Shown here in pieces: positions 1 to 64,000 of a stretch of DNA of 64,000 nucleotides. The notes beneath the pieces were generated by a model. That model ran no database searches. It was not told where the DNA came from and saw nothing but the letters and a program-made list of their open reading frames with translations. The stretch is from NCBI GenBank assembly GCA_015272515.1, contig JACYLN010000061.1, forward strand, positions 1 through 64,000. Direction: 5' to 3'. Numbering within the stretch: position 1 is the stretch's first letter; each line of letters starts with the position of its first letter. Position numbers and translations under genes: made by a program. This DNA is from Leptolyngbyaceae cyanobacterium C42_A2020_001 (lineage in GTDB: Bacteria > Cyanobacteriota > Cyanobacteriia > Leptolyngbyales > Leptolyngbyaceae).

Positions 1-2913
1 GGAAGTGGGGGGTAGGGGTAACTCTGGTTGGGAGTTAGGGGCAGGCAGGGTGGGCGACTCTGGCTGAGGAGTACGGTTACCTGAAGGCGAGATCGGGGGC
101 GCATCCTCAAACAGCTCATTCATGCCCTCAATGGTGAACGGCGCACTTGCTGAAGCGTCGTTTTGAACAGTCGCCTGATTTGTTAGGGGGGCAGCAGGCG
201 GCGGCGGAAGAGATGGAGCATCACCAAACAGGTCATCCATGCCTTCCAGGGTGAAAGGAGAGATGGTACTACTAGAGGGTTGGATAGTTGAGGGTTGAAC
301 CGGAGATGAAACGTCCGGATCTTCAAAGAGACTGGTCGTTCCTTCTAGCGTGAATGGCAGTGGCTCTGTGGGCGCGATCGCAGGTGGAGAAAGCGGTTCA
401 GTGGGGCTAACCGCTTCGTTGTCAAATAGTTCTGCAAATCCTTCAATCGTTATATCAGCGATTGAAGGCGACGCTTGATAGTAAGGAGTTGGAGCCGCAG
501 GCGTAGAAACTTCGGTCATGGCAGCGGTAAGATCATCCAGAGAAATGGCTTCCTGATTTTCTGAAACAGCCACTTCTGGCGTTTCCGCCTGAGTTACGTC
601 TTGGGCAAAGGCTTCTAGCGTCAATTCAGGAGATGACCGAATATTTTGATCCGCAAACTCTAAAAGCCCGGCTCCAAATGCTCCTTCTAGACTGGATAAA
701 TCTTCGCTCAGGCTATTCAACGTGATTTCATCTAAATCCAGGCTTGCCCCAATGGTGTCAATCGGGGTATTGGGCAGAAGACTCTCATCCGGCGCGGCGC
801 GGGTAAATTGGTCCTCATCCGTTTCTAGATGAGTCTCGCCTCCAAATACATCATCAGACAAGAAGAAATCGAAAGATTCAGCAGGAGACTCAACCGATGA
901 GAAGTTGCTATACGCACCGGGAGGCTCGATTGGAATGGAGCAAGTGGCTTCGGGCGATACGTCTTGAAACAAATCGGTTAGAGAACCGAATTCATCTACC
1001 TCAAGCGTCGATTCAACCGGAAGTGATTCCTCTTCTAAAGGTGGGGAGGGCGCGATCGCGTCAGACGGTGACTCTGGCTCAAACAAATCTGCTGGCAGAT
1101 CGAGCAAGAGAGGTGCTTCGGTGGTAGCTGGGGTCCCTGAATCTGCAAGAGTCGGTACTGACGCAGGCTCAACTGCTGCTAGAGTCTCTGATTCTGGCAG
1201 CGTTTCCGATAAAGACGCTTCAAAACTTAGTTCTGGTGCTGTTTCGGCTTCTAGTGCCGTTTCGGGCATCTGGCTGGCTTCAGGTTCTGCGATCGCTTCG
1301 GGTGCTGGAGGCGATATCGCTGCCTCTTCTGAGCCAAACAAGCTTTGATAAAACTCATCCAGTTCATCACGAGCATCATTGGGCAATTCCGCCGTGGCTG
1401 GTACCTGTTCATCTACCGCAGGGCTACTCAACATTTGGTCTAACTGAGCTTCGGCATCTTCCAGTGAAAAAGTAGCCGTTGAATGCTCTAATTCAGCACT
1501 TAACTCCTCCAACAACTTGAGCGCTGCGTCAAATTCGGCGGTGTCTTCATCTTCAGACAGGCGATCGCCCAAACTAGCAGATTCACTCTCTAGATCACCT
1601 GCTGGTGCCGCAGCTATCTCAAATTCTGGCGCGATCGCAGTTGGTTCTAAATCCAAGCTGAGATCGGGTTCATCTCCCTGCTCAACAAAGTCGATTGTGG
1701 TAGGAGACGACACCTCCGGATCTAGCTCACCGAGTTCCAACGTGCTCAAATCCAGTTCTGGCAAATCAAAAACTTCTTCCTCTGGTGATTCGGTATTTCG
1801 GTTCATCTCGCTAACCGATTGCAACCAGGATTCGATCGCGGAATCTAACGATGTTGCGCCAGATGGAGAAGGTTCAACCAGATCAGCAGGTGTTGTTACT
1901 GCTGCATCTGAAATTTCGGACGATAAGAACTCTGCTCCGGCGTAAGGAAATGCCGGACTGGGGGGAGTCACAGGTGAAGCGGCTGAAGCAGGAACTGATG
2001 AACTTAAGCCAGGCAAGGTAGAACCAGAGGGTGCTGGAGGTGCGGGTGGTGGAGCGGATGAAACAGGAGAAGTTACCGATTCCGTTGGTGCCAGGTCTAC
2101 GTGTAGTGGGGTAACCGACTGTTCTGGCTGCACTGAACGCAGATAAGCTGAAGCCTCTTGCTTCAGTTGTTCAATCAACTGGTCGATCAGCAGCTTAAAG
2201 GTGTACTCACTTTGCTGCCCGGTGCTGTACATACGCTCCAGACCTTGAGAAAGCGCTTCTTGATAAGCTTGAATATTTCGCTGGAGCGACTCAAACACTA
2301 CCGTGAGCGTGGAGTCTAAATTGACTAGCATTTGATCAGAGCGCGATCGCAAATTCTGAAGTTGTTCATACTGAGGGTTTGCCAGCGCTGAGGCAGACCC
2401 CCCACTCAGCCTTGCATTTGGCTCATAAGGCTGCAATTGCCCCCGCAAACTGCCGAGGGTTTGGGCGATTTGTTGAGACAAGTTCTCCTGCAAACGACTC
2501 ATTAGCACCTGCAACAATTCCGCCGTGAGTTGCTGCTGGTTGAGCGCTGGATTGATCTGAGGTGGAGTCAAATTAGCCCGAAGATAACTCACCTCTTGCA
2601 AAATTGCCCGCATCATCTGGTAAGGCGACATCTCTGGTGGGTTCTCACCCGACAAAGCAGCCCGCTCCTGATCCTGATGAGCTTGAGAAGATGAAAAGGA
2701 CGCTTGTACCGCTGGGTTGATCCCAGGCTCTAATCCTTCCTCTCCAGGCATCCGCTGCTGTAGCGCCACCAAATAATTGCGAACACGCTCCAAAACCTGC
2801 CGTTGTTGCGCCACTTCTCCAGACATCACCCACGGCAAGCGGGGGTTTGTCCGGTAAAGCACGCTATCAATTTCGGTAATGAGGATCTGGATCTGTTCCT
2901 TCTGAGAAGTCAC
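1..2913 (-). CDS. Large acidic low-complexity protein with repeated LF-type motifs (partial, C-terminus outside window)
   Basis: I do not recognise this protein. The minus-strand frame is open from a GTG at 2911-2913 to the window edge, 971 codons without a stop. AGGGG lies 8-9 nt before the GTG and an in-frame TAG lies a few codons upstream, which fixes the start. Residues 1 to about 240 look folded: helical, Gln/Leu/Arg-rich, beginning TSQKEQIQILITEID. From about residue 250 the chain is rich in Asp, Glu, Pro, Ser, Ala and Thr, with very few Lys or Arg, and is probably disordered. A motif of the form PFT(L/I)EGM-x-x-LF-x-D occurs at about 853-865, 886-898 and 925-937, a weaker copy is at 820-831, and a longer relative (TLEVDEFGSLTDLFQD) is at about 636-651. 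There is no signal peptide or membrane segment. It could be a multivalent scaffold; that is inference. Confidence 0.8.
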   Translation of the reverse strand, partial: MTSQKEQIQILITEIDSVLYRTNPRLPWVMSGEVAQQRQVLERVRNYLVALQQRMPGEEGLEPGINPAVQASFSSSQAHQDQERAALSGENPPEMSPYQMMRAILQEVSYLRANLTPPQINPALNQQQLTAELLQVLMSRLQENLSQQIAQTLGSLRGQLQPYEPNARLSGGSASALANPQYEQLQNLRSRSDQMLVNLDSTLTVVFESLQRNIQAYQEALSQGLERMYSTGQQSEYTFKLLIDQLIEQLKQEASAYLRSVQPEQSVTPLHVDLAPTESVTSPVSSAPPPAPPAPSGSTLPGLSSSVPASAASPVTPPSPAFPYAGAEFLSSEISDAAVTTPADLVEPSPSGATSLDSAIESWLQSVSEMNRNTESPEEEVFDLPELDLSTLELGELDPEVSSPTTIDFVEQGDEPDLSLDLEPTAIAPEFEIAAAPAGDLESESASLGDRLSEDEDTAEFDAALKLLEELSAELEHSTATFSLEDAEAQLDQMLSSPAVDEQVPATAELPNDARDELDEFYQSLFGSEEAAISPPAPEAIAEPEASQMPETALEAETAPELSFEASLSETLPESETLAAVEPASVPTLADSGTPATTEAPLLLDLPADLFEPESPSDAIAPSPPLEEESLPVESTLEVDEFGSLTDLFQDVSPEATCSIPIEPPGAYSNFSSVESPAESFDFFLSDDVFGGETHLETDEDQFTRAAPDESLLPNTPIDTIGASLDLDEITLNSLSEDLSSLEGAFGAGLLEFADQNIRSSPELTLEAFAQDVTQAETPEVAVSENQEAISLDDLTAAMTEVSTPAAPTPYYQASPSIADITIEGFAELFDNEAVSPTEPLSPPAIAPTEPLPFTLEGTTSLFEDPDVSSPVQPSTIQPSSSTISPFTLEGMDDLFGDAPSLPPPPAAPLTNQATVQNDASASAPFTIEGMNELFEDAPPISPSGNRTPQPESPTLPAPNSQPELPLPPTS

Positions 2914-3408
2914 AATGTAACCCCTGACTAGCTAGATGACGAGGAGGGTTCAGAGTGGCAGCAGGCTTCCTGATTGAGAGCGTTTTTGGCAAAAAGTGAC
3001 ACAATGCCTAACTTAAGTTGACCTGAAGTTAAATGGGTTCTCCCAAAAATGAGTGACAAGCACCCGTAAGACGATAGGAAATGCCAGCAACCGAATCTCT
3101 ATTTTCTATTATCTAATTGCCTTTCTCCAAGTTCCCAGAATGCGGTGTTGGCTGCATCCTGTTGCAAAGAGTGTACGCCAGGAACTCAAGAAAATAACAG
3201 TTTCTCAGAAAATTTAGCAAGGCGATGATGATGTGGTGGTTGAAATCTGGCAAGGTTGTGTAAAGTCTTGTTGCGTAATCTGCCGTTTCTCGACTCCAAG
3301 TTTGAATTGCGAATATCGGAACTGCAAATATATTCGGAATTTTTCACAGACTGGGAGAAGTTAAACTATGATTTATCCTGACCTGAAAACATTTGATGGA
3401 TTTGCTCG
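2914..3408. other. 495-bp divergent intergenic region
   Basis: No gene is visible between the acidic protein (minus) and the Crp-type regulator (plus). The region is fairly AT-rich. It holds a plausible sigma-70 promoter for the regulator (listed separately) and an imperfect inverted repeat, TAACTT-N11-AAGTTA at 3009-3031, about 100 bp upstream of the minus-strand gene, which could be an operator. I saw no clear TGTGA-N6-TCACA Crp site. Confidence 0.6.
3343..3372 (+). promoter_or_regulatory. Putative sigma-70 promoter of the Crp-type regulator gene
   Basis: TTCACA at 3343-3348 and TATGAT at 3367-3372 are separated by 18 bp. The predicted transcription start, about 3379, leaves a leader of roughly 30 nt before the ATG at 3409. 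Confidence 0.5.
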
Positions 3409-4110
3409 ATGGAAGACCGATTTGCTCCTCGAGATGTTGCCGCCAACTTATCCATTCGCTTAGCACCGTTTTTTCAAGGCTTACCAGAGGAAGCCGTAGA
3501 TCGGGCGACAGCGAACGTGGTCATGCGTAATCACCCAGCGAATCAGGTGATTCTGTTGGAGAACGACTGGGGCAGTTCGGTGTACTTCATTCTCAGTGGG
3601 TGGGTTAAAATTCGTACCTACAACTTAGATGGCAAGGAAGTGACCCTGAATATTTTGGGGAAGGGGGAGCTGTTTGGAGAAATGGCTCCGCTGGATGAGG
3701 TGCCTCGCTCAACCGATGTGATTACGCTAGCTCCAACTGTGATCGGCAATATGCCTGCCCAAGATTTTGTACGCTTGTTGAATACGGAGCCGCAGTCGGG
3801 TATTCGTCTGGCAAAGTTGATGGCTCGTCGTTTGCGCCAGGTAAACCGCCGTTTGAGGTTGCGAGAATCGGATAGTGTATCGCGAGTGGCGGATATCTTA
3901 CTGTTTTTGGCAGATGGGCAAGGAAAGATTAGCCAGCAGGGAACGGAGATTCCCAATTTGCCGCATCGGGAATTGAGTAGTTTAAGTGGTTTAGCCCGCG
4001 AAACGGTGACGAGAGTGTTGAGCAAACTAGAAAAAAAGGGGTTAATTACCCGCGATCGCGAGACGCTGTGTATCTCTGATCCTCATGCGCTGGAGCGGTT
4101 GATGCTATAA
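3409..4110 (+). CDS. Crp/Fnr-family transcriptional regulator
   Basis: This 233-residue protein has the usual Crp layout: a cyclic-nucleotide-binding beta-roll (about residues 15-130), a long dimerisation helix and a C-terminal winged helix-turn-helix (about 186-213, HRELSSLSGLARETVTRVL). The phosphate-binding cassette reads FGEMA (89-93) followed by PRST (99-102). It keeps the Glu and Arg that contact cyclic nucleotide in known cAMP receptors, so it probably binds cAMP or cGMP, unlike NtcA. SyCRP1-type regulators in cyanobacteria control motility and pilus genes; whether this one does is unknown. It is divergent from the large acidic protein and its 3' end lies 14 bp from the convergent ppx. 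Confidence 0.85.
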   Translation: MEDRFAPRDVAANLSIRLAPFFQGLPEEAVDRATANVVMRNHPANQVILLENDWGSSVYFILSGWVKIRTYNLDGKEVTLNILGKGELFGEMAPLDEVPRSTDVITLAPTVIGNMPAQDFVRLLNTEPQSGIRLAKLMARRLRQVNRRLRLRESDSVSRVADILLFLADGQGKISQQGTEIPNLPHRELSSLSGLARETVTRVLSKLEKKGLITRDRETLCISDPHALERLML

Positions 4111-4124
4111 CAGTTGGGATGTTT

Positions 4125-5756
4125 TTAACCCTTGATCCCAGCGATCGCTGATTCTAGAATTGGCACCACTTTCACACCAAACTGTTCTTCAAAACTTGAT
4201 TTTTTCTCGTTCAAACTCCACAGTTCCAAATCGCAATCATCGCCAGGGTTTGTGGGGTAGAGATGGAGACGAAATTCCCGCAGATCCAGGCGCAGTTCGC
4301 AGGTTACTTGTTTAATGGCACCAATTTGCCGTCGGTCGAGCGCTACTGCCAATCGCAGGAGGGGGCTGAGTTGGTCTACCAAACGGCGATGGGGTTTGCT
4401 AGTCAGGCTGCGATAGCTTTCGTGTTTCTTCTTGGGATTACTTTTGCGGTGATACCGGGCAAGGTTCGCGATCGTTTCAATCTCGGTTTCGGTGTAGCCC
4501 AGTAACTCATCATTGCGAATCAAATAGTAAGAGTGTTTGTGGTGAGCATCGTGGCTGATAAAGTGTCCGCAGTTATGTAAGATGGCGGCAGCCCAGAGGA
4601 GTTCACGTTCTTCTGTACCCCACGCATGTAAGGTACCTTGAGTTTGGTCAAACAAACTGAGGGCAAATCTGGCGACTCGCTCACTGTAGGGCAGGTTAAC
4701 CCGATACTTTTGAGCAGTTTTTAGAACACTGCGCTGGCGTACAGAACCCTGATAGCGGAGCCGATCTTCAATGAATCCATGAGTGAGCATCCAATCAACG
4801 ATCACACCTTCTCGCAGCGATCGCTCACAAATTGTGATGGAGTCACAGCCTAATAAGGTCATCGCTTCTTGCAAAATCAATGCGCCTGACAAAATAATCT
4901 CTGCCCGGCGATCGTTCATCCCCGGCAGGTGCGATCGCTCGGCATAGCTAAGGCGGCGAAAGCGGCTTACCATTTCCCGCAAATCTCGCAAGCTAAACGT
5001 GTAGCCGTGCAGTGGAGTTGGCGCGATCCCCAAATGCTCTTTAGCATGTAACGTTGCCAGCGTTTCAATCGTGCCAGACGTTCCCACCAGACGTGGGATC
5101 TCACCCGGACGCAGGTGTGCTTGCAAATCTTCAATCGGGCGTTCCAGCATTCCCCGAATGTATGCCTGAAGTGCTTGCAGTTCTGAGCTGCTAATGGGAT
5201 CTGTGGAAACAAACTCGTTGGTCAGGCGAACGGCTCCAATTTTGGTACTGCTCAAACTACGAGGTTCTTGTCCGTCACCCAAAATCAGCTCTGTGGACCC
5301 ACCACCAATGTCAATCACGATGTGGGCATGATTGTTAAACTCTAGCCCAGACAACACACCTAAATAAATCCGACGGGCTTCTTCTACGCCTGAAACACAG
5401 TTGATCCAGAGTCCTAACTGCGTTTCAACCCGCTGTAAAAACTCCCGTCCGTTGGGCGCTTCCCGTACAGCACTGGTAGCCACTGCAATAATTTGCTCAG
5501 AGTTGAGGCTTTTGGAGAGTTCCTGGCAGCGCTGAAGTGCGGCGATCGCCCGTTCCATTGCGGCTTCAGTTAAATGCCCCGTTTGTTTACATCGCTCACC
5601 TAGACGAACCGTGTTTTTTTCTCGAGCGATAATCGTAAAAGCAGGCAGCGAAGGTTGAATTCGAACAACCACCATGTGAATGGAGTTCGTGCCAACATCA
5701 ATTGCAGTGAGAATGCGTTCGTGCTCTGGAAACATTGTGGCGATGGGCGCAGACAA
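4125..5756 (-). CDS. ppx: Exopolyphosphatase / guanosine pentaphosphatase (Ppx/GppA family)
   Basis: 543 residues, the usual length for Ppx. These enzymes remove terminal phosphate from inorganic polyphosphate, and some also hydrolyse pppGpp, in the cytoplasm. The N-terminal half has the ASKHA phosphate motifs AIDVGTNSIHMVVV (about 18-31) and DIGGGSTELILG (about 148-159). The C-terminal half has an HD-like region, HNCGHFISHDAHHKHS, typical of longer Ppx proteins. The ATG at 5754-5756 is in a good position. It is a single gene, convergent with the Crp-type regulator. Confidence 0.93.
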   Translation of the reverse strand: MSAPIATMFPEHERILTAIDVGTNSIHMVVVRIQPSLPAFTIIAREKNTVRLGERCKQTGHLTEAAMERAIAALQRCQELSKSLNSEQIIAVATSAVREAPNGREFLQRVETQLGLWINCVSGVEEARRIYLGVLSGLEFNNHAHIVIDIGGGSTELILGDGQEPRSLSSTKIGAVRLTNEFVSTDPISSSELQALQAYIRGMLERPIEDLQAHLRPGEIPRLVGTSGTIETLATLHAKEHLGIAPTPLHGYTFSLRDLREMVSRFRRLSYAERSHLPGMNDRRAEIILSGALILQEAMTLLGCDSITICERSLREGVIVDWMLTHGFIEDRLRYQGSVRQRSVLKTAQKYRVNLPYSERVARFALSLFDQTQGTLHAWGTEERELLWAAAILHNCGHFISHDAHHKHSYYLIRNDELLGYTETEIETIANLARYHRKSNPKKKHESYRSLTSKPHRRLVDQLSPLLRLAVALDRRQIGAIKQVTCELRLDLREFRLHLYPTNPGDDCDLELWSLNEKKSSFEEQFGVKVVPILESAIAGIKG

Positions 5757-5968
5757 AGTTTTTCTTCTATTTTCCGGGTTAAATAGCCTGATCAGGGAGA
5801 TTCGCAGGGAGGAAAGATAGAGAGATTGCTATCAACCCAATCGTGCCACGCTTATTTAAGCATTGATTTAGATTGCAATTTTGCCCTGATTAGGACTCTT
5901 CACACGACAATAGACAGTATCAAGCTGAAATCAGTGACCACTTGCTTAAAGCTGCATCAGAATTGTTA

Positions 5969-5985
5969 AGATATGTAACATATCT
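5969..5985. promoter_or_regulatory. Perfect palindrome upstream of the histidine kinase gene
   Basis: AGATATGT-A-ACATATCT is an exact 8-bp inverted repeat with a 1-bp centre, ending 17-26 bp before the possible starts (6003/6012). Its size and position suit a dimeric repressor or activator site. A candidate -10 (GATAAT, 5993-5998) lies just downstream. No cognate regulator can be named. Confidence 0.4.
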
Positions 5986-6002
5986 AAATATCGATAATAT
6001 CT

Positions 6003-6821
6003 GTGCTGAAAATGCCTCTTTTTCCTAACGAAAGTTCGCTTCCTTCTCTGCCAAGCCATCGTTTGATTGACCCGGTGGACGAACCAGATGGTGAACTGGC
6101 GCAAACGCTGTTTCTAGAGAATCAATCGCTGCGAGAGCAAATTGCTCGACACACCCAACTCATGCAGCTTTTGACTCATCAGCTTGCAACTCCGTTGACA
6201 GCACTGAATGGCTCAGTGCATTTGTTGGCTGATCCAGCGTTGAACGTCAATCAGCGGCAGGAGTTTCTAGGCGTAATTGAGCAGCAGATCCGTCGATTAA
6301 AAGAGTTGCTGAGAGATATGGTGGCGCTACACGATCTGGAAACTGGAAAGTTGGAAACTCAGCCAGTTAGTTTTTGCTTGCGGCGACTGTTAGAAGAAGC
6401 CACTTTGGGATTTGCCCCCTACCCGATTACGAGCTATTTAAGTTCCAATTTGCCAGATGTGTGGGGCGATCGCTGGCAGGTGTCGCAAGTGCTGGTAAAT
6501 CTGCTTTCCAACGCTATCAAATACTCTCCCAATGGACACCCAATTGAGGTTGGTGCTTCCCTTGAATCATCGGGATGGGTACAGGTGTGGGTCAAAGATT
6601 ACGGTTTGGGCATTCCAGAAGCCGACCAACCCTATTTATTTGAACGCTTCTACCGGGTAAAACATCGCGATCGCCAGGAGATTGGCGGCACCGGATTAGG
6701 GCTATCACTCTGTAAGTTGCTGGTGGAGAATCAGGGCGGCAAGATGGGATTTGAGTCTACCCACGGTAAAGGCAGCCGCTTTTACTTCACCCTACCCACC
6801 ACTGAAACTGCAAACCGTTAA
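6003..6821 (+). CDS. Soluble sensor histidine kinase without a recognisable sensor domain
   Basis: 272 residues with no membrane segment. After a short helical N-terminus comes the dimerisation/phosphoacceptor box LTHQLATPLTAL with His at about residue 59. The ATPase domain follows, with N box (NLLSNAIKYSPNG), G1 (DYGLGIP), F box (FERFYR) and G2 (GGTGLGLSLCK). It should autophosphorylate and pass phosphate to a response regulator. No regulator is adjacent; the nearest is at 33622. The frame opens at GTG 6003; ATG 6012 is an equally good start. Its input must come from a bound partner or from the roughly 50-residue N-terminus. Confidence 0.88.
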   Translation: MLKMPLFPNESSLPSLPSHRLIDPVDEPDGELAQTLFLENQSLREQIARHTQLMQLLTHQLATPLTALNGSVHLLADPALNVNQRQEFLGVIEQQIRRLKELLRDMVALHDLETGKLETQPVSFCLRRLLEEATLGFAPYPITSYLSSNLPDVWGDRWQVSQVLVNLLSNAIKYSPNGHPIEVGASLESSGWVQVWVKDYGLGIPEADQPYLFERFYRVKHRDRQEIGGTGLGLSLCKLLVENQGGKMGFESTHGKGSRFYFTLPTTETANR

Positions 6822-6904
6822 CATTTCTGACGCATAAAAGTGACCTCATCGGCGCAACCTCGGTTTAGGATGTGTGGTTGGTAATGTGAGCTTGTGCAAA
6901 GCCC

Positions 6905-7924
6905 ATGATCAATGTTGAGCATCTGAGCAAAACCTACGGCACCACAGCCGCCATTGAGGACGTGACATTTTCCGTAGAACCGGGAGAGATTTTAGGGTTT
7001 CTGGGTCCCAATGGAGCCGGAAAGACTACCACGATGCGGATTTTGTCGGGCTACTTGCCTGCGACATCCGGTACAGCAAAAGTCGCAGGCTACGAAGTGC
7101 ACGAAGATTCGATGGCAGTGCGGCAGCGAATTGGTTATTTGCCCGAAACGCCCCCCCTTTACACCGACATGACGGTCGAAAGTTTTTTGCATTTCGTGGC
7201 GCGGATTAAAGGGGTGAGTGCGGGCGATCGCGCCCAGAATGTGGAATCTGCTTTGGAAAAAACGAGTCTTGTGGATCGCCGCAAAACCCTGATTCGCAAA
7301 CTCTCGAAAGGCTATCGACAGCGGGTGGGCATCGCTCAGGCGATCGTCCATGATCCTCCCGTGATCATTCTGGATGAACCCACCGTTGGGTTAGACCCTC
7401 GCCAGATTATTGAAGTTCGGAATCTGATCAAGAACCTGGCAGGGAATCATACAGTGATTCTCTCGACCCACATCTTGCCAGAAGTGAGCATGACCTGTAA
7501 TCGGGTTGCCATCATCAATAAGGGGCGGGTTGTGGCAACAAACACCCCCCAAAGCCTGATGGCGCAGTTGATGGGAGGGTCTGGTTATGAATTGGAAATT
7601 GAAGGCGATATAGACGCTGTGCAGCCACGCCTACAAATCATTCAAGGAGTCAAAGCCATTGATCGCCTCACGGCTGAATTGCCTGAAGGTCGCCACAAGT
7701 TAAAGGTGACTGCTGAGACTGGCACGGAATTGCCCGGACGAGAGCTAGCAGCGGCGATCGTAGAGGCAGGGTTAGGGCTGTTTGAGATGCGCCGGATTCA
7801 GGCAACCCTGGAGGATGTTTTCTTGCAGTTGACGACTGAGGAAGCCCCGTTAGAGGCTGACACCGAAAGCGACGAATCGAAAGAACCTATAGAATCTGGC
7901 GAAACGACAGGAGAAGCAGGGTAA
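6905..7924 (+). CDS. ABC transporter ATP-binding protein, GldA-like
   Basis: 339 residues. The ATPase core shows Walker A GPNGAGKTTTMRI, signature LSKGYRQRVGIAQ, Walker B VIILDEPTVGLD and a switch histidine in STHIL. A C-terminal extension of about 100 residues follows, ending in an acidic tail. The next gene starts directly after its TAA, so the two are translated together. With the permease and the GldG-like protein downstream it forms the three-gene arrangement known from Gld-type ABC systems (GldA-GldF-GldG in Bacteroidetes gliding). The substrate in cyanobacteria is unknown. Confidence 0.9.
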   Translation: MINVEHLSKTYGTTAAIEDVTFSVEPGEILGFLGPNGAGKTTTMRILSGYLPATSGTAKVAGYEVHEDSMAVRQRIGYLPETPPLYTDMTVESFLHFVARIKGVSAGDRAQNVESALEKTSLVDRRKTLIRKLSKGYRQRVGIAQAIVHDPPVIILDEPTVGLDPRQIIEVRNLIKNLAGNHTVILSTHILPEVSMTCNRVAIINKGRVVATNTPQSLMAQLMGGSGYELEIEGDIDAVQPRLQIIQGVKAIDRLTAELPEGRHKLKVTAETGTELPGRELAAAIVEAGLGLFEMRRIQATLEDVFLQLTTEEAPLEADTESDESKEPIESGETTGEAG

Positions 7925-8713
7925 ATGCGAGTGATTCTGGCAAATATTGTGGCAATCTACCGCAGGGAGCTACAGAGCTACTTTGCATCCCCACTGGCAT
8001 ACGTAGTGGCTGGTGTATTCTGGCTGCTGTCCGGCTTATTTTTTGTGTTCATTCTGAATGTCACAATTCAACGAGTTGCCTACGCCGATGCTGCCGGGTA
8101 TCAGGGGGCGATCGATGCTCCAACCCAGTTTCTCCAATCATTTCTTGGCATCCTGAGTTCGATCGCCCTCTTTATCCTCCCCATTCTGTCCATGAGTTTA
8201 TATGCCGAAGAACGCAAACGCGGCACGTTGGAACTGCTGGCTACCTCACCCGTAACCAACTGGGCAGTGGCAATTGGAAAACTGCTGGCAGTCGTCACGT
8301 TTTTCATCACCCTACTGCTGCCCATGCTGGTCTATGAACTCATCGTGTTAACCGCCACTAATCCGCCTGTCAACCTTGCTGTCATCTTGCTGGGGCACCT
8401 GGGTTTAGTTCTGCTGGCAGCCGCCGTCCTCTCCCTGGGAATGTTCGTCTCCTCCCTCACCGACAGCACTATCCTCGCTGCCATCTTTACCTTCGCCCTG
8501 GTCTTGTTCCTCTGGATCATTGATGGTGTTGGGCAAGAAATTGGCGGGTGGATCGGTGCCGTATTTGGGCATCTCTCCCTCCTCAAGCATTACAACAACC
8601 TGGCACAAGGCATTTTAGACAGCAGCAGCCTGATCCTATTTGGCAGCTACATTGTCCTGGGTATCTTCCTAACGGCGCAATCTGTGAACGTGTTCAGGTT
8701 CCAGAGAAGCTAG
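7925..8713 (+). CDS. ABC-2 type permease, GldF-like
   Basis: 262 residues with about six hydrophobic segments, typical of an ABC-2 permease. It opens RVILANIVAIYRRELQSYF, then has a first membrane span and a conserved cytoplasmic stretch, YAEERKRGTLELLATSPV, found in GldF/NosY-like permeases. The ATG abuts the stop codon of the ATPase gene with zero spacing. It would form the membrane channel for that ATPase. Confidence 0.88.
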   Translation: MRVILANIVAIYRRELQSYFASPLAYVVAGVFWLLSGLFFVFILNVTIQRVAYADAAGYQGAIDAPTQFLQSFLGILSSIALFILPILSMSLYAEERKRGTLELLATSPVTNWAVAIGKLLAVVTFFITLLLPMLVYELIVLTATNPPVNLAVILLGHLGLVLLAAAVLSLGMFVSSLTDSTILAAIFTFALVLFLWIIDGVGQEIGGWIGAVFGHLSLLKHYNNLAQGILDSSSLILFGSYIVLGIFLTAQSVNVFRFQRS

Positions 8714-8872
8714 AGGAGGAGACGGGAGTCAGAAGGTGAGGGAGGTGAGGGAGTGGGTGAGTGGGTAAGTGAGAGATTCCATCTACCTACCCACCTACCT
8801 ACCCAGTCTCCAATCTTCAATCGCCTTCCCCATCCCCCTCCTCTCCCCCATCCCCTATCCCTCTTCTGATCG
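8714..8872. repeat. Purine/pyrimidine-rich inverted-repeat element inside the Gld operon
   Basis: A G-rich half (gggtgagtgggtaagt type, around 8735-8775) is followed by a C-rich half (around 8781-8860). Best local arms: GGTGAGTGGGTAAGT at 8756-8770 against ACCTACCCACCTACC at 8785-8799, with three non-Watson-Crick positions. Similar elements lie at 10565-10600, 12122-12236, 42664-42732 and 49855-50030. It separates the permease gene from the GldG-like gene and may be transcribed. Confidence 0.6.
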
Positions 8873-10564
8873 ATGAAAAACTTTCCTCGCACAAATCTTA
8901 AATACCTCTACTGGCTGGGTCCAATGCTGCTCGTTGCGGGTATCTCGGCTGGAGTTGTGGCGGGTTGGACGGTGATTCCGCTGGGGCTAATTGCGATTGG
9001 AATCGTCATGATTGGCTGGTGGCTATTTCAGCAGGGCAGAAAAGCGGATGCTGGCTCGTTTTTGGGGCGGCGATCGACTCAGGTAGGTACCAATGCGGTC
9101 TTAACAACGCTGGCAGTGGTGGCGATTTTGGGGTTCATCAATGTGTTGGCGGCGCGAACTCCAGCCCGAATGGATTTGACAGAGAACCAGGCGTTTACCC
9201 TGGCACCGGAAACGCAAGAAATTGTGCGGAACCTGCCGCAGCCTGTGAAGGTGTGGGTGTTTACGCCGCAAGCAGAGACGCAGGATCGGGAACTGTTGGA
9301 GAGTTATCGCAGATTGGGCGATCGCATCAGTTACGAATTTGTCGATCCGCAGGCGCAACCCTCGCTAGCAAAACGGCTGGAAATTAAGAGTCCGGGAGAT
9401 GTGATCCTGGAAGCGCCGGAAAAGGGACGGAGGCAGTTTGTGCAAACGGTGTCGGTGGGAGCATCGGATAATCCCGCTGAAGCAGGGCAGCGGCTTTCGG
9501 AAGTACGGCTAACCAATGCCCTGGAACAAATCACCAGCGATCGCCGCCGCACTGTCTACTTTGTGCAGGGACATGGGGAACGCCCGATTGAAGCTGGTCA
9601 GGGTGCAATGACGGAAGCGGCGAAACTGCTGAATGAGAAGAATCTAGACAGTAAGCCACTCATTTTGGCAGCGGCAAAACAGGTGCCTAAAGATGCTGAC
9701 GTGGTCGTAGTGGCGGGGCCGCAAAAGCCTTTCCTGGAGGCGGAACTGCAAGCTTTGAAAGCGTACCTGGCACGGGGCGGCAATGTCCTGCTGCTGATTG
9801 ACCCTACCGAAACGGATCTGAAGCTGGCAACTCTGTTGAAGGATTGGGGCGTGGATTTGGATCGGCGCGTAGTGGTGGATTCTTCAGCACAAGGATTGGC
9901 TGGCTTAGGTCCTGCCGATGCGATCGTGACGCAGTATGGTGACCATCCCATCACTAAAGAGTTGCAAGGCAATCTGTCGTTCTACTCGCTGGCACGTCCG
10001 CTGGGAGTGGCGGAAGCGAAAGAGGTTACTCTCACCCCAATCTTATTTACCAGCGATCGCAGTTGGGCAGAAAGCGACCTGAAATCTGATCCACTGCAAT
10101 TTACCCAGGGCAAAGACCAGCAAGGTCCCTTAGTGTTAGGCGTAGCGCTCAGTCGCCCTGTTGCCCAGCCTGCCGTTACCAAACCCACTCCCTCTCCATC
10201 TCCTACCGCTTCTCCAGCCTCCCCATCTCCCAAAGTTTCACCCTCACCCAGCCCTTCTCCTACCAGTGAAGCTCCAAAAGCCGATGAGAAAAAGCCAGAA
10301 TCGCGGCTAGTCGTCATTGGCAACTCCACCTTTGCAACCGATGGCTTTTTTGGTCAGGTCGTGAATGGGGATGTATTTCTCAACTCGGTGCGCTGGTTGA
10401 GCCAGGATGACCAACAAACCTTGTCGATTCGTCCAAAAGAGGCGAAGAATCGGCGGATTACGCTGTCGCCCCCGCAAGCCGCGATCGCAGGCTGGTTAGC
10501 GCTAGTTATCCTGCCGCTGTTGGGTTTTGGCACGGCGTTTTTCGTCTGGTGGAGACGGCGGTAG
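8873..10564 (+). CDS. GldG-family ABC-transport auxiliary protein
   Basis: 563 residues. Three hydrophobic segments lie near the N-terminus (about 9-27, 33-52 and 73-91). A long outside domain of the GldG type follows (YELTENQAFTL-like start, here DLTENQAFTLAPET, and later YFVQGHGE and LLLIDP). Then come a Pro/Ser linker (about 440-467) and a final membrane span just before RRR at the C-terminus. It is the third gene of the ABC operon, 159 bp after the permease across a repeat element. GldG proteins are thought to work with the ABC core in the envelope; their exact job is not settled. Confidence 0.85.
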   Translation: MKNFPRTNLKYLYWLGPMLLVAGISAGVVAGWTVIPLGLIAIGIVMIGWWLFQQGRKADAGSFLGRRSTQVGTNAVLTTLAVVAILGFINVLAARTPARMDLTENQAFTLAPETQEIVRNLPQPVKVWVFTPQAETQDRELLESYRRLGDRISYEFVDPQAQPSLAKRLEIKSPGDVILEAPEKGRRQFVQTVSVGASDNPAEAGQRLSEVRLTNALEQITSDRRRTVYFVQGHGERPIEAGQGAMTEAAKLLNEKNLDSKPLILAAAKQVPKDADVVVVAGPQKPFLEAELQALKAYLARGGNVLLLIDPTETDLKLATLLKDWGVDLDRRVVVDSSAQGLAGLGPADAIVTQYGDHPITKELQGNLSFYSLARPLGVAEAKEVTLTPILFTSDRSWAESDLKSDPLQFTQGKDQQGPLVLGVALSRPVAQPAVTKPTPSPSPTASPASPSPKVSPSPSPSPTSEAPKADEKKPESRLVVIGNSTFATDGFFGQVVNGDVFLNSVRWLSQDDQQTLSIRPKEAKNRRITLSPPQAAIAGWLALVILPLLGFGTAFFVWWRRR

Positions 10565-10600
10565 TTTTCGCCCACCCATCCACCCATCCACTCCCTTACC
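10565..10600. repeat. C-rich low-complexity element between convergent genes
   Basis: Direct repeats of cccatccac fill the 31-bp gap between gldG-like (stop 10562-10564) and the minus-strand oxygenase (stop 10596-10598). The element continues into the oxygenase gene and encodes its last residues (REIEGR). It belongs to the same compositional class as the element at 8714-8872 but lacks an obvious G-rich partner arm. Confidence 0.5.
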
Positions 10601-11237
10601 TTCCTTCTATCTCCCTCAACTTTTTGGATTTTGGTGCTCTGGATTCCACCGTGAAGTCTGGAATGTCACGCAGTTCGGTATCATCCAGGCTGTATTGTTC
10701 ACATACAAGGCTCAGGCGTTCGCCCGGAACCTGCACCGGGTTAATGGAATGGGTTAAATCGCCTTGAAACCGCAATAGGGTATTTGGTTTGGGTGCAATG
10801 CATCCCACCTGCTGTTTGCGATCGCGCAACACCAACTCACCGCCCCGCAAATCGGCTGGCACCTGGATGTAAAGCACGCTCACCAGCATCGGAGGGTCGA
10901 TCGTTTTGCAATAGGAGCGCAGAGAGCGATCAATGTGTGGATCAACGCGAGATCCTTGTTTGAGCAAGAGGGGATTCAGGTAAAACGCATTGCAGCCAGG
11001 GTCAAGGGCTTTATCGAGATAGGGCTTGAAGAACGGAAATTGTTGCTCTACCTGGCTTACGTGCGATCGCTGAAACACGACCGAAAACCCTTTCGTACCG
11101 ACAAAATCGCGGTTGAGGTTGTTCACAGCAAAATAGGAACACGCCAAAATTTCGCCCCGCAAATCGTTGAGATAGCTACTGGGAAAGGCGTTGGCTTGTC
11201 GTTGGTAATAGGTCATGCTGTGTTGCGAGGAGTCCAA
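10596..11237 (-). CDS. 2-oxoglutarate/Fe(II)-dependent oxygenase (prolyl 4-hydroxylase-like fold)
   Basis: 213 residues. The metal and co-substrate set is visible: His101 and Asp103 in DPHIDRS, His163 in DLTHSINPV and Arg174 in GERLSLV. This is the HxD...H...R arrangement of 2OG oxygenases. The first Met may be replaced by Met8, since MTYYQRQANAFP looks like a natural start. The substrate cannot be told. It is followed 21 bp upstream by the mscS-type gene on the same strand. Its C-terminal codons come from the repeat element at 10565-10600. Confidence 0.82.
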   Translation of the reverse strand: MDSSQHSMTYYQRQANAFPSSYLNDLRGEILACSYFAVNNLNRDFVGTKGFSVVFQRSHVSQVEQQFPFFKPYLDKALDPGCNAFYLNPLLLKQGSRVDPHIDRSLRSYCKTIDPPMLVSVLYIQVPADLRGGELVLRDRKQQVGCIAPKPNTLLRFQGDLTHSINPVQVPGERLSLVCEQYSLDDTELRDIPDFTVESRAPKSKKLREIEGR

Positions 11238-11258
11238 ACCTCATGCTACCCATCTAGC

Positions 11259-12059
11259 TCATCCCACTGAAGAGTCTTTCAAAAATTCTTTTACAAGCTG
11301 CTGCATCTCAGATTTAGCTTGGTCATACACTTCGGTCGAACACCAGGGGCGCAGGTAAAGGATGGTGGCATCAGCCGTGATGGAAGCCACGTTACAGGTG
11401 ATTTTTGGGTCATTCAGGATCAGTGGATGGTGCTGCACTAGCGACAGCAAAGAAACAATGGTAGCGTCAATGGGGCGATCGCCAATATTCACTTCCAAAT
11501 CCACCCGCCGCGTGCCCATCGCCGTCAGGTTCTTCAAGGTTCCGGTAAACAGGTTGTTGTTCGGCACCACAATTTTCACGTTGTCTGGCGTAATCACCGT
11601 GGTGGAAAAAATGCCAATACTGTCTACCACGCCTGCCACACCCGCCCCATCAATAAAGTCGCCCACCTCAAACGGACGAAAACTCACCAGCATCACCCCC
11701 GCCGCAAAGTGAGACAAACTGCTTTGCAATGCCAAACCCACGGCTAAACCTGCCGCACCTAAAATCGCTACCAATGTTGCGGTTTGAATTCCCAACACGT
11801 TCAGCGCGGCGACTAACCCCACAATCAGGGTCAACACTTCAGCCGTTTGGATAAAGAACTTGCGAATCGTGGGTTCAACGGGGTTCAGAAACCGACGGCT
11901 AAGCTGACGACTAATCCCGATCGCAAACCGAGTCAGGAGCAGAATTAGAATGGCCCACACAATCCGAGGAAATAACACCACTGCCATCCCGGAAAGTACT
12001 TCATAAAGATTGGTGGGCTTGGTTTCCAGTGAAAGCTGGCTGAGGACGTTCAAGAACAT
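11259..12059 (-). CDS. Small-conductance mechanosensitive channel, MscS family
   Basis: 266 residues. Three to four membrane segments lie in the first 140 residues. The pore helix is Gly/Ala-rich, AGLAVGLALQSSLSHFAAG, followed by the MscS beta-domain start FRPFEVGDFIDGAGVAGVV. The C-terminal alpha/beta domain is short. Such channels open under membrane tension during osmotic downshock. It lies upstream of, and on the same strand as, the oxygenase gene, and is separated from alr by a repeat element. Confidence 0.9.
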   Translation of the reverse strand: MFLNVLSQLSLETKPTNLYEVLSGMAVVLFPRIVWAILILLLTRFAIGISRQLSRRFLNPVEPTIRKFFIQTAEVLTLIVGLVAALNVLGIQTATLVAILGAAGLAVGLALQSSLSHFAAGVMLVSFRPFEVGDFIDGAGVAGVVDSIGIFSTTVITPDNVKIVVPNNNLFTGTLKNLTAMGTRRVDLEVNIGDRPIDATIVSLLSLVQHHPLILNDPKITCNVASITADATILYLRPWCSTEVYDQAKSEMQQLVKEFLKDSSVG

Positions 12060-12121
12060 AGAGTTAGCTAATCCGAAGTCAGGAGTCAGGAGTTAGAACG
12101 ATTTTAGATGGATGATTGCGA

Positions 12122-12236
12122 GTCAGCAGGTGAGAGACGGTAAGGGCGTGGGCGAGTGTGAGGGGAAGTGAAATTCTACGCCTCCACTCCTTCTACGCCT
12201 CCACTCCTCTACCCCTCCACCGCCCCTAATCCCCTC
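12122..12236. repeat. G/C-rich inverted element with three 17-bp tandem repeats
   Basis: The 17-bp unit TTCTACGCCTCCACTCC occurs exactly twice in tandem (12174-12190 and 12191-12207), with a degraded third copy at 12208-12224. A G-rich arm (12129-12170) precedes it and pairs imperfectly with the C-rich arm ending at the alr stop codon (12237-12239). It lies between mscS and alr. There are no spacers, so this is not a CRISPR array. Confidence 0.65.
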
Positions 12237-13436
12237 TCACCGAGTCGATTCCAGGAAGCGATCGCGCAAGGACTGGTTGATTGCAATGCGGGGAAGACGA
12301 TGCTTGAAGCTACACAAAACTTCCCAGGAAATCGTACCCAGGGCATTTGCCCAATCATCTGCGGAAATCACCTGATCGCCATCCTGCCCTAACAACGTGA
12401 CAACTTCGCCTTCTTGCAGACCGGGCACCTGACTGACATCCAGCATGAGCTGATCCATCGTAATCGCGCCAATTTGGGGAACTCGCTGTCCCTGAATCAG
12501 AGCGGTCATTTGGTTCGATAGATTGCGGGGAATCCCATCCGCATAACCAATCGCAACTACAGCAATCTGCATTTCCCGATCAGCAACAAATCGGTGCCCG
12601 TAGCTCACGCCTGTCCCTGCCTGAATCGTTTTGACTTGGGTTACACGGGCTTTCACTTGTAGGACTGGTTGCAGATCGAGCACAGACCGAAGATGCTCAG
12701 CAGGATAGAGTCCATACAGCGCTAGCCCTACGCGTACCAGGTCATAATGCAGGGCAGCATCAGTGAGGGTTCCAGCAGAGTTTGCTAGGTGGAGTTTGGG
12801 TGGGGTAATGCCTGCCTCGCGGATCTGCGCGATCGCCTGCTCAAAGCGCTGTTGCTGCTGATTTACCACCGTTCGATCTAGACTTTCAGCCGTCGCTAGG
12901 TGGGAATAGAGGCTGGCGATCGCCAAATTGGGCAGCCGCTGCACCAGTTGAGCAAATTCAGTTGCGTTTTCCCAAGAAGTTCCCAAGCGGGACATGCCTG
13001 TATCAAGCTTGAGATGAACGGGAAGAGGCGTTTGACCCGGCAGTTGCGCCATCGTCTCAGAGAACACCAGAGCCTGCTTGGGAGTGCAAAGAGTTGGCTG
13101 TAAGTTCCAGCGGGCGATCGCTCGAACTTGCTCCGAGGTATTGGTGGCTCCCAGAATTAAAATTGGAGCCTTAATCCCAGCTTCTCGCAACTCAATACCT
13201 TCAGGAATTGTGGCAACGCCTAACCAATCTGCCCCCGCATGGAGCACGGATTGCGCCACCGTCACCGCTCCATGCCCGTAAGCATCGGCTTTCACCACAG
13301 CCATTAGCTGCGTGCCGGGTAGCACCAACCGCTTTACCTGTCCCACATTGTGTGCTAGCGCCGCCAAATTAATCTCAACCCAGGCACGCTCTTGCCTCAT
13401 TCGCGCCAAACTTGGACTTTGATCCCAACTCAACAT
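12237..13436 (-). CDS. alr: Alanine racemase
   Basis: 399 residues, close to the usual 370-390. It interconverts L- and D-alanine for peptidoglycan. The PLP lysine is Lys49 in VVKADAYGHGA. The second catalytic residue, Tyr, lies in GVSYGHRF. Other family signatures are HLKLDTGMSRLG and the C-terminal MDQLMLDVSQVP. The reading frame may begin at Met14, which would remove a short non-conserved leader. The stop codon sits at the very edge of the repeat element at 12122-12236. Confidence 0.95.
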   Translation of the reverse strand: MLSWDQSPSLARMRQERAWVEINLAALAHNVGQVKRLVLPGTQLMAVVKADAYGHGAVTVAQSVLHAGADWLGVATIPEGIELREAGIKAPILILGATNTSEQVRAIARWNLQPTLCTPKQALVFSETMAQLPGQTPLPVHLKLDTGMSRLGTSWENATEFAQLVQRLPNLAIASLYSHLATAESLDRTVVNQQQQRFEQAIAQIREAGITPPKLHLANSAGTLTDAALHYDLVRVGLALYGLYPAEHLRSVLDLQPVLQVKARVTQVKTIQAGTGVSYGHRFVADREMQIAVVAIGYADGIPRNLSNQMTALIQGQRVPQIGAITMDQLMLDVSQVPGLQEGEVVTLLGQDGDQVISADDWANALGTISWEVLCSFKHRLPRIAINQSLRDRFLESTR

Positions 13437-13577
13437 TTCGCACCATCCTCACATCACACACTGCAACTGTATTGCGATTAGAAACCCGCACTCATAAGAC
13501 ATTCCATTTCGATGCTGCCAGGATAAATGTCTAGAGCAAATCGGTCAATTAACCCAGATTCAGATGAAAATCCTGAT

Positions 13578-13606
13578 TTGAGGAACCCGGTTTTACGTGA
13601 TATGAT
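13578..13606 (+). promoter_or_regulatory. Putative sigma-70 promoter of rpsP-khpA
   Basis: TTGAGG at 13578-13583 and TATGAT at 13601-13606 have the ideal 17-bp spacing. The predicted start near 13613 leaves a leader of about 75 nt before rpsP (13688), long enough for structure; none was identified. Confidence 0.6.
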
Positions 13607-13687
13607 CAGTAGTCCGTGACTTTGTGCGGGTCTGTGTCGCTATGCAAAGTCATATTCAACACTTAGCAGGATAAATTTCGTAGCAGC

Positions 13688-13936
13688 ATGATCAAATTGC
13701 GACTAAAGCGGCTTGGTAAAAAGCGGGAAGTGAGTTACCGGATTGTGGCGATGAACAGTACCTCTCGCCGCGATGGACGACCCCTGGAAGAATTGGGCTT
13801 TTACAACCCTCGTAGTGATGAAGTGCGGTTGAATGTGCCAGCGATTATTAAACGCTTAAAGGAAGGAGCACAACCAACCGATACAGTTCGCAGCATTCTT
13901 GAAAAGCAGAATGTGTTTGAACAACTAAATGGCTGA
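13688..13936 (+). CDS. rpsP: 30S ribosomal protein S16
   Basis: 82 residues, the normal size. The start [20 protein letters not shown] and the stretch [15 protein letters not shown] are typical of S16, which binds 16S rRNA in the body of the small subunit. It heads the cluster rpsP-khpA-phoH found in many cyanobacteria. Its last codons overlap the khpA start by 8 bp, which implies translational coupling. Confidence 0.97.
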
Positions 13937-14324
13937 ATCCCATAGCGTTGCTGCTACAATGCCTTCTCCAAATTACGAAACGTTAATCCGTTTTTTGATC
14001 CAACCATTTTTAGAGTCTCCTGATGCGCTGAAGTTGGATTGTGAAGTTTCGCCTAACAAGCCTCGCGTTTGGGTGAGGCTTGCGTTTGAAGGTGCAGACA
14101 AGGGGCGCGTGTTTGGACGTGGCGGTCGCAATATTCAGGCAATTCGGACAGTGGTGGAAGCGATCGCTCAAATGTCGGGCTATTCCGTGCACTTGGATGT
14201 CTATGGCGGACCTCCAGCCAATCAGAATGGGGAGGGGGGCTATCGAGAAGGGAGCGATAAGTCTCCTCCCCGTCGTCCTCCATCTAAGCGAGGTCCTTCC
14301 AGATCAACCCGGCACCCTTCCTAG
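13929..14324 (+). CDS. khpA: KH-domain RNA-binding protein KhpA
   Basis: 131 residues. A single type-II KH domain carries the RNA-binding GxxG loop in [12 protein letters not shown] (about residues 60-71). The C-terminal tail is long and rich in Gly, Pro, Ser and Arg (about 95-131). In other bacteria KhpA, often with KhpB, binds many RNAs and affects cell division and translation. The ATG overlaps rpsP by 8 bp. The Met12 alternative (MPSPNYETL) matches the usual start of shorter homologues. Confidence 0.9.
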
Positions 14325-14461
14325 AGTCACCCGGTTTGCAGACAAATCATTTCTGATTGTTCGTTAGAGTAGGAGTGTTCCTCATAGTGATTAATTATGA
14401 GCAGGCTACTTAAGCCATCCAAGCTAGAATTTTCGACTGTTTTATGTAGCAGTCGCTGTGC

Positions 14462-15418
14462 ATGGTAGAAGCTTTAACGATTCAGTTACCCAGCATTGAT
14501 AGTGCGATCGCCCTTGCGGGTGAGCGAGAAGAAAACCTGAAACTGCTATCACGCCAGACTGGGGCCACGCTTGTCCTCCGTGGACAGGAGTTGTTGATTT
14601 CGGGTACAGAGAATCAGATTAGACTCAGCCAGCGCTTAGTAGGGGCTTTAGAAAATATCTGGGGGCAGGGCAGAGCCATCTCCGGAGCCGATATTCTAAC
14701 CGCCCGTCATGCGATCGACACCGAACAGCAAGATGAACTAAAAGACCTTCATAAAGATGTGCTTGCCCGCACCCGCCGTGGTGAAGAAATTCGGGCTAAA
14801 ACCTTTCGGCAACGTCAGTACATCCAGTCCGTTCGCACACACGATCTCACCTTTTGTATTGGTCCAGCAGGAACTGGAAAAACTTTTTTGGCAGCAGTAT
14901 TGGGGGTGCAAGCGCTACTCAACAACGAATGTGAGCGTTTGATCTTGACTCGTCCCGCCGTGGAAGCCGGAGAAAAATTAGGATTCCTACCCGGAGATTT
15001 ACAACAGAAGGTCAATCCCTACCTGCGTCCTCTCTACGATGCCCTGTTTGAATTTATCGACTCCGAAAAAATTCCCAGCTTAATGGAGCGCGGCGTAATT
15101 GAAGTGGCACCGATCGCTTATATGCGAGGACGAACACTGAACAATGCCTTTGTGATTTTGGATGAGGCGCAAAACACTACACCTTCTCAGATGAAAATGA
15201 TTCTGACCCGGTTGGGGTTCCGTTCTCGCATGGTGGTGACAGGCGACCTCACCCAAACTGACCTGCCCTCAAATCAAACATCTGGCTTGGCAATGGCACA
15301 AAAGGTGCTCCAATCCGTTGAAGGCATTGCTATTTGCCATCTCACCAAAGCCGATGTGGTACGCCATCCCCTCGTGCAGCGCATCGTCGCCGCCTACGAG
15401 AAGTATGAGGGATCTTGA
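14462..15418 (+). CDS. PhoH family ATPase (PhoH/YbeZ-like)
   Basis: 318 residues. A small N-terminal nucleic-acid-binding-like region (about 1-90) precedes the PhoH ATPase domain, with Walker A GPAGTGKTFLAA (about 139-150) and Walker B-like VILDEAQNTT. PhoH proteins act in RNA handling and often pair with the YbeY endoribonuclease. The stop codon TGA (15416-15418) touches the stop codon of the convergent CHAT gene; together they form the palindrome TGATCA. Confidence 0.93.
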   Translation: MVEALTIQLPSIDSAIALAGEREENLKLLSRQTGATLVLRGQELLISGTENQIRLSQRLVGALENIWGQGRAISGADILTARHAIDTEQQDELKDLHKDVLARTRRGEEIRAKTFRQRQYIQSVRTHDLTFCIGPAGTGKTFLAAVLGVQALLNNECERLILTRPAVEAGEKLGFLPGDLQQKVNPYLRPLYDALFEFIDSEKIPSLMERGVIEVAPIAYMRGRTLNNAFVILDEAQNTTPSQMKMILTRLGFRSRMVVTGDLTQTDLPSNQTSGLAMAQKVLQSVEGIAICHLTKADVVRHPLVQRIVAAYEKYEGS

Positions 15419-17914
15419 TCAATCGGCTTCACCAACCAGGGTAAAGGCTGCCCAGTCTAGGGGGCGCGGATATTGCTTCATCGTTTCTAACATGGCGGAG
15501 CGCAGTGCTTTGGCTTTGTCGGGTTGGGTCAGCAAGTTTTGATAGAACTGCTCCATCAGGTGTGCGGTTGACACATCTGATACTGCCCACAGCGACACGA
15601 CAATGCTGGGTACTCCCGCAGAAATGAAGGCACGAGATAAGCCGATCACCCCATCGCCCGTAATCCGTCCCCGCCCAGTGTCGCAGGCACTTAACACCAC
15701 AAGATCGGCTTGTAAGCGAAAATCTACAATTTCGTTGGCGGTGAGAATGCCGTTGGGGGTGGTTTTGCTGGTTGGTGTGGGATCGGGGGCGAGGGCGATC
15801 GCGCCAGGTACATCCGTTTCTCCCAGAGCTTGCCCATATTCCAGCAATCCGTGGGTAGCAAGATGAATCAAGGATGCGTGAGGCATTTTTTGGACAACGT
15901 GGCTTTGGGTTGCATCTTTGCCGAGCAATGCTTTTGCTTTGAGTAAACTAGCAATTTGCTTAGCTTCTTCCTCGGATGCAGGGAGGGCAGACAGTTCTTC
16001 TGAACCAATTGTGGGCATGGTGGGATTGCCCACAATCAGGGCAGGCAACCAGCGATCGCGCCTTTTGCGAATGGTAGGCTGCCGCTGTTGCCGAATCTGC
16101 TGGGTCAGGGCTAAAACCTGAATGGCTGGAGCGGTCAGGAGCGTGTGTTGCTCAATCAAATAGTGCCCCTCGGCATTTTGTAAGGCAGGGAAGGGCACTA
16201 GAAAGAGGGACTCTAACGGCAAAATGATGACGCGATTGCTAGAATTTTGGGGCAACAGATCAGCGATCGGCTGAATCAACAACTGGTGCAGTCGGTGCAG
16301 GGCTGGATTAATCCGTCGTTGAGGGCGTTGGGGCGGTTGCCCGGATCGACTGGATGCGTTGGTGGGCGTTGAATTGGTTTTCACAATGCAATCCGCACCA
16401 GGATACAGGCAGTTACGAGTTGCTGTAACGAGTTTTGCCAGGTTCAAATCCTGCTGCCACAGCGGTTTTAGGTTGACGCGGCGAAAATGCACGTTGCCAG
16501 AAGGTTGTACCACCCAGATCAACAAATCCGATTCTCGCCCGCGCTGCTTACCACGAAATTTAAAGTCATCATCTGGCACAACTGAGTATTCAACCAGGGT
16601 TGCTTTTTGCTTCTGGGCGATTTGTTTAATTTCTTGAATCCGAATCGGCGCGATCGCGGCTGTTGCTGCTACCTTACCGCTGTCCACTTCCTGAACTCGC
16701 TTTGCCAGCCGTTCTGCAAAGGCGCGTGCTCTACCCCACTCTGCCGCTTCTAGTGCCTCTTCGTGCTTGTTGGCTGCAATCAATACTTGTTGCAGCAGGT
16801 TGTAAGTCTGCAGTTGCGTATCAAAAATCGAAACTTTGTACCGATCATTCAAATCGGGGCGCAAAGCATCCAGGCGTTGAACAGCTTCTCGCAGAGCCGC
16901 TTCTGCCTGGGCGAGTTGTCCTGCCTTTAAGAAGGTATGCCCCAAATTATTCAGCGCTACTGCCTGCGATTCCAGGTCGTTGAGCGATCGCGCAATCTCT
17001 AGACTCTGCTCATGGTGCTGAATCGCGTTGGCGTAATCTTTGCGATCTTCCAGCACTAACCCCAAACTGCCAAGCACGGTTGCTTCTTGACGGCGATCGC
17101 CCAGCTTGCGGGCAAGGGCAAGACTTTCCTCGTAGTATTGAATCGCCCGCTCCGATTGACGCAACCCATGATGGGTTGATCCCAGGTTGAGCAGGGCACT
17201 TGCCTGTCCTGGTTCATAGGAAATGACTCTTGCCAGCGTCAGGCTTTGTTCAAACGCCGCGATCGCTTCCCGCTCCTTGCCCTGATTGGCGTAGATTGCG
17301 CCTAGATTTCCTAAAGCCACGCTCTCACCCACGCGATCGCCCAACTGTCGAGCAATTTTCAAGCCCTGCTCATAGGCAATGAGTGCATTGCTGTAATCAC
17401 CCACCGCTTCAAAGGCATTGCCCAGATTGGTCAGCACTTGTCCCAAGCTCTGGCGATCGCCCAATGTTCGCATCAGTTTTCCTGCCGTTCGGTGAGCGGC
17501 AATTGCCTGACTGTATCGCCCCAATTCTTGATAGGCGATACCCAGATTGCTGAGGGCACGTGCCTCTAAGGATTGATCATGGATTGTACGGGCAAGCGGT
17601 AAGAACGCTTCCAGCGCTGCGATCGCCTCTCGATAGCGTTCGACTGTCACCAATGCCGTGCCCACGTGAAATAGAGCTTTTGCTTGCCCCGCAGCGTTTT
17701 GCGTTTGACGATACTGGGTTTCTGCTTGCTGCCAGAGTTCAATCGCGGCTGTAAACTGTCCTGCCTGATACTGTTGAATGCCTTGCTGGATCAATTGATC
17801 CGCAGAATTGATCAAGGCAGGCGTGGGAGTTGCTGCCAGCATCAACGGTGGCACCGCATCGATTAGCATCAACACGGCAGCGATCGCCCCTAGCCCCATC
17901 TGACGGCGTATCAT
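15419..17914 (-). CDS. Exported TPR-CHAT protein (putative caspase-like peptidase)
   Basis: 831 residues. The N-terminus is a signal peptide (a few basic residues, then GAIAAVLMLIDAVPPLMLAA). About eight to nine tetratricopeptide repeats follow (about 45-380). The C-terminal CHAT domain has the expected His-Cys dyad: His in HLATHGLLEYG and Cys in VVLSACDTGRG. CHAT domains are clan-CD peptidases related to caspases and separases. The gene begins 20 bp after the TpsA-type gene on the same strand, so the two are probably co-transcribed. A periplasmic or surface role in processing or regulating that partner is inference. Confidence 0.88.
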   Translation of the reverse strand: MIRRQMGLGAIAAVLMLIDAVPPLMLAATPTPALINSADQLIQQGIQQYQAGQFTAAIELWQQAETQYRQTQNAAGQAKALFHVGTALVTVERYREAIAALEAFLPLARTIHDQSLEARALSNLGIAYQELGRYSQAIAAHRTAGKLMRTLGDRQSLGQVLTNLGNAFEAVGDYSNALIAYEQGLKIARQLGDRVGESVALGNLGAIYANQGKEREAIAAFEQSLTLARVISYEPGQASALLNLGSTHHGLRQSERAIQYYEESLALARKLGDRRQEATVLGSLGLVLEDRKDYANAIQHHEQSLEIARSLNDLESQAVALNNLGHTFLKAGQLAQAEAALREAVQRLDALRPDLNDRYKVSIFDTQLQTYNLLQQVLIAANKHEEALEAAEWGRARAFAERLAKRVQEVDSGKVAATAAIAPIRIQEIKQIAQKQKATLVEYSVVPDDDFKFRGKQRGRESDLLIWVVQPSGNVHFRRVNLKPLWQQDLNLAKLVTATRNCLYPGADCIVKTNSTPTNASSRSGQPPQRPQRRINPALHRLHQLLIQPIADLLPQNSSNRVIILPLESLFLVPFPALQNAEGHYLIEQHTLLTAPAIQVLALTQQIRQQRQPTIRKRRDRWLPALIVGNPTMPTIGSEELSALPASEEEAKQIASLLKAKALLGKDATQSHVVQKMPHASLIHLATHGLLEYGQALGETDVPGAIALAPDPTPTSKTTPNGILTANEIVDFRLQADLVVLSACDTGRGRITGDGVIGLSRAFISAGVPSIVVSLWAVSDVSTAHLMEQFYQNLLTQPDKAKALRSAMLETMKQYPRPLDWAAFTLVGEAD

Positions 17915-17934
17915 CTCAACTCGTGCCCACAGGC

Positions 17935-20739
17935 TTACGGTTTAGGTTGCCCATCTTCTCCCAAAATCTTGAGAATTTGCGCTTCATCCGAGATCGGCGC
18001 ACAGGGAGTTACTCTGGTTTCCCCATCCGAGCGAGTGTCGGTGCGGTCTCTCGTGGCGATCGAGACTGTATCACAGGCGTTTGCTTGCCCTGAGCGATCG
18101 AGGCTGCGCTGAACTACTTCTCCAGTTGTGCTATTCACCTGCGGTCCGCCTGGGGTTTGGGCAACACTGCCAGAACTCCCAGAACCGCCAGAACCTTCAG
18201 TGCCAGGGATTGTAGTTGTCGGTGGAACTATGGGAGGGCTGGGCGGAACCGGAGCAAACACCCGACTTTGACTTGTACCATAGAGGGTTTGGTTCGACCC
18301 AAAACCCACGTATATAGAACCTGCGACTCCACTGCTAGTAGCCGGAAAATTCGCTGTAGGGAACGCGGCAGTGTAGGTTTCATTGCGGTAAAGAATGGTG
18401 CCAGGGGTGTAGTTGGCAGCAGTAACAGGAATAAAGTTACCTCCCACATCTTTAGTCAAAAAAAGATCAGAGTTGGTAGGAACTAAGCGCCCGGTGGTGG
18501 TGGGTCCTAGAAAGAACGCACCATCACCGCCCTGCACCAAAATTCGCCCCTGAGTAACCGTTCCCGTGCCATCGGTTGCAACGATTGGAAATGAACTATC
18601 AATCAACGTTCGAGTAGCCCCTCCAAACCGGATCGTGATCGGGGCATTCAGCGAACCCGCAGGTGCACTGTCACTTTGGGACGCACCTACGCTGTAGATA
18701 ATTGGCAGGCTTTGGCCCGCGTTGCCAAATTCGTAATGTACTGTCACGATTTGATCGGGTGGCAGGTTAATTCCTTTAGATTGCAGGAAGGCATTGACTT
18801 CGGGATTGTCTGCTGCCTGCGTCCTTAAATACACATTGAATAATTCCGTTCCGCCCCGCGCCTGGAACAGCCCTGCTGCATTGATATCTACTCCAGCAGA
18901 GCCACCCCGCACAGTATTGACGATGATGTCTCCGTTTGAGGAAGACAGTTCAATGCGTCCACCCATTATCCGCCCATTGGCAAGAATCCCGTTGGTGGCA
19001 GAGATGATAAACGTACCACCAAAATTGTCAACGTCTGAATCGGCTGAACTGCCGAGCGTCACGGTTCCAGCCGTACTGGTTAAGCGCACCGAGCTACCGC
19101 TGACGCTTCTGGCATAGATGCTGCCAGGGGTTTCAGCCGTAATGGCATTGGCATTACTGATTCCTTGTGTGGCAATACTGCCAGTGGCAGACATCACTAC
19201 TGTGACGGGGCCACCTGCCCCGGTAATGTCTCCATCCACCTGAATGCTACCGGGGGTGGTAGTTCCGCCCGGATTGATAAAAGCGCCATTGGGGACGTTG
19301 TTGGGGTTATCGAGGGTGGTGCGGCCGGCTCGCAAAATTAATGCCCGTCCGCCCTGCAACAATGCCTGATCGGCGGCGTTGGCATCTATCGCACCGGGGT
19401 CGGGATTGTTGATGGTGACGTTGCCAGTAAATCGAATATTACCGATCGCTTCCACTTTTAGCGAGGCACCCGTGTAGGAACCCAAAAAAGTAACGTTGCC
19501 GTTGGAACTAATGACTGGATCATTGAGGCTGATAAAAGTAGCCGGACTACCGTTGAGCGATCGCGTGGAGAAGTTGCCGCCGCTACCAAAGTGGGCATCC
19601 CCTGAAATCACCCCATCACTAATCAGGTTGAGGTCGCGCCCTGCCTGGAAGGGTTTGCCGTTTTGCCGATGGTTCAGCGCTAGGATGTCAATGCCCTGAT
19701 CGCCCTGAATGGTCAGATCTCGTCCTGCCTGCACGACAACTGGTTGCGCTACGCTGTCTCGCACGGTGACCGTATTCTTCGCCAATAAATTTAGATCACC
19801 TGTTGTCTGAAGTCGGCTTTCTACCAGGGTTAGATTGTTGCTGGCGGAGAGGGTTGCAGTTTGGGCCGTGACATTTTTGGCAGTCACATCACCGGGCGCG
19901 ATCGCAATTCCCGACCCCACCAATTTCACTGTGCCATTTTCCACCGTTAAGCCTGTTGCGCTACTCAGGTTTCCACCCGTCAATAGTTGAGGCAGGGTTG
20001 GCGTAGGAGCGATAGAGGCGGACATGGCAGCAGGCAAGGGTTGAAACTCCAGGCTGAGCAAACTGCCGGGTTGGCTGACGCGCACCAGCTTTTCTCCTGG
20101 AACCGCTGCGATCGTCACAGTGCCACCCGGTGCCGAAACTGAACCCGTATTGACAACCGTTCCGCCCAATAAGGTGAGATCCTGTCCCTGACCTACAGCA
20201 AGATTACCTGCATTAATAATCACCCCCGGTTGCGCGGCGGTAAAGGCGAAGCTGTTAGGAGTTGCGATTAGATTGGCATAGTTGTTGCTGCCGCTGGCAT
20301 GAAACCAGCCATTGCCAATGCCAATTCCGTTGGCAGTAGTAGCAGTGAAAGCGGCAGGCACATTCAGGCTGGCATTGGCACCAAACACAACTCCTGCCGG
20401 ATTCATCAGATACAGGTTGGCGTTGCTGCCTGTGACTTGCACCAAGCCGTTGATGATGGATGCTTCTCCGCCTGTAACGCGCCCCAAGATATTGGCAATA
20501 CTAGGATTAGAGAGAAAGGTGGCGATCTGTCCCTGATTCAAGCCAAATTGCTGAAAGCTATGAAATAAATTGGAACCAGCTTGCGTGCCGCCCGTGATAT
20601 TGAAGTGATTGCTGGTTTGGTTAACAACGGTGTTTGTGCCATCTGGTGCAGCAGAAATTTGCGCGGTTACAGGAGATGGGGCAAGCGAAATGACCGTAGT
20701 TAGCAGCAACAAAGGAGCGATCGCGGCAGAATGTTTCAT
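17935..20739 (-). CDS. TpsA-type exoprotein with filamentous hemagglutinin N-terminal domain
   Basis: 934 residues from the chosen ATG; an upstream in-frame Met (20775) adds 12 residues that spoil the signal peptide. From MKHSAAIAPLLLLTTVI the protein has a clear export signal. The TPS secretion domain (about 30-270) carries the family motifs NSFAF, NANLYLMNPAGVVFG and FSNPSIA-like FLSNPSIANILGRV. A long beta-helix of Asn/Gly/Thr-rich repeats follows, then a Pro/Ser/Gly linker and a C-terminus with two Cys about 30 residues apart. Secretion normally needs a TpsB outer-membrane pore; none is in the window. It lies 20 bp upstream of the TPR-CHAT gene. Confidence 0.87.
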   Translation of the reverse strand: MKHSAAIAPLLLLTTVISLAPSPVTAQISAAPDGTNTVVNQTSNHFNITGGTQAGSNLFHSFQQFGLNQGQIATFLSNPSIANILGRVTGGEASIINGLVQVTGSNANLYLMNPAGVVFGANASLNVPAAFTATTANGIGIGNGWFHASGSNNYANLIATPNSFAFTAAQPGVIINAGNLAVGQGQDLTLLGGTVVNTGSVSAPGGTVTIAAVPGEKLVRVSQPGSLLSLEFQPLPAAMSASIAPTPTLPQLLTGGNLSSATGLTVENGTVKLVGSGIAIAPGDVTAKNVTAQTATLSASNNLTLVESRLQTTGDLNLLAKNTVTVRDSVAQPVVVQAGRDLTIQGDQGIDILALNHRQNGKPFQAGRDLNLISDGVISGDAHFGSGGNFSTRSLNGSPATFISLNDPVISSNGNVTFLGSYTGASLKVEAIGNIRFTGNVTINNPDPGAIDANAADQALLQGGRALILRAGRTTLDNPNNVPNGAFINPGGTTTPGSIQVDGDITGAGGPVTVVMSATGSIATQGISNANAITAETPGSIYARSVSGSSVRLTSTAGTVTLGSSADSDVDNFGGTFIISATNGILANGRIMGGRIELSSSNGDIIVNTVRGGSAGVDINAAGLFQARGGTELFNVYLRTQAADNPEVNAFLQSKGINLPPDQIVTVHYEFGNAGQSLPIIYSVGASQSDSAPAGSLNAPITIRFGGATRTLIDSSFPIVATDGTGTVTQGRILVQGGDGAFFLGPTTTGRLVPTNSDLFLTKDVGGNFIPVTAANYTPGTILYRNETYTAAFPTANFPATSSGVAGSIYVGFGSNQTLYGTSQSRVFAPVPPSPPIVPPTTTIPGTEGSGGSGSSGSVAQTPGGPQVNSTTGEVVQRSLDRSGQANACDTVSIATRDRTDTRSDGETRVTPCAPISDEAQILKILGEDGQPKP

Positions 20740-20886
20740 AACAGAGAATGAACGACAAAAACAATTGATAGCCATCGCCAGCCGAAGTGTGGCAGTAGCG
20801 AGTCAGAAGCCTATGCAAATTGGACGTTTTTGCAGTTTGTCATCTCCCAGGCTTTCCGACCAAAGCTACATATAGGCATACAAGAT

Positions 20887-20915
20887 TTTTTTGATGGTTT
20901 CCTGGCATCAAAAAA
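20887..20915. promoter_or_regulatory. Perfect 10-bp inverted repeat and candidate -10 upstream of NTRC
   Basis: TTTTTTGATG (20887-20896) and CATCAAAAAA (20906-20915) are exact complements around a 9-nt centre. A good -10, TATACT, lies at 20930-20935, so the right arm covers the expected -35 region. An operator is more likely than a terminator, because the flanking genes diverge. Confidence 0.35.
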
Positions 20916-20965
20916 TAAGAAATGTGTAGTATACTAAGCGTAGTCGTTATGAGTTTAGATAGAGC

Positions 20966-22336
20966 ATGAGTGCCTCACCCGTCGAAAACGTTGTAATTAT
21001 TGGTTCTGGTCCGGCAGGGTATACAGCCGCTATCTACGCCGCACGGGCAAATCTGAAACCCTTCGTGTTTGAGGGATTTCAGGCAGGAGGGTTGCCTGGT
21101 GGCCAACTCATGACCACCACCGAAGTTGAAAATTTTCCTGGTTTTCCTGAAGGCATCACAGGACCGATGTTGATGACTCGGATGAAGGAGCAGGCATTGC
21201 GGTGGGGGGCAGAACTGGTCACCGAAGATGTGACGGAAGTAGATTTTAGCCAGCGTCCATTTGTCATCCGGTCTGAAGATCGAGAACTGCGAGCGCACAG
21301 CGTCATTATTGCCACGGGGGCAACGGCAAAGCGGTTAGGCTTATCAAGTGAGCACCTATTCTGGAGCCGAGGCATTTCTGCTTGTGCCATTTGCGATGGA
21401 GCTACGCCGATCTTTCGGCAAGCAGAACTAGCAGTCGTGGGTGGTGGCGATTCCGCAGCAGAGGAAGCCGTTTACCTGACCAAATATGGCTCTCACGTCC
21501 ATCTATTGGTGCGAGGCGATAAGATGCGTGCCAGCAAAGCCATGCAAGATCGCGTACTGCAAAATGACAAGATTACGGTTCACTGGAACACTGAGATTCT
21601 GGATGTGTTTGGTGAGGCGGATCATATGAAGGGCATCAAGCTCAAGAACAAACAAACAGAGGAGGAGAGTGAACTACACGTCAAGGGCTTGTTCTATGCG
21701 ATCGGTCATACACCCAACACTTCTTTGTTTAAAGGGCAGATTGAACTGGATGACGTGGGGTATGTGAAAACCCAGCATGGATCTGTAGAAACCAGTGTAG
21801 AAGGGGTGTTTGCGGCTGGGGATGTGCAAGATCACGAATTTCGTCAGGCAATTACTGCGGCAGGTACAGGCTGTATGGCGGCAATGCTAGCAGAGCGCTA
21901 TCTGTCCTCTAATGGCTTGATTCAGGAGTTTCACCAAACAAAAGAGGCAGAAACCCGCCCGGCTCAGACTCCAGAGAAAAAGACTGAAGAGCAACAATCT
22001 ACGGAGTTTGACCCAACTGCGACTCGTCATGCGGGCAGCTACGCCTTGCGGAAGCTTTATCACGAGAGCGATCGCCCAATTCTGGTACTTTACTCCTCTC
22101 CCCAATGTGGTCCCTGTCACACGCTTAAGCCGATTCTGGGTAAAGTGATTGACGAATTTGATGGCAAAATTCACTACGTCAACATTGATATTGAGCAAGA
22201 TCCAGACATTGCAGAAGCGGCTGGTGTAGTGGGCACTCCAACGGTTCACGTCTTCAAATCAAAAGAGAAGGTGGGTGAACTCAAGGGCGTGAAACAAAAG
22301 AGCCAGTATCGCGAATTACTTCAGGCAAACCTCTAA
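20966..22336 (+). CDS. ntrC-type (NTRC): NADPH-thioredoxin reductase C (reductase-thioredoxin fusion)
   Basis: 456 residues. The first 320 form a classical low-molecular-weight thioredoxin reductase: FAD motif [10 protein letters not shown], redox site CAICDG (Cys140/Cys143) and NADPH motif [11 protein letters not shown] charged linker (about 325-355) leads to a thioredoxin domain with active site CGPC (Cys381/Cys384). NTRC uses NADPH to reduce 2-Cys peroxiredoxin and other targets, and occurs in plastids and many cyanobacteria. It should not be confused with the nitrogen regulator NtrC. A strong hairpin terminator follows. Upstream lies a perfect inverted repeat. Confidence 0.95.
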
Positions 22337-22342
22337 CTTTAT

Positions 22343-22411
22343 GGGAGTCAGATAGCTTACGGCAAGCATGGTCGTTGAAGCCAATTTGAGTAAGCTATCT
22401 GACTCCCTTTT
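22343..22411 (+). terminator. Terminator after NTRC, perfect 18-bp stem
   Basis: GGGAGTCAGATAGCTTAC (22343-22360) and its exact reverse complement (22390-22407) flank a 29-nt loop, then TTTT. The stem starts 6 bp after the NTRC stop codon. The stem and loop are longer than in a usual intrinsic terminator. Confidence 0.8.
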
Positions 22412-22462
22412 GCCCCCCTGTGTAGCGACGGTTTTATGCCTGTGGAGCCACCATCGGATGGT

Positions 22463-23530
22463 TTAGAGCAAATGTTTCAGATTCGGATCTGCCTGAATTT
22501 CTTTCAACACGCTCTTAATCTCTTGGGTGCGGTCTTTTTTGACAATCAATGTTACTTTGCCATCGCGCACAATTACCGTGTCTTCCAACCCAATCGTAAC
22601 GATTAAATCATCGTTGTCGGTGGCGTAGAATAAGGCTCCTTGAGTATCCAACCCAATGTGACGCGCCAGTTCCACGTTGGGATCTTCGCCTTTGAGCAAG
22701 CGCTCGATTGCGTTCCAGTCGCCCAAATCATCCCAACCAAATGCCACTGGAAGCACGTAAGCCTGCTGGGTTTTTTCCATCAACGCGTAATCGATGCTCT
22801 TTTTGGGCAGGGTGGGGTACGCAGCAACGCCCTGTTCTTCCAGCGGTCCCAAAATTTCAGGAGCGTAGACAAGTAATTCATCCAGCGCTACACCTGCTTG
22901 GAACACAAACATGCCGCTGTTCCAGCTAAATTTGCCGGTGGCTAAAAACTGTTCGGCGGTGGAGCGATCGGGCTTTTCGGTGAAGCGATCGACCCGATAT
23001 GCGGCAACACCCGCGCCGTATTTACCCACCTCTTTGCCCTGCTGAATGTAGCCATATCCGCTAGAGGGATAGTTGGGAGCGATGCCCAGCGTGACGATCG
23101 CCGCTTCCTGGGTAGCGAGATCGGCCGCCGCCGCAAGAGTCGCATTGAACGTTGTTTCATCGGCAATCCAGTGATCGGCGGGGAAGAAGCCTAGAACCGC
23201 ATCTCTACCATAGCGCTGGGAAATTTCCAGGGTGCTCCAAGCAACCGCAGGGGCAGTATCCCGTCCTTCCGGTTCCACTAGCAAATTCGCTTCGGGCAAG
23301 TTGGGTAACTGTTCTCGCACGCCGTTCGCCAGATGAGATGCGGTGACCACCCAAACATCCTCCCAGCCACCTGCGATCGCTAGCAATCGTTCAGCCGTCG
23401 CTTGCAACAAACTGCGACCGCTGCCATCCAGGCTCAAAAACTGCTTGGGGCGGTTGCGACGGCTGAGGGGCCAAAATCGCTCACCTTTGCCACCAGCCAA
23501 AATCACAGGAACAAGGGAGGGGATGCTCAT
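22463..23530 (-). CDS. manC: Mannose-1-phosphate guanylyltransferase
   Basis: 355 residues. It makes GDP-mannose from mannose-1-phosphate and GTP for polysaccharide synthesis. The nucleotidyltransferase signature PVILAGGKGERFWPLSRRNRPKQF is at the N-terminus (seen in two halves: LAGGKGERFWPLS and RNRPKQFL). Other family motifs are FPADHWI, FTEKPD and WNSGMFVF. It has only the pyrophosphorylase domain, without the mannose-6-phosphate isomerase fusion. It is a single gene convergent with NTRC. Confidence 0.93.
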   Translation of the reverse strand: MSIPSLVPVILAGGKGERFWPLSRRNRPKQFLSLDGSGRSLLQATAERLLAIAGGWEDVWVVTASHLANGVREQLPNLPEANLLVEPEGRDTAPAVAWSTLEISQRYGRDAVLGFFPADHWIADETTFNATLAAAADLATQEAAIVTLGIAPNYPSSGYGYIQQGKEVGKYGAGVAAYRVDRFTEKPDRSTAEQFLATGKFSWNSGMFVFQAGVALDELLVYAPEILGPLEEQGVAAYPTLPKKSIDYALMEKTQQAYVLPVAFGWDDLGDWNAIERLLKGEDPNVELARHIGLDTQGALFYATDNDDLIVTIGLEDTVIVRDGKVTLIVKKDRTQEIKSVLKEIQADPNLKHLL

Positions 23531-23729
23531 AAGGGTGCTCCGAGAGGGGGGGATTTGAGGAAAACTGGAGATGCGTTCTGGTCAAAATCCTACTTAGTGT
23601 TGACAGATTCTTGGCTGTTTGCACAGTATCCTACCGGGGATCTTTATCTCAGCTTTGAAGTGGCGTTCTGGTTTGCATGGCGACGATGAAGCAGGTAGCC
23701 CAGAATACTGGCAAACAAGCATGGTTCGC

Positions 23730-25484
23730 TCAAGCATCGTCTCGCAGGTCAAATTCCTGACTCCAGTCGGGAATTTCATCATCGGGCAAGCGTCCGTAGA
23801 GTTGAATGCGGGTAATGCCTTCAATTGGCGATCGCTTCAGCATACTCACTGTCAACGCTGCCATTTCGGTGGCATTGGGAATGGGATTCGCTTCAAATAG
23901 GATTTGCAGCACGTCATCTTTAAACCGCACTTTGGTACCTGTTCCCATTGGAGTTAGTGCGGCACTCAGCATCGAGGCAAATTGGCTGACCCAGGTTTCC
24001 CGGTCTGCATCACGCGAGAGTTCAGGTTCGTTTGGGGGAGTTGACAAGAGAGGAGACGATGCCGTTTGGGGTGGAAGTTCCGGCTCTGGAATGTCTTCTG
24101 GCAGCAGCGTGGTCAAGATCTCGTCGGTGAGAGTATTGATCACAGCGAGGCGATTGGCTTGGCGTTCAATGGTTTTTTCAAACAGGTTGCGGACTAAGCG
24201 GGCGTTGCCAAAGGTGCGATCGCGTTGTTCATAGAGTCTGGTCAACAGGGTTTTCAGTTTTTGGTTTGCCTCTTCTGTCGGTTGAAAGTGGCTATCTTGA
24301 CTCATTTTGTTGAAAATGGCGACCAGTTCATCGGGGGTGTAGTCGTTGAAATAAAAGTAGCGATTGAAGCGAGATTTCAATCCGGGATTAGATTCCACAA
24401 ACCGCACCATTTCATCGGTGTAGCCTGCGGCAATCACGACCAACCGTTTGCGATAATCTTCCATGCGCTTAAGCAAGGTATCTACCGCTTCCTGTCCAAA
24501 ATCGCGGGAGCTATCTTTGGGGGTCAGCGCATAGGCTTCGTCTACAAACAACACGCCATCCAGCGCTGAAGTGACTTTTTCATCCACCTTTTTAGAGGTG
24601 CCGCCGATGTAGTCTGCTACCAATCCGGCGCGATCGGTTTCTACTAGATGCCCTTTCTGCAAAAATCCCAGCTCTTTAAAGATGCGGCTGACCAGTCGTG
24701 CCACCGTCGTCTTTCCCGTTCCTGGCGGACCACTGAAAACAGAATGGAGGGAAACTGAGGTGGTTGCCAGTCCTCGATCTTCCCGCACTTTCTGTACTTT
24801 CAAAAAATTGGTGAGCGATCGCACTTCTTCCTTAATGTTGTCCATGCCAATCAGTTGGTTTAGCTCATCCATCACCGTATCCAACCCTGCCTGGGAGGCT
24901 GGCGGTTCCGAATCAGGAGTCGATGGGGAGGCTGTTTGAGCGGGTGTAGACGATGACGCTTGCTTTAGGTATTTGTCTGGGTCACTGTAGGTATGCAGCA
25001 TTTGCCAGACTTGCGACAACGCGGCCATTTCTTCCATTGAAATCTGCCCATCGGCTTTGACGATCACCTGGGCAAAGCGATAGATCGAGTTGATGGTGTT
25101 TTCCAGGAGACGAGTGCCTTTTTCTTCGTCGTGTTTGTTGAGAATGGGAGGGAGGGCAAGTTCATTTTCATTCGCGATCGCCCCCTTCAACTCCAGTAAC
25201 ACGCGCACTGCTTCCTTCTCATACTTCAGCCGCACCTCCCGCGACAATTCCCAGCGGTTGACGACCACATTCAGCATTTCCTTGTCTTGCTTCACCAGCG
25301 CATAGAAAACGATGAACCCCAGCAATTCGTTGGCAGAAATATCGTTGTTGCTGCGTCCACAAATCAGCACAACCTTGGCCACATCCGTCAGCAACCACTG
25401 TTCAAAGTCTTTTCCCATCTGCAAAATGGGCTGCACTTCTTTATAAAGCGCATTCGCTTCTCGCTTAATTTCGCTGGTATCCAC
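23730..25484 (-). CDS. AAA+ ATPase of the CbxX/CfxQ type with TerB-like N-terminus
   Basis: 584 residues in three parts. Residues 1-165 are helical and contain [15 protein letters not shown], the signature of TerB-like domains. A Ser/Pro/Thr linker (175-200) follows. Residues about 205-465 are an AAA+ module of the CbxX/CfxQ/SpoVK group: Walker [10 protein letters not shown] (252-260), Walker [11 protein letters not shown] (311-320) and a C-terminal arginine-finger region. The last 65 residues (VRFKDDVLQ...[15 protein letters not shown]) resemble a small module I have seen at the ends of various cyanobacterial proteins. It is not close enough to call CbbX (Rubisco activase). Its target is unknown. 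Confidence 0.87.
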
Positions 25485-25768
25485 GCACGTCTCCTATAAC
25501 CTGGCACTGCCTTGCTCTCCTTAAGATAGGCAGAACGTAGCTACCCGTCTATAGCACCGAGAAAGAATGCTTGAGCAATACAGCAATCAATTGGACCGCG
25601 AACAGTAAGCCCCTGGCGGCGCAAGTCATCGTAGATGCGGATAGTCGAGCAGGTGTTTCTGGCGGCGCGATCGCATCATAATTCAACTGCCTCCATCTGA
25701 ATCGCGCCGTTGAGAGGCAACCTTCCATCCTAAGATAAAGAATCATTGCAGTTGGGATGGTGAGCGCG

Positions 25769-26698
25769 ATGCGGATTTTGATCATGGGCGGCACTCGGTT
25801 TATTGGGGTGTACCTCACCCGGTTGCTGTACGAGCAAGAGCATGAAGTGGTGTTGTTTAATCGGGGCAACAAGCCTGCACCTGTGGATGGAATTGAGCAA
25901 ATTCATGGCGATCGCACCGATCCGGTTGACCTGAAGGCAAAGCTGGACGGGCAAGAATTTGATGCGATTTTTGATAACAACGGGCGCGAACTCAGCGACA
26001 CTCAACCCCTTGCCGAACTGTTCAAAGACCGGGTGAAGCACTTTGTTTACATGAGTTCTGCTGGTGTGTATCTCAAATCTGACCAGATGCCCCATGTGGA
26101 AGGCGATCCCATCGATCCTAAGAGTCGCCACAAAGGGAAGCATGACACGGAAACTTACCTGGCAGAACAAGGTTTGCCCTTCACTTCCATTCGTCCCACC
26201 TACATCTACGGACCGCAGAACTATAACGACCTGGAAGCCTGGTTCTTCGACCGGATCGTGCGCGATCGCCCGATTCCTATTCCCGGCAATGGCATGGCAA
26301 TCACCCAATTTGGGCATGTCAAAGATCTGGCGCAGGCAATGGTGCAGGTATTGGGCAACCGTCGCGCTGTCGGGCAAATTTACAACGTGTCGGGCGATCG
26401 CTACGTCACCTTTGATGGGTTAGCCCGTGCCTGTGCTGTTGCGGCAGGTAAATCGCCGGATGACTTGAAGCTTGTTCACTACGATCCCAAACAATTCGAC
26501 TTTGGCAAACGCAAAGCCTTCCCCATACGGGTGCAGCACTTCTTTGCCTCGGTGCAAAAAGCCATGGGCGACCTGTACTGGAAGCCCGAATACGATCTGA
26601 TTGCTGGCTTAAAAGACTCCTTCGAGAATGACTACCTCGCATCCGAACGGGACAAAGCTGCGGTAGACTTTTCACTCGATGATCAGATTCTGAGTTGA
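25769..26698 (+). CDS. NAD-dependent epimerase/dehydratase family protein (CSP41-like SDR)
   Basis: 309 residues from the ATG at 25769 (MRILIMGGTRFIG), preferred over the in-frame ATG at 25757 because homologues start this way and GGTGAG lies just upstream. It is an extended SDR: nucleotide motif GGTRFIG, then MSSAGVYLK and PTYIYGPQNY. The active-site Tyr/Lys pair is not in the standard YxxxK form (VYLKSD), as in chloroplast CSP41 proteins, which bind RNA. The catalytic role is therefore uncertain. The next gene starts 7 bp after the stop, suggesting an operon. Confidence 0.85.
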   Translation: MRILIMGGTRFIGVYLTRLLYEQEHEVVLFNRGNKPAPVDGIEQIHGDRTDPVDLKAKLDGQEFDAIFDNNGRELSDTQPLAELFKDRVKHFVYMSSAGVYLKSDQMPHVEGDPIDPKSRHKGKHDTETYLAEQGLPFTSIRPTYIYGPQNYNDLEAWFFDRIVRDRPIPIPGNGMAITQFGHVKDLAQAMVQVLGNRRAVGQIYNVSGDRYVTFDGLARACAVAAGKSPDDLKLVHYDPKQFDFGKRKAFPIRVQHFFASVQKAMGDLYWKPEYDLIAGLKDSFENDYLASERDKAAVDFSLDDQILS

Positions 26699-26705
26699 GG
26701 TATCT

Positions 26706-27875
26706 GTGCTTCTCCAAATTCTTGCGATCGCGCTAGCCACCGCTGTTCTCGTGATTGGGCTGTATCTGCTACTGTTGGAAATCCAGTTTCGTCGTCGTCC
26801 GGGGAACCTGTTAGAAGTCACAGTTGGCACCTGGCAATTGACTGTCAAAGAACGCGATCGCTACGTGCTGGTGGGCGAAATGGAGTTGATCAACCGTACC
26901 CGCCGCTTGGAGATTATGGTGCCAGAGGTGAAGGCAGAAGTTTCTTTGTTTGCTGATGGCAGTTTGCAAGGAGTCACCACCCAAACTCGCGTCATCCCTC
27001 ACCATCCCGATGCTGATGCCCGTGCCGATGACTACTGGTTTGCCTATATCGTCAAAATTGGCAAACGCACGCGAGTTGAGGTGCAAGTAGAAATTCAGGG
27101 AGCAGACCTGAGCCAGCTTAAGACGGCATGGGTACGGCTCCATTACACCACCTACGGTCCACAAGGGCGCATCCCCAAAGTTCGCCATGTGGTAGTACCG
27201 TTTCAATTTCCGGAACCAGAAGCGTCTAAAAACTGGCGTGCTACCCCCAGTGCAGAGGTATTGCCCATTCGCACCCATTTATTGACGGAACTGGATAGCC
27301 CGGTAGATATGGTGCGGCGATATGTCTCTCCCCATGCCAAAGCGGGGGATGTGGTAACGATTGGGGAAACGCCGATCGCAATCATGCAGGGACGATTTCG
27401 ACACCCCACCGAAATCAAACCGGGATGGGTGGCAAAACGCATTTGTTACCTGTTTTTGCCGACATCCAGTTTAGCAACAGCGTGTGGGATGCAGTCTTTG
27501 GTTGACATTGTGGGACCGGTACGGGTGCTGTGGGCGTTTTTTGTGGGCGCGATCGCCAAAGTCTTCAAACAACCCGGTGTTTTTTACCAACTAGCAGGTG
27601 AGCAGGCACGGCTGATAGATGATGTCACCGGAACCTTGCCACCCTACGATCAATTCATTGTCATGGGTCCACAAAATCCCCAACAAGTCGTGGATCACAT
27701 TCAGCAAGAAACTGGACTCGCGGCGGCGATCGTGGATGTCAATGATCTAGGAGCAGTCAAAATCCTGGCAGCAACGGCTGGCGTGTCTCAAACGGTGCTG
27801 GAGCAAGCCTTGAAGAAAAATCCGGCTGGCAACTCCGACGAACAAACCCCGGTGGTTCTGATTCGCCCCCTCTAG
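26706..27875 (+). CDS. Membrane-anchored protein with CofE-like (F420-0:gamma-glutamyl ligase) domain
   Basis: 389 residues, starting at a GTG 7 bp after the SDR gene. An N-terminal membrane anchor (about 3-26) precedes a beta-rich region of about 150 residues. The C-terminal half (about 195-389) resembles the CofE family: IRTHLLTELDSPVDMV, GDVVTIGETPIAIMQGR and a late IVDVNDLGAVKILA. CofE adds glutamate to coenzyme F420. No other F420 gene is in the window, and cyanobacteria are not known for full F420 synthesis, so another acid:amine ligation is possible. Assigned from recall of the family, not from a search. Confidence 0.7.
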   Translation: MLLQILAIALATAVLVIGLYLLLLEIQFRRRPGNLLEVTVGTWQLTVKERDRYVLVGEMELINRTRRLEIMVPEVKAEVSLFADGSLQGVTTQTRVIPHHPDADARADDYWFAYIVKIGKRTRVEVQVEIQGADLSQLKTAWVRLHYTTYGPQGRIPKVRHVVVPFQFPEPEASKNWRATPSAEVLPIRTHLLTELDSPVDMVRRYVSPHAKAGDVVTIGETPIAIMQGRFRHPTEIKPGWVAKRICYLFLPTSSLATACGMQSLVDIVGPVRVLWAFFVGAIAKVFKQPGVFYQLAGEQARLIDDVTGTLPPYDQFIVMGPQNPQQVVDHIQQETGLAAAIVDVNDLGAVKILAATAGVSQTVLEQALKKNPAGNSDEQTPVVLIRPL

Positions 27876-28001
27876 CGACCATTCTGCAATCCCTGTCCTA
27901 CGGAATATTGCTAGCTCATTGGCTCTCTTGCTAAACCGTTTAGAATAATATAGTGTCCATTAACCGTTCACCATTCTTGGGCTATCAGTAGCTCTCCCAC
28001 A

Positions 28002-29300
28002 ATGACTCAAGCGTTCCCTCCAAACGGTGACATTTCTATTCGCCCGATCTACTATGCCGATTTTGAGGCAATCGAACGGTTTTGCACAGCCGATTTCGAG
28101 GATGCGGACTTGAGCTACTCTATTAGCCCAGACCACTCTACAAAACCACTTCATGCCTACGGACCCTTGCGGCTGTTGGGAATGCTGCTGAACCGCCCAC
28201 AAATGTTTGGCGCATACACGGGCGATCGCGATAGCAAACTGCAAGGGGTGATTCAGGTTTCCCCATTCAACCGCACTCGTAGTACCTGGCGGGTTGATCA
28301 GGCAGCCGTTGTTTCAACGAATGTTGAACCACAGGAATTTACGGCAACGCAGCAAGGTGCAGTTGCGACTGAAGAAACTCCGGTTCATGCAGCTACTCAG
28401 ACTCCCAAGCTCACTAATGTTGGCTCTCTCCTGCTGCGTCATTGTTTTGAAACCATTTGGGAAGCTCGTACTTGGTTGCTTGAGGTTAATGTCAGCAATA
28501 AGGAACTGCTAGCACTCTATCGGCAGAACGGATTTCAACCGTTAGCTCAAATGACCTATTGGGAAATTGACCCGGAGCAACTGCAAGAACTGGCGGAACG
28601 CGAACCCGATCTGCCTAACCTGTTGCCTGTTAGTAACGCTGATGCCCAACTCCTCTATCAGTTGGATACGATGTCGATGCCGCCATTGATTCGGCAGGTG
28701 TTTGATCGCCACATTGCTGACTTTAGAACAAGCTTGATTGGCTCTCTTCTACGCGGCATGAGAAATTGGCTCAGCCACACCGAAGTGGTGAGTGGCTATG
28801 TGTTTGAACCCCAACGCAAAGCTGCGATCGGCTACTTTCAGGTGCAGCTGTGCCGGGATGGTTCCACCCCTCACCAGGCACAGCTCACGGTCAATCCTGC
28901 CTATACCTGGCTCTACCCCGAACTGATGTCACAGATTGCCCGCATTACCCGCGAATTTCCCTCGCAACCGCTGCGGCTTGCCTCTTCTGACTATCAGCAA
29001 GAACGGGAGGAATACCTGGAGCGATTTGGCGCAACCCGCATCGCTCATACCTTGATGATGTCGCGGTCTGTTTGGCACAAAGTGCGCGAATCGAAGCTGG
29101 GTGCCCTTGAAAATCTCCAGCTTTCCGAAATGTTGCAGGGCTTGAAACCAACTCGTAAACCAATCCCTAGCCGCATCTCAGTAACGCCACCCGTGACAGA
29201 CAACCAACCCTCATCCACGAATGGGAATGGCAAATCACGATTGAATCTGGCTTCAAAGTCTGATTTTTCTGATCCGCCGCAAGAAGGTCCTTGCTGCTAA
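28002..29300 (+). CDS. GNAT-family N-acetyltransferase
   Basis: 432 residues, longer than a single GNAT domain. The recognisable acetyltransferase part is near residues 140-195 (WLLEVNVSNKELLALYRQNGFQPL), the usual C-terminal half of the fold. A second, more degraded GNAT-like half follows (about 210-350), and the tail is Ser/Asn-rich and ends PCC. The protein may contain two GNAT folds in tandem. The substrate is unknown. It is followed by ruvX after 16 bp. Confidence 0.75.
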   Translation: MTQAFPPNGDISIRPIYYADFEAIERFCTADFEDADLSYSISPDHSTKPLHAYGPLRLLGMLLNRPQMFGAYTGDRDSKLQGVIQVSPFNRTRSTWRVDQAAVVSTNVEPQEFTATQQGAVATEETPVHAATQTPKLTNVGSLLLRHCFETIWEARTWLLEVNVSNKELLALYRQNGFQPLAQMTYWEIDPEQLQELAEREPDLPNLLPVSNADAQLLYQLDTMSMPPLIRQVFDRHIADFRTSLIGSLLRGMRNWLSHTEVVSGYVFEPQRKAAIGYFQVQLCRDGSTPHQAQLTVNPAYTWLYPELMSQIARITREFPSQPLRLASSDYQQEREEYLERFGATRIAHTLMMSRSVWHKVRESKLGALENLQLSEMLQGLKPTRKPIPSRISVTPPVTDNQPSSTNGNGKSRLNLASKSDFSDPPQEGPCC

Positions 29301-29316
29301 GGATTGGTACCTTTCA

Positions 29317-29784
29317 ATGCCAATTTCCGCACTGGGGCTAGATGTTGGGCGCAAACGGGTTGGAGTGGCAGGCTGTGATGGCACAGGGCTGATTGCGTTT
29401 GGTCTCACGACCATCTACCGAAAAACCTTCAAGGATGATGTGGAGCAACTCCGGCAACTGGTTCGCGATCGCGGCGCAACAATCCTGGTCGTTGGCTTAC
29501 CGTACTCTATGGATGGAACAGTGGGTTCTCAGGCTCGCCAAGTGCAAAAATTTGCAAACGCGATTGCTGCCGAACTCAACCTGCCTCTAGTTTACGTGGA
29601 TGAGCGGTTAACCTCTTTTCAGGCAGAGCAAATGCTTCAAGCAGAGGGCATTTCTCCCTCGCGCCAGAAGCACTTGATCGATCGCAAAGCTGCCGCCATC
29701 ATCTTGCAACAGTGGCTCGATGAACAACGGAATCGTAAACCGCCAGCAACCCCAAACGACGACGAAAGTCTTGAGTTTATTTGA
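29317..29784 (+). CDS. ruvX: Putative Holliday junction resolvase RuvX (YqgF family)
   Basis: 155 residues. The RNase H-like fold shows the catalytic acids: Asp in LGLDVGRKRVGVA, Glu in YVDERLTSFQAE and a late Asp in KHLIDRKAAAIILQ. YqgF proteins act on rRNA 5' ends (16S maturation) and may cut Holliday junctions. AAGGA lies ahead of the ATG. It opens the conserved cyanobacterial run ruvX - DUF3727 - mltG - yqeG. Confidence 0.93.
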   Translation: MPISALGLDVGRKRVGVAGCDGTGLIAFGLTTIYRKTFKDDVEQLRQLVRDRGATILVVGLPYSMDGTVGSQARQVQKFANAIAAELNLPLVYVDERLTSFQAEQMLQAEGISPSRQKHLIDRKAAAIILQQWLDEQRNRKPPATPNDDESLEFI

Positions 29785-29863
29785 AAACCTTTTAGAAAAT
29801 GACAAACAGGTAACAGACTTTGGCAGAATGCTTTTTGAGCGCTAACGATGAGGAGACTCCGCC

Positions 29864-30436
29864 ATGAGTGATGATATTCGGATAAGCGGCGACCCCGCAG
29901 AGGACGAAACAGTTATTTTGACTGACGAAGCCGGGCGGACAATTGCCTGCTCTGTAGAGCGTTACCTGGAAGTAGAAAACCAGGATTACGTGCTGCTGTT
30001 GCCAATTGATGCCCCTGTAGAAATCTTTGTCTGGCAGGGAGACACTGAAGACGACGAAGAGGCTGTGCCCGTGGATGAGGAAGACATTGATGTTCTATTT
30101 AGCACTGCCAAAGCAGTTTTAGAAGAACAAAATTTGACCTTGAAACGAACGGCTGTGGTACTGACCGTTGAAGGAGACCTGCCTGAACTTGATGATGAAG
30201 ACGAATTTGCCGAAGTTTCTTCCGAAGCAGAGGAAGACGAAGTTGAAGAACTTCAATACCTCGCTAGCTTCTATTTTGAAGAACAGGAGTTTGCCGTCTA
30301 TGCTCCCCTCGATCCCTGCTTTATCTTGGCAAGGATGGACGAGAACAACGAACCGCATCTACTTTCACCAGAGGAATTGAAAAAGCTAGAACCCATGCTC
30401 GAAACTCTTGAGGATCAACTGTTCGACGAATTTTAA
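29864..30436 (+). CDS. DUF3727 family protein
   Basis: 190 residues, strongly acidic. The N-terminal half (TVILTDEAGRTIACSVERYLEV) resembles DUF1292-type beta domains. The C-terminal half (YLASFYFEEQEFAVYAPLDPCFILAR) is the DUF3727 region. No function is known. GAGGAG about 8 nt before the ATG is a strong ribosome site. It ends 5 bp before mltG, and this adjacency recurs in cyanobacteria, so a tie to cell-wall growth is possible. Confidence 0.88.
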   Translation: MSDDIRISGDPAEDETVILTDEAGRTIACSVERYLEVENQDYVLLLPIDAPVEIFVWQGDTEDDEEAVPVDEEDIDVLFSTAKAVLEEQNLTLKRTAVVLTVEGDLPELDDEDEFAEVSSEAEEDEVEELQYLASFYFEEQEFAVYAPLDPCFILARMDENNEPHLLSPEELKKLEPMLETLEDQLFDEF

Positions 30437-30441
30437 TCTTC

Positions 30442-31524
30442 ATGGCTAAACAATTCCCAACCAAATCGTTCCTCGGATTGCTGCTAGCAGCCTTTGGAAT
30501 TGCCGCGTGGCAGGGTTGGAGTTGGTGGGCGTGGGCTTCTGCTCCGCCGCTGCAAAATAACCATGTCACGAATCAAAAACCAATTAATCTCAGCATCCCA
30601 CCCGGTACCTCCGCTCAGGAGATTGGGCAAGACCTGGAAGCACTGGGAGTGATTCGTTCTGCTCAAGCCTGGAATTTGTGGTCTCGTTGGTTGATGTGGC
30701 AAAATTCAACGGGTGGATTTCAGGCGGGCACTTACCAATTGTCGAAGGCAGAGCCAATGCAGGACGTTGCTGCCAAGATTTGGAAGGGGGATGTGGCTCA
30801 ATCTAGTTTCACTATTCCTGAAGGTTGGTCGATTCGGGAAATGGCTCAGTATTTTGAGCAACGGGGCTTCTTCTCAGCGCAGGCATTTATTGATGCAACT
30901 AATCAAGTTTCAACGGCGGAATATCCCTGGTTGCCTGCTTCGGCGGCTGTAGAGGGCTTTCCTCGCTTGGAGGGCTATCTTTTCCCGGATACGTATCAAA
31001 TGCCGTTGGGGGAGGGCATTCAACCAGAAGCAGTGGTGCGGCAGATGCTCGATCGCTTTGAGCAGGTGGCATTACCGATTTATCAACAGCAGCAGGGCAA
31101 AACTAACTTGAGCCTGGTGGAATGGGTGACACTGGGCAGCATCGTGGAGAAGGAGGCAGTTATCCCCACCGAGCGATCGCGCATTTCTGGCGTATTTCAC
31201 AATCGCTTAAAGCGGCAAATGCCCCTAGCATCTGATCCAACGGTAGAGTATGCCTTTGGCATCAAACAAACTCCCGACCGTCCACTTACCTATGCTCAAG
31301 TGGCAATGCCCTCCCCATACAACACCTATGTAAATCCAGGGTTGCCACCTGCACCAATCGCCAGTCCTGGAAAAGCCAGTTTGGAAGCAACGCTGAATCC
31401 AGAAGCAACTGAGTATTTGTATTTTGTCGCGCGGTACGATGGTACTCACGTCTTCAGTCGGACTCTGGCAGATCACCAGGCTGCCCAGAATGCGATTCAT
31501 GATCAGCGTGAGGCAGCCAAATAA
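30442..31524 (+). CDS. mltG: Endolytic murein transglycosylase MltG
   Basis: 360 residues. One N-terminal membrane segment (about 8-26) anchors it with the catalytic domain outside. A LysM-like region (about 45-110) precedes the YceG catalytic domain. The catalytic Glu lies in GSIVEKEAV, and SDPTVEYAFG and YNTYVNPGLPPAPI are family hallmarks. It cuts new glycan strands and so sets their length. It is 5 bp from the DUF3727 gene. Confidence 0.94.
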   Translation: MAKQFPTKSFLGLLLAAFGIAAWQGWSWWAWASAPPLQNNHVTNQKPINLSIPPGTSAQEIGQDLEALGVIRSAQAWNLWSRWLMWQNSTGGFQAGTYQLSKAEPMQDVAAKIWKGDVAQSSFTIPEGWSIREMAQYFEQRGFFSAQAFIDATNQVSTAEYPWLPASAAVEGFPRLEGYLFPDTYQMPLGEGIQPEAVVRQMLDRFEQVALPIYQQQQGKTNLSLVEWVTLGSIVEKEAVIPTERSRISGVFHNRLKRQMPLASDPTVEYAFGIKQTPDRPLTYAQVAMPSPYNTYVNPGLPPAPIASPGKASLEATLNPEATEYLYFVARYDGTHVFSRTLADHQAAQNAIHDQREAAK

Positions 31525-31584
31525 CCGTTGAGCTATGTCAATTTTTGGGCGTTCTTAGGGCACCTATGGATTAGAGGGTTTGTG

Positions 31585-31626
31585 GTGGAGTAATGAGAAT
31601 TGCTTACTCCACATATCGCTCTTTTT
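31585..31626 (+). terminator. Putative terminator after mltG
   Basis: GTGGAGTAA (31585-31593) and TTACTCCAC (31604-31612) form an exact 9-bp stem with a 10-nt loop. A TTTTT run comes only 9 nt later, which weakens the call. It lies between mltG and yqeG. Confidence 0.5.
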
Positions 31627-31655
31627 GATTTGTTATTCCTTTACTTTCGCTTTTT

Positions 31656-32189
31656 ATGTTTTGGGGCAAACTGCTACAGCCAAATCTCATTCTCGAAGGC
31701 ACTGTTCTCAACCTTACACCTGATATCTTGCAGCAATACAAGCTGAAGGGATTGGTGCTGGATGTGGACGAAACCCTGGTTCCGTTCCGAGCCTCCCAGG
31801 TATCGGAGGAACTGTTGCCCTGGGTTGAAGATGTGCGACAGGTGGCTTCACTGTGGCTAGTTAGCAACAATATTAGTGAGGCACGCATTCGTCGCATTGG
31901 CAAATCTTTGGATTTACCCTACATTTCGGGTGCAGGGAAACCCTCTCGCCGCAAAGTTCGCCGGGCAGTCGATGCAATGGGCTTACCTGTTGAACAAGTA
32001 GGGATGGTAGGCGATCGCCTATTTACGGATGTTCTTGCTGGTAACCGATTGGGATTGTTTACCGTTTTGGTGGAACCAATGGTTTCTCCGAACCAGATTG
32101 TTCGCCGTTCCTCTTTGCATTCGGCTGAGGTTTGGCTTTCTCAAGTACTCGGTGCCTCCTTACCACCCGAAAACGCTAGGTTGAAGTAA
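31656..32189 (+). CDS. YqeG-family HAD IIIA phosphatase
   Basis: 177 residues. HAD motif I is DVDETLVPF (about 37-45), motif II is WLVSNN and motif III with the late acid is MVGDRLFTDVLAGNR. It is a small cytosolic phosphatase of the YqeG type, related to mitochondrial PTPMT/GEP4 (phosphatidylglycerophosphate phosphatase), so a lipid substrate is possible. It follows mltG after a hairpin. Confidence 0.9.
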   Translation: MFWGKLLQPNLILEGTVLNLTPDILQQYKLKGLVLDVDETLVPFRASQVSEELLPWVEDVRQVASLWLVSNNISEARIRRIGKSLDLPYISGAGKPSRRKVRRAVDAMGLPVEQVGMVGDRLFTDVLAGNRLGLFTVLVEPMVSPNQIVRRSSLHSAEVWLSQVLGASLPPENARLK

Positions 32190-32296
32190 GTAAAACTACA
32201 CAAAAATAAACAATCTGATGCGTTCGAGAATATAAAGAAAACATTACGTATTACTTGTTTTTGAAAATTCTCTGTCATTCTTAGAAAAGATAAATC

Positions 32297-32383
32297 GGGT
32301 CACCAAATTATATAGACCCAGTCCTTAAATCCCTGTGAATACTATGTAAGGCGCTAATCTCCATCGGTAGAGGTTGGCGCTTT
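32297..32383 (+). ncRNA. Candidate structured leader or small RNA upstream of proB
   Basis: Two stems lie in the AT-rich gap before proB. The first is GGGTC (32297-32301) with GACCC (32314-32318). The second is a 14-bp stem including three G-U pairs (32348-32361 with 32370-32383) around an 8-nt loop. No T-run follows directly. It could be an untranslated leader of proB or a separate RNA. I do not recognise a known family. Confidence 0.3.
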
Positions 32384-32469
32384 GCATTTGGAGAAGCTCT
32401 TGGGATAGATTCCGCCAGTGGTAGATTGCGTATTGGCAGCTACTTCTAACTTTTCATCAACCGCACTCC

Positions 32470-33582
32470 ATGCCCCAAACCCTAGTTGTTAAAATTGGCA
32501 CCTCTAGTTTGGCTCAACCTGAAACCGGAAACCTGGCACTTGCAACGATCGCCAGCCTGGTTGAAGTGTTAAGTCGCTTACGGTCTCAGGGATACCGGAT
32601 TGTTTTGGTTTCTTCCGGTGCGGTGGGGGTAGGGTGTGCACGGTTGGGGTTGACTGAGCGCCCAAAAGCGATCGCGCTGAAACAGGCAGTTGCCGCCGTA
32701 GGACAGGGGCGCTTAATCCGGGTTTACGATGACCTGTTCACCGCTCTTCAGCAGCCGATCGCTCAGGTTCTGCTGACCCGCAGTGACTTAGTGCAGCGCA
32801 GCAGCTATTTGAACGTGGAGCGGACCTTTCAGGAATTGTTAGAGCTGGGAGTTATCCCCATCGTGAACGAAAATGACACGGTCGCCGTGGATGAACTCAA
32901 GTTTGGCGATAACGATACCCTGTCGGCACTGGTTGCTAGCCTGGTAAGTGCTGATTGGCTGTTTTTGCTCACCGATGTTGATCGCCTGTATTCCGCGGAT
33001 CCACGTCGTAACCCTGAAGCGCAGCCCATCACTTTGATCAATCGCTTAGAAGAGCTGAAGGAGTTACAGGTGCAAATTGGCGATCGCGGTTCTAGTTGGG
33101 GTACGGGTGGCATGGCAACCAAAATTACTGCCGCTCAAATTGCCGCAGGAGCCGGAGTTCGCACGGTGATTATGCAAGGGAAAACGCCGCAAAACATCGA
33201 GAAGGTGTTGCAGGGAGACGCAATTGGAACTCGATTTGAGCCGCAGCCTCGTCCTGCCAGTGCTCGTAAACGCTGGATCGCTCACGGTCTGGTACCAACA
33301 GGCATCTTATACCTGGATGACGGAGCCGTTCGCGCTATTCGTAACGCAGGAAAGTCGTTGCTGGCGGCTGGAGTGGTCGGTGTTGAAGGGGAATTTGAAA
33401 GTCGTGATGCCGTAATCTTATGCGATCGCGCTGGTACTGAAATTGCCCGTGGAGTTGTCAACTTTAGCAGTTTGGAGCTTGCCAAAATCAAAGGCCACCA
33501 GTCCGAAGAGAGTGAGTCAATCTTGGGCTACCCCTGCCCTGAAACCGTGGTTCATCGCGACAACTTAGCTCTCACCGCTTAA
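32470..33582 (+). CDS. proB: Glutamate 5-kinase
   Basis: 370 residues, the length of the two-domain enzyme. It phosphorylates glutamate in the first step of proline synthesis. The amino-acid kinase domain (about 1-255) shows [47 protein letters not shown] (seen in two halves) and [17 protein letters not shown]-terminal PUA domain follows (about 275-355), with [18 protein letters not shown]. Proline feedback inhibition is usual for this class. Confidence 0.95.
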
Positions 33583-33621
33583 ACTTTCACTGCTTATGAA
33601 CTTTCACTACTTAAAAGAGGT

Positions 33622-34401
33622 CTAGATCCGTCCCCGCTCTCCCACAGCTAATCGCTGCGAGGTTGATGGAGCAAGTGTTTTACGGCGGGCTGGATAATCG
33701 CTAGCGTGCGCTTTGGCTGCCAATCCCTCCAAATTTAGGCGATAGCCCACGTTTCTCACAGTTTGAATCAAACTCGGCTGTCGAGGATCGGTTTCGACTT
33801 TCTTGCGGAGTGAGAGGATATGCGTATCTACTGTGCGGGGATTATCAATTGCGTCTGGCCAGGCTCGCTGTAACAACTCAGACCGACTGAGCGGTAGCCC
33901 CCCTGCTTGAGCCAAAACATACAACAAACTAAACTCTTGAGGTGTTAGCTCCACCAGATCACCTCGAAAGCGAACTCGGCGATGAACCAAGTCAATTTGT
34001 AAATCACCACAGTCTAAGGAAGCGGGGGGAGGCATTGCTGCACGCCGTCGGGTCAGTGCTTCTACCCGCGCCAGAAACTCCTGCATTCCAAATGGTTTTG
34101 TGAGATAGTCATCTGCTCCTGCCCGCAAGCCTTCGACAATATCTGCTTCGGTATTGCGGGCAGACAGCATCAGGATCAGCGTTTGCTGTTGCCGTAACCA
34201 CCGACAAAACTCAACCCCATCGCCATCAGGTAGTTCGGAATCCAGGATGATCAGCGTTGGCTGACGTTGCTGGAAAACTTCTCGCGCCTGGTGTAGATCG
34301 GCTGATTGGCAAACCGTATAGCCCGCCTGCTGGAGATGCCAACCTAGCAGCGATCGCAAATGCGGATTTCCTTCAACAATTTGAATACAAAAAGCTCCCA
34401 C
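33622..34401 (-). CDS. OmpR/PhoB-type response regulator
   Basis: 259 residues. The receiver domain (about 1-115) has the phosphoacceptor Asp in IILDSELPDGDG and Lys in LTKPFGMQE. The usual acidic pair at the N-terminus is reduced to one Glu (IVEGN), so metal binding may be altered. The winged-helix DNA-binding domain (about 130-225) is clear: ELTPQEFSLLYVL and NPRTVDTHILSLRKKVE. A tail rich in Ser, Thr and Arg is unusual. Cyanobacterial NblR is a similar atypical regulator, but I cannot claim identity. Two palindromes lie upstream. Confidence 0.88.
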   Translation of the reverse strand: MGAFCIQIVEGNPHLRSLLGWHLQQAGYTVCQSADLHQAREVFQQRQPTLIILDSELPDGDGVEFCRWLRQQQTLILMLSARNTEADIVEGLRAGADDYLTKPFGMQEFLARVEALTRRRAAMPPPASLDCGDLQIDLVHRRVRFRGDLVELTPQEFSLLYVLAQAGGLPLSRSELLQRAWPDAIDNPRTVDTHILSLRKKVETDPRQPSLIQTVRNVGYRLNLEGLAAKAHASDYPARRKTLAPSTSQRLAVGERGRI

Positions 34402-34453
34402 GGAGGCTGCACTTCCTTCAAGTTTGTGCTTATCAATCTAACAAAGCACACGG

Positions 34454-34533
34454 ATTACATTTGTAATGACCGTTACTCAAGAGGCATTAAGGTCACATCA
34501 CTTCTATTTTTGTAAAGACCAATCTTACAAAAA
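34454..34533. promoter_or_regulatory. Two inverted repeats sharing TTACA/TGTAA half-sites
   Basis: ATTACA-TT-TGTAAT (34454-34467) and TTTTTGTAA-N9-TTACAAAAA (34507-34533) are both exact inverted repeats. They lie in the 285-bp gap between the response regulator (minus) and the DUF6761 gene (plus). TTACA is the core of the HLR1 element bound by RpaB, but the direct-repeat form of HLR1 is not present. Autoregulation by the neighbouring regulator is possible. Confidence 0.4.
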
Positions 34534-34686
34534 GCGATTAAACCTCAAGAAAGCCCTTCATTAAAGTTAAGATATGGTTAGCAAGCAAATAACTGAACGG
34601 GTTCATGCCCAACGTTGCTGAATTAGTGTTCTTGTGCCGTTGCACAGATTGTTGGTTTCGCTCTTGTAGGTACACATCTCTAAACT

Positions 34687-34929
34687 ATGTTGCAGGATAC
34701 AGTCACAATCCGCTTCTATCAGCGATTGACCGATGCTCTTGTAGACCTTTGGAATCGAGGCTATCGGTTCGATGATTTGCGGATGTATATCGATGGTTAC
34801 CTTGCGGCTTTGCGGCACTCAAATAGCCTTGAGCCATATCTGATCCATCGATTAGAAGAAGAAATCACTCGCTACCTGTATGATCCCTCGAATTTTGAAA
34901 AAACTCAGTCTGAACCGGATTACCGATAA
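34687..34929 (+). CDS. DUF6761 family small protein
   Basis: 80 residues. I recognise the sequence style of a conserved cyanobacterial family: TIRFYQRLTDALVDLWNRGYR, then YIDGYLAALRHSNSLEPYLIHRLEEE. It is helical, soluble and has no cysteine. No function is known. It is followed by a bidirectional terminator and faces the glutaredoxin gene. Confidence 0.85.
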   Translation: MLQDTVTIRFYQRLTDALVDLWNRGYRFDDLRMYIDGYLAALRHSNSLEPYLIHRLEEEITRYLYDPSNFEKTQSEPDYR

Positions 34930-34934
34930 AACAA

Positions 34935-34969
34935 AATCCCCCAAGCTATGCAGCCTGTTGGGGGATTTC
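34935..34969. terminator. Bidirectional terminator between DUF6761 and grxD
   Basis: AATCCCCCAA (34935-34944) and TTGGGGGATT (34958-34967) form a 10-bp G/C-rich stem with a 13-nt loop. T-runs follow on both strands (TTTCT on plus, TTTTGTTTT on minus), fitting the convergent genes on each side. Confidence 0.85.
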
Positions 34970-35015
34970 TGTATGAAGGTTTTACCCAAAGCCTGAAAGC
35001 GACTTTCAAGGAATT

Positions 35016-35339
35016 TCAGGATGCTAGAGCAACTTCTACCATCTGCTGAAGTTCGCCCTTCTGATAAAGTTCGATCATGATATCTGATCCGCCAATGAAC
35101 TCCCCATTAATATAAACCTGGGGGATCGTGGGCCAGTTGGAATACTCCTTAATACCTTGCCGAATCTCTGGATCAGCCAACACATCAACCGTCTCGTAGG
35201 GTACTCCTAACACATTGAGAATTTGTACAACGTTATTGGAGAAACCACACTGGGGCATTAACTTGTTGCCCTTCATGAAAACCATAATCTTGTTTTTTTG
35301 AATCAGTTCATTGATTCGGGCTTGAGTGTCTTGCATCAT
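35016..35339 (-). CDS. grxD: Monothiol glutaredoxin (Grx4/GrxD type)
   Basis: 107 residues. The active site CGFS lies in [15 protein letters not shown]. The [20 protein letters not shown] stretch (seen as [11 protein letters not shown] and GGSDIM) binds glutathione. Such proteins carry [2Fe-2S] clusters for transfer or iron sensing. It lies 48 bp downstream of a bolA gene on the same strand, and the two proteins usually form a cluster-bridged complex. Confidence 0.95.
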
Positions 35340-35387
35340 AGCGTTTAGAATCTGTGAGGTTTACGGATCAACGAATTCGACGTTACT

Positions 35388-35645
35388 TCAAACTGCCTGA
35401 CCGATGACTTCTTGCCATGCAGCGGGAGTATATGTTTTGACTGCCATCGCATGAATAGCTCCGGTCAACATTTCTTGCTGGATTGCCTTGTAAACCAGTT
35501 GATGCTGCTGCACAAGGCGCTTTCCTTCAAAAGTTGCCGACACTACAACGACTTCGTAATGTTCTCCATCGTTCGTCATCACTTGCACTTGAGCATCCGG
35601 CAATTGCGCCTGAATCATTGCCTCAACCTGACTTGGGCTGATCAT
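35388..35645 (-). CDS. BolA family protein
   Basis: 85 residues. The class-II KH-like BolA fold is seen in DAQVQVMTNDGEHYEVVVVSATFEGKRLVQQHQLVY, read here as VTNDGEHYEVVVVS-like and FEGKRLVQQHQLVYKA; the His in the second part is a usual cluster ligand. It precedes grxD with 48 bp between, probably in one operon. The pair would serve iron-sulphur trafficking or iron sensing. Confidence 0.93.
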   Translation of the reverse strand: MISPSQVEAMIQAQLPDAQVQVMTNDGEHYEVVVVSATFEGKRLVQQHQLVYKAIQQEMLTGAIHAMAVKTYTPAAWQEVIGQAV

Positions 35646-35737
35646 TCATCCTCCTTGCCTGTGTGTTTCATTCAATGTTGCAATTCCTGTGCTTCTCATG
35701 CAAACCCAGATCGTGCTGCACCATCTTCAAGTCCAGT

Positions 35738-36358
35738 CTAACGATTTGCCGATGGTGGCGACTGATCGGCGCGGGGACGAGGGAAAGGAGAATCCACAAA
35801 CCCTAGCTCAAACAATTGCTGGTAGGCTTTTTTACCCAGGTCGCGAGTGGGTTGTTGACTCCGAATAATTTGAATCAGGAGTGGCACTGCCAACTCTGGC
35901 TGATTTTGCGCCCGATGAACTAGGGCAAGTTGATAGGTGGCATCGTCTCGCATTTGAGCGGTGTCCAAAGCTTTGCGGCGATGACTGTCAGCAATGCGGT
36001 TTTCAATTCCTGAAAAGCTACCAGCCAGGTCTTGATAGAAGTTAGATAACTGATTGAAAATTTGGCGGGCTTCTTGCAGTTTTTTCACTGCCAGATTGTA
36101 ATTCTGAGACGAAACCGCGCTGTTTGCTTCTTGCATCAAGCGCTGCCCGGCTTGCATACTCAAAATTCCGGTTTCTACATTGCTGCCAGGACGGACAACA
36201 TTCGGATCATTCGGATCAATAGGTTTTGCCTGGTTCGGTCCGGTTGGTAGTTCTTGGGCAGCAAGGTGTGCCGAGTTGGAGACAACTGCAACTGTTAGGC
36301 TTGATAACGCAACCAAACCAACTGTGCGAAGGAGACGATTGATTCCGAAGGCTTGCAT
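35738..36358 (-). CDS. Secreted TPR-like protein of unknown function
   Basis: 206 residues. A signal peptide (LLRTVGLVALSSLTVAVVS) ends near an Ala-Ala-Gln site (about residue 34). A Pro/Asn-rich linker follows. Residues 65-190 are helical and look like two or three tetratricopeptide repeats (SSQNYNLAVKKLQEARQIF, then YQLALVHRAQNQPELAVPLL). I do not recognise a named family. It is probably periplasmic. It is divergent from the subtilisin gene, with 166 bp between them. Confidence 0.7.
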   Translation of the reverse strand: MQAFGINRLLRTVGLVALSSLTVAVVSNSAHLAAQELPTGPNQAKPIDPNDPNVVRPGSNVETGILSMQAGQRLMQEANSAVSSQNYNLAVKKLQEARQIFNQLSNFYQDLAGSFSGIENRIADSHRRKALDTAQMRDDATYQLALVHRAQNQPELAVPLLIQIIRSQQPTRDLGKKAYQQLFELGFVDSPFPRPRADQSPPSANR

Positions 36359-36524
36359 GGCAACGTTGCTACGACATAGGGAGATTAACCTATGTATATT
36401 ACCACTGCCGATCGCTCTGCGTCGAAGTACCTATTCAGAGATTATTTTTAACGAGGGTTTCTCCCTGCCTGACAACAGGCAAAGTTAGAGTAGCGTGTAG
36501 AAGCGTGCAATGGGGGGATGACTG

Positions 36525-38636
36525 ATGACTGATCAGCCAGCGAGGGCAGGGCAAGGCGCTGCTCAAGGGCAAGCGATGCCGGAGTCGAGCGTAGGGCGGG
36601 TGTTGCAGCGAGGTGGCGAGGAGTTGTTGCTGGAGAAGGTGAGCGATCGCTTCACTGTAAAAGCGGCTGATGCCAATGCGGTAACCACCCTGATTGAGCC
36701 ATTACCTGCTGAAGTCAGTTCTGAGCCAGTACCGGGAGAGTTGACTGAAATTGTGGTGTCGCCTGACCAGCGGGATCAGGTAATGCAAGAGATGCGCCAG
36801 GCAAACGAGGTTGATTTTGCCAGTCATGTGTATCAGATTCAGGATGATCCCGCCTCGCGGGTATATTTGACCGATGAACTCACGGTGCAGTTTGCGCCGC
36901 AGGTAGACGCAGCGGCGATCGCGCAAATTGCCGTAGAACACGGCATTGAACAGGTGAAGCCCATCCCCGGAATTCCCAATGCCTTCGTATTTCGTACCAC
37001 TACCAGCGCCCGAGAAAACCCCCTTAAAATCAGCAATCGCCTGATTCAGCGCCCCAACGTGCAAATTGCCGAACCCAATATTGCTGTTCCTACCCAATCG
37101 CTCTACCGTCCCAAAGACCCGGTTTACCCCAAGCAATGGCACCTCAACCACAATGGCGGAGCCAGCCTTGCTCCAAATTCTCATGTGTTTGCAGAGCCAG
37201 CCTGGGATATAACGCGAGGAGTGCGATCTGTAGTAGTTGCCATAATGGATGACTCTGTAGATATCAACCATCCAGACTTTCAGGGTGTGGGAAAAATCGT
37301 TGCCCCTAAAGACTTTAACGACAACGACTTTATGCCAGTTCCGGGGCTGCCGGATGACAATCATGGAACTGCCTGTGCCGGAGTTGCGGTTGCCGAAGAA
37401 AATGGGAATGGGGCAGTTGGGGTGGCTCCTGGTTGTGCGTTGATGCCGCTACGAACCAGCGGGTTTTTAGACGACGACTCAGTGGAGCAGTTGTTTGGTT
37501 GGGCAATGACCAAAGGAGCATCAGTGATTTCGTGTAGTTGGGGACCGGCAGCAGTTTACTTTCCGCTGTCGCTCCGGCAACGCAATGCGCTTACACGGGC
37601 CGCATCGGAAGGGCGAAATGGGAAGGGTTGTGTGATTGTGTTTGCCGCAGGTAACGCCAACCGCCCGACCAATGGCACAATCAACGAGCAAGGCTGGGTT
37701 GACAATGTGATTAAGGGTTCCACCCAATGGCTGAACGGTTTTGCGGTGCATCCTGATGTGATCACGGTGGCTGCGTCAACTAGCCTTAATCGCAAGGCAG
37801 CTTATAGCAATTGGGGAAAAGAAATTGTGGTATGTGCCCCTAGCAACAATGCTCCACCGGGAGTCGGTTTGCAGCAGGTTGGTTATGTATTTACGCCGCC
37901 TGAAGTTCGGACAGGGCTGGAAGGATTGGGCGTTGTGACCACTGATCGCGTTGGTTCAGGTGGTTATAGTTCATCTGATTTTGCCAACGACTTTGGCGGC
38001 ACGTCGAGTGCCTGTCCCCTAGTGGCTGGTGTCGCCGCTTTAGTGCTATCGGCAAATTCTGAGTTAACGGCGGCAGAAGTGCGGCAAGTTTTACAGCAAA
38101 CGGCAGATAAAATTGTTGACCCCAATCCTGATCCACAGTTTGGGTTTCGCAAGGGCACCTACGAAACCGGGGGACGCTCCGACTGGTTTGGTTTTGGCAA
38201 AGTTAACGCTTTCAAAGCAGTACAGGCAGCGATGCAACGTAGAGCACCTGCGATCGCCGCATCCCGGCAGGTACAACTGCAAAACACGACTAGTCTGCCA
38301 ATCCCCGATAACAATCCTGCTGGAGCCATCAGTGTGATTCAGGTGCCCGAAACGGCTCCTGTGAGGGCTATTCAAGTCATCGTAGAAGTAGAGCACAGCT
38401 TTCTGGGTGATGTGGAAATCAGCCTGATCTCACCCGCCAATCAAACATTTTTGCTGCAAGGGCGCACATTGGGACGACGCACATCTCACCGGGGAACTTA
38501 CTCACTCCGTTCTACGCCGCTCCTGGCACGGGTGATCGGGCAATCGGCGCAAGGACGTTGGCAGCTTAAAGTGACTGATAATGCCTCTGGTGATACTGGG
38601 ACGCTCAAAAGCTGGCAACTAACCCTGGGAGTGTAA
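36525..38636 (+). CDS. Subtilisin-like serine protease with C-terminal P domain (PrcA-like)
   Basis: 703 residues, no signal peptide. An N-terminal prodomain-like part (about 1-200) precedes the S8 catalytic domain. The triad is visible: Asp in AIMDDSVDINHPDF, His in DNHGTACAG and Ser in GGTSSACPLVAG. The last 110 residues are a proprotein-convertase P domain (VEHSFLGDVEISLISP, WQLKVTDNASGDTG). This layout matches the intracellular calcium-dependent protease PrcA of Anabaena. The ATG at 36525 is the first that avoids an early stop in another frame. Confidence 0.88.
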   Translation: MTDQPARAGQGAAQGQAMPESSVGRVLQRGGEELLLEKVSDRFTVKAADANAVTTLIEPLPAEVSSEPVPGELTEIVVSPDQRDQVMQEMRQANEVDFASHVYQIQDDPASRVYLTDELTVQFAPQVDAAAIAQIAVEHGIEQVKPIPGIPNAFVFRTTTSARENPLKISNRLIQRPNVQIAEPNIAVPTQSLYRPKDPVYPKQWHLNHNGGASLAPNSHVFAEPAWDITRGVRSVVVAIMDDSVDINHPDFQGVGKIVAPKDFNDNDFMPVPGLPDDNHGTACAGVAVAEENGNGAVGVAPGCALMPLRTSGFLDDDSVEQLFGWAMTKGASVISCSWGPAAVYFPLSLRQRNALTRAASEGRNGKGCVIVFAAGNANRPTNGTINEQGWVDNVIKGSTQWLNGFAVHPDVITVAASTSLNRKAAYSNWGKEIVVCAPSNNAPPGVGLQQVGYVFTPPEVRTGLEGLGVVTTDRVGSGGYSSSDFANDFGGTSSACPLVAGVAALVLSANSELTAAEVRQVLQQTADKIVDPNPDPQFGFRKGTYETGGRSDWFGFGKVNAFKAVQAAMQRRAPAIAASRQVQLQNTTSLPIPDNNPAGAISVIQVPETAPVRAIQVIVEVEHSFLGDVEISLISPANQTFLLQGRTLGRRTSHRGTYSLRSTPLLARVIGQSAQGRWQLKVTDNASGDTGTLKSWQLTLGV

Positions 38637-38676
38637 GAATCAGTTGTTAAGCAAATGCTAGCAGCGGCTTCACACA

Positions 38677-39498
38677 CTATTTCTGAGTCAATTCCTGCAT
38701 TGCTGTTTGTAGTGCACGCGTTAAAGATTGGGCATCTTTCTTTGGGCAACCTGTGCAATAGTTTGCAACCTCAAGCGGAGCACCAATATGCACCTTAGCC
38801 TTACTGCGCCATGGCACTAATGGGTCACTGTAGTGAATGCTAATTGGTACAACTTTCACACCAAGAGCCGTATGAGCTTCTACCTGAACAGCAAGCCTGG
38901 CTAACCCTGGCTTTAAGGGGTGGACATAGTTCTCCCGAAAAATGTTGCCTTCGGGAAAGATCACCAATACTTCACCTTGCTCCAGTAATTCAACCCCGTG
39001 ACGCAGGCTTGCGATCGCAGGACGATTGGTATTAATTGGAAACCCACCCAAACGCCGAATAAACCAGCCTTGTAGCCCGGTTACTTCATCCGCAGACACC
39101 ATGAAGCGTAGATGCCGTCGCGTGACATGATACCCTGCTGCAAACGGAACCATAAAGGCATCCCATCGCGATCGATGCACTGGAGCCAGAATAACAGGCC
39201 CCGAACGGGGTAGATGCTCTTGTCCGATGACTTCAACCCGACCAAAATAAGCCGGGAAAACACCAAAGCGACCTAAAGGATAAGCAAGGGACAGTAGCCA
39301 CGGAGAAAACCGAGAGGGGACTGGGTCAGCCGCCTTCTTTGTATGAGACGAACCTGTTGACGTAGAGTTAGAGGCAGAAACCGATGGATAAACCGGGTCA
39401 AATCCCTCGGAAACATCAGCATGTCTATCTCGTATATCAACAGGAGAGGAGCAGTCTAAAGTGGATTCAAACCGAGCCATGGAATCGAGCGAACTCAT
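38677..39498 (-). CDS. Lysophospholipid acyltransferase (PlsC family)
   Basis: 273 residues. The acyltransferase motifs are HRSRWD (the HX4D block, about residue 108) and FPEGNIFR. A hydrophobic stretch before them gives membrane association. It probably acylates lysophosphatidic acid (1-acylglycerol-3-phosphate) in membrane lipid synthesis. The first 60 residues are Ser/Asp-rich and poorly conserved looking; a later start such as the Met in FMVPF is not suitable because it would remove HX4D. It is convergent with the subtilisin gene. Confidence 0.87.
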   Translation of the reverse strand: MSSLDSMARFESTLDCSSPVDIRDRHADVSEGFDPVYPSVSASNSTSTGSSHTKKAADPVPSRFSPWLLSLAYPLGRFGVFPAYFGRVEVIGQEHLPRSGPVILAPVHRSRWDAFMVPFAAGYHVTRRHLRFMVSADEVTGLQGWFIRRLGGFPINTNRPAIASLRHGVELLEQGEVLVIFPEGNIFRENYVHPLKPGLARLAVQVEAHTALGVKVVPISIHYSDPLVPWRSKAKVHIGAPLEVANYCTGCPKKDAQSLTRALQTAMQELTQK

Positions 39499-39599
39499 GT
39501 TTTTTAAAGGGAGAAGGGTTAGATGCTATAAACCCGGATACCTATACCGTAGGAGCCCCTGCTAAAACTGCCATCTTTCAAGGGACAGTTTCAGGTGTG

Positions 39600-40154
39600 T
39601 CATGGGGATGAGTTGTGCTTTTGACGACGTTCTACAAACCATGTTTGTAGTTGCCGCCGACAAGAAGCCTCCAAGATACCACCAATTACCAATAAGCGGT
39701 GATTGGAGCAGCCACTATCTGGCAAATTGAGGACACTTCTTACAGCTCCGGCTTTGGGGTCATCCGCGCCATATACCAGAGTGCCCAATCGAGCCAAAAT
39801 TAGTGCGCCTGCACACATGAGGCAAGGTTCCAGGGTGACGTAGAGTGTGCAATCGGTAAGATGCCAGGTGTTTAAGACGCTCCCTGCTTGCCGAAGTGCC
39901 AGAATTTCTGCATGAGCTGTGGGATCGTGGTCTCGTTCTCGCCTGTTTTCGGTTTCTGCGATCGCTGCTCCATCTTTTACTACAACTGCTCCCACGGGAA
40001 CTTCGCCTGCGTCTCCCGCTGTTTGAGCCAACGCGATCGCCCGTTCCATCCAGTGGCGATGGGTTACGTATTGGGGATGATCAAGAGAATAGAGTTTGGG
40101 GGATAGGGGTTGGGGGTTGGAAGCGGTGTTATCCATAGCAGTGACGGTTCCCAC
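39600..40154 (-). CDS. tadA: tRNA-specific adenosine deaminase TadA
   Basis: 184 residues. It converts A34 to inosine in tRNA-Arg(ACG). Zinc and catalytic residues are in HAEILALR and in EPCLMCAGAL (PCxxC). The frame opens at GTG 40154, and ATG 40136 is an alternative. Residues about 8-25 (TASNPQPLSPKLYSLD) come from a G-rich low-complexity stretch (40100-40125) of the kind seen between genes elsewhere in the window. The conserved part begins at HRHWMERAIALA. Confidence 0.92.
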   Translation of the reverse strand: MGTVTAMDNTASNPQPLSPKLYSLDHPQYVTHRHWMERAIALAQTAGDAGEVPVGAVVVKDGAAIAETENRRERDHDPTAHAEILALRQAGSVLNTWHLTDCTLYVTLEPCLMCAGALILARLGTLVYGADDPKAGAVRSVLNLPDSGCSNHRLLVIGGILEASCRRQLQTWFVERRQKHNSSP

Positions 40155-40194
40155 TAATCCCTAAAGGGCAAGGTGACGACGACAAAATTTTTCT

Positions 40195-40767
40195 TTAGAC
40201 AATCATCCTACTGGCACATTCAGGAGTCCACCGTTTTACGTCGTGGACGATCGCCATTAATGCTTGATCGAGTGTGTTGTTTGGGTCAACTCGATGAATC
40301 ACCTGGTTGAGATCGACCCACTCGTACCCTGCTTCATATTCACTGCTGGTTAAGGTCAGGGTTTGTTTTTCCTGCTGAGTCAGTGTGATTTGATAAGTCA
40401 GATTGACGCTGTGGGAGCCGTTACCAATAGGTTCTTGCTCTCGTAAGGCAAAACTGGTGGAATACACGCCGATAAACTGGAAGCGATCGCTCTCCAAGTC
40501 GTCTAACCTGGCTTCTTCAGCAGCTTTTCGTTTTGCCGTCTCCAACGGCGCTTCTCCTGCAACCATTCTGCCGCCAATTACCCACCACGTCTTCCGAGGA
40601 TAGCGATTGCGACGAGCGAGCAAAATCTGGTTGTTGTAGAGAAACACCAGATCAACACAGGTGAACACGAGATAATCTAGCGCGATCGCATAGTCTGCTT
40701 CTGGCATCCGATCTGCCACAGTTTTGGGGTTAATTCGTCCTGCTTCAGTAAAGTGAGGAACGTTCAT
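40195..40767 (-). CDS. Nudix hydrolase with altered Nudix box
   Basis: 190 residues from the ATG at 40765-40767, chosen because an upstream start (40821) would overlap the neighbouring gene. The fold is Nudix: LLARRNRYPRKTWWVIGGRM. The box reads G-x5-E-x7-RKAAEEARL where REUxEExGU is expected. The central EE is kept, but the first Glu is Lys and the Gly is Arg. Gmm-type GDP-mannose hydrolases have a similarly changed box. The substrate is uncertain. Confidence 0.8.
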   Translation of the reverse strand: MNVPHFTEAGRINPKTVADRMPEADYAIALDYLVFTCVDLVFLYNNQILLARRNRYPRKTWWVIGGRMVAGEAPLETAKRKAAEEARLDDLESDRFQFIGVYSTSFALREQEPIGNGSHSVNLTYQITLTQQEKQTLTLTSSEYEAGYEWVDLNQVIHRVDPNNTLDQALMAIVHDVKRWTPECASRMIV

Positions 40768-40774
40768 GACCGCA

Positions 40775-41023
40775 TTAGTGACTGGAAAACGGAACCAGCA
40801 GGAGCACTTTGAAGCCGACAAAGGCTAACGCTAACGAAAACAATAACAATCTGGCGCGAGTTCTCCAAGTGTTAGGTGCTACCAAGGGTTTGTCAGGCAA
40901 TGAGCTTTTGGTTGCAGGGTTAGGCACCAGCCAGAGCAACAAACTGCCCAGCGTCATTAAACTCCCCAGAATAGCGGCGGCACCTCCAACCCAAGCAAGC
41001 GCAAGCCAGATCAGCGATCGCAT
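40775..41023 (-). CDS. Small membrane protein, two predicted spans
   Basis: 82 residues. There are two hydrophobic segments, about 4-33 (LALAWVGGAAAILGSLMTLGS) and 58-79 (LLLFSLALAFVGFKVLLLV), joined by a Pro/Thr/Arg linker. I do not recognise a family. It lies 7 bp upstream of the Nudix gene and 15 bp downstream of the CP12-like gene, all on the minus strand, so the three may be one transcript. Confidence 0.65.
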   Translation of the reverse strand: MRSLIWLALAWVGGAAAILGSLMTLGSLLLWLVPNPATKSSLPDKPLVAPNTWRTRARLLLFSLALAFVGFKVLLLVPFSSH

Positions 41024-41038
41024 TACTTACAGTGTCTG

Positions 41039-41296
41039 TTACACGTCATAAATTCGGCAATCCAACGCATCCGGGTTTTCAGCACAGTGACGCTCAAAAA
41101 AAGTGCGATTTTCCTCGGCTCGTCGGTGATCAGCAATTGTAGTTTGGAGAGCAGAAATGGCTCCATGCGCTGCCATACACTCTCTTGAGCAATCGCCCAC
41201 GGTGTCGCAAACCGCTTTTGCTTGAACTATCAAACGTTGCAATTCTTGCTTTAGCGCTTCAGTATTGACGCGATCTACTTCAACCTCTTTAACCAT
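41039..41296 (-). CDS. CP12-like protein lacking the AWD_VEEL core
   Basis: 85 residues. The spacing of cysteines fits CP12: Cys30-x9-Cys40 at the N-terminal side (plus an extra Cys36) and Cys71-x8-Cys80 at the C-terminus, inside FERHCAENPDALDCRIYDV. CP12 bridges GAPDH and phosphoribulokinase in the dark, and the C-terminal Cys loop binds GAPDH. The central AWDAVEEL-type motif of normal CP12 is replaced by AHGAISAL. Variants without that core are known, so this one may bind GAPDH or another partner but not PRK in the usual way. It is divergent from glpX. Confidence 0.75.
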   Translation of the reverse strand: MVKEVEVDRVNTEALKQELQRLIVQAKAVCDTVGDCSRECMAAHGAISALQTTIADHRRAEENRTFFERHCAENPDALDCRIYDV

Positions 41297-41598
41297 AAGT
41301 AAAACCCAACGTGTATGGATATCTGGTTCCCTGTCATCACTGTAGCGCTACCGGATCTTTCCCATCATTAAGCAAAACATCCTATTTGTAAGACGCTTGT
41401 TTGCAGATAACACGGGGATCATTGCTCATCTTCCCTTCTGAGCGAGGCATTTCTCCGCTCCACTGTGTTACAGCAGCAAAACTTTACACACAGTCTTCTA
41501 CGGATCTTCTTTAAGCGCGTCTCCCCCTTTTGGTAGACTGAAAAACATTGAAGCGACCTAAAAACCGCGCAAAATCAGCAGTTGGGAGGACTTACGCA
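41297..41598. other. 302-bp divergent control region between CP12-like gene and glpX
   Basis: No gene is seen. The region holds the perfect palindrome GTAGCGCTAC (41342-41351), about 46 bp upstream of the CP12-like start, and a candidate -10 TAGACT (41534-41539) for glpX with only a weak -35. An in-frame TTG at 41548 would add 17 residues to GlpX, but the GTG at 41599 is the better start. Confidence 0.5.
41583..41590 (+). promoter_or_regulatory. Ribosome-binding site that decides the glpX start
   Basis: TGGGAGGA lies 8 nt before GTG 41599-41601. It supports GTG over the earlier TTG, and the resulting protein (start [11 protein letters not shown]) matches known cyanobacterial GlpX N-termini. 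Confidence 0.75.
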
Positions 41599-42636
41599 GT
41601 GGAAAGCACACTCGGTTTAGAAATCATTGAAGTCGTAGAGCAGGCGGCGATCGCATCTGCTCGGTTGATGGGAAAAGGCGATAAAAACGAAGCCGACCGA
41701 GTAGCCGTGGAAGCCATGCGGGAGCGTATGAACAGAATTCATATGCGGGGGCGAATTGTGATTGGGGAAGGAGAACGGGACGAAGCTCCCATGCTCTACA
41801 TCGGTGAAGAAGTGGGGATTTGTACGCGGGAAGATGCCAAAGCATTTTGTAATCCTGATGAGTTGGTCGAAATTGATATTGCAGTAGACCCCTGTGAAGG
41901 CACTAATTTGTGCGCTTATGGGCAACCAGGATCAATGGCAGTGCTAGCAATTTCTGAAAAGGGTGGATTATTTGCTGCTCCTGACTTCTATATGCGGAAA
42001 TTGGCAGCCCCCCCAGCGGCAAAAGGTCATGTTGATATCACCAAGTCAGCCACCGAAAACCTCAAGATCCTATCGGAGTGCCTGGATCGTGCCATCGATG
42101 AGTTGGTGGTGGTAGTGATGAAGCGCGATCGCCATAACGAACTGATCAAAGAAATCCGTGAAGCTGGCGCACGCGTACAACTGATTAGCGATGGAGATGT
42201 GGGTGCTGCGATTAACTGCGGGTTTGCCGGAACCAATATTCACGCATTGATGGGCATCGGTGCTGCACCCGAAGGTGTCATTTCAGCCGCTGCATTGCGC
42301 TGTTTAGGTGCCCACTTCCAGGGGCAATTGATTTACGATCCAGAAGTGGTGAAAACAGGCTTGATTGGCGAAAGCAAAGACTCTAATATTGCTCGTTTGA
42401 AAGAAATGGGCATTGAAGATCCCGATCGCGTCTACAACGCAGAGGAATTGGCATCGGGCGAAACGGTACTGTTTGCTGGAACTGGAATCACTCCTGGCAA
42501 CTTGATGAATGGTGTTCGCTTCTTCAAGGGCGGTGCCAGAACTCAAACCCTGGTAATTTCCAGCCAATCGAAGACGGCTCGTTTTGTCGATACAATCCAT
42601 TTGTTCGACCAACCCAAGCTGATTCAATTGCACTAA
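41599..42636 (+). CDS. glpX: Class II fructose-1,6-/sedoheptulose-1,7-bisphosphatase
   Basis: 345 residues from the GTG at 41599. This dual enzyme hydrolyses both bisphosphates in the Calvin cycle and gluconeogenesis. Family motifs are [14 protein letters not shown], the metal/substrate loop [18 protein letters not shown] and [14 protein letters not shown]. The sequence is collinear with other cyanobacterial F/SBPases to the C-terminus ([10 protein letters not shown]). It is divergent from a CP12-like gene, which is notable since both act on carbon fixation. Downstream, two hairpins separate it from hemA. Confidence 0.96.
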
Positions 42637-42663
42637 AAACTTCGGTAACAGATGGTGGTAATG

Positions 42664-42732
42664 GGTGATGGGTAATAGGTAATGGGTGTTAGAACTTTGC
42701 ATCTCTCCCCTAATTACCTATTACCGATTACC
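42664..42732. repeat. 20-bp inverted repeat in the glpX-hemA gap
   Basis: GGTGATGGGTAATAGGTAAT (42664-42683) pairs with 42713-42732 with two mismatches; the inner 13 bp are exact. The loop is 29 nt. There is no T-run after it. It belongs to the dispersed G-rich/C-rich hairpin class. Confidence 0.7.
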
Positions 42733-42745
42733 AAAGCTTGTCTTC

Positions 42746-42792
42746 AGTTTTGAGTTAAGTATTTTTGCAATTCCTGGTCAAAACTCAAAACT
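42746..42792. repeat. Second hairpin in the glpX-hemA gap
   Basis: AGTTTTGAGTT (42746-42756) and AACTCAAAACT (42782-42792) are exact complements with a 25-nt loop. It lies 50 bp before hemA and could be part of its leader. Confidence 0.6.
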
Positions 42793-42841
42793 TGAAACGG
42801 ATTGATTTACAAAACAAATTGGTATTTAAGATCCGATCCTT

Positions 42842-44131
42842 ATGAACATTGTTGTTGTCGGTTTGAGTCACAAAACGGCTCCAGTCGAAGTTCGAGAAAA
42901 GCTTAGTATTCCAGAACCGCAGTGTGACCGGGCGATCGCGCAGTTGTGTAGCCATCCCCACATCGAAGAAGTTGCTATCTTAAGCACCTGCAACCGCATG
43001 GAAATCTACGCAGTGGCAGATGAGTCCGAAAATGGGGTTCGCGCCATTACCCAGTTTTTATCTGATCACAGCAAACTTCCGGCAGCGTACCTGCGGCAAT
43101 ACCTGTTTGTGCTGCTGCATCATGATGCCGTAATGCACTTGATGCGCGTATCCGCCGGGCTGGATAGTCTGGTGTTGGGAGAGGGGCAAATTCTGGCGCA
43201 GGTGAAACAATGCCACAAGCTGGGACAGGAGCATAAAGGCGTTGGACGGACGTTGAATCAATTATTTAAACAGGCAATTAGCGCGGGTAAGCGAGTTCGG
43301 ACGGAGACCAGTATTGGCACGGGTGCAGTTTCCATCAGCTCCGCAGCGGTGGAACTGGCACAAATGAAGGTACAGAATTTAGCTGCCTGTCGGGTGGCGA
43401 TTATTGGTGCTGGAAAAATGTCTCGCTTGCTGGTGCAACATTTAGTTTCAAAAGGAGCCGCCAGTATTGCGATCGTGAATCGCTCGATGGAGCGAATGCA
43501 GGAACTGGCAAAACAATTTCCAGAAGGGGATTTGCATCTGTATCCCATGACAGACATGATGCAGGTGATCACCCACTCGGATATTGTGTTCACCAGTACC
43601 GCTGCCACCGATCCATTGTTAGACCGTGCCAAGCTGGAAGCAGTGCTTGACCCCAGTCAGCATCTAATGCTGTTTGATATTTCGGTTCCTCGAAATGTGG
43701 ATTCCGACGTGAATGAGCTGTCTTATGTGCAGGCATTCAACGTGGATGACCTGAAAGCGGTTGTTGCCCAAAACCACGAGGCTCGTCGCCAGATGGCAAT
43801 GGAAGCTGAGGCATTGCTCGATGAAGAAGTAGACTCGTTTGAAACCTGGTGGCGATCGCTGGAAACCGTTTCTACCATCAGCAGCTTGCGTGACAAAGTA
43901 GAAACCATCCGTGTCCAAGAACTAGAAAAAGCCCTCTCACGCCTGGGAACCGAGTTTGCCGAAAAACACCAGGAAGTCATCGAAGCCTTGACTCGTGGCA
44001 TTGTCAACAAAATCTTGCACGATCCCATGGTGCAACTCCGCGCCCAGCAAGATATTGAAGCCCGTCGTCAGGCAATGCAAACCCTCAGCACACTGTTTAA
44101 TCTGGAGTCTGCCAAACAAAAAACGGTTTAG
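42842..44131 (+). CDS. hemA: Glutamyl-tRNA reductase
   Basis: 429 residues, the expected size. It reduces glutamyl-tRNA(Glu) to glutamate-1-semialdehyde, the first committed step to haem and chlorophyll. The catalytic Cys50 is in [11 protein letters not shown]. Other motifs are [14 protein letters not shown], the NADPH fold start [12 protein letters not shown] and the C-terminal dimer helix. In plants and cyanobacteria it is held back by haem and other signals. Two hairpins precede it and a G-rich region follows. Confidence 0.97.
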
Positions 44132-44508
44132 CACCTTTCTGCCCAAAAGTTGCGATCGCAGCATTTCAACCCTGGATGAGATGGTGTTGGATAAATTTCT
44201 TGCTCTGCTGAGAAGGCTGTCCTACAACGCCTCAACCAGAGATGAATGACAAAGCTGAGGATTATTTTCTGGAGGGGGTGTGGGGGACGCAGCCGTCCTC
44301 CACATCGGGGGGTTTGGGGGGGCTGCCACCCAAGCAGAAGGGTCTGGTTCTCATTCAAACGTTTGGGCACTTAGACTATGTGTACGAAGTAATTTGATAA
44401 GGGGGATGCCAAAGTCCGTTCGGCGTGCTAGTCGAGTGGCGGGGGATCTTCATCTGTTGAGATCACCAATTAAATTGGTAGCAGAAGGCATGGTTAGGAG
44501 ATAACTCG
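44132..44508. other. 377-bp intergenic region with a G-quadruplex-like block
   Basis: Between hemA and the GNAT gene. Four long G-runs lie at 44275-44279, 44283-44287, 44308-44313 and 44317-44323. A 10-bp stem (GTGGGGGACG with CGTCCTCCAC, 44281-44304, one G-T pair) lies within them. The rest looks non-coding. A short frame at 44280-44504 has no protein-like features. Confidence 0.5.
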
Positions 44509-44964
44509 ATGTCTGAGTTCAAGCCTGAAGTAACGCTGCGCGAAATCACCAAAGAAAACTTGAGGGATATTCTGCGGCTAAAAGTTGCTCCCAATCAAGA
44601 ACAGTTCGTGGCACCCAATGCCGTGTCGATCGCCGAAGCCCACTTTGCCCCAGAGACTGCCTGGTTCCGCGCGATTTACGCGGGTGATGTGCCAGTTGGA
44701 TTTTTGATGCTGGAAGACGACGTAGTTCAACAGCAGTATTTTCTGTGGCGGTTCATGATCGACGAGCGCTATCAGGGGCGCGGCTACGGGCGGAAAGCGC
44801 TGGAGTTGTTCTTTGAGCATGTCAAGACTCGTCCTGGTGCAACGGTCGTTGATACGAGCTGTGTGCCAGCCGAGGGTGGTCCCGGTCCTTTCTACGAAAA
44901 GATGGGGTTTGTCTACACCGGGGAAAAAGAGGGTGACGAACTGTGTATGCGACGCGAATTGTGA
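44509..44964 (+). CDS. GNAT acetyltransferase, diamine N-acetyltransferase-like
   Basis: 151 residues, a single GNAT domain. The acetyl-CoA loop is DERYQGRGYGRKALELF (the Q/RxxGxG/A motif). VTLREITKENLRDILRL at the N-terminus and FYEKMGFVYTG at the C-terminus are typical of the PaiA/SpeG-type branch that acts on polyamines. The substrate cannot be fixed from sequence. TTAGGAGATAACTCG precedes the ATG (AGGAG about 8 nt away). Confidence 0.88.
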   Translation: MSEFKPEVTLREITKENLRDILRLKVAPNQEQFVAPNAVSIAEAHFAPETAWFRAIYAGDVPVGFLMLEDDVVQQQYFLWRFMIDERYQGRGYGRKALELFFEHVKTRPGATVVDTSCVPAEGGPGPFYEKMGFVYTGEKEGDELCMRREL

Positions 44965-45035
44965 TCCATAACCCAACGGAGATTCCGTAAGCTGCACATT
45001 AGAATGAGACGTAAGTTAGTCACTTCTTTGGTGCA

Positions 45036-46697
45036 ATGCCCCTATCTCGCCTAGTCACTCTCATCATCGGTATCATCGTCATTCTGGGACTGATGATCTG
45101 GTTGATTGAGTCGTTGCAGCGGTTGTTTTGGCAGGTGGGATACTATCCGTTGCTATCCCAATTACTGATTTTTGTGATCATTGCGCTGATTGGGACGCTA
45201 GTTGCATCGCTGGTGTATTACCTGTTCATCTTGCCGCGCCGCAACCAACGTAAAAAACGGAAAGCACCCAAAATTCCGGCCGCCAAAGCCGAAGCCGCTG
45301 GTGAGAATATCAAAGCCGTTCGCAAGCAGGTTTCCCAAATTCAAGATGAGGTGGCGAAGCGAGAATTACTGTTGCGATCGCGCGAAATTGAGCAAAACCT
45401 GACTCGTGGCGAATTGCGAGTAGTGGTGTTTGGCACTGGGTCGGCTGGCAAAACCTCGATTGTGAATGCGCTGATTGGTCGCATGGTGGGGAAAGTGGGG
45501 GCACCGATGGGCACAACGGAAGTGGGGCAAACCTATTCCCTGCCATTGCAAGGCATTAATCGGGAAATTTTGGTCACCGACACACCCGGAATTTTAGAAG
45601 CAGGAGTTGCCGGAACCGAGCGCGAACAACTAGCCCGCAAACTGGCGACAGAAGCCGATTTATTGCTGTTTGTGCTGGATAATGACCTGCGCCAATCGGA
45701 ATATGAACCCCTGGTGGGACTGGCGCAAATTGGCAAGCGATCGCTGATCTTGCTCAACAAAGCCGATTTGTATCTGGAAGCCGATCAGGAAGCAATTCTT
45801 GCCCGTCTGCGCGAACGGGTTCGGGGAATTGTGCCGCCCGCTGATGTCATTGCTATTTCTGCTAATCCCCAACCTGTGCGGCTCGAAGATGGTTCCACGC
45901 TTAAACCCGATCCCGAAATCATGCCGCTGATTCGCCGCATGGTCGCCATTCTTCGGGCAGAAGGCGAAGACTTACTGGCAGACAACATTTTGCTACAATC
46001 TCAGCGATTAGCCGACAAAGCGCGCGAGTTGATTGATGGTCAGCGTCGCCGTCAGGCAGACAAAATTGTCGATCGCTTCCAGTGGATCGGGGCAGGCGTA
46101 ATTGCGGCAACTCCCCTGCCCGTCGTCGATATGCTGGCGACTGCTGCCGTTAATGCCCAAATGGTGGTGGAAATTGGCAAAGTCTACGGTTGCGACATCA
46201 ACATGGAGCGAGGTCGGGAACTCGCGCTCTCGCTGGGTAAAACTCTCGCCGGATTGGGCATCGTCAAAGGCGCTATCACCCTGGTTACCACAGCGCTGCA
46301 ACTCAGCATTGGCGGCATTGTTGTGGGTCGTGCCATTCAAGCTGTAACTGCCGCTTACCTGACTCGGATTGCAGGCAAAAGCTTTATTGAATACTTTCGT
46401 CATGACCAGGATTGGGGCGATGGTGGCATTACCGAGGTCGTGCAGCGGCAGTTTCAACTCAACAAGAAGGATGAATTCGTCAAATCCTTTGTGCAGGAAG
46501 CGATTACCCGCGTCGTAAAGCCTTTGCACCTGGATGATTTGGTAACTCAGGAAGAGGAAGAACTGGAGGAAGAACTAGTCGAACTGCCGCTTCTGGAACT
46601 TGTAAACGAAGATAACCTGGAGCGAGTAGAGCTTCGGGCAGAACTCGATGATGATTGGGAACCTCGCCAACTCAGGTCTGACGATTGGGAAGAGTAG
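45036..46697 (+). CDS. Membrane-anchored GTPase with DUF697 domain
   Basis: 553 residues. Two membrane segments lie near the N-terminus (about 5-25 and 39-63), then a basic, coiled-coil-like linker. The GTPase domain has G1 GTGSAGKTS (about 137-145), G3 DTPG and G4 NKAD. A DUF697 domain (about 330-460) with hydrophobic helices follows, then an acidic C-terminal tail rich in Glu, Asp and Leu. Related cyanobacterial proteins are annotated as YcjF/Era-like, with unknown roles. Confidence 0.87.
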   Translation: MPLSRLVTLIIGIIVILGLMIWLIESLQRLFWQVGYYPLLSQLLIFVIIALIGTLVASLVYYLFILPRRNQRKKRKAPKIPAAKAEAAGENIKAVRKQVSQIQDEVAKRELLLRSREIEQNLTRGELRVVVFGTGSAGKTSIVNALIGRMVGKVGAPMGTTEVGQTYSLPLQGINREILVTDTPGILEAGVAGTEREQLARKLATEADLLLFVLDNDLRQSEYEPLVGLAQIGKRSLILLNKADLYLEADQEAILARLRERVRGIVPPADVIAISANPQPVRLEDGSTLKPDPEIMPLIRRMVAILRAEGEDLLADNILLQSQRLADKARELIDGQRRRQADKIVDRFQWIGAGVIAATPLPVVDMLATAAVNAQMVVEIGKVYGCDINMERGRELALSLGKTLAGLGIVKGAITLVTTALQLSIGGIVVGRAIQAVTAAYLTRIAGKSFIEYFRHDQDWGDGGITEVVQRQFQLNKKDEFVKSFVQEAITRVVKPLHLDDLVTQEEEELEEELVELPLLELVNEDNLERVELRAELDDDWEPRQLRSDDWEE

Positions 46698-46783
46698 CGA
46701 TCGCGGGTCAATTACAATAAGCATCATTCCTGGCAGTCGCTATCCCATGCACCCATCGAGTTATTGAATCCGAGGTCAGCTCC

Positions 46784-47413
46784 ATGTTGCTAGAGTCTCC
46801 CCCCAAACCAATTGGTGAAAAGCGGATTACCTTTCGCGGTCTAGATTGGCAGGCGTTTAAGCAAATCCAGCAAATCTTGACTGAGCGCACCCGTGCCCGC
46901 TTCATCTACGACAATGGAGTGTTAGAAATCACCCTGCCTCTCGAAGCCCATGAGCGCTTTGCACGGCTAATCGAACTATTTGTCCGTGTTTTGGTTGTGG
47001 AGTTGGGCATGAAAATGAAAACGATGGGATCAACCACCCTCGATCGCGAAGATTTGCTCAAAAGCGCCGAACCTGACAACGGCTACTACATCCAAAATTA
47101 CGCGCTGGTTGCTGATCACGAAATCGACTTAGAGCACGACCCCGCTCCAGATCTCGTGGTAGAAGTGGATATCACAAACACAGACATCAACAAAAATCGG
47201 CTTTATGCCAGCCTGGGCGTACCAGAGTTTTGGCGGTTTAATGGGCGAGAATGGAAAATTTTATGCCTGGTCGATGGTGCCTATGTTGAACGCGATCGCT
47301 CTCCCACCTTTCCTCTCGTTGAAAAGTCCGCTCTCTACCAATTCCTGGAAACCGCATTATTAGACGAAGTCACTGCCGAAATCAACTTCCGCCAATGGAT
47401 AAGACAGCGATAA
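46784..47413 (+). CDS. Uma2 family putative endonuclease
   Basis: 209 residues. The PD-(D/E)xK-like fold of the Uma2 (DUF820) family is seen in EPDNGYYIQNY, PAPDLVVEVDITNTD and RLYASLGVPEFW. These proteins are very numerous in cyanobacteria and most have no proven activity. It is a single gene with no toxin-antitoxin partner next to it. Confidence 0.88.
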   Translation: MLLESPPKPIGEKRITFRGLDWQAFKQIQQILTERTRARFIYDNGVLEITLPLEAHERFARLIELFVRVLVVELGMKMKTMGSTTLDREDLLKSAEPDNGYYIQNYALVADHEIDLEHDPAPDLVVEVDITNTDINKNRLYASLGVPEFWRFNGREWKILCLVDGAYVERDRSPTFPLVEKSALYQFLETALLDEVTAEINFRQWIRQR

Positions 47414-47508
47414 TTCCCTGACGCAATCGGGTGCAGCCTTCCGTTAGAGCGAAGCACAACAAACAGCCTGCTTCTATCCTCAACCCGTATCACTTGAGCT
47501 ATTAGCTT

Positions 47509-47643
47509 TTAACCAAGCAAACCCATTGGAGCCGGAGCCATCATGCCGCGAAAATCCAGGATTTGCACCAGAAGCAGGTAGGCAACACTCAGCCCGATCG
47601 CAATCACACCCGTCACAATCGCAATGATTTTAGAACGATCCAT
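47509..47643 (-). CDS. Small 44-residue single-span membrane protein
   Basis: The frame from ATG (47641-47643) to TAA (47509-47511) encodes 44 residues. GGGAGA lies 6 nt before the ATG. A single membrane span (IIAIVTGVIAIGLSVAYLLLV) is preceded by DRSK and followed by QILDFRGMMAPAPMGLLG. The charge pattern is N-terminal basic. It resembles small conserved cyanobacterial membrane proteins, but I cannot name it. It is divergent from the ABC ATPase gene. Confidence 0.7.
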   Translation of the reverse strand: MDRSKIIAIVTGVIAIGLSVAYLLLVQILDFRGMMAPAPMGLLG

Positions 47644-47713
47644 ATTTTCTCCCTAGAATCTGGCACACTATACCCATCTCTTACACCCTACACTCGATAC
47701 TTCGTCTCTCACA

Positions 47714-48694
47714 ATGGATTCCGCGATTGTTCCTGCCACTGAAACTCCCCCAATTAGTCGCCCAACCGCGATCGAAACCTATGAGTTGAGTAAAAACTAT
47801 CGAACGGGTTTCTGGTTAACGCAAAAAGTGGCATCCCTCAAAGGCTGCACTCTGCAAGTGTTTCAGGGCGAAACGTTTGGTTTGTTGGGCCCCAATGGTG
47901 CAGGCAAAACTACCCTGTTGAAAATGCTATTGGGCATTACCCGTGCCACCAGCGGACGTGCCTTAGTGTTAGGAAAACCTACGGGCGATCGCACTGTCAA
48001 ACAACGCATTGGCTACTTGCCCGAAAACCCCTACTTCTACGACTACCTCACAGGCTGGGAGATTCTAAGTTTTACGGCAGGTTTGTTTGGCATTCCGCGC
48101 TTCGTTCAGCAAAAGCGCATCCCCGAATTGCTCGATATGGTAGGGTTGGCGCAAACTGCTGCCAAACGCAAACAATTGCGCCAGTACTCCAAAGGTATGT
48201 TGCAACGAGTGGGCCTGGCGCAAGCGTTGATTAATGATCCAGAATTGGTGTTTCTGGACGAACCCATGTCTGGACTTGACCCCCTGGGACGTTATCAAAT
48301 TCGGGAAATCATCCTGTCCTTAAAGCAACAGGGTAAAACCATTTTCTTCAATAGCCACATTTTGGCGGATGTGGAGATGATTTGCGATCGCGTAGCCATT
48401 TTGGGGCAGGGTGAGTTGCTTTGCATTGGTTCCCTGCAAGAGCTTTTGGGAACATCCGATGCCTACCGCGCAAAGGTGAAGGGTGGCAATCCTGATGTGT
48501 TGAAAAATCGGTTGGCGAACCTGGAATTCAAAGATAACTACTGGCAGGGGAACGTGCTCGGTTCCACACAGGATTTTCTTGCCAGCCTTAACATCATGGG
48601 TGCTCAGCTCATCGAGATGCATCTTGCCCGCCCCACGCTGGAAGAATTTTTTGTGTTGCAATTGCAAGCAAAGGGAATTCGTTACAGCGCTTAG
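47714..48694 (+). CDS. ABC transporter ATP-binding protein without a linked permease
   Basis: 326 residues. Walker A GPNGAGKTTLLKM, signature YSKGMLQRVGLAQ, Walker B LVFLDEPMSGLD and the switch His in NSHIL are all intact. The C-terminal part (about 235-326) is the extension seen in ABC-2 type ATPases such as those of antibiotic or Nos-type exporters. No permease follows: the 264 bp after it are non-coding and the next gene is a fasciclin protein. Its membrane partner must be encoded elsewhere. Confidence 0.9.
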   Translation: MDSAIVPATETPPISRPTAIETYELSKNYRTGFWLTQKVASLKGCTLQVFQGETFGLLGPNGAGKTTLLKMLLGITRATSGRALVLGKPTGDRTVKQRIGYLPENPYFYDYLTGWEILSFTAGLFGIPRFVQQKRIPELLDMVGLAQTAAKRKQLRQYSKGMLQRVGLAQALINDPELVFLDEPMSGLDPLGRYQIREIILSLKQQGKTIFFNSHILADVEMICDRVAILGQGELLCIGSLQELLGTSDAYRAKVKGGNPDVLKNRLANLEFKDNYWQGNVLGSTQDFLASLNIMGAQLIEMHLARPTLEEFFVLQLQAKGIRYSA

Positions 48695-48958
48695 GACAAT
48701 GAATAATTCAAACTGGAAAAGCCTATTGAAATGCAGTTTGAATGTGTAACTTTTCATGATTTCTTCAATGCTAGCTACAAAAATTAACCTCCCTCACATT
48801 GTTCGGCGTGAGGCGTGAAATAGCGGTGGACATTGAACTTAAGCGATCGCCCCCAGTCCTAAGTCTCACGCTTAGACTAATACCTCCCTCTTCTGGCAGA
48901 TGAGTTTCCTAATGGCAAGCTTGACCATTGAGAATGCTGGATTGGGCACCGATTTAAA

Positions 48959-49399
48959 ATGGCAAATTTAATTGAAACAATAAATCAAACCGGAAAATTC
49001 AATACGTTAGTTCAAGCAATCAAGGCTGCATCCATCCAAGAGATTTTGCAAGGTTCTGGACCAATCACCGTCTTAGCTCCCACCGACCAAGCTTTTTCTA
49101 AATTGCCTGCCGATCTACTTCATGCGCTGATGACTGATCAAACTGCGCTCAAGCGAGTGTTGATGTATCACCTTTTGTTTGCGGATGCGCGGCTAGAAGA
49201 TTTGAGAGAGATTACGGAAGCCCCCACTGCCGAAGGCTCAATCGTTGCAGTGGAACATACCGATGGCAGAGTCAAGGTGAACGATGCCACCGTGCTTGAG
49301 AGCGACCTGCTGACCGACAATGGCGTGATTCATGTGATTGATCGGGTTTTGATGCCATCCCTGGTTGAAGCCGAACTGGAGCGGAGTGTTTCAGCCTGA
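48959..49399 (+). CDS. Fasciclin (FAS1) domain protein
   Basis: 146 residues, a single FAS1 domain. TVLAPTDQAFSKLP (conserved H1 block) and GVIHVIDRVLMP (H2 block) are clear. There is no signal peptide from this start; the upstream sequence contains no in-frame addition that supplies one. FAS1 domains act in adhesion; in cyanobacteria many such proteins respond to light or stress. Confidence 0.9.
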   Translation: MANLIETINQTGKFNTLVQAIKAASIQEILQGSGPITVLAPTDQAFSKLPADLLHALMTDQTALKRVLMYHLLFADARLEDLREITEAPTAEGSIVAVEHTDGRVKVNDATVLESDLLTDNGVIHVIDRVLMPSLVEAELERSVSA

Positions 49400-49467
49400 T
49401 GCCGTTGCTTTTTGCGATCGCCTCTCGTTAGGCTACTGATGGAAGCACTGATTGGAGAGCGATCGCA

Positions 49468-49839
49468 ATGACGGAAGCCAGAAATGTATTAGGCGGAACC
49501 CTAGAAACCTGCTGCACCTCGCCCATGACTGGGTTTTATCGAGATGGGGTGTGTAACACGGGTGCCGGCGACTTGGGTGCCCATGTGGTGTGTGCCCAGG
49601 TTACGCAGGAATTTTTGGACTACACCAAAGCACAGGGCAACGATTTGAGTACTCCCGCTCCCGTATTTAACTTTCCTGGACTCAAACCCGGCGATCGCTG
49701 GTGTTTGTGTGCTTCCCGTTGGAAAGAAGCTTTCGACGATGGCATCGCCCCACCTGTTGTCTTAGAAGCTACCCACGCCTCCGCCCTGGAGTACGTCTCC
49801 CTCGATGACCTGAAACAACACGCGCTTAAGGTTGCGTAG
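49468..49839 (+). CDS. DUF2237 family protein
   Basis: 123 residues. The family signature is ARNVLGGTLETCCTSPMTGFYRDG, seen as NVLGGTLETCC and TGFYRDGVCNTG, followed by GDRWCLCASRW. Six Cys are present, four in two pairs, which suggests metal or redox chemistry. No function is established. It is convergent with ttcA across a repeat element. Confidence 0.9.
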   Translation: MTEARNVLGGTLETCCTSPMTGFYRDGVCNTGAGDLGAHVVCAQVTQEFLDYTKAQGNDLSTPAPVFNFPGLKPGDRWCLCASRWKEAFDDGIAPPVVLEATHASALEYVSLDDLKQHALKVA

Positions 49840-49854
49840 GGGTGGAGAGGTAGA

Positions 49855-50030
49855 AGTTAAAGGGTGAGGGAGTTAGGGGTGGGTGAGTGGGTGAAATTTT
49901 ATCCACCGTTCGGCTGAGGCTCATGACCAATGTCTCGACAGAACCGCTCACACCAAAGCCCACTTACTCGTCTACTCACCCACCCATTCCCCATTCCCAA
50001 TTACCGTTCCCCCTTTCCCTCTCCCAAACT
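49855..50030. repeat. Long G-rich/C-rich inverted element at the ttcA 3' end
   Basis: GGGTGGGTGAGT (49877-49888) pairs exactly with ACTCACCCACCC (49974-49985). The C-rich part continues to about 50030 and so encodes the last residues of TtcA (SLGEGKGER) and its stop codon. It is of the same class as 8714-8872 and 12122-12236. Confidence 0.65.
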
Positions 50031-50807
50031 CCCAAAATCAAACAGCGATCGATCTGCCAAATGGGAAGGAACCACAGTTTGCAGGCTGGTAAAAATACTT
50101 TCCAGTCGTCCCGGTTGCTCCTGCTCCCAAGTTTGCAGCATTCGTTTTATCTGAACCCGCTGCAAGTTTTCTTGAGAGCCACAGAGGTTACAGGGAATGA
50201 TTGGGAATTGCCGCAGTTGGGCGTACTGTTGAATCAGCGATTCGGGGCAGTAGGCAAGGGGACGAATGACAACGTGTTGACCATCATCACTCAAAAGTTT
50301 GGGCGGCATAGCTTTCAACTGTCCGGTGTGAAACAGGTTGAGAAATAAGGTTTCCAGAATGTCATCCCGGTGGTGACCCAGGGCAATTTTGGTGGCACCT
50401 TCCTCACTGGCAACTCGGTACAAAATGCCGCGCCGCAAGCGAGAACAGAGGCTACACAGGGTTCTGCCGGGGGGGATCAGGCGGGTCACCGTGCTGTAGG
50501 TGTCTGCTTCTACAATGCGGTAAGGTACACCGATGGATTCCAGGTAGGTTGGTAAAACATGGGCCGGAAAGCCAGGTTGCTTTTGATCCAGGTTTACGGC
50601 AAGCAGTTCAAACGGAATGGGAGCGCGGCTTTGCAGTTGCAGGAGCAGATCTAGCAGGGTGTAAGAGTCTTTGCCACCGGAGAGGCACACCATCACGCGA
50701 TCGCCCGCCTCGATCAGGGTGTAATCATGAATTGCCTTGCCTACCAGGCTCCGCAGTTGGGTTTGCAGCTTTGCCAGATTTGACCGAGGAGTTTGCGTGG
50801 CTGCCAT
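50001..50807 (-). CDS. ttcA: tRNA 2-thiocytidine(32) synthetase TtcA
   Basis: 268 residues. The PP-loop ATP site is [14 protein letters not shown]. Two CxxC pairs typical of the [4Fe-4S] TtcA group are in [12 protein letters not shown] and [14 protein letters not shown]. It thiolates C32 in certain tRNAs. The last residues are encoded by a dispersed repeat element. The start ATG at 50805-50807 diverges from the phosphoesterase gene 43 bp away. Confidence 0.92.
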
Positions 50808-50849
50808 GCGATCGCTCTCTTGAAAATTCGCCCTCTATTGTATCCATCC

Positions 50850-51539
50850 ATGCACGCGATTACGGTTTTGGGAAACGATCTCCATCTATTGCCGCAAAAG
50901 GCAATCTATATTGAACAACTTAAGGCGTTGCTGGTTTCAGACGTTCATCTGGGTAAAGCTGAGACGTTTCAAGTGCAGGGAGTGCCAATCCCCAATGCCA
51001 TCAATCAGGAGATTCTGAATCGCTTGCAAACCCTGTGCGCTCAGTTTGAGCTAGATTACGTGTTTATTCTGGGTGATTTGTTTCACTCGAAGGCGGCGCT
51101 GGTAGATGAGGTGCTGAATGGCTGGTTCAAGTTTGTGCAGCATTTGAATGCGAGTGTGCAGTTGATTGTGGGCAACCACGATCGCCCACTGGTGCCAGTC
51201 CTAGAAAGCCTGTCGATTCAGTGCATTTTGGATGCCATCCAAATTAATAATCTCATCCTCAGTCACGAACCCACTCCCCAGCCAAACTGCCTTAACATCT
51301 GTGGGCACGTTCATCCCTGCGTCCGAATTAAAAGCAAACTCGATAATCTGCGGTTGCCCTGCTTCTATCTGGAAACCTCCCAGAATCTGCTGATTCTACC
51401 TTCGTTTGGAGCCTTTACCGGCAGTTATGAAGTAGCGATCGCAGGGGGAAACACAGCCTATATAGTGGCTGAAAATACGGTAATTGCCTGGAACGGCAAC
51501 GATTACCGCAACAAAACACCTTTCTGGAAAAGGATTTAG
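50850..51539 (+). CDS. Metallophosphoesterase of the PdeM type
   Basis: 229 residues from the ATG at 50850 (MHAITVLGNDLHLLPQKAIY), chosen because the longer frame from 50793 would overlap ttcA. Metal motifs are VSDVHLGK, ILGDLFHSK, IVGNHDR and GHVHP. PdeM-type enzymes are often encoded with DNA ligase and a helicase in damage-response clusters; here it stands alone. Confidence 0.87.
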   Translation: MHAITVLGNDLHLLPQKAIYIEQLKALLVSDVHLGKAETFQVQGVPIPNAINQEILNRLQTLCAQFELDYVFILGDLFHSKAALVDEVLNGWFKFVQHLNASVQLIVGNHDRPLVPVLESLSIQCILDAIQINNLILSHEPTPQPNCLNICGHVHPCVRIKSKLDNLRLPCFYLETSQNLLILPSFGAFTGSYEVAIAGGNTAYIVAENTVIAWNGNDYRNKTPFWKRI

Positions 51540-51560
51540 AACGGAGCCGGATATCCCCCG

Positions 51561-51588
51561 TTGAATATCCTGAAAATAACGTTATGGT
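51561..51588 (+). promoter_or_regulatory. Putative sigma-70 promoter of vipp1
   Basis: TTGAAT (51561-51566) and TATGGT (51583-51588) have 16-bp spacing. The leader would be about 95 nt. AGAAGGA lies about 9 nt before the ATG at 51689. Confidence 0.4.
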
Positions 51589-51688
51589 AGAGGCGGAAAC
51601 ATCAAACCGATGAACTTCATTGGGTCACCGCAGGCGAGGTTTTCCAGCCTGATTTCCTTTACACACAGTCTAGAGAAGGATAGCAGTC

Positions 51689-52468
51689 ATGGGATTGTTT
51701 GACCGTGTTAGCCGGGTCGTGCGTGCAAACTTAAACGATTTAGTCAGCAAAGCTGAAGACCCGGAAAAGATTCTGGAACAGACTATTCTGGATATGCAGG
51801 AAGACCTGGTGCAGATGCGTCAGGCAGTTGCCAGCGCGATCGCCAGTCAAAAACGCACACAGCAACAATATAGCCAGGCTCAGACCGAGTCCAACAACTG
51901 GCAGCAGCGCGCCCAACTCGCCCTGCAAAAAGGGGATGAAACCCTGGCACGGGAAGCCCTGGTGCGGAAAAAGACCCACAGCGAAACGGCAACATCCCTC
52001 AAAACTCAGCTTGATCAGCAGACCACAATGGTCGATACCCTGAAGCGAAATTTGATTGCTCTGGAAGGCAAAATTTCTGAGGCGAAAACCAAGAAAGATA
52101 TGCTCAAAGCCCGTGCTAGCGCGGCTAAAGCCAATGAGCAACTGCAAAATGTGGTAGGCAAGATGAGCACCAGCAGTGCCATGTCAGCCTTTGAGCGGAT
52201 GGAAGAAAAGGTGATGCAAATGGAAGCTCGCTCTCAGGCAGCGGCAGAACTGGCAGGCGCAGACCTGGAAAGTCAGTTTGCCCTGCTGGAATCGGGCAAT
52301 GATGTGGATGACGAATTGGCAGCCATGAAAGCCCAATTGTTGGGTGGCACTGCGGCGCAAGACCAGGCTCAGCTACCAGGAACCGCGCCAGCCCAACCTG
52401 CCGATAAACCAAAGGATGAAGTAGACGATGAGTTGGAAGCGTTGAAGACCAAACTAGATCAACTCTAA
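51689..52468 (+). CDS. vipp1: Membrane-remodelling protein Vipp1 (IM30)
   Basis: 259 residues. An N-terminal amphipathic helix (LFDRVSRVVRANLNDLVSKA) and the long coiled-coil PspA/IM30 core (about 25-220) are clear. After a Pro/Ala-rich linker the C-terminal helix DEVDDELEALKTKLDQL is present; this extra helix separates Vipp1 from PspA. It forms rings and filaments that build and repair thylakoid membranes. Confidence 0.95.
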   Translation: MGLFDRVSRVVRANLNDLVSKAEDPEKILEQTILDMQEDLVQMRQAVASAIASQKRTQQQYSQAQTESNNWQQRAQLALQKGDETLAREALVRKKTHSETATSLKTQLDQQTTMVDTLKRNLIALEGKISEAKTKKDMLKARASAAKANEQLQNVVGKMSTSSAMSAFERMEEKVMQMEARSQAAAELAGADLESQFALLESGNDVDDELAAMKAQLLGGTAAQDQAQLPGTAPAQPADKPKDEVDDELEALKTKLDQL

Positions 52469-52522
52469 GGGAAACGGCTGGAATTTTCGCCCTTCGCTAT
52501 CAATATCCTTGCTTTTCTCGAT

Positions 52523-52584
52523 ACCTCAGACGTTGGCTGTATTTGCTATTGCGCTGCAAAACGAGTCACAATGTCTGAGGTTTT
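52523..52584 (+). terminator. Terminator after vipp1
   Basis: ACCTCAGACGTTG (52523-52535) and CAATGTCTGAGGT (52569-52581) pair with one mismatch. The loop is 33 nt and TTTT (52581-52584) follows. Like the NTRC terminator it has a long stem and a large loop. Confidence 0.65.
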
Positions 52585-52614
52585 GCTTATTGAAAAAACA
52601 GTTTGGGAACGACT

Positions 52615-52938
52615 ATGAGCAGCGTCATGACAATTACCGATGCTGAGTTTAAGGATGAGGTTTTGCAGGCAACTCAGCCCGTGTTGGTTTATTTTTGGGC
52701 ACCCTGGTGTGGGCCCTGCCGTTTGATGGCTCCAATTATTGATGGCATTGCCGCCGCTTATGGCGATCGCTTAAAGGTGATCAAAATGGAAGTAGACCCC
52801 AATCCTGAATCGGTCAAAACCTACAAAGTGGAGGGGGTACCGGCATTTCGCCTATTTCAGCAGGGAGAAGTGGTGGAGTCGATGGAAGGAGCGGTTCCGA
52901 AACAAAAAGTGGAAGCGATGTTCAGTTCGCATCTTTAG
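52615..52938 (+). CDS. Thioredoxin
   Basis: 107 residues from ATG 52615, with GGGA about 7 nt upstream; a TTG at 52603 and ATG 52627 are alternatives. Active site WCGPC is in FWAPWCGPCRLMAPII, and the cis-Pro loop is GVPAFRLF. The rest is compact and typical of cyanobacterial thioredoxins. It follows vipp1 after a terminator-like hairpin, so it is probably transcribed on its own. Confidence 0.93.
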   Translation: MSSVMTITDAEFKDEVLQATQPVLVYFWAPWCGPCRLMAPIIDGIAAAYGDRLKVIKMEVDPNPESVKTYKVEGVPAFRLFQQGEVVESMEGAVPKQKVEAMFSSHL

Positions 52939-53038
52939 GGTTAGAGAGATTGAGGTATCGGGTCTGAGGAAGGAAGACCACAACTTCGGCTAAACTGGAA
53001 TCTCTAAACTGGCGGAATGCTGAGAGCCGAGGGGGGTA

Positions 53039-54262
53039 ATGATGGAATTTGCGAATCGATTAAAGCCGCTCCAGTCCAACGTCTTTGCAGATATGGATCA
53101 GGCGAAAGCGAAGGCAAAGCTGGCTGGGCGAGAGATCATCGACTTGTCGCTGGGATCATCTGATTTGCCGGCCCAGGCGCATGTGCTCGACGCGATCGCC
53201 CAATCCCTCCCAGACCCCAGCACCCACGGCTACTTGCTGTTTCACGGCACCAAAACGTTTCGCCAAGCAGCGGCGAACTGGTACACACACAAATTTGGCG
53301 TTGCCGTTGACCCAGAAACCGAAGTTCTACCCCTGATTGGTTCACAAGAAGGGACTGCCCATTTGCCGTTGGCGATCCTGAATCCAGGCGATTTTGCCCT
53401 GTTACAAGACCCCGGTTATCCATCCCATGCAGGTGGTGTTTACCTGGCAAGCGGGCAAGTCTACCCCATGCCACTGCTGGCAGAACACAACTTTTTGCCC
53501 GTCTTCGCTGACATTCCCGCTCCAGTGCTGGCGCAGGCAAAAATGATGGTCTTGAGCTATCCCCACAATCCCACCACGGCAACTGCTTCATTGACGTTCT
53601 TCCAGGAGGCTGTCGCCTTTTGCCAGCAGCACAACCTCGTGCTGGTACACGATTTTCCCTATGTGGATTTGGTGTTTACAGAAGAGTCTTCCTCCTCACC
53701 TGCTTTATCTTCACCGTCTACCCGACAAAACCTCGCTCCCTCCATCCTCCAGGCAGACCCAGAGAAGACGGTTTCCATCGAGTTTTTCACCATGTCCAAG
53801 TCCTATAACATGGGCGGATTCCGAGTAGGCTACGCGATCGGCAATCGGGACTTAATTCGAGCCTTGCGGCAGGTGAAAGCCGCCGTTGACTTTAACCAGT
53901 ATCGAGGCATTTTAAATGGGGCGATCGCAGCCTTGACGGGTCCACAAGACGGTGTGCGATCGGCAGTCGAGATTTTTCGGCAACGACGAGATGCATTCAT
54001 CAACGCACTGCACAAAATCGGCTGGCAAGTACCGATTCCAACCGCCACGATGTACATTTGGGCAAAACTTTCCGAACCCTGGACACAAGACTCTATAGGC
54101 TTTTGCACCCAGTTAGTAGAAGCGACAGGCGTTGCCGTATCTCCGGGGGCAGGCTTTGGCAAATCAGGCGAAGGCTATGTTCGCTTTGCGCTGGTGCATT
54201 CTCCCGAAATTCTGGAAACGGCAGTTGATCGCATTCATCAATTTCTCTCAAAGCCTGATTAA
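53039..54262 (+). CDS. Class I/II PLP aminotransferase (DapL-like)
   Basis: 407 residues. The PLP lysine lies in TMSKSYNMGGFRVGYAIG, and other fold-type I motifs are PHNPTTATA (PNNPTG-like), HDFPYVDLVF and YIWAKL. Overall it resembles the LL-diaminopimelate aminotransferase group, which makes LL-DAP for lysine and peptidoglycan. Cyanobacteria often have several members of this group, so the substrate is uncertain. There are two adjacent Met codons at the start. Confidence 0.85.
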   Translation: MMEFANRLKPLQSNVFADMDQAKAKAKLAGREIIDLSLGSSDLPAQAHVLDAIAQSLPDPSTHGYLLFHGTKTFRQAAANWYTHKFGVAVDPETEVLPLIGSQEGTAHLPLAILNPGDFALLQDPGYPSHAGGVYLASGQVYPMPLLAEHNFLPVFADIPAPVLAQAKMMVLSYPHNPTTATASLTFFQEAVAFCQQHNLVLVHDFPYVDLVFTEESSSSPALSSPSTRQNLAPSILQADPEKTVSIEFFTMSKSYNMGGFRVGYAIGNRDLIRALRQVKAAVDFNQYRGILNGAIAALTGPQDGVRSAVEIFRQRRDAFINALHKIGWQVPIPTATMYIWAKLSEPWTQDSIGFCTQLVEATGVAVSPGAGFGKSGEGYVRFALVHSPEILETAVDRIHQFLSKPD

Positions 54263-54325
54263 CCCGCCTCCATGTCTAAACCTGTAGCTTCTCCTAGAAA
54301 CAACTCCAGGACTCTCGCTAGACGG

Positions 54326-54354
54326 GGTTGATTCAGTAGATAACTGAATCAACC
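54326..54354. terminator. Perfect hairpin between convergent aminotransferase and GrpB-like genes
   Basis: GGTTGATTCAGT (54326-54337) and ACTGAATCAACC (54343-54354) form an exact 12-bp stem with a 5-nt loop. The right arm includes the TGA stop of the minus-strand gene (54349-54351). No T-run follows on either strand, so RNA protection rather than termination is possible. Confidence 0.55.
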
Positions 54355-54891
54355 ACCTGACTGCATCCGCCATGCCTGTGCTTTTGCGTGCATCGCTTCA
54401 ATGAAAGCAGCTTTCCCGTCCCCATATCCCTCAATATCGTTTGGGTATTGCTTCGCCAATTTTTGCTTAAGTTCGCTATACGTTTGAGCGTAGTGGGGAT
54501 GGGCAATCAAAAAATCTCGAAATGCTAAATTGCGCTCAACCTGGGGGGAATTGGTTTGAAAGGCATGGACGTGATGGGTTCGGTCTCCGGCTGCATTATC
54601 TTTACTGAAAAAACGCCGTCCAGGAATGCCAAACTCCCCTACCACCTCGTAACCCAAAGCTTGCATCGTTGAATTACATGCGTCTACCAGCGTGATGTCG
54701 TCCACTTCTACCAACAAATCAATAATGGGCTTGGCGTAAATGCCGGGGATTGCTGTGCTGCCAATGTGATGAATTGCTACGACATTTTGACCGATCGCGA
54801 CTGCAACCCGTTTCGCTTCCGCCTCAAATGCGTGCCGCCATTGAGGATCATGGGGAACCATTTCTACTTTGCTTAATCTGGGCATCTTCAA
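54349..54891 (-). CDS. GrpB-like nucleotidyltransferase family protein
   Basis: 180 residues. The UPF0157/GrpB family is seen in VEMVPHDPQWRHAFEAEA, IGSTAIPGIYAKPIIDLLVEV and FRDFLIAHPHYAQTYSELKQKLA. It has a nucleotidyltransferase-like fold with the GS...D-x-D pattern (IDLLVEVDD). Biochemical function is unproven in bacteria. It is convergent with the aminotransferase gene, and a hairpin covers its stop codon. Confidence 0.88.
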   Translation of the reverse strand: MKMPRLSKVEMVPHDPQWRHAFEAEAKRVAVAIGQNVVAIHHIGSTAIPGIYAKPIIDLLVEVDDITLVDACNSTMQALGYEVVGEFGIPGRRFFSKDNAAGDRTHHVHAFQTNSPQVERNLAFRDFLIAHPHYAQTYSELKQKLAKQYPNDIEGYGDGKAAFIEAMHAKAQAWRMQSGG

Positions 54892-55013
54892 CCTCTAACG
54901 CTGCCTGGATGGAGTAAGGTACACACGAGTGCGATATGCCAGTCGCACCAAACCTTGCTGATTTTGTACTTCACGATACACTGAGGGCTAGCAACAGTGG
55001 GTAGTGAAGATCG

Positions 55014-56561
55014 ATGGTAAGCGAAACGGGCGAAAGACTGCCGCAATCGGGACGACACCTGAGGGCTTGGGGATTTGCTGGGGTTGTCAGTTTGGTGTTT
55101 TTGGGAGTGGCGATCGCAGGTATCCTCAACCACGAGATGTGGAGCGACGAGTTGATGTTTTGGATGATGGCGAGGGATAACTCCACATTGCCCGACCTGA
55201 TTCGTACCCTGAAATTTGAGTATATGCATCCCTTCTTGTGGGGCATTTTGCTGCATGGAATCAGTCGCTTCAGCCGCGATCCGCTAGCGATGCAGGGTTT
55301 GCACATTTTGATTGCGACTGCCTGCGTATTTTTGTTGTGTGCATTTGCGCCCTTCCCCCGCTGGCAAAAGCTGTTGCTGACGTTTAGTTATTTCTCTCTA
55401 TACGAGTATTCCATCATTAGCCGCAATTACGGCTTGGGCGTGCTGGTGATGTTTCTGTTTTGTGTACTGTTTCGCTCTCGTTTTGCAAGCTATATCCCGC
55501 TTGCCTGCCTTCTGGCGTTGATGGCAAATGTCAATTTCTACAGCCGGATGACGGCGATCGCGCTGCTAGCCATGCTGGTGATGGAGTGGGTTCGCGATCG
55601 CTCCTGGCGCGAAAAATTTGGGCGGCGACGCTGGGATATTGCCCTAAGTTTGCTGATTTTTGCCACTGCGTTGGGGCTGTCGGCGTGGCAAAACATACCG
55701 CCGAATACGGGTGCATCCACAGGCATTTTTACAAGTGGGCTGCGCTGGCAGGGAGTGGTTGCTGCGATCGCCAATTTGTGGAAAGCCTACTTTCCCATGC
55801 CGGGGCTAACTCTGCAATTTTGGAATAGCAACATCATTGACGACGGTTATGCAGCAGGTCTGTTTTGGATACCGCTTGGGTTCTCTCTTGCCCTGTTCTA
55901 TCGCCGCCCGTTGATTTTGTTTCTTTACCTGTTCAATCTCGCTGAAATTGTTGTATTTCATAGTCTGTGGACAGGGTTGATGCGACATTTAGGGCACGTC
56001 TTTATTTTGTTTGTGGTTTGCCTCTGGCTGGGGGCTGAATTTCCTGCAACACCCGATGCTGAACTGCCTTCCCGCAATCCGGCGTGGAACTTTTTCAAGC
56101 GCTACCAAACACGATTTGTCGCGGTAGTGCTAGTGGTGCAGGTGATTGCTGGCGGCTATGCCTACGGCATGGATTTGCTGCACCCGTTTTCCCAGTCAAA
56201 AGCAGTCGCCCAATTGGTTCAGCGTCCTGATTTCAAGAATTACCTGGTTGCAGGCAGCATTGATGTATTCACGCAATCGGTTTCGGGGCACCTGGATCAA
56301 CCCATTTTTTATCCGGAGCGCGATCGCCTCGGAACTTACATTAGTTCAGACAATACGGCTCAACGCCTCACTACTGAACAACTTCTGACTCGCGTCACCC
56401 AGGCAACCCCATCAGATAGTGCGCTGCTGGTTCTGACTCGACCTCTAGAAACCCCCTTACCCACCTTCCCAAATTGGGGAATTCAACCTCTGCCGCCGCT
56501 ACCCCGCGCCATTGTTAGGGTTGAAAACTATCATCTGTATCGGCTGCAACGACTAAATTAG
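55014..56561 (+). CDS. Multi-pass membrane protein, possible GT-C type glycosyltransferase
   Basis: 515 residues with about nine to ten membrane spans. After the first span comes an acidic motif in the first outside loop, NHEMWSDELMFWMM, the position of the catalytic Asp/Glu in GT-C enzymes. The last 120 residues are soluble. No strong signature for a named family is present. Its 3' end overlaps the 3' end of the convergent DUF2079 gene by 47 bp. Both could act on lipid-linked sugars. Confidence 0.7.
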   Translation: MVSETGERLPQSGRHLRAWGFAGVVSLVFLGVAIAGILNHEMWSDELMFWMMARDNSTLPDLIRTLKFEYMHPFLWGILLHGISRFSRDPLAMQGLHILIATACVFLLCAFAPFPRWQKLLLTFSYFSLYEYSIISRNYGLGVLVMFLFCVLFRSRFASYIPLACLLALMANVNFYSRMTAIALLAMLVMEWVRDRSWREKFGRRRWDIALSLLIFATALGLSAWQNIPPNTGASTGIFTSGLRWQGVVAAIANLWKAYFPMPGLTLQFWNSNIIDDGYAAGLFWIPLGFSLALFYRRPLILFLYLFNLAEIVVFHSLWTGLMRHLGHVFILFVVCLWLGAEFPATPDAELPSRNPAWNFFKRYQTRFVAVVLVVQVIAGGYAYGMDLLHPFSQSKAVAQLVQRPDFKNYLVAGSIDVFTQSVSGHLDQPIFYPERDRLGTYISSDNTAQRLTTEQLLTRVTQATPSDSALLVLTRPLETPLPTFPNWGIQPLPPLPRAIVRVENYHLYRLQRLN

Positions 56562-57963
56562 TGCGGCTGAAGAGATAAACGTCGTCTTGCTCGAAGCGTA
56601 GACGAAAATTGGGGTTTTGGTGGGCGTTGGCGATCAATTGGGTGATGGCTTCGGGGGTACTCATGCGTCCAGGGTGCCGACGGTTGAATAGAAGATAGTC
56701 GTAGTCATTCAGCCGGATGTCTTGCCCAGCAACAATTTTGATTACTTCACGGTGGGTGAGATGAGGAGCCAGAGCGGCGGGTGCTAACACGGCTCCTTTG
56801 GTGGTGATGTGGGCGATCGCAGTTCGGCTGGCCTGCCAGGTATCCAGGGTGCTGAGAAAGCGAGTGCCAAACAGCGTCCATTGTGCCAGAGCGAAAAAGG
56901 CAACCAGTGACCACAGGGCAATCTGCCGGGGGCGTTGCATCCAGGTTGCCTCGGCTGCAAGGGCCGCAATAACCGCCAGGATGAGAAAGGGCAAAATTGG
57001 CAGAGAATACTGATGCACCAAATCTTTTAGAGCGGGAGAGGTAGACAGCAGATTGATTGCCAGTTGGGGAATGGCTGCCACGAGAGGCGTGAGATGTCGC
57101 AGGGATAGACCCCATCCCAGCGGCAACAGCAACAGCAGCAGGTAGCCCAGGTTTTGTAGAGTCAACAACTTTCGCAGTAGCAAATCGGGACGCAACACCA
57201 GGTTCAGCAAAATTTCGGGAATGGTTTTGCCAAACTCGGCAAAGTGGGAGGCTCCCAACACGCCCGCAGGCTGAAAATGGGGCAGAATCACCTGGGTTGC
57301 CAAAATAAACCAGAGAATCCCAGTGATGAACGCGATCGCACCATAGAGCCGCCGTTGCTCAAACAGCCAGAGCCACACCCCCATTGCTGCAACTGTTAGC
57401 GACAGTGCATCTCGACAACCCAAAATAGCCACGACGCAAACCACAAACCCCATAAGTCGCTGCGATCTTGCTGCCAAAACTGCCGCCAAAAACAACGGTA
57501 GAGCAATCACTTCGGGGTGAAAGTCGAACAGATTGAGGTTGAAAATCAGAGGATAGAGCAGATACGCCAGCGAGATCGCTGCTGCTTGAGAGTCTTTGAG
57601 TCCAGCCTGATGGGCTAAATGCCAGGTAGGGATTGCCCCACTGGCAAGTGCGATCGCCTGCACCAAAAACAACCAGTGCACATCGGCATGGATGCGGTAG
57701 AGCAGCGACAGGGGATAAAAAATCCAGGCAGCATGATCGCCCAAAATGTGAATATTCACAATTGTCGAAATGGGAGGCAACCCCTGGCTTAACAGGTAAA
57801 GTGGTTGGTCGAAAATGCCCAAGTCCCACGCGTGAGATTGGAACAACCCATGCCGCAGCGTGCTGGTAATCAGCAAAATCAATGTGCTGCAAATCACCAT
57901 CCAGATTAGCGATCGCGATGGAATCATCCGCTTCACCTGCTGCTGCACCGCACTCTCCCTCAA
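56515..57963 (-). CDS. DUF2079 family membrane protein
   Basis: 482 residues with about ten membrane spans. The family hallmark is FQSHAWDLGIFDQPLYLLSQG, near the first outside loop, followed by HILGDHAAWIFYPL. These proteins share the GT-C-like arrangement, and their substrates are unknown. Its last 15 codons overlap the end of the convergent membrane protein gene. ATG is at 57961-57963; upstream Arg and Lys make the N-terminus cytoplasmic. Confidence 0.87.
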   Translation of the reverse strand: MRESAVQQQVKRMIPSRSLIWMVICSTLILLITSTLRHGLFQSHAWDLGIFDQPLYLLSQGLPPISTIVNIHILGDHAAWIFYPLSLLYRIHADVHWLFLVQAIALASGAIPTWHLAHQAGLKDSQAAAISLAYLLYPLIFNLNLFDFHPEVIALPLFLAAVLAARSQRLMGFVVCVVAILGCRDALSLTVAAMGVWLWLFEQRRLYGAIAFITGILWFILATQVILPHFQPAGVLGASHFAEFGKTIPEILLNLVLRPDLLLRKLLTLQNLGYLLLLLLPLGWGLSLRHLTPLVAAIPQLAINLLSTSPALKDLVHQYSLPILPFLILAVIAALAAEATWMQRPRQIALWSLVAFFALAQWTLFGTRFLSTLDTWQASRTAIAHITTKGAVLAPAALAPHLTHREVIKIVAGQDIRLNDYDYLLFNRRHPGRMSTPEAITQLIANAHQNPNFRLRFEQDDVYLFSRTNLVVAADTDDSFQP

Positions 57964-58003
57964 TTTTTGTTCTTTTTGAGGCTACCATAGCCGTTCAAGC
58001 ATC

Positions 58004-58034
58004 AAAAAAAGGACTTGGAACTGACCAAGCCCTT
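58004..58034 (-). terminator. Intrinsic terminator of the possible lipoprotein gene
   Basis: Read on the minus strand: AAGGGCTTGG, a 6-nt loop, CCAAGTCCTT and a run of seven T in total (plus-strand 58004-58010). The 10-bp stem has one G-T pair. It lies 45 bp after the lipoprotein stop codon and is a textbook Rho-independent terminator. Confidence 0.88.
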
Positions 58035-58078
58035 GCATCACAGGATGATTTTCAGTTGCAGAGGGTGATAGAGCACAA

Positions 58079-58936
58079 TTAGCGCCGTCTTCTACCGCCA
58101 CTGAAGCTGCGATTACTGCCAAATCCACGGGAACGATTGGTGTTGTAGGAACGGTTGGAGTTGGAACGGCGCAGGGTATTGGTGCCATAACCAGTACCAG
58201 TGGAGCGATCGCCACTGCGATTACTGCCCACTCTAGTTTGTCCTGTTGGAGTTCTTAAGCGACCAGTTGTGCGGAAGTTTTGGCGATTGCGAACCTCAGC
58301 AGGTGCAGAGTTGTAGCGCGTGCGATAGTTACTGACCGCATCATTGTAAGTTCTGCCGTAGCCACCATAGCCCGTCAATACTCCACCCGGTTGGTATACA
58401 GGCGGGAAGTAGTATTGCGGTCTAAACAGGAGACTGCCCAGTGCTTGCCCTGCCAATGCACCCGCAAATGGAGTCCAAAAGCTGGATTCTTGCCGCACCA
58501 CTACTGTTTCAGTCTGTCCAGTTTGTGGATTGCTGACATTTTCTGTCACGTTATGCACGTATTCAATTTTGTAATCTTCGGTCAAATGCAGGGAGGGTTG
58601 CCCGTTCTCCACTTTTAAGTAGCTCTTTTGACCGCTAGATATTTCCTCATCAGTTAAGCGCGCCATTGGTAAGTTGGTGCTGCGATACACAGACGAGTCA
58701 CCCGGCTTGGTGTTCAACAACATGACTGTGTATTCACCCGTCGAATCATCGTAGGTCGCTTGCTGAATTGGATACTGACCATTCGATAGCTTGTTCTGAG
58801 GTGTTTGAACGCTGGTTTTTTGGGCATCGGGAATTCGAGTTGAATCCCCACCAGCAGGTGCCCCCCCGCAGGAAACACTTGTCACTGCCACAGTGAGGAT
58901 CATGAGGGAGATCAAAAGTCGGCGAAGCATATTCAT
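58079..58936 (-). CDS. Exported protein, possible lipoprotein, Arg/Ser/Asn-rich C-terminus
   Basis: 285 residues. A signal peptide (LRRLLISLMILTVAVTSVSCGG) ends in Cys, but the lipobox (SVSC) is weak because position -3 is Ser. Residues 40-145 are mixed beta. A Gly/Ala-rich hydrophobic patch (FAGALAGQALGSLLF, about 157-171) follows. The last 80 residues are dominated by Arg, Ser, Asn, Gly and Thr (NRSGDRSTGTGYG and similar), likely disordered and basic, ending GGRRRR. I do not recognise a family. Confidence 0.72.
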   Translation of the reverse strand: MNMLRRLLISLMILTVAVTSVSCGGAPAGGDSTRIPDAQKTSVQTPQNKLSNGQYPIQQATYDDSTGEYTVMLLNTKPGDSSVYRSTNLPMARLTDEEISSGQKSYLKVENGQPSLHLTEDYKIEYVHNVTENVSNPQTGQTETVVVRQESSFWTPFAGALAGQALGSLLFRPQYYFPPVYQPGGVLTGYGGYGRTYNDAVSNYRTRYNSAPAEVRNRQNFRTTGRLRTPTGQTRVGSNRSGDRSTGTGYGTNTLRRSNSNRSYNTNRSRGFGSNRSFSGGRRRR

Positions 58937-58969
58937 CGTTGGTATCGTATGAGGATAGGGTATAGGGTA

Positions 58970-59572
58970 TTACAGCGGAACCAGTTCTGGGAAGTTGAGC
59001 ATGAGCTGATCAGAGGTGAGTTCTTCACCCAATTGTGCTGGAGAGAAATGCACTTGAATCGCGCGTAGCTTTTCCTGGTAGTGCAAGTTGATCAGGGCTT
59101 TAAGTCCGGCTTTGAGTGAGGTCAGGCTAGCGAGGTCGGTTTCGAGTTGGGGCACTTCCCCTTCATAGGCGACGGTGATCATCACGATCAGGTTTTGTGT
59201 GATGGGGATGGTGTCGAACTCGTCGGCTTCATTGGTGCCAGATAGGGCAGTGCCACTGCGGTAGCGCTGGGCGGAGTCGGTAAAGAGTTCCTCAACAAAA
59301 TCCCCTGCTTCGCCTTCATCCCAAAATATGTCACCTTCATTGGCGGCGGATTGCCAGTAGATGTCGTATTGCAATAGGGTCTGGCAAATTTCAACCAACC
59401 CTTCGCCCAGGGTTTGAAGGTTGCCATCGCTGCCAACGGCATCTCTAGCCGCCTGGTTCAACACTCCTAACAGCGGCGCAACTTCTTTGCCTGCCAGATG
59501 AATGAACAATCGAGCTACAACGAATCGCGTTTTGCCACTCAAACGGTTGAAGCGATCGCCCAAAGAACCCAT
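58970..59572 (-). CDS. DUF1517-like protein
   Basis: 200 residues, soluble. The C-terminal part (about 125-200: IVMITVAYEGEVPQL and the end EELTSDQLMLNFPELVPL) resembles the C-terminus of the DUF1517 family, although the usual N-terminal membrane segment is missing. The N-terminal half is helical. There are 33 bp between it and the downstream lipoprotein gene on the same strand, so they may be co-transcribed. Function unknown. Confidence 0.65.
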   Translation of the reverse strand: MGSLGDRFNRLSGKTRFVVARLFIHLAGKEVAPLLGVLNQAARDAVGSDGNLQTLGEGLVEICQTLLQYDIYWQSAANEGDIFWDEGEAGDFVEELFTDSAQRYRSGTALSGTNEADEFDTIPITQNLIVMITVAYEGEVPQLETDLASLTSLKAGLKALINLHYQEKLRAIQVHFSPAQLGEELTSDQLMLNFPELVPL

Positions 59573-59722
59573 TTTTATATTCTCCCCAGTATCTAGACAA
59601 ACGAGTTGTTTGCCTATGAAGCTATATTCCCACTGTAAAGGATAGCTTTGATGGATCTCAGGGCAGATTCCAGACAGTTGCTGGAGAGATTGCCGTACAA
59701 ACGATGGTTCGAGAAGTTTGGT

Positions 59723-61270
59723 TTACGAAAATTTTGTCAGCCATCCCAGTAGCGTTTTGGTGCGGGGAGTTAGAAGGGTACGGCGATAGGCATCGGCTGC
59801 TTTTTTGATGGCTTCTGCCTGCGTGGGGTAGGGATGGATGACGCTGGAGAGCTTGCTTAAGCCAATGTTGCCAACGATCGCTAATGTAATTTCGCTGATC
59901 AAGTCGCCTGCGTGGGCAGCAACCACGGTTCCACCCAGAATCTTGCCGGAGCCTTTGGCATAGAGAAGTTTGACGAACCCTGCCTCTTCTCCATCTGCGA
60001 TCGCGCGATCAACCGTGCTAAAGGGAATCTTGAGCACCTCAAAGTCAATGCCGCCTGCCTCTGCTTCCGACTCGTACAACCCCACATGGGCAATTTCAGG
60101 ATCGGTGTAAGTGCTCCAGGGCATCACCAAACTGCTGAGCTTTGAGCGTCCCAAACCGAAGGGTGCAAACAGCGCATTTTTGATCACAATTCGGGCAGCG
60201 GCATCGGCAGCATGAGTAAATTTCCAGTCCATGCAAATATCGCCTGCGGCAAAAATTTTAGGATGGGTCGTTTGAAGGAAATCGTTAACCTTTACCCCTT
60301 TACGAGCATCATAGGCAACCCCAACCTGTTCCAGGTTCAGCGTTTCAAGATTGGGGGTGCGCCCTGCCCCGATCAAAATTTCGTCTACCGTGACGCTGTG
60401 CGTTTGACCATTGCTGGTTACATATAGCACTTTACCAGCGGGGGTTTGCTCCACCCGCTCTAGTTTGCTGTTCAAAAGAAGCTGAATTCCTTCTCGCACA
60501 AAGGTTTGCTGCACGATTTCGGCGGCATCTGCATCTTCTCGATCCAAGATGTGGCTGTTTTTGTGTAGAAGCGTGACCTGGGAGCCGAGCCGCTGGAATG
60601 CCTGCGCCAGTTCACAGCCAATGGGTCCGCCGCCAATCACTGCCAAGTGGGCTGGACGCTCGGTCAGGTTGAACACTGTTTCGTTGGTGAGAAATCCTGC
60701 TTCAACCAATCCAGGAACATCAGGACGAGTTGCCCGTGCTCCGGTGGCAATGACAGCTTTTTTGAAGCGCAACGTTGCTCCCTCAACGGCGATCGCGTCA
60801 TTGGCAGTAAATTGCCCCTGCCCCAAAAACACATCAATCCCCAGATTCTGAAAGCGCTGAACAGAGTCATGATGGCTAATTCCGGCTCTCAGTTGCCGCA
60901 TTCGTGCCATCACAGCGGCAAAATCTACTTCAACTGCTGAGGGAGGCTTCACTCCAAAGCGATCGCTGTCTCGCATTTGTGCTGCTACCCGCGACGAACG
61001 AATCACACACTTGGAGGGCACACAGCCCACATTTAAGCAATCGCCGCCCATCAAGTGTTTTTCAATCAGGGCAACTTTTAATCCCAATCCCAAACCTGCT
61101 GCGCCTGCCGCCACAACTAATCCAGCGGTTCCGGCTCCAATCACGACTAAATCGTAGCGATCGGCTGGTGTAGGATTGACCCAATCCAGGGGATGAACCT
61201 GAGAAATGAGCGTCTGATTGTATTCATCGAGTGGCGAAATCAGCGATTCATTCTTGTTGAGTTGAATCAT
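59723..61270 (-). CDS. MerA-like FAD/NAD(P) disulfide oxidoreductase
   Basis: 515 residues from the ATG at 61268-61270, which has AGGAG 9 nt upstream; an earlier frame Met (61318) lies deep inside the neighbouring gene. FAD site VVIGAGTAGLVVA, redox pair GGDCLNVGCVPSK, NAD site VIGGGPIGCELAQAF and the dimer domain with HPYPTQAEA are all present. The mercury-binding C-terminal Cys pair and the N-terminal HMA domain of true MerA are absent. It overlaps the upstream TVP38-type gene by about 23 bp, which points to coupled translation. Confidence 0.88.
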   Translation of the reverse strand: MIQLNKNESLISPLDEYNQTLISQVHPLDWVNPTPADRYDLVVIGAGTAGLVVAAGAAGLGLGLKVALIEKHLMGGDCLNVGCVPSKCVIRSSRVAAQMRDSDRFGVKPPSAVEVDFAAVMARMRQLRAGISHHDSVQRFQNLGIDVFLGQGQFTANDAIAVEGATLRFKKAVIATGARATRPDVPGLVEAGFLTNETVFNLTERPAHLAVIGGGPIGCELAQAFQRLGSQVTLLHKNSHILDREDADAAEIVQQTFVREGIQLLLNSKLERVEQTPAGKVLYVTSNGQTHSVTVDEILIGAGRTPNLETLNLEQVGVAYDARKGVKVNDFLQTTHPKIFAAGDICMDWKFTHAADAAARIVIKNALFAPFGLGRSKLSSLVMPWSTYTDPEIAHVGLYESEAEAGGIDFEVLKIPFSTVDRAIADGEEAGFVKLLYAKGSGKILGGTVVAAHAGDLISEITLAIVGNIGLSKLSSVIHPYPTQAEAIKKAADAYRRTLLTPRTKTLLGWLTKFS

Positions 61271-62021
61271 TGGGGACATCTCCTGAGGCAACGCTCTGGG
61301 CGAGGGCATTGCGAGCAATGCGAGTGATGTATAAGGTTACGCCAACTGTTGCCAGAAAGCCAACAATGCGGAGCACCCATTGCACCGTTTGCGCTTGGGG
61401 GTTGAGGGTTGGACGCGTGGCGATCGCAGCCAGGTCACCCGCTAAGGAACCAATGTAGACATACATGACTGTTCCTGGAATCATGCCCACTGAACCCAGC
61501 ACATAATCTTTGAGGGAAACTCGCGTTACGCCAAAGGCATAGTTAAGCAAGTTAAAGGGAAAGATGGGCGATAGACGGGTCAACAGCACGATTTTTAACC
61601 CATCTTTAGCAACAGCTTCTTCGATCGCGGTAAACGTGGTGTTGCCTTCAATTCGCTTTTCCACCCAGGTTTGCGCCACATAGCGACCAATCAAAAAGGC
61701 ACAGATCGCGCCGAGCGTCGCAGCCGTGAATACATAAACCGAACCCCAAAACACTCCATAAATTGCGCCACCTCCCAGCGTGAGTAGAGAACCAGGAATG
61801 AATAACACCGTTGCCAGGTTGTAAATGGCGATATATGCCAGCACACCTATTGCTCCCAGATCTTTGATCCACAGCAACGCACTCTGTAGGGTGGTTTGCA
61901 CCAGTTCAATTAAGTTCAATTGCTTAACCAGAATCATTAGTAGGGCAGTGCCTACCAGGACTAACAGAAATTTTAGCCAGGGGTTGAGCAGACGTTTACT
62001 ATTTGCTGCCATTGCATCCAC
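61248..62021 (-). CDS. TVP38/TMEM64 (DedA-like) membrane protein
   Basis: 257 residues with about five to six membrane segments. The SNARE-associated/VTT domain is seen in FIPGSLLTLGGGAIYGVFWG and FPFNLLNYAFGVTRVSLKDYVLGSVGMIPGT (read as PFNLLNYAFG and GMIPGTVMYVYIG). DedA/VTT proteins include lipid scramblases. Its 3' end overlaps the MerA-like gene. Some bacteria have a fused TVP38-oxidoreductase protein in the same order, so the two products probably work together. Confidence 0.9.
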   Translation of the reverse strand: MDAMAANSKRLLNPWLKFLLVLVGTALLMILVKQLNLIELVQTTLQSALLWIKDLGAIGVLAYIAIYNLATVLFIPGSLLTLGGGAIYGVFWGSVYVFTAATLGAICAFLIGRYVAQTWVEKRIEGNTTFTAIEEAVAKDGLKIVLLTRLSPIFPFNLLNYAFGVTRVSLKDYVLGSVGMIPGTVMYVYIGSLAGDLAAIATRPTLNPQAQTVQWVLRIVGFLATVGVTLYITRIARNALAQSVASGDVPNDSTQQE

Positions 62022-62080
62022 CCAATAGGGGTATGGTTTAACTCGCTATTTTCAACATTCCCGAACCGATGCTTGGCTGC

Positions 62081-62866
62081 TCATGTCAGCCAGGTGGAAA
62101 AATCTTGAGCAAAGTTTTCCAGAGAGATCAGGTGAATGAAGGGATCTTGAGCTGCTTGCTCGCGATCGCGCTGAGTGTTGTAGCCCCAATCGGCAAGAAA
62201 CAGTTCCACATCTGAGAGTTCTAGCCGCTTTTGAATTCCTTGCAAGGTTTTCAACCGATCTTCCACAAACCAGAACACGGCATCTTGCCCAAACACTTGT
62301 TTCAGTTCTAGCAAAATATCCCCTTTCGGACGCTGAACTTCCTTACCAAACAGTTGCAGATCGGTCAGATCTATCCCCTGCTGCTCTAGAAGTTGTTGGA
62401 TGAAGCGTCCCTCTTTGGTGCTGATGATAGCAACGTGAATTTCGGTTTGCAGGATTGTTCTAAGGCGATCGCAGACTCCTGGATAAAATCGATGTTCCGC
62501 CAGCCAACTGTTCACATTGGCCGCGATCCATTTGTCACGAGTGCCGTCTACCTGCGCCACTAATTCAGCCGGAGCCAGATTTTCCTGGTTTACAATTTGT
62601 TGGGCGATCGTGCTCCAATCTCGCAAAATTGCCTCTTCCGAAACGCCTTGCAGCACTGCCCGTAGCACAACTGGCATCTCCCACCCTGTTTCCACCACAG
62701 GACGCAATCGGTAAAACGACTCGGCTAACCACGGTGGGGGTGTTGAATTCTCCGGTTGCCAGATGTTGCAGTAAGCTTTCCACGCTGTAATAAAGTACTC
62801 TTTTAGCCCGTCACACAGTACCCCGTCAAAATCCAGCGCTAGCACGGTCGGAAGATTGCTCACCAT
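62081..62866 (-). CDS. HAD family hydrolase
   Basis: 261 residues. Motif I is LALDFDGVLCDGL (about 9-21), with a helical cap domain following. Motif II Ser/Thr is in VAIISTKEGRF and the Lys/late acids in KPKGDI-like RPKGDILLELK and FVEDRLKTL. It is likely a small-molecule phosphatase of the Gph/PGP group; the substrate is unknown. It lies 59 bp upstream of the TVP38-type gene on the same strand. Confidence 0.85.
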   Translation of the reverse strand: MVSNLPTVLALDFDGVLCDGLKEYFITAWKAYCNIWQPENSTPPPWLAESFYRLRPVVETGWEMPVVLRAVLQGVSEEAILRDWSTIAQQIVNQENLAPAELVAQVDGTRDKWIAANVNSWLAEHRFYPGVCDRLRTILQTEIHVAIISTKEGRFIQQLLEQQGIDLTDLQLFGKEVQRPKGDILLELKQVFGQDAVFWFVEDRLKTLQGIQKRLELSDVELFLADWGYNTQRDREQAAQDPFIHLISLENFAQDFSTWLT

Positions 62867-63048
62867 GATTGCTCTCTATCAGGAACATTGCTTCCTAAGT
62901 TATAGCGATGGTCAGCTAGCTTGAGACAGGATTCATCAACCCACCGATCAGACCAGGAACGTGGACTGACGGATCTTGTCTCAAACGAGATTGAATTAAT
63001 AACCGCGATCGCAGCCTCAGCAGAAACATCATTTAGGTAATGAGAACT

Positions 63049-63125
63049 AATTAAAAATGAAAGGTTGAAAGTTCAAAAATGGCTTTCAGTAAGGCTTTGT
63101 CACTTTTAACTTTTCATCTTTAATT
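63049..63125. repeat. AT-rich inverted repeat with 23-nt arms
   Basis: Left arm 63049-63071 (starting AATTAAAAATGAAAG) pairs with 63103-63125, with one mismatch and two G-T pairs. The loop is 31 nt. It lies at the 3' side of the WecB/TagA-type gene (stop 63137) and could serve as its terminator on the minus strand. Confidence 0.6.
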
Positions 63126-63136
63126 ATTCATTCTCC

Positions 63137-63991
63137 CTAGCGCCGATTAGATGCAGCGATTTGGTCGGTAAAGCGTTGAACCAACGACAGCAGCAGTAAC
63201 TTTGCCGCAAACGGAGGTCCATCGAGCAAATAGCGTCGTGCTAACCGCTGAGGTTCTTGAAGTAGGCGATACAACGTTTCAAATCCTAAATTTTGTGCCC
63301 AGCGTGGAGGCCGTTTAATATCCTGAGTAACATAACTAAAACTGATGCCCACTCCTAGCCACCAAGCATTTGGACAAACGTGGCGAATGCGTGCAATCAA
63401 CCGTTCAGATTTGGGAAAACCAACCGCGACATAAATAATATCGGGCTGCGCGCGACGCAGGATTTCTAGAATCTTTTCCACTTGTTCTAGATCTCGCTCA
63501 AACCCTACTGGAGGGCATAGTGTTCCTGCAATTTTTAGCCCCCGATTGCGCTGCCTCAAAATTTCTGCAGCTCTATCTGCTGTGCCTTCATTGCCGCCTA
63601 AAAGAAACACGGAAAGCCCCCGCTTTGCCGCTTCATCTGTAAGGCTATAAATCAAATTGGAACCACAGACCCGTTCTGGTAACGGAACTCCTCTGAGCCA
63701 ACTTGCCCAAACCAGGGTAATGCCATCTGCAACCCGCAGCGTACTACTCTCAACAAGCCGCTGTAGTTCTGGATTGGCAGCCGTTTTACGCAGATTTTCA
63801 AGATTCACAGTGACGCACCAGCCACCACACCCTGTATCGATCGCATCAGCAATAAGTTGTACACACTCAACCTCGGTCACTGGAGCCAGAGACACGCGAC
63901 ACAAATGAACAGAATGCAGGGATTGTTCATCTAGAAAATTGGCGGATTGATGTAAGGGCGACGATTGATCAATTAAATCGAAATCAGGCAT
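63137..63991 (-). CDS. WecB/TagA/CpsF family glycosyltransferase
   Basis: 284 residues. The family motifs are RVADGITLVWASWLRGVPLPERVCG (read as VADGITLVWAS and LPERVCGSNL), FLLGGNEG and YVAVGFPKSER. The usual product is N-acetylmannosaminyl transfer to a lipid-linked sugar, in polysaccharide or teichoic-like synthesis. The first 40 residues are extra compared with the core and have no membrane span. The ATG is close to the window edge; upstream context is cut after 9 bp. Confidence 0.88.
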   Translation of the reverse strand: MPDFDLIDQSSPLHQSANFLDEQSLHSVHLCRVSLAPVTEVECVQLIADAIDTGCGGWCVTVNLENLRKTAANPELQRLVESSTLRVADGITLVWASWLRGVPLPERVCGSNLIYSLTDEAAKRGLSVFLLGGNEGTADRAAEILRQRNRGLKIAGTLCPPVGFERDLEQVEKILEILRRAQPDIIYVAVGFPKSERLIARIRHVCPNAWWLGVGISFSYVTQDIKRPPRWAQNLGFETLYRLLQEPQRLARRYLLDGPPFAAKLLLLSLVQRFTDQIAASNRR

Positions 63992-64000
63992 CTCTAGTCA

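Follow-up and report, generated by a model that had tools for sequence, protein, structure and literature searches.

Nine A's are enough for efficient slippage in bacteria, a length put to use in Thermus thermophilus dnaX, where transcriptional slippage at an A9 tract yields the tau and gamma products (PMC5009743). In Citrobacter rodentium tssM1, slippage takes place at an A11 tract ahead of a stop codon, and both length variants as well as the ratio between them matter (PMC4256274).

Here we analysed a window of 64,000 nucleotides from Leptolyngbyaceae cyanobacterium C42_A2020_001 (positions 1 to 64,000 of contig JACYLN010000061.1), in which the ORF at the left edge appears to be the opening three fifths of a single gene that encodes, in order, a coil, a linker with LF motifs, an A11 tract and an ATPase resembling the nucleotide-binding domain (NBD) of Hsp70. 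Comparison with homologous sequences establishes the anatomy of this gene, its in-frame continuation on a second contig, the conservation of the tract and the architecture of the reading frames around it. We consider it probable that programmed transcriptional slippage allows the one gene to give rise to scaffold-only and scaffold–ATPase proteins, with oligomers formed through the coil and docking through the LF motifs.

A coiled-coil and acidic-linker ORF runs off the contig edge

The window ORF starts with GTG at 2913 and runs down to position 1, where only the contig edge ends the reading frame. The initial annotation, which had placed the protein at 1-1340, covered the C-terminal portion of an ORF that is in fact longer (2913 to 1, minus strand) and missed the N-terminal helical portion at about 2119-2913. 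The ORF and its two parts are as follows:

1..2913, minus strand: scaffold-part ORF (coil-acidic linker, 971 aa), not closed before the contig edge and continuing on G000:C120 into the ATPase
2119..2913, minus strand: aa 1-265, the conserved N-terminus, made up of long helices/coiled coil, 203 of 263 residues identical to the same-genus genome G002
1..2118, minus strand: linker, aa 266-971, acidic, Pro/Ser/Ala-rich and nearly without Lys, assigned as disordered from its composition and from relatives' linkers

The acidic, disordered chain and the folded N-terminus proposed from the sequence were both supported. The tail (aa 301-971) has a net charge of -132 and a Lys content of 0.1%, and disorder is predicted, with the linkers of relatives at pLDDT <50. 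Modelling a short homologue with AlphaFold gave long helices at residues 3-20, 28-57, 65-116 and 129-208, in keeping with helices/coiled coil at the N-terminus, with the remainder mostly disordered. As had been supposed, no named family was recognised for the coil-linker part: neither Pfam nor NCBIfam gave a match that passed its cut-off, and searches using the entire ORF returned sub-threshold matches only, helical in kind.

LF motifs are conserved within a divergent linker

The repeated FT(L/I)EG...LF motif noticed earlier is present at aa 821, 854, 887 and 926, with spacings of 33, 33 and 39 residues, and a fifth copy (FRLEQLDNLFVD) lies beyond the end of the window contig, on C120. When the tail was shuffled 20,000 times, 3 strict or 4 loose motif copies were never reached. 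The LF-acid patches DLPADLFEPE and FYQSLFGSEE, and the longer relative of the motif, were likewise all found in the ORF translation. These features map as follows:

418..453, minus strand: LF motif 1 (ITIEGFAELFDN), aa 821-832
319..354, minus strand: LF motif 2 (FTLEGTTSLFED), aa 854-865
220..255, minus strand: LF motif 3 (FTLEGMDDLFGD), aa 887-898
103..138, minus strand: LF motif 4 (FTIEGMNELFED), aa 926-937
961..1008, minus strand: LF-acid relative TLEVDEFGSLTDLFQD, aa 636-651, with 8/11 residues of EFGSLTDLFQD retained in G002
1072..1104, minus strand: LF-acid patch LDLPADLFEPE, aa 604-614, 9/11 retained in G002
1327..1368, minus strand: conserved patch DELDEFYQSLFGSE, aa 516-529, with 13/13 aligned residues retained in G002

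The last of these patches, with the pattern DELDEFYxSLFGSE, is distinct from the LF motif, and similar patches occur in relatives.

Between the window ORF and its counterpart in G002, the LF motifs are identical at 43 of 48 positions, compared to 52 of 139 in the neighbouring linker. Motif residues thus do not drift at the rate of the linker, and an identity so far above that of its surroundings argues that the motif is under selection. Neither of the outcomes named in advance as counting against the motif observation, drift at the linker's rate or loss of motif conservation in homologues that keep the N-terminal domain, was borne out. Motif number varies from 0 to 9 between homologues: a motif profile detected as many as 9 copies in members of the window's family, in which the types FTLEGMDDLFxD and FTLEQVGDLFVEVP occur, and mostly a single copy or none in other homologues.

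Given this pattern of conservation, the LF motifs are best read as docking motifs on a flexible scaffold, and they probably dock a partner. That partner is probably not only the ATPase described below, because short homologues (340-430 aa), from genomes without the ATPase, mostly keep a single motif at the end, and because AlphaFold leaves the motif undocked on the ATPase (pLDDT 33-49 for the motif in the native fusion fragment from locus L062). We also dismissed docking on the coil, as the motif had a pLDDT of about 58 and no confident docking in the short-homologue model. Genomes with short homologues that were tested with the G002 ATPase as query gave no match; one such genome, G024, gave a weak ATPase match with a wider profile.

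The idea of a multivalent binding scaffold therefore stands as regards a disordered acidic chain with conserved LF motifs, but is incomplete in that the chain also links into an ATPase. The initial annotation missed the ATPase and the A tract because the contig ends there.

The linker continues into a predicted Hsp70-like ATPase

Almost every long homologue is followed by the same ATPase (about 550-650 aa), which is either encoded by a neighbouring same-strand ORF or fused to it. The ATPase of the window's genome is located at the end of contig C120, and its frame extends back through RQKKKE, QSLDAAFESLLG, the fifth motif and LPPTSTPPVVREIPPFKPEL to the following overlap:

1..15, minus strand: 15 nt (CTACCCCCCACTTCC, coding strand) shared with the end of contig C120, on which the same frame goes on through the last motif, the A11 tract and the ATPase

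The joined C89/C120 protein text agrees with the G002 orthologue across the join. The evidence for this join is the 15-nt overlap together with the orthologue rather than sequencing reads; should the contigs abut, the complete protein would have about 1,653 aa.

By prediction, the ATPase part adopts an Hsp70/actin-type nucleotide-binding fold that best matches DnaK. The AlphaFold model of the L062 fusion fragment (726 aa) has a mean pLDDT of 81, with the ATPase part mostly >90 and its C-terminal part mostly helical, and VIA-align superposed the ATPase on the DnaK NBD with a best Z of 22.8 and an rmsd of 3.6 over 374 aligned residues. GIDxGTT and CTGG-type motifs are conserved. The ATPase reached 17.0 at best against the Pfam HSP70 curated cut-off of 20.6. 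We also considered a PilM-like ATPase and rejected it, as its weak Pfam matches were below cut-off and both Foldseek and VIA-align put DnaK/Hsp70 first, in lists from which the absence of other folds excludes nothing. Across the class, 157 of 242 cyanobacterial species had an ATPase match, the weakest of them near threshold.

A rare A tract marks the scaffold–ATPase junction

An uninterrupted tract of A9-A11 was found at 64 scaffold/ATPase junctions (A10 in 49, A9 in 8 and A11 in 7), and the junction of the window's gene is an A11. Where the two parts are split, the scaffold ORF closes shortly past the A run, and the ATPase frame is open through the run. Within the first locus set (1.52 Mb, both strands), this gene accounted for 36 of the 37 A10 runs and for all three A11 runs; a later set of 40 further loci (377 kb), some repeating the first, gave a tally of 24 A10 runs, with 24 loci having an A10 junction tract. 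Among ten other genomes searched in full, five (G015, G051, G057, G058 and G136) have no A10 run apart from the junction, and in G005, G021, G026 and G032 it is one of two or three; G119 contains ten A10 runs. A single A11, the junction, occurs in the 5.55 Mb of the window's genome, together with three A10 runs elsewhere.

A further 27 junctions are free of the tract. Most of these are fused (among them Nodosilinea-like genomes and Hydrococcus), so that some lineages do without a second product; certain tract-free lineages seem to have fixed the full form. Two loci, L090 and L183, are split without an A tract. Separately, L110 (Tychonema bourrellyi) has an A10 tract with no ATPase frame after it within the locus searched, a possible recent loss or assembly problem.

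The reading frame of the ATPase changes while the tract is retained

Relative to the N-terminal part, the ATPase is in frame at 18 of the 64 junctions, in the -1 phase at 37 and in the +1 phase at 9. One of those counted in frame, L156, has an A11 and a stop upstream of the tract, suggestive of decay or an assembly error. For the 42 resolvable genes of the first set, a single frame reaches the ATPase, this being the zero frame in 10, -1 in 28 and +1 in 4.

One way to make a fusion from such loci, with polymerase slippage absent, would be -1 programmed ribosomal frameshifting at A_AAA_AAG/A_AAA_AAA. This would suit the 37 of 46 split loci that are in the -1 phase, many loci reading GAA AAA AAA AAG, which is a known ribosomal slip site (PMC3711429), but it could not produce a fusion in the nine +1-phase loci, and about 17 loci, the window's gene included, are in frame. 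The tract also exceeds the length that a ribosomal heptamer needs, and the usual stimulators are lacking: there was no conserved downstream RNA structure at the junctions (mean z -0.39), hence no conserved stem-loop, and little excess of Shine-Dalgarno-like sequences upstream (14/63 vs 13% in the control). We regard ribosomal frameshifting as an unlikely explanation, and transcriptional slippage as the better one.

The A10 junctions divide into 27 in the -1 phase, 15 in frame and 7 in the +1 phase. Because A10 occurs with all three phases, the phase is set by flanking indels, as in Microcoleaceae and relatives, where A10 is constant and L104, L106 and L097 are in frame with L100, L107 and L108 in -1. 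A single genus can hold two phases, the window's species being in frame and G002 in +1, both with A11. A quick ATPase tree calls for at least 15 phase switches, through which the tract was retained.

These observations also bear on DNA-level phase variation, in which replication slippage in the A tract would make sub-populations toggle between having the fusion and lacking it. Homopolymers are classic examples of contingency loci (PMC3711429), and fused and split genotypes both exist; however, a length nearly fixed at 10 across the phylum, found with each phase, and phase changes arising from indels beside the tract rather than from the tract itself make such toggling very improbable.

The frames that do not reach the ATPase close early. 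With one A fewer, the frame stops within 4 codons in 91% of the 64 junctions, compared to 23% under the null, and with one A more it stops within 10 codons in 66%, compared to 38%. The junctions thus combine the features expected of a slippage gene: a tract of at least nine A/T at the junction, conservation beyond chance and an extension frame set against early stops.

A last possibility is that the scaffold and the ATPase are two independently translated operon genes, the tract encoding merely a lysine-rich C-terminus and the split or fused state being neutral or a product of assembly errors. Homopolymers are error-prone in assemblies, and some split ATPase ORFs do have possible GTG/TTG starts after the junction. 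However, no ATG lies between the tract and the ATP-binding motif in 29 of 45 split loci, and in 6 there is no ATG, GTG or TTG, which would seem to leave these 6 no way of starting an intact ATPase independently. Neither the frequent status of the tract as sole A10 of a genome nor the prompt stops in the shifted frame would be expected of independent genes, and we rate this the least probable of the readings considered here, again preferring transcriptional slippage.

Homologues and genomic neighbours

Matches to the ORF were found in 49 of 58 sampled relatives, mostly to the N-terminal region, with some representing only a related transporter coil. A contig scan using a single protein as query found nothing, and one using the N-terminal alignment returned 77 named loci, all labelled cyanobacterial except one MAG labelled Gracilibacteria. 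The record labelled Candidatus Gracilibacteria (L135) has a cyanobacterial-type fused homologue and is probably a mis-binned contig.

The window's genome also encodes a related coil (34% identity) N-terminal to an EamA/DMT-type transporter (G000:C21:44096-44764; L065:5974-7860). The same pairing is present in L144 and may be present in L145-L147 (645-703 aa). The coil would thus be a module common to two unrelated proteins, the scaffold and the EamA/DMT-type transporter.

Two genes next to the ORF recur in relatives; their families, like those of the sugar transferase-like and PgsA-like genes mentioned below, were read from sequence:

3409..4110, plus strand: divergent Crp/Fnr-type regulator, a conserved neighbour, in the same cluster in 30 loci
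4125..5756, minus strand: Ppx/GppA-like phosphatase, a neighbour in some relatives

Sugar transferase-like and PgsA-like genes adjoin the short ATPase-less homologues in a conserved order (L050, L054, L058-L062, L067 and L069 listed). In L050 both genes stand alongside the ATPase, and in L062 the sugar transferase does.

Literature searches found no described cyanobacterial Hsp70-like/coil family or slippage gene. The main text of the GeneTack study names none of the searched cyanobacterial genera, and the family could be among its unnamed clusters (PMC3711429). Synechocystis slr0449-0453, considered as candidate orthologues, were dropped, slr0453 appearing only in phosphoketolase-type literature contexts.

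A proposed model of slippage-controlled ATPase content

We infer slippage, two products, mixed oligomers and motif docking. RNA polymerase would slip on the A9-A11 tract, adding or dropping A's, to give two kinds of mRNA and hence two proteins with the coil and linker in common, a short form that stops a few codons past the tract and a full form that bears the ATPase. Which form the genome encodes differs by species (0, -1 or +1 frame), and the mixture would be maintained, since the genomic phase should hardly matter while both outcomes are kept by a polymerase that adds or drops A's. In the window's species, the full form is what the genomic frame specifies, and slippage would produce the short form, as in Thermus dnaX. 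Most likely, the coil oligomerises so that short and full subunits mix, the LF motifs on the acidic arm recruit one or more partners, and the frequency of slippage sets how many subunits carry the enzyme and how many ATPase heads each assembly has. With less assurance, we lean towards the broader view that this is a phylum-wide slippage site, selected through at least 15 frame changes, that determines how many subunits with and without the ATPase make up an undescribed cyanobacterial coiled-coil scaffold, its acidic arm bearing amplifiable LF docking motifs.

If true, cells would here be using transcriptional slippage at a site whose conservation is unusually wide, in a nameless gene family that many cyanobacteria possess. 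Because the A10 tract is often unique within its genome, RNA sequencing could test the proposal directly. The proposal also suggests that automatic gene calling would list the gene as two entries, a 'hypothetical protein' plus an orphan Hsp70-like ORF, and it provides a lead to a putative cyanobacterial ATPase-scaffold system.

Comparison with known systems

The cyanobacterial ATPase resembles the NBD of Hsp70/DnaK in its predicted fold and in its conserved GIDxGTT and CTGG-type motifs, but identity is about 11-19% and the score falls below the Pfam HSP70 cut-off. Its C-terminal part, about 130 residues, is mostly helical in the model and may differ from the typical substrate-binding domain of DnaK (SBD beta plus lid), and unlike DnaK the ATPase is tethered to a coil and an acidic linker. 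With Thermus thermophilus dnaX, the window's gene shares an A tract, a long product in the genomic frame, stops nearby in the other frames and the predicted pairing of a shared N-terminal product with a C-terminally extended one. It differs in that the cyanobacterial protein is a coil, acidic linker and Hsp70-like ATPase, and in that the genomic phase varies between cyanobacterial species while the tract is kept, slippage here being proposed from that pattern. Citrobacter rodentium tssM1, in which added A's restore the frame at the A11, is closest to the -1-phase cyanobacterial loci, which have the same split-frame layout with an A tract at the stop; however, tssM1 slippage is described in Citrobacter and Yersinia (PMC4256274), whereas the cyanobacterial site is phylum-wide and belongs to an unrelated family.
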